Shown here: positions 1 to 6,862 of the stretch, one piece after another
Layout: each line of letters begins with the position of its first letter
Position numbering within the stretch: position 1 is the first letter of the stretch
Origin: a bacterium
GTDB lineage: Archaea > Nanoarchaeota > Nanoarchaeia > Woesearchaeales > UBA10216
DNA: 6,862 nucleotides
Assembly (NCBI GenBank): GCA_024206195.1
Contig: JAAGZO010001140.1
Span: forward strand, 1 to 6,862
Reading direction: 5' to 3'
Notes under the pieces: model-generated
Seen by the model: the letters and a program-made list of their open reading frames with translations, nothing else
What the model was told of the DNA's origin: nothing
The model's database searches: none
Translations under genes and position numbers: made by a program

Positions 1-602
1 ATGGCTGTAGTTACTAATATCTCACCACTAGAATTACCAAATTCATCTGGTAAAAGTATTAGCAAAGACCTGCCTATTTCATCTACGGTAACTGTAAAAT
101 CAGTACCACGAATTGCTATGTTTGCTGTTGGGGTTTTGAGATCTATATTGTTTTTATCTATCTTGTTTAGACCGCCAGTAATAAATCTAGCCGTACCAAG
201 ACCAAAGGTAATGGCCATTTTAGATTTGCTGGGGTTGGGGTCAAAGATGTATTCATCTATGGTGAGCTGTGAGTTTTCTGTAAGTCTTACTTTGGAGTCG
301 TCTAGGAACGTAATAGCCATACGACCATTAGTCGTAACTGCTTCATCATTTTGTTGTATATCAAAAGACTCTGTTGCCTTATAAGGCTTGTCTCTTAGTA
401 TTTGTGCTGAACCGTTTAGTTCAGATATATTTCCTATATCAACAGCTGGTGCTTGTTCCGCCATCGTTCTGAACGACACAAATAGTACCGTTAGAACCAG
501 TAGAGTTAATCTGTAGCCAATCAGAAGCAAGAGTTGACGACTGTACGATATTGAATGTTCTGCTGTTTCCTGTTTGGTCAAGATAGAAGTATCCACCTGC
601 AT
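1..602 (-). CDS. FecR-domain protein, probably exported; C-terminus cut by window edge
   Basis: Not recognisable from the plus strand; on the minus strand the frame is open from the stop at 623-621 to the window edge. Counting from the internal ATG at 464, residues 10-127 follow the FecR fold pattern: a Gly-containing strand (IGNISELNGSAQIL), a turn region with TTNGRMAITFLDDS, RLTENSQLTID, and the hallmark KTPTANIAIRGTDF at 110-123. FecR domains in iron-sensing systems are periplasmic signalling domains, but stand-alone versions occur in other exported proteins; no iron-sigma partner is visible here. The start is uncertain. ATG 464 would give a short overlap with the curlin gene but no signal peptide and no ribosome site. 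Upstream, the same frame encodes LTLLVLTVLFVSF followed by TMA/EQAPA, a good signal sequence. Starts including it are TTG 530 (no ribosome site) or ATG 602 (AGGAA at good spacing), which I chose. Domain confident, start not. Confidence 0.8.
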   Translation of the reverse strand, partial: MQVDTSILTKQETAEHSISYSRQLLLLIGYRLTLLVLTVLFVSFRTMAEQAPAVDIGNISELNGSAQILRDKPYKATESFDIQQNDEAVTTNGRMAITFLDDSKVRLTENSQLTIDEYIFDPNPSKSKMAITFGLGTARFITGGLNKIDKNNIDLKTPTANIAIRGTDFTVTVDEIGRSLLILLPDEFGNSSGEILVTTA

Positions 603-1173
603 ATCCGCTTCCTGTAAAGTTTACTGTATTGCTATCACCGTCTACATCCACATAGCTAGTAGCACTATCATAGTTTATATCAAAATCAAACGTGTTTCCG
701 TCTCCGTTAATTATCCAATCTAAATCAAGACCAGAAGCTAATGCTGTTGTACCTGTGTCTAGTGTAAATGTATTAGAACTACCAGTTACATCTACATTGT
801 AATCTGAGTTATCAATACCATAAGTATTTGTAGGATCAGCTTGTATAGTAAAGGTATTACTATCTCCATCAAACTCAAACAATCCTGTTACGCTATCTCC
901 GTATATATCACCTAAAAATTTATTAGTATTACCTATTTGGTTTATATCTAAGGTTAGATTAATGCCATCAAGATCAAATGCTGTTAGCGTTCCAGCAATA
1001 GAGTTTAAACCACCAATAATGTTAGATGATCCTAACTGTTCTAAGTCTATGTTTGCTGTGTTACCGCTTTGGTCAACATATATTTCATTGTCAGCTGCAT
1101 ACGCAGATAAACCAGCAAGGGTTAATCCCAATATGCTGTAGTAACTTATTATTCCTAAATCATTCTTGCTCAT
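439..1173 (-). CDS. Curlin-repeat (CsgA-like) secreted protein, strongly acidic
   Basis: A 244-residue protein from ATG 1173 (an adjacent TTG at 1176 is also possible). Residues 6-26 form a signal peptide ending AYA before ADNE. The rest carries about nine cores of the type (Q/D)-x-G-x-x-N, with their glycines near residues 37, 48, 81, 103, 131, 157, 179, 202 and 226. Most are spaced 22-28 residues apart, as expected for curlin strand-turn-strand units (canonical Q-x-G-x-x-N-x-A-x-x-x-Q). Several cores replace Gln with Asp (DGDSNTF, NGDGNTF). I count about 30 acidic and two basic residues in the mature part. Two cysteines near the end (232, 244) could pair. It follows CsgG with a 14-base overlap, so it is the likely cargo. 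An AGAGGA at 1192-1187 may serve as the ribosome site, 10 bases from the TTG and 13 from the ATG. Whether it forms amyloid is inference; it could be nucleator (CsgB-like) rather than major subunit. Confidence 0.82.
   Translation of the reverse strand: MSKNDLGIISYYSILGLTLAGLSAYAADNEIYVDQSGNTANIDLEQLGSSNIIGGLNSIAGTLTAFDLDGINLTLDINQIGNTNKFLGDIYGDSVTGLFEFDGDSNTFTIQADPTNTYGIDNSDYNVDVTGSSNTFTLDTGTTALASGLDLDWIINGDGNTFDFDINYDSATSYVDVDGDSNTVNFTGSGYAGGYFYLDQTGNSRTFNIVQSSTLASDWLQINSTGSNGTICVVQNDGGTSTSC
609..613 (-). promoter_or_regulatory. Candidate Shine-Dalgarno for the FecR-domain gene, inside the curlin gene
   Basis: The minus strand reads AGGAA six bases before the ATG at 602-600. It is the only convincing ribosome site near the possible FecR starts. 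It also encodes Thr-Gly-Ser of the curlin protein, so the match could be coincidental. Confidence 0.4.
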
Positions 1174-1981
1174 CAATATTCCAATATCCTCTTGTTGTTC
1201 CTTCTTTAATTGTTTCTAAAACAGCGGTTTCTATTGCTGTTTGTAGTGCTATATTGATTGACTCGTTCCTGACTAAACCGTTTTCTATTTCCACTAGTTC
1301 GGTATTGTCAGTAATAAAACGAAATATATCTTGATCGATAGATGCACTTAATATCGTTTTAGTTACTAATACTTCTAGTAACACTCTACCTGTACTTACA
1401 GATACAGTTCGTAAAGATATGGTTACGGTGTCTTGCTTGTATTGCCTAGACATTCCAATGCCTAAATACCTAGCGCCTGCACCCCCAGACTTTACATTAC
1501 TTTCGTATGATATCACGCCACCTTGCATTATCAAACCAGCAAACAATAAATCTGGTAACTTCTGCTTTTCTTTGTTTTGTTGCCTGGCGCTCCTAATGAT
1601 TTGTCGCTCTTTGGTTACATTGTCTAAACCAACACGCTCAACCACATCAAAGAAGCCATTATTACTACTGCCTGCGTGTTTTAAGGCTCTAATCAGGTAG
1701 GCATCTGGTGCCTGCGTTACCGCAGATGAAAAGGTTGCATAAGCACTATTGCTTCTTCTTTGTCCTGTTTGGTCTGTAAAAGAACCTTGATATATAGCTA
1801 CGACTGGCTTTACTTTGTTGTTTGATTTTATGTTTGCAAGTTCAGGTACAAGCAACGAGCCTATCGTTGGCTTTTCTATTTTTTGAATTGGAGGTAGATT
1901 ATTTTCTAACGGATCTATTATTAACGCGCAACTAGAAAGTAAAGCTACCGATAGGAAGAGATATAGTTGTCGTATTACCAT
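1160..1981 (-). CDS. csgG: CsgG-family outer-membrane curli secretion pore lipoprotein
   Basis: A 273-residue protein close in length to E. coli CsgG (277). In E. coli this lipoprotein forms a nonameric outer-membrane channel that exports curli subunits. Residues 1-17 are a lipoprotein signal with lipobox LSSC (Cys18); Ala at +2 fits outer-membrane sorting. The family core is clear: DQTGQ (70-74), FSSAVTQAPDAYLIRALK (84-101), ER-x-G-L near 115-119, ERQIIRSAR (125-133), YESNVKSGGAGARYLGIG (159-176), SVSTGRVL (194-201) and KTILSASIDQDIFRFI. Against E. coli memory, Phe56 of the mature protein (channel constriction) is kept as Phe84, while Asn55 corresponds to Thr83 and the Tyr51 position is displaced. 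The protein ends soon after TRGYW, so the E. coli C-terminal tail is missing. The start overlaps the CsgF gene by 50 bases and has no visible ribosome site, but no later start preserves the lipobox; translational coupling is likely. Confidence 0.95.
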   Translation of the reverse strand: MVIRQLYLFLSVALLSSCALIIDPLENNLPPIQKIEKPTIGSLLVPELANIKSNNKVKPVVAIYQGSFTDQTGQRRSNSAYATFSSAVTQAPDAYLIRALKHAGSSNNGFFDVVERVGLDNVTKERQIIRSARQQNKEKQKLPDLLFAGLIMQGGVISYESNVKSGGAGARYLGIGMSRQYKQDTVTISLRTVSVSTGRVLLEVLVTKTILSASIDQDIFRFITDNTELVEIENGLVRNESINIALQTAIETAVLETIKEGTTRGYWNIDEQE

Positions 1982-2456
1982 CTGAGTCAGTTATGTTTAA
2001 AGTTATAATTCCGTCTACAACATTATACTCTATAGTATTTCCTTCTAAACTTAAAACACCACTATCACTTGGAGTTTCACCAAATAAATTTTCTACAAGC
2101 TGTCTTGATAGTTGTGCATAGATTCTTGACTCTAGGTTTCTTATAAATCTTGCAAGAGTGGTGTTTTCTTTATCTCTTTCTATCTCTTCTTGTAATGCTT
2201 TTATTTCTGCTTTAAGCGCTTGCTTCCGATTGAACTGTTGGTTTTCTATGGTTAGATAATGTGCAGATGTGCCTACACCAGAGAATGATGGAGACTTAAA
2301 TTTATGTACCATCTCGTCTGCATTTAAGCTTTGACCAATAACCATTAAAAACATTATTGCACCCATAAAACAACACCATATAGCTATTCTAGTTTTAGCA
2401 GCTTCTTCTTGTTCTATTTCTCTTCTTGCAAGTTTTCTTTTATCCACACTTGCCAT
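1932..2456 (-). CDS. csgF: CsgF-family curli assembly factor with N-terminal membrane/signal segment
   Basis: A 174-residue protein; E. coli CsgF has 138. Three blocks match the family. FKSPSFSGVG (53-62) corresponds to the E. coli segment FRNPNFGGNP that inserts into the CsgG channel. LARFIRNLESRIYAQL (101-116) corresponds to the helix LDNFTQAIQSQILGGL. The end (140-172) matches the strands ending VTDRKTGQTSTIQV, here NITDSDGNTTTISL. In E. coli CsgF sits on CsgG at the cell surface and helps couple secretion to nucleation. Here a charged stretch of 23 residues precedes a hydrophobic segment (24-41) and a possible cleavage site after SLNA (43-46). Residues 71-98 form a charged, probably helical insert (KAEIKALQEEIERDKE) not in the E. 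coli protein. The ATG overlaps the upstream stop by one base (TAATG) and follows AAGGAAGGA, so this start is well supported. It directly precedes CsgG. Confidence 0.9.
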   Translation of the reverse strand: MASVDKRKLARREIEQEEAAKTRIAIWCCFMGAIMFLMVIGQSLNADEMVHKFKSPSFSGVGTSAHYLTIENQQFNRKQALKAEIKALQEEIERDKENTTLARFIRNLESRIYAQLSRQLVENLFGETPSDSGVLSLEGNTIEYNVVDGIITLNITDSDGNTTTISLPIGSFTF

Positions 2457-2806
2457 TAGTCCTTCCTTTTATCTTTTCTTCCTGCTTTGGCAATCTTGTT
2501 AGTGTCAATTAACTGAGGTACGCCTAGCATTGTTTTAATCATAGTATCTTGTCTAATGATTTCATTATCCAAAGACCTAACTCTATCTATTAATGCTACT
2601 AGAATACCGTGTTGTGTGTCTAGTTTTGTGCCAAGGCGATCTTCCATGGCGTTTATGGATGTGTTGACTTTATCATCTACGGTATCAAGTTTAGTCTCCA
2701 TACCGTCAATGATTCTGTTGATAAGTTTCCAAACAAAAACACCAAGGCCTAGCGCTGCGGCAATAGGAAATCCTAGTTCGGTTATAAGAACTACGACATC
2801 ATTCAT
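2456..2806 (-). CDS. Small single-span membrane protein with helical tail; possible holin
   Basis: A 116-residue protein. Residues 3-29 are hydrophobic (VVVLITELGFPIAAALGLGVFVW), giving one membrane span with a short outside N-terminus. Residues 30-95 are polar and helix-prone, with spaced hydrophobic positions (DTVDDKVNTSINAMEDRLGT) suggesting a coiled coil. The tail is basic (KAGRKDKRKD). Small one-span proteins with a cytoplasmic coiled coil occur as holins or holin-like proteins of the BhlA/UviB kind, and phages often place the holin among late genes. No endolysin or spanin is seen in this window, so the lysis role is inference from size, topology and position. No clear ribosome site precedes the ATG, which lies three bases after the stop of the 49-residue gene. 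Its own stop overlaps the csgF start (TAATG), tying it by translation to the curli module; it could also serve that module. Confidence 0.6.
   Translation of the reverse strand: MNDVVVLITELGFPIAAALGLGVFVWKLINRIIDGMETKLDTVDDKVNTSINAMEDRLGTKLDTQHGILVALIDRVRSLDNEIIRQDTMIKTMLGVPQLIDTNKIAKAGRKDKRKD
2460..2468 (-). promoter_or_regulatory. Shine-Dalgarno for csgF
   Basis: The minus strand reads AAGGAAGGA, with the first AAGGA seven bases before the ATG at 2456. It supports the early start and so the 23-residue charged stretch ahead of the membrane segment. It lies within the end of the upstream membrane-protein gene. Confidence 0.75.
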
Positions 2807-2809
2807 GGT

Positions 2810-2959
2810 TTACTTTTTTTTCTTAGCTGTTTTCTTAGCTTTCTTAAAAGCTTTAGCTGTAGGTGCGCCCTTAGTTCCAGGCTTTCTCATTTTTTCATTA
2901 GAACCAGCTTTGATTCTTTTTCTTTTAGCGTGGATGTTTGCGTATAGTCCTTTTGGCAT
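2810..2959 (-). CDS. Small lysine-rich protein, 49 residues, function unknown
   Basis: Starts MPKGLYANIHAKRKRIKAG and ends in a Lys-rich tail (KKAKKTAKKKK). It has 19 Lys/Arg against a single acidic residue and no membrane segment. The motif MPKG-YANI followed by a basic stretch and EKMRKPGTKGAPTA is one I associate with short uncharacterised proteins in marine phage late regions; no function is known to me. A strong ribosome site (AAGGAG, six bases before the ATG) supports translation and fixes the start. It lies ten bases after the 85-residue gene and three bases before the membrane-protein gene. Its charge suggests nucleic-acid binding, perhaps in the capsid, but this is inference only. 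Confidence 0.8.
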   Translation of the reverse strand: MPKGLYANIHAKRKRIKAGSNEKMRKPGTKGAPTAKAFKKAKKTAKKKK

Positions 2960-2964
2960 AGTTA

Positions 2965-2971
2965 TCTCCTT
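2965..2971 (-). promoter_or_regulatory. Shine-Dalgarno for the 49-residue gene
   Basis: The minus strand reads AAGGAGA, whose AAGGAG core ends six bases before the ATG at 2959. It overlaps the TAA stop of the preceding 85-residue gene and is the best ribosome site in the window. Confidence 0.8.
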
Positions 2972-3227
2972 ATTTTCTTCTTGATTTAGCTCCAGAACAT
3001 TTCCATCTTTTTCTTGATAGATTGTTTGGAGTGTTGGGATCGTTTTGTTTTTTCTTAGATAGTCTTTTCTTTATACCAAGACTTCTAGCGCAATATGAAT
3101 CACCTTTAGATGTTCCTGGCTTAACTCTAGGTCCACCACCTTTGGCTTTACCTGCTTGGCCGTAACTTACCTTTTTACCAGATGCAGTTACTTTGACTTT
3201 TGCTTTCCCTCTTCTTGGTGTTGCCAT
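2970..3227 (-). CDS. Small basic phage protein, 85 residues, with two conserved-looking cysteines
   Basis: Starts MATPRRGKAKVKVTASGKK and continues with GQAGKAKGGGPRVKPGT, GDSYCARSLGIKKRL, NDPNTPNNLSRKRWKCSG. It has 27 Lys/Arg and only two Asp. The order GDSYCARS-x-GI then P-N-x-P-N-N-L-SR-x-x-W-x-C-x-G-x-K-S is a signature I recall from small uncharacterised proteins in marine phages and some bacteria; it may match a Pfam family of unknown function, which I cannot name with certainty. Cys46 and Cys77 might bind metal with other ligands, but there is no classic zinc-finger spacing. No signal peptide or membrane segment. The ATG overlaps the stop of the 42-residue gene by one base (TAATG). A structural or DNA-binding role is possible from charge and position. 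Confidence 0.85.
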   Translation of the reverse strand: MATPRRGKAKVKVTASGKKVSYGQAGKAKGGGPRVKPGTSKGDSYCARSLGIKKRLSKKKQNDPNTPNNLSRKRWKCSGAKSRRK

Positions 3228-3355
3228 TATTTCTTCTTCCTTGGTCTACCTCTTTTTTTAACAACTGGTGCTGGTGTCATAAGATTATCAAACCAGTTTA
3301 AAAATTTATGTATCGTTTCTTTTAACCATACCCATGCTTTAGTTATATATTTCAT
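3227..3355 (-). CDS. 42-residue protein with C-terminal AT-hook-like motif
   Basis: Short gene encoding MKYITKAWVWLKETIHKFL at the start, an amphipathic, Trp-rich helix that might touch a membrane or a partner protein. It then has a Pro-rich linker (TPAPVV) and the tail KKRGRPRKKK (33-42). The Arg-Gly-Arg-Pro core flanked by Lys/Arg is the AT-hook signature, which binds the minor groove of AT-rich DNA; a motif this short can occur by chance. Evidence that it is a real gene is the context: its start and stop overlap both neighbours by one base as TAATG, and GAGAGGA lies ten bases before its ATG. Function unknown; AT-hook role inferred. Confidence 0.72.
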   Translation of the reverse strand: MKYITKAWVWLKETIHKFLNWFDNLMTPAPVVKKRGRPRKKK

Positions 3356-3567
3356 TAGTGTATTGTCCTCTCTTCATAATATATGATTTCAGAATCTTTG
3401 TTTACTTCACCGCCTGACATAACCGACATAATTTGTAATGCGTGGTTTTTATTTTTTGCTCTTATTTCTTTACCTACATAAACCATGTCATCTACCATAA
3501 CTTCAATATCAAATATTTTGTTGTGGGCCATTGTTTGTAAATAATCCTTGAGCTTGAGCTTTTGCAT
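3355..3567 (-). CDS. Small conserved-looking phage protein, 70 residues, function unknown
   Basis: The frame begins MQKLKLKDYLQT and has a second Met at residue 13 (position 3531), after which a compact sequence follows: NKIFDIEVMVDDMVYVGKE, then KNKNHALQIMSVMSGGEV and SEIIYYEERTI. The pattern of two strands, a helix and a strand suggests a small alpha/beta fold. No motif that I recognise. The start at 3567 has AAGGA ten bases upstream and overlaps the portal gene by 59 bases. The start at 3531 has AAGGA only at 13 bases but a 23-base overlap, and begins where the compact part begins. I list the longer form without firm preference. Its stop overlaps the next ATG by one base. Confidence 0.72.
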   Translation of the reverse strand: MQKLKLKDYLQTMAHNKIFDIEVMVDDMVYVGKEIRAKNKNHALQIMSVMSGGEVNKDSEIIYYEERTIH

Positions 3568-5662
3568 TTTGTCTTATTCCTTCTCTATCTCGTTCCATAA
3601 CTGCATTAATTTCTGCAATGTTTATTTGTGCGCCGTACTTAGCTTGTAGCTCCATAGCTTTTACTCTTAGTTGTGCTTCTTCTATATCTCTTTGTCTGTC
3701 ATCGTCCATGATGATTTTCATTCTATCTGTTTCAGCATCAATCATAGCTTTCTGTGCGCTTACTTGTGCCTTCATTGCTTCAGCCTGTGCAAGCATTTCT
3801 GCTGCATCTGGTTTAGGTGGCTCTTGCGGTTGCGGAGGCATAGGCGGAACTTCTGTATTCACAAAGGATTGTGCATCTTGGAAGCCTGCTAGCTCGATCA
3901 TTCTTGTTAGGGTGTTAGCATATTGTTGCATTGACACTAGAGGATTCTGTGGCCCTAGTGTTTGCATAATTTGTTCTTGCTTTGAAGCCAAGCCAGTTAA
4001 GACTTGGAACTTCTCTTCGTCTGATGACTTAGATATAGCTACATTGACTACCATATCCTTGTCTGAGTCCCAATATCTTGGGTCTACAGGTATAAATTTA
4101 CCGTTTAATCTAAAGACATCTTGTGCTTCTTGGTGCTTGATTACCAAGTTATTGACTGTTTTAAACATGGTTTTTAAGCCACCTTCAGCAAAATGTCTGC
4201 ATATAAGCTCTACTCTACCTTGCGCACCGCTCATAGTAGCTGATATAGCTGCGGAAGTTGTAGATTGTAAAGCTTCTGCGTTTAGTCCTGCACTTGCTTT
4301 AGATACACCAGTTCTGTTTTCTTTGGCTTCGTCTAAATATCCTAGGACTGGGAAAGCTTCTTTACCAACAAAAGGTACAGCAAATGGTTGTACCATTCCT
4401 GGCGCTCTCATTCTAATTGGCTGACCAATATCTGTATTGAGTACATCGTCTATGTTTACTTGACCCTCAACAACTCCCATTCTTGGGAAGATTGAATGAC
4501 CAAGAGAATCTAGGGTATCACGCATAATTTGTGATTTAGCCGCTTGTATTGGTTTTAAGTAATCAGCAGGACAAGATCCTATTGCTGTGTGTGGTTCTGG
4601 GTCAGGACAGAACATACATATAGGCAGTTCGTCTAATGGTTCTACATTAAGAACTTCTAAGCCATTACCTGCTGTGCAAACTTTGATTCGCTCATCAATA
4701 CCATCATCGTCATAGTCATAGTATAAATAATGCTCTACATATAAAACATCTTTACCACCAGCATCGTTTCTATCTGGGTATACCATGTTGTCAAATGGGT
4801 TTCTTGCTTCTTGTTCTTCGTAGCTTTCTGGGTCAAGTGCGCTGCCGCCATAACCTGCATACTGTTCCATCTCTTCTTGGTCGTAGCCCATAGCTACTAG
4901 GTCGGACACAGATTTAATCATGCGGTGTGCAACGTAAGAAGCTGTCTCTATATCGCGCGCGTGTCTAGATATAAGCACCTCTTCTGGCGGTACTGATTCA
5001 ATACATACCTGGTCTTTTGGTTTTAATCTTCTAATTTTTAGATCATAACTTGCTGGTATTTCTTGGGTAACTTCTTCGCCAGTCATAGGGTCCATAGTTA
5101 TGATTGTTTCGTTGGTGACTGACTCTTCTATGACCTCTACGTTCTTATCCATGATTAATGCTTGGTAAGATTGTGGGTCTATGTTGGTAAATTCGTGGGT
5201 TGTTGCAGTTACGCTGTCATCCCAAAATACTTTGACAAAACCAGTCTTTCTGACTAACGCATCTTTAAAAACGTCATACAAAACTTGGAAACCAGGATTC
5301 TTTTGTTGTATGACATAGTTAATATAATCTGTTTGTTGTTGTGCAACCTCTATATCTTCTGGTCCTTTAGGTACAAATTCAACAATCTTTTTAGTACCAA
5401 AGAAAGTACGCATAATTGATGGCAACATAAACAAAACACTTTCTCGCACATCTGTAGAAACAAACTCTGACTGCATAGAGCTAGTGCCTTCTGGCTCTGT
5501 ACCAAGGTAATATTCTGTTGATTCAGCTCTTTCTGCGCCTACTTGGTGTATGAAATCTTTAGCATCATCCATCTCGGACTTAATCACGCCCACAAGATCA
5601 ATCATTTCTCCTTCTTCTTGGACGACTGCTTTTATTTCTTCTTCGTTGTACTTCTTTGCCAT
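3509..5662 (-). CDS. Phage portal protein, P22-like
   Basis: A 717-residue protein directly after the terminase, where tailed phages usually have the portal: the dodecameric ring at one capsid vertex through which DNA is packaged and ejected. The sequence matches my memory of P22-type portals of marine podophages. The N-terminal region has VRESVLFMLPSIMRTFFG and QQQTDYINYVIQQKNPGF, and there is a wing-like acidic part (YYDYDDDGIDERIKV). The core has LGHSIFPRMGV and ENRTGVSKASAGLNAEAL-x-x-T. After a Pro-rich linker (606-618, MPPQPQEPPKP) comes a long Ala/Gln/Glu-rich helix (about 619-705), resembling the C-terminal barrel helix of P22-type portals. The ATG at 5662 has AGGAT five bases upstream and lies three bases after the terminase stop. 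Length and content look intact. Confidence 0.92.
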   Translation of the reverse strand: MAKKYNEEEIKAVVQEEGEMIDLVGVIKSEMDDAKDFIHQVGAERAESTEYYLGTEPEGTSSMQSEFVSTDVRESVLFMLPSIMRTFFGTKKIVEFVPKGPEDIEVAQQQTDYINYVIQQKNPGFQVLYDVFKDALVRKTGFVKVFWDDSVTATTHEFTNIDPQSYQALIMDKNVEVIEESVTNETIITMDPMTGEEVTQEIPASYDLKIRRLKPKDQVCIESVPPEEVLISRHARDIETASYVAHRMIKSVSDLVAMGYDQEEMEQYAGYGGSALDPESYEEQEARNPFDNMVYPDRNDAGGKDVLYVEHYLYYDYDDDGIDERIKVCTAGNGLEVLNVEPLDELPICMFCPDPEPHTAIGSCPADYLKPIQAAKSQIMRDTLDSLGHSIFPRMGVVEGQVNIDDVLNTDIGQPIRMRAPGMVQPFAVPFVGKEAFPVLGYLDEAKENRTGVSKASAGLNAEALQSTTSAAISATMSGAQGRVELICRHFAEGGLKTMFKTVNNLVIKHQEAQDVFRLNGKFIPVDPRYWDSDKDMVVNVAISKSSDEEKFQVLTGLASKQEQIMQTLGPQNPLVSMQQYANTLTRMIELAGFQDAQSFVNTEVPPMPPQPQEPPKPDAAEMLAQAEAMKAQVSAQKAMIDAETDRMKIIMDDDRQRDIEEAQLRVKAMELQAKYGAQINIAEINAVMERDREGIRQNAKAQAQGLFTNNGPQQNI

Positions 5663-5665
5663 ACT

Positions 5666-6862
5666 TTATCCTATTCTAATTATTTTAGATTTGAGCGGTT
5701 GTCTGAAATTATAACCTAAAAAGCTAGTGCTTCCACCAAAACTTGCAGCAGAGGATGCCATCGTCAGCGCGAGCGCATCCGCCTTGTCTGGAGACTTAAT
5801 TCCACGCTTACGCATTTCGTCTTTGCTCTCAATCTTGATTTTACCTGTAGACGTATATTTATACAAAGGCGATGCTAGTTCTGCGACCAACTCATCATCG
5901 TGCGGAATCCTGCAATCTCTTTGCACCAACCAGTCTTTAATCGCAAACCATAATTCAGCGCGCAAGTTTAAATAATTTTTCTTGCTTGATGGTGCCTCCG
6001 CGACATTGACTCCGCGCACTGGTAAGTTCTGCTCCGCGAGTCTATCCACCACGCCTGCGCCCAAACCAATCACATCAATTAATATTTCTTGTGGCCTTTC
6101 TATCGCAGTAGATTCGTCATACATATTCTTAATCACACCACATAACTGCATCAAATCCATAGACTTAAACGACTTAATACTCATGACATGGTTTCCCTGC
6201 CTCACACATAGCGCGGAGTTATCTCCGCCGAATCGTGCGACATCCAGTCCCCATATAATAGGTGCGTTAGCTGCAAGAGAGACATCCCTATCAACCGCTG
6301 CTTTTACCAAGCCCATTGGTATGACAGTATCATCGTCTGCGGATGGAAACTCGCCCATCACCTCCACGCGCGCGACTGTGGAATCTTCGCCGTACTGCTC
6401 AATCATCGTTTGAAAGAGCTTTTGGTCGGTGCCTTCTACCGTGCGCGAGTCTATCTGCTCGTTCTTCCAGAATGATTGCTTAGAGTTAAAGCTGTCGTAG
6501 AATGGCCCTGTGTTTCGGCGTGGGTTGGAGAAAGTAAACCAATAGCGGTCGCGCGTGGGTTCGGAGAAGAACCCTTCGCTGACCGAATAAATAGGAGAAG
6601 GAATACCTGATGCTTCATCCATTATCAAGCATACGCCGTAAGATGAATGGATGCCTGCAAACGCATCTGGGTTTTCCTCGCTCCATAACTGGGCCTGCGC
6701 GTAATAATAACCAGTATCAATCTTTAGGTCGTTTATTAGCGCATCTTCAAACCATTGTGCTGGTTTAATTGTGGTAGCTGTCTTGGTAAACCAATGAGAG
6801 TTAATAGATAGTGTTAGCCACTTACCAAGTTCAGCCCATGTTCTTGAACGAAGCTGTTGCTC
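5666..6862 (-). CDS. terL: Terminase large subunit, N-terminus cut by window edge
   Basis: The frame is open from the window edge to the stop at 5666 and gives 398 residues. Terminase uses ATP to pump DNA into the procapsid through the portal and cuts the concatemer. The fragment starts after the Walker A loop. CLIMDEASG (78-86) is the Walker B strand with catalytic Glu83, and FSNP (111-114) is the coupling motif. The RNase H-like nuclease follows, with three acidic positions: GLDVARFGGD (Asp207, Asp214), ILIDVIGLGAGV (Asp263) and SPDKADALALT (Asp362). An apparent start at 6628 is a TTG inside Walker B and is not the true start. Parts of the gene are visibly richer in GCG/CGC than the rest of the window. 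Family placement (P22/T4-type fold) is by motif; the packaging strategy cannot be read from this fragment. Confidence 0.95.
   Translation of the reverse strand, partial: EQQLRSRTWAELGKWLTLSINSHWFTKTATTIKPAQWFEDALINDLKIDTGYYYAQAQLWSEENPDAFAGIHSSYGVCLIMDEASGIPSPIYSVSEGFFSEPTRDRYWFTFSNPRRNTGPFYDSFNSKQSFWKNEQIDSRTVEGTDQKLFQTMIEQYGEDSTVARVEVMGEFPSADDDTVIPMGLVKAAVDRDVSLAANAPIIWGLDVARFGGDNSALCVRQGNHVMSIKSFKSMDLMQLCGVIKNMYDESTAIERPQEILIDVIGLGAGVVDRLAEQNLPVRGVNVAEAPSSKKNYLNLRAELWFAIKDWLVQRDCRIPHDDELVAELASPLYKYTSTGKIKIESKDEMRKRGIKSPDKADALALTMASSAASFGGSTSFLGYNFRQPLKSKIIRIG
5668..5672 (-). promoter_or_regulatory. Shine-Dalgarno for the portal gene
   Basis: The minus strand reads AGGAT five bases before the portal ATG. 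It lies at the very end of the terminase gene and overlaps its stop codon, so portal synthesis is probably coupled to terminase translation. Confidence 0.65.

Follow-up and report, generated by a model that had tools for sequence, protein, structure and literature searches.

A phage-borne curli-like secretion cassette with a FecR-domain gene that adjoins a CHASE2 cyclase gene in related phages

The window analysed here, a 6,862-nucleotide stretch of contig JAAGZO010001140.1, contains every gene that the original prediction had named in it, all on the minus strand (Table 1). That prediction had also placed a curli-type gene set without gaps behind terminase, portal and holin-like genes; the order held, but four small ORFs lie between the portal gene and the holin-like gene. 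The 85- and 49-residue ORF products are very basic, and other marine phages match the 49-residue ORF at the DNA level. Among the DNA-level matches listed (30 of 40 records) only these two ORFs matched, and no DNA-level relative in annotated phages covered 80% of the window. The cassette genes overlap, by 1 base between the TM/coiled-coil gene and CsgF, by 50 bases between CsgF and CsgG, by 14 bases between CsgG and the curlin-like gene, and by up to 164 bases between the curlin-like and FecR-domain genes, depending on where FecR starts. The FecR-domain gene is present as claimed but incomplete, with its C-terminal half past the window edge.

Table 1. Features of the window and the evidence for each.
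Feature	Position	Strand	Evidence or remark
Terminase large subunit	5666..6862	-	5′ end beyond window; PHROG phrog_2, E 1.4e-35; best annotated match MW202483, 48%
Portal protein, SU10 type	3509..5662	-	PF23899, 635.9 bits; 43-44% to Manatee Spring records, best among annotated matches listed
Four small ORFs	2810..3567	-	3355-3567 (70 aa), 3227-3355 (42 aa), 2970-3227 (85 aa), 2810-2959 (49 aa)
TM/coiled-coil gene, 116 aa	2456..2806	-	One N-terminal TM-like segment; remainder coiled-coil-like (by eye)
CsgF homologue	1932..2456	-	PF10614, 65.2 bits; N-terminal export-signal-like segment, hydrophobic stretch at residue 24
CsgG homologue, putative outer-membrane pore lipoprotein	1160..1981	-	PF03783, 161.9 bits
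Predicted lipid-attachment cysteine codon of CsgG (Cys18, LSSC)	1928..1930	-	Translation
Curlin-like protein, predicted exported	439..1173	-	Invariant Q-x-G(-x-x-N) positions; two C-terminal cysteines
FecR-domain protein, partial	3..602	-	PF04773, 42.3 bits; export-signal-like N terminus; exact start uncertain

The CsgG and CsgF of the window both exceed their Pfam family cut-offs (20.8 bits for PF03783 and 25.8 for PF10614; that for FecR, PF04773, is 24). The window CsgG matches the solved E. coli CsgG with an E value of 5e-42, and CsgF gave no alignment to PDB sequences at E ≤ 0.001. By the lipobox rule for the lipid-attachment cysteine, the LSSC motif at residue 18 marks CsgG as a predicted lipoprotein, and a lipobox-like motif lies near the start in 76 of the 78 CsgG ORFs longer than 200 residues. 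CsgE had been noted as absent from the window, and its absence reaches further: PF10627 matched none of 14 records at E ≤ 1 (12 of them IMG/VR records and possibly fragments), while the E. coli positive control was matched. CsgE is likewise missing from the published phage modules (Wittmers et al., PMC9599517), and Buchholz et al. doubted whether CsgF and CsgG still form a pair in phages (PMC9004378). The missing CsgE and the doubted pairing both count against the reading that we favour below.

The call of a curlin-repeat cargo was correct, albeit weak by profile: the whole protein gave nothing against PF07012 at E ≤ 1, and its N-terminal half reached 18.4 bits, below the cut-off of 20.7. We base its curlin identity on the Q-x-G(-x-x-N) positions, which are invariant across 23 aligned sequences, and on a homologue in the phage Melnitz (30% identical) that passes the curlin cut-off at 26.0 bits; because the window protein itself misses the cut-off, we call it curlin-like and not CsgA. 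Cysteines at positions -13 and -1 occur in 58 of 59 podophage-type curlin copies, the remaining copy being cut by the locus end. The AF2 model of the protein is all-beta (pLDDT 74.6) and predicts a beta-solenoid, for which VIA-align listed no curli chain among 50 entries. A non-amyloid adhesin would be compatible with such a predicted fold as well, which counts against our preferred reading, and it is possible, though we think it doubtful, that the secreted cargo is no amyloid but a beta-helical adhesin or decoy, exported by the pore to block or capture receptors. This alternative overlaps with the reading we prefer and differs from it in the nature of the cargo. Against it, Foldseek returned nothing better than E 0.09 for the model. 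Moreover, beta-solenoid models exist for the curli subunits too, so the shared fold does not discriminate between amyloid and adhesin.

The genes of the cassette co-occur in other phages. We identified 78 IMG/VR loci that encode this CsgG, and where these viral loci had room the neighbours were nearly always kept: CsgF in 62/62, the TM/coiled-coil gene in 56/56, the curlin-like gene in 77/77, FecR in 76/77 (the one miss being a fusion of the FecR and cyclase frames) and, beyond FecR, an adenylate cyclase gene in 63/63. Because all 78 loci came from a single close-relative search, this co-occurrence does not represent 78 independent events. Scanning genome contigs gave five loci, of which three (L081–L083) look like phage contigs inside MAGs and two (L084 and L085) like bacterial csg loci. 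The original prediction had allowed for a bacterial–phage chimera; we rejected chimerism and mis-assembly, as many contigs run unbroken from TerL across the cassette to an endolysin gene.

Although the original prediction knew of no description of the four genes as one functional unit, the cassette itself was known before: it is described as such a unit in pelagiphages, with ideas of superinfection and aggregation, by Wittmers et al. (2022; PMC9599517), and the aggregation idea also appears in Zaragoza-Solas et al. (2020; PMC7029224). What survives of the earlier interpretation is a conserved phage module of pore, CsgF, cargo and FecR; its novelty does not, and it had missed the pairing of FecR with a CHASE2 cyclase. 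The published type VIII module (PMC9599517, PMC7029224) has the same order, short gene(s) labelled HK-CsgF-CsgG-CsgA/B-FecR-(CsgA/B)-(adenylate cyclase), also without CsgE. The window's phage type differs from it in its terminase: TerL searches separate window-type from HTVC023P-type records, and BLASTP gave no significant match between the window-type TerL of locus L009 and its HTVC023P-type counterpart in L083. In addition, the close relatives of the window show no second curlin gene between FecR and the cyclase, no kinase domain was recognised in the window gene before CsgF, and we interpret FecR as an exported sensor partner. To the published description we add a different terminase type, and with it one further phage backbone carrying a curli cassette, the count of 0/14 for CsgE, the failure to recognise a kinase domain before CsgF and this reading of FecR.

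Two myophages, the Methylophilales phage Melnitz (MZ577097) and the pelagiphage HTVC008M (KC465899), share the window's gene order but have an additional curlin gene, with CsgG proteins 38% and 43% and CsgF proteins 43% and 41% identical to those of the window, respectively; they differ from it in having two TM/coiled-coil genes upstream. According to the Melnitz paper, csgA and csgB are lacking (PMC9004378), contrary to the Melnitz record, in which Pfam recognises two curlin repeat proteins.

The gene before CsgF had been called holin-like. The gene is there, and its product has a TM-like segment at residue 5, but its resemblance to PHROG holins is marginal (E 0.01 and 0.024). Neither Pfam nor NCBIfam found a kinase or ATPase domain in it at E ≤ 1, nor did Pfam find one in the six proteins encoded upstream in HTVC008M, Melnitz and L083, four of which were also searched with NCBIfam. 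From its position and copy number we infer that it corresponds to the gene that Wittmers et al. call a 'histidine kinase'; its relatives in Melnitz lie immediately upstream of CsgF. Among the best 120 of its 1907 protein relatives, those with names are called 'hypothetical protein' or carry coordinates only.

In bacterial curli operons (E. coli csg and alphaproteobacterial csgF-csgG-curlin) the CsgF, CsgG and curlin-like genes are likewise adjacent or near one another. No FecR, cyclase or TM/coiled-coil homologue was recognised in a 16-kb stretch around bacterial csgF in three of the five CsgF-positive genomes among 289 searched, or beside the csgG of L084 and L085. FecR domains do often adjoin CHASE2 in bacteria, where pairs of an exported FecR-domain protein and a nearby CHASE2 membrane sensor resemble the phage arrangement (PMC9239204, PMC5192318). 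Among the loci examined here, only phages join such a pair to csgFG, and we found no papers in the open-licence PMC literature that join a FecR domain with curli and CsgG.

Because the window ends inside FecR, the second gene of the pair falls outside it and is seen only in relatives, where a CHASE2 adenylate cyclase gene directly follows FecR. The L009 cyclase gene scores 88.9 bits for CHASE2 (cut-off 26.3) and 72.1 bits for the cyclase domain (cut-off 21.9). The locus L081 is without the cyclase, which counts against a coupling of the two. By its export-signal-like N terminus the FecR protein looks exported, and its L009 homologue has a TM-like segment at residue 24. In the FecI/FecR regulator layout, an N-terminal anti-sigma domain sits beside the FecR domain. 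In the full-length proteins of L009, HTVC008M and Melnitz, Pfam matched the FecR domain only and no such anti-sigma domain was present; the nearest NCBIfam entries, far below cut-off, were the surface proteins Lsa33 and LipL45 of Leptospira. Wittmers et al. suggested that FecR regulates the cassette in response to iron (PMC9599517), and the PF04773 domain is genuine. We nevertheless consider this highly improbable, given the domain content of the three full-length proteins and the nearest NCBIfam entries. Its apparent export, the CHASE2 cyclase gene behind it and its curlin-like tail (see below) make it probable that FecR is no iron regulator, and a sensor partner of the CHASE2 cyclase is a concrete, testable alternative.

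We moderately favour the reading that the window carries part of a curli-like (type VIII) secretion cassette of a phage, and that a cyclic-nucleotide sensor of the FecR/CHASE2 kind is coupled to it. By sequence, its parts are a lipoprotein pore (CsgG), CsgF, a curlin-repeat-like protein with an export signal and a FecR-domain protein, joined in relatives by a membrane adenylate cyclase whose CHASE2 domain is extracytoplasmic. During infection, CsgG would make an outer-membrane pore with CsgF seated on it, through which the curlin-like protein would be exported without CsgE, to coat or link the cell surface late in infection; FecR would tell the CHASE2 cyclase how this assembly in the periplasm or at the surface stands, and the cyclase would then alter cAMP. 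Our guess is that the likeliest benefit would be a changed surface of the infected cell, by which competing phages are excluded or cells or progeny are held together, and if fibres are made, hosts without curli would gain a new surface during infection. Against this, Melnitz-infected cells showed no clumping according to Buchholz et al. (PMC9004378), and the cargo stays below the Pfam threshold for curlin repeats. In the passages of the literature covered here, we found no experiment on the function of a phage curli module.

A different role was put forward by Buchholz et al. (2022; PMC9004378), namely that CsgG, with CsgF, is repurposed as a lysis-timing channel, pinholin-like or secretin-like, rather than a fibre exporter. 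The lysis genes near the cassette in three backbones are consistent with it: window-type relatives follow the cassette with a 3-TM holin (PF11351, 64.0 bits) and an M15 endolysin (PF08291, 52.7 bits), and a phage lysozyme lies downstream in L081 (163.1 bits; one gene between) and in L083 (168.2 bits; a few small genes between). The marginal holin similarity of the gene before CsgF points the same way. These separate lysis genes also argue against a lytic role for the pore, however, and other cassettes lie elsewhere, in L067 behind tail-fibre-like genes, two of which have PF13884, and ahead of a virion protein, and in myophages near ssDNA-binding protein genes. Purifying selection, moreover, keeps the cargo, FecR and cyclase genes, and Melnitz does encode the curlin repeat proteins that the proposal presumed to be lacking. 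We regard a lysis channel as unlikely. In L067, L050 and L081 the cassette is followed by a gene of 160–161 residues that resembled a holin by eye; it was set aside, having no Pfam holin match. Uptake of nutrients or large molecules through the pore by the infected cell, as suggested in PMC7029224 and PMC9599517, would suit a pore left ungated by the absence of CsgE; it does not explain why the genes for cargo, CsgF and FecR are conserved, and we judge it very unlikely.

Within the secretion reading, the C terminus of FecR offers a possible link between export and sensor. A curlin-like tail of two psi-x-psi-x-Q strands, with Gln residues 20–23 apart, ends 36/36 complete phage FecR copies and 0/11 complete bacterial ones; because the pattern was defined after the tails were seen and the copies are mutually related, this count describes conservation and is no independent test. 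Elsewhere the pattern occurs anywhere in 7/180 other proteins, 1/43 CsgG and 1/8 TMcc entries, never C-terminally, and window-type curlins rarely match it (1/39). Curlin homology of the tail is not established: hhalign against podophage curlins, two myophage curlin groups and bacterial curlins was not significant (P 0.045, 0.032, 0.0072 and 0.06), and Pfam found Curlin_rpt in one of four tails (E 0.066). AF2 modelled FecR poorly (pLDDT 47.9). Quite unlikely, in our estimate, is the idea that FecR is an export gauge, in an arrangement that phages would have assembled from a bacterial csgFG operon and a bacterial FecR/CHASE2 pair. Its tail would insert into the CsgG/CsgF channel or bind the fibre as it grows, and its FecR domain would meanwhile engage the CHASE2 sensor. 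If so, cAMP would report whether export of the surface fibre runs, and could time late infection or lysis, the genes for which lie near.

The original prediction placed CsgF, CsgG and FecR-domain genes after terminase and portal, and all three are indeed found there on the same minus strand of the window (39% G+C), each encoding a protein far above its own Pfam cut-off; the CsgG also aligns over almost its full length with the solved E. coli CsgG. The predicted curlin-repeat cargo held up as well, though weakly by profile. The window protein did not reach the cut-off of the curlin Pfam family, although its Q-x-G and N positions are invariant in 23 aligned sequences and its homologue in the myophage Melnitz lies above that cut-off. 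Its predicted fold is all-beta, and the model aligns structurally with parallel beta-helices. At the pore constriction, which we take to comprise Tyr51, Asn55 and a Phe in E. coli CsgG, the window's CsgG keeps the Phe, has Asn and Thr in place of the other two and carries one inserted residue in the alignment; the narrowest part of its pore may differ from that of E. coli. At the DNA level, 40 records of annotated phages match the window; of the 30 matches listed, 29 fall in one small lysine-rich ORF and come from Prochlorococcus, Synechococcus, Roseobacter and Pelagibacter phages.

Features of the window and of related loci
Feature	Location	Strand
Window, terminase gene, partial	right end	minus
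Window, portal, then four small ORFs	after terminase	minus
Window, TM/coiled-coil gene, 116 aa	before CsgF	minus
Window, CsgF, CsgG, curlin-like gene	in that order after TM/coiled-coil gene	minus
Window, FecR-domain gene, incomplete	cut at low end	minus
Window, 49-aa lysine-rich ORF	2810-2959	
Window, CsgG	1160-1981	
Window, C-terminal Cys pair of curlin-like gene	439-480	
L043, FecR and cyclase in one frame	1588-4545	
L080 (Melnitz), two curlin repeat proteins	5845-6564; 7623-8639	
L079 (HTVC008M), second cargo gene	7558-8883	
L083, 131-aa TM/coiled-coil gene and overlapping gene	11494-13014	

Conserved co-occurrence of CsgF, CsgG, curlin and FecR genes in phages, which the original prediction named as a check, was seen across the 78 viral loci that match the window's CsgG (a scan confirmed by tblastn), which are mostly close relatives and include one, L072, with several broken frames. 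Scoring each gene only in loci with enough room for it, we found CsgF in 62 of 62 loci, the TM/coiled-coil gene in 56/56, curlin in 77/77, FecR in 76/77 and the cyclase in 63/63. The exception, L043, is a single contig in which FecR and cyclase share one 985-aa frame with a 2-base difference at the junction; the two genes may be fused in nature, or the sequence may contain an error. Its upstream gene and CsgF lie at the far end of the same locus. The CsgF-CsgG-curlin-FecR order is kept in five more distant loci: the myophages HTVC008M and Melnitz, and L081 (no cyclase with its cassette), L082 and L083. The last three come from MAGs labelled Maricaulis, Flavobacteriaceae and Pelagibacter, respectively, and are likely phage contigs within bacterial bins.

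BLASTP found no significant match between the terminase large subunit (TerL) of window-type contigs (L009) and that of L083, whose nearest annotated relatives are 023Pt_psg01, DSL-LC04, HTVC027P and HTVC023P (56–59%). Because the TerL types differ, no fewer than two podophage-like backbones that are unrelated to each other, and probably more, carry the cassette, as do myophages. The 12 IMG/VR records searched comprised 8 with the window-type TerL, none with the L083 type and 4 with neither, which may be fragments.

The available text of Wittmers et al. (2022; PMC9599517) describes a pelagiphage module of one or two 'HK' genes, CsgF, CsgG, CsgA/B, FecR and adenylate cyclase, often with a second CsgA/B after FecR and without CsgE, in podophages and myophages, and proposes as its roles defence against superinfection, the capture of siblings, the import of cofactors, and recombination. 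The central claim of the original prediction, a curli-type secretion module carried by phages, was therefore already in print. Myophage pores are described in the corresponding parts of Zaragoza-Solas et al. (2020; PMC7029224) and Buchholz et al. (2022; PMC9004378). The latter states that Melnitz lacks curlin genes, whereas its own record and Pfam show two curlin repeat proteins, along with FecR and a CHASE2 cyclase.

The sequences cast doubt on two published labels. The window gene before CsgF encodes one TM-like segment and no kinase domain in Pfam or NCBIfam; two genes (92 and 115 aa) occupy its place in Melnitz, and the counterparts in Melnitz, HTVC008M and L083 gave no kinase-family match, which makes the 'HK' label, equated with this gene by position and copy number only, questionable. 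The FecR label is the other: scans of three full-length proteins found the FecR domain alone. The L009 protein has a hydrophobic segment at its N terminus, and a CHASE2 membrane cyclase gene follows.

Taking the metal-Asp and transition-state motifs as catalytic, we scored 78 cyclase ORFs >400 aa: 76 retain the first metal-Asp motif, 75 have the transition-state motif and 51 match a strict pattern for the second Asp. Searches of 142 Alphaproteobacteria genomes matched the phage FecR in 50 and CHASE2 in 67. Among the matches listed (120 FecR in 49 genomes, 149 CHASE2 in 65; G003 was left out because its match is a phage contig), 25 of the 47 genomes having both held a pair within 5 kb, versus 0.9 expected. 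The same pairing has been reported for cyclases of Campylobacterota and for a biofilm operon in Burkholderia (PMC9239204, PMC5192318).

We modestly favour, as the best-supported reading, a module in which the curlin-like protein would be exported through CsgG/CsgF while FecR/CHASE2 would sense alongside; we further infer fibre formation, CsgE-independent export and a benefit to the phage. A relic pore is disfavoured because dN is below dS in every module gene. A role of the pore in lysis timing, hypothesized in the available text of Buchholz et al. (PMC9004378), which reports no visible clumping, seems unlikely to us and is still alive because the cassette lies near lysis genes: a 3-TM holin and M15 endolysin follow it in window-type phages, and a phage lysozyme lies shortly downstream in L081 and L083 (no lysis gene was recognised beside the cassette in L067 and L050). 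Two overlapping genes between cyclase and lysozyme in L083 look, by eye, like an Rz/Rz1 spanin pair: one is of the TM/coiled-coil kind, and the other carries a lipobox-like motif.

The C terminus of the phage FecR carries two psi-x-psi-x-Q segments, a pattern chosen after the tails had been seen, with Gln residues 20–23 apart in 36/36 copies (non-redundant, complete, no masked bases; a 37th entry is the window's truncated FecR), including those of HTVC008M and Melnitz at 32–35% identity to L009. The tail was found in 0/11 complete bacterial FecR-domain homologues, and among other protein groups the C-terminal pattern occurred only in myophage curlins (2/3). Profile comparison gave no significant match, and the structure model was of poor quality. 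We regard a curlin-like FecR tail as a lead.

A 1499-base record titled 'Salmonella phage S.Kent 1-2-1' (OR851715.1) also encodes a CsgG, more likely as a piece of a bacterial csg operon than as a phage gene. Cys residues at -13 and -1 from the C terminus mark 58/59 podophage-type curlin-like copies (the remaining one ends at its locus edge), and myophage cargos have Cys pairs at other positions. E. coli CsgA is not known to contain Cys; a C terminus stapled by Cys is not what one would expect of a curlin. In the second cargo of HTVC008M a PA14 domain is fused to curlin repeats, which suggests that this protein is a fibre subunit whose head would bind carbohydrate.
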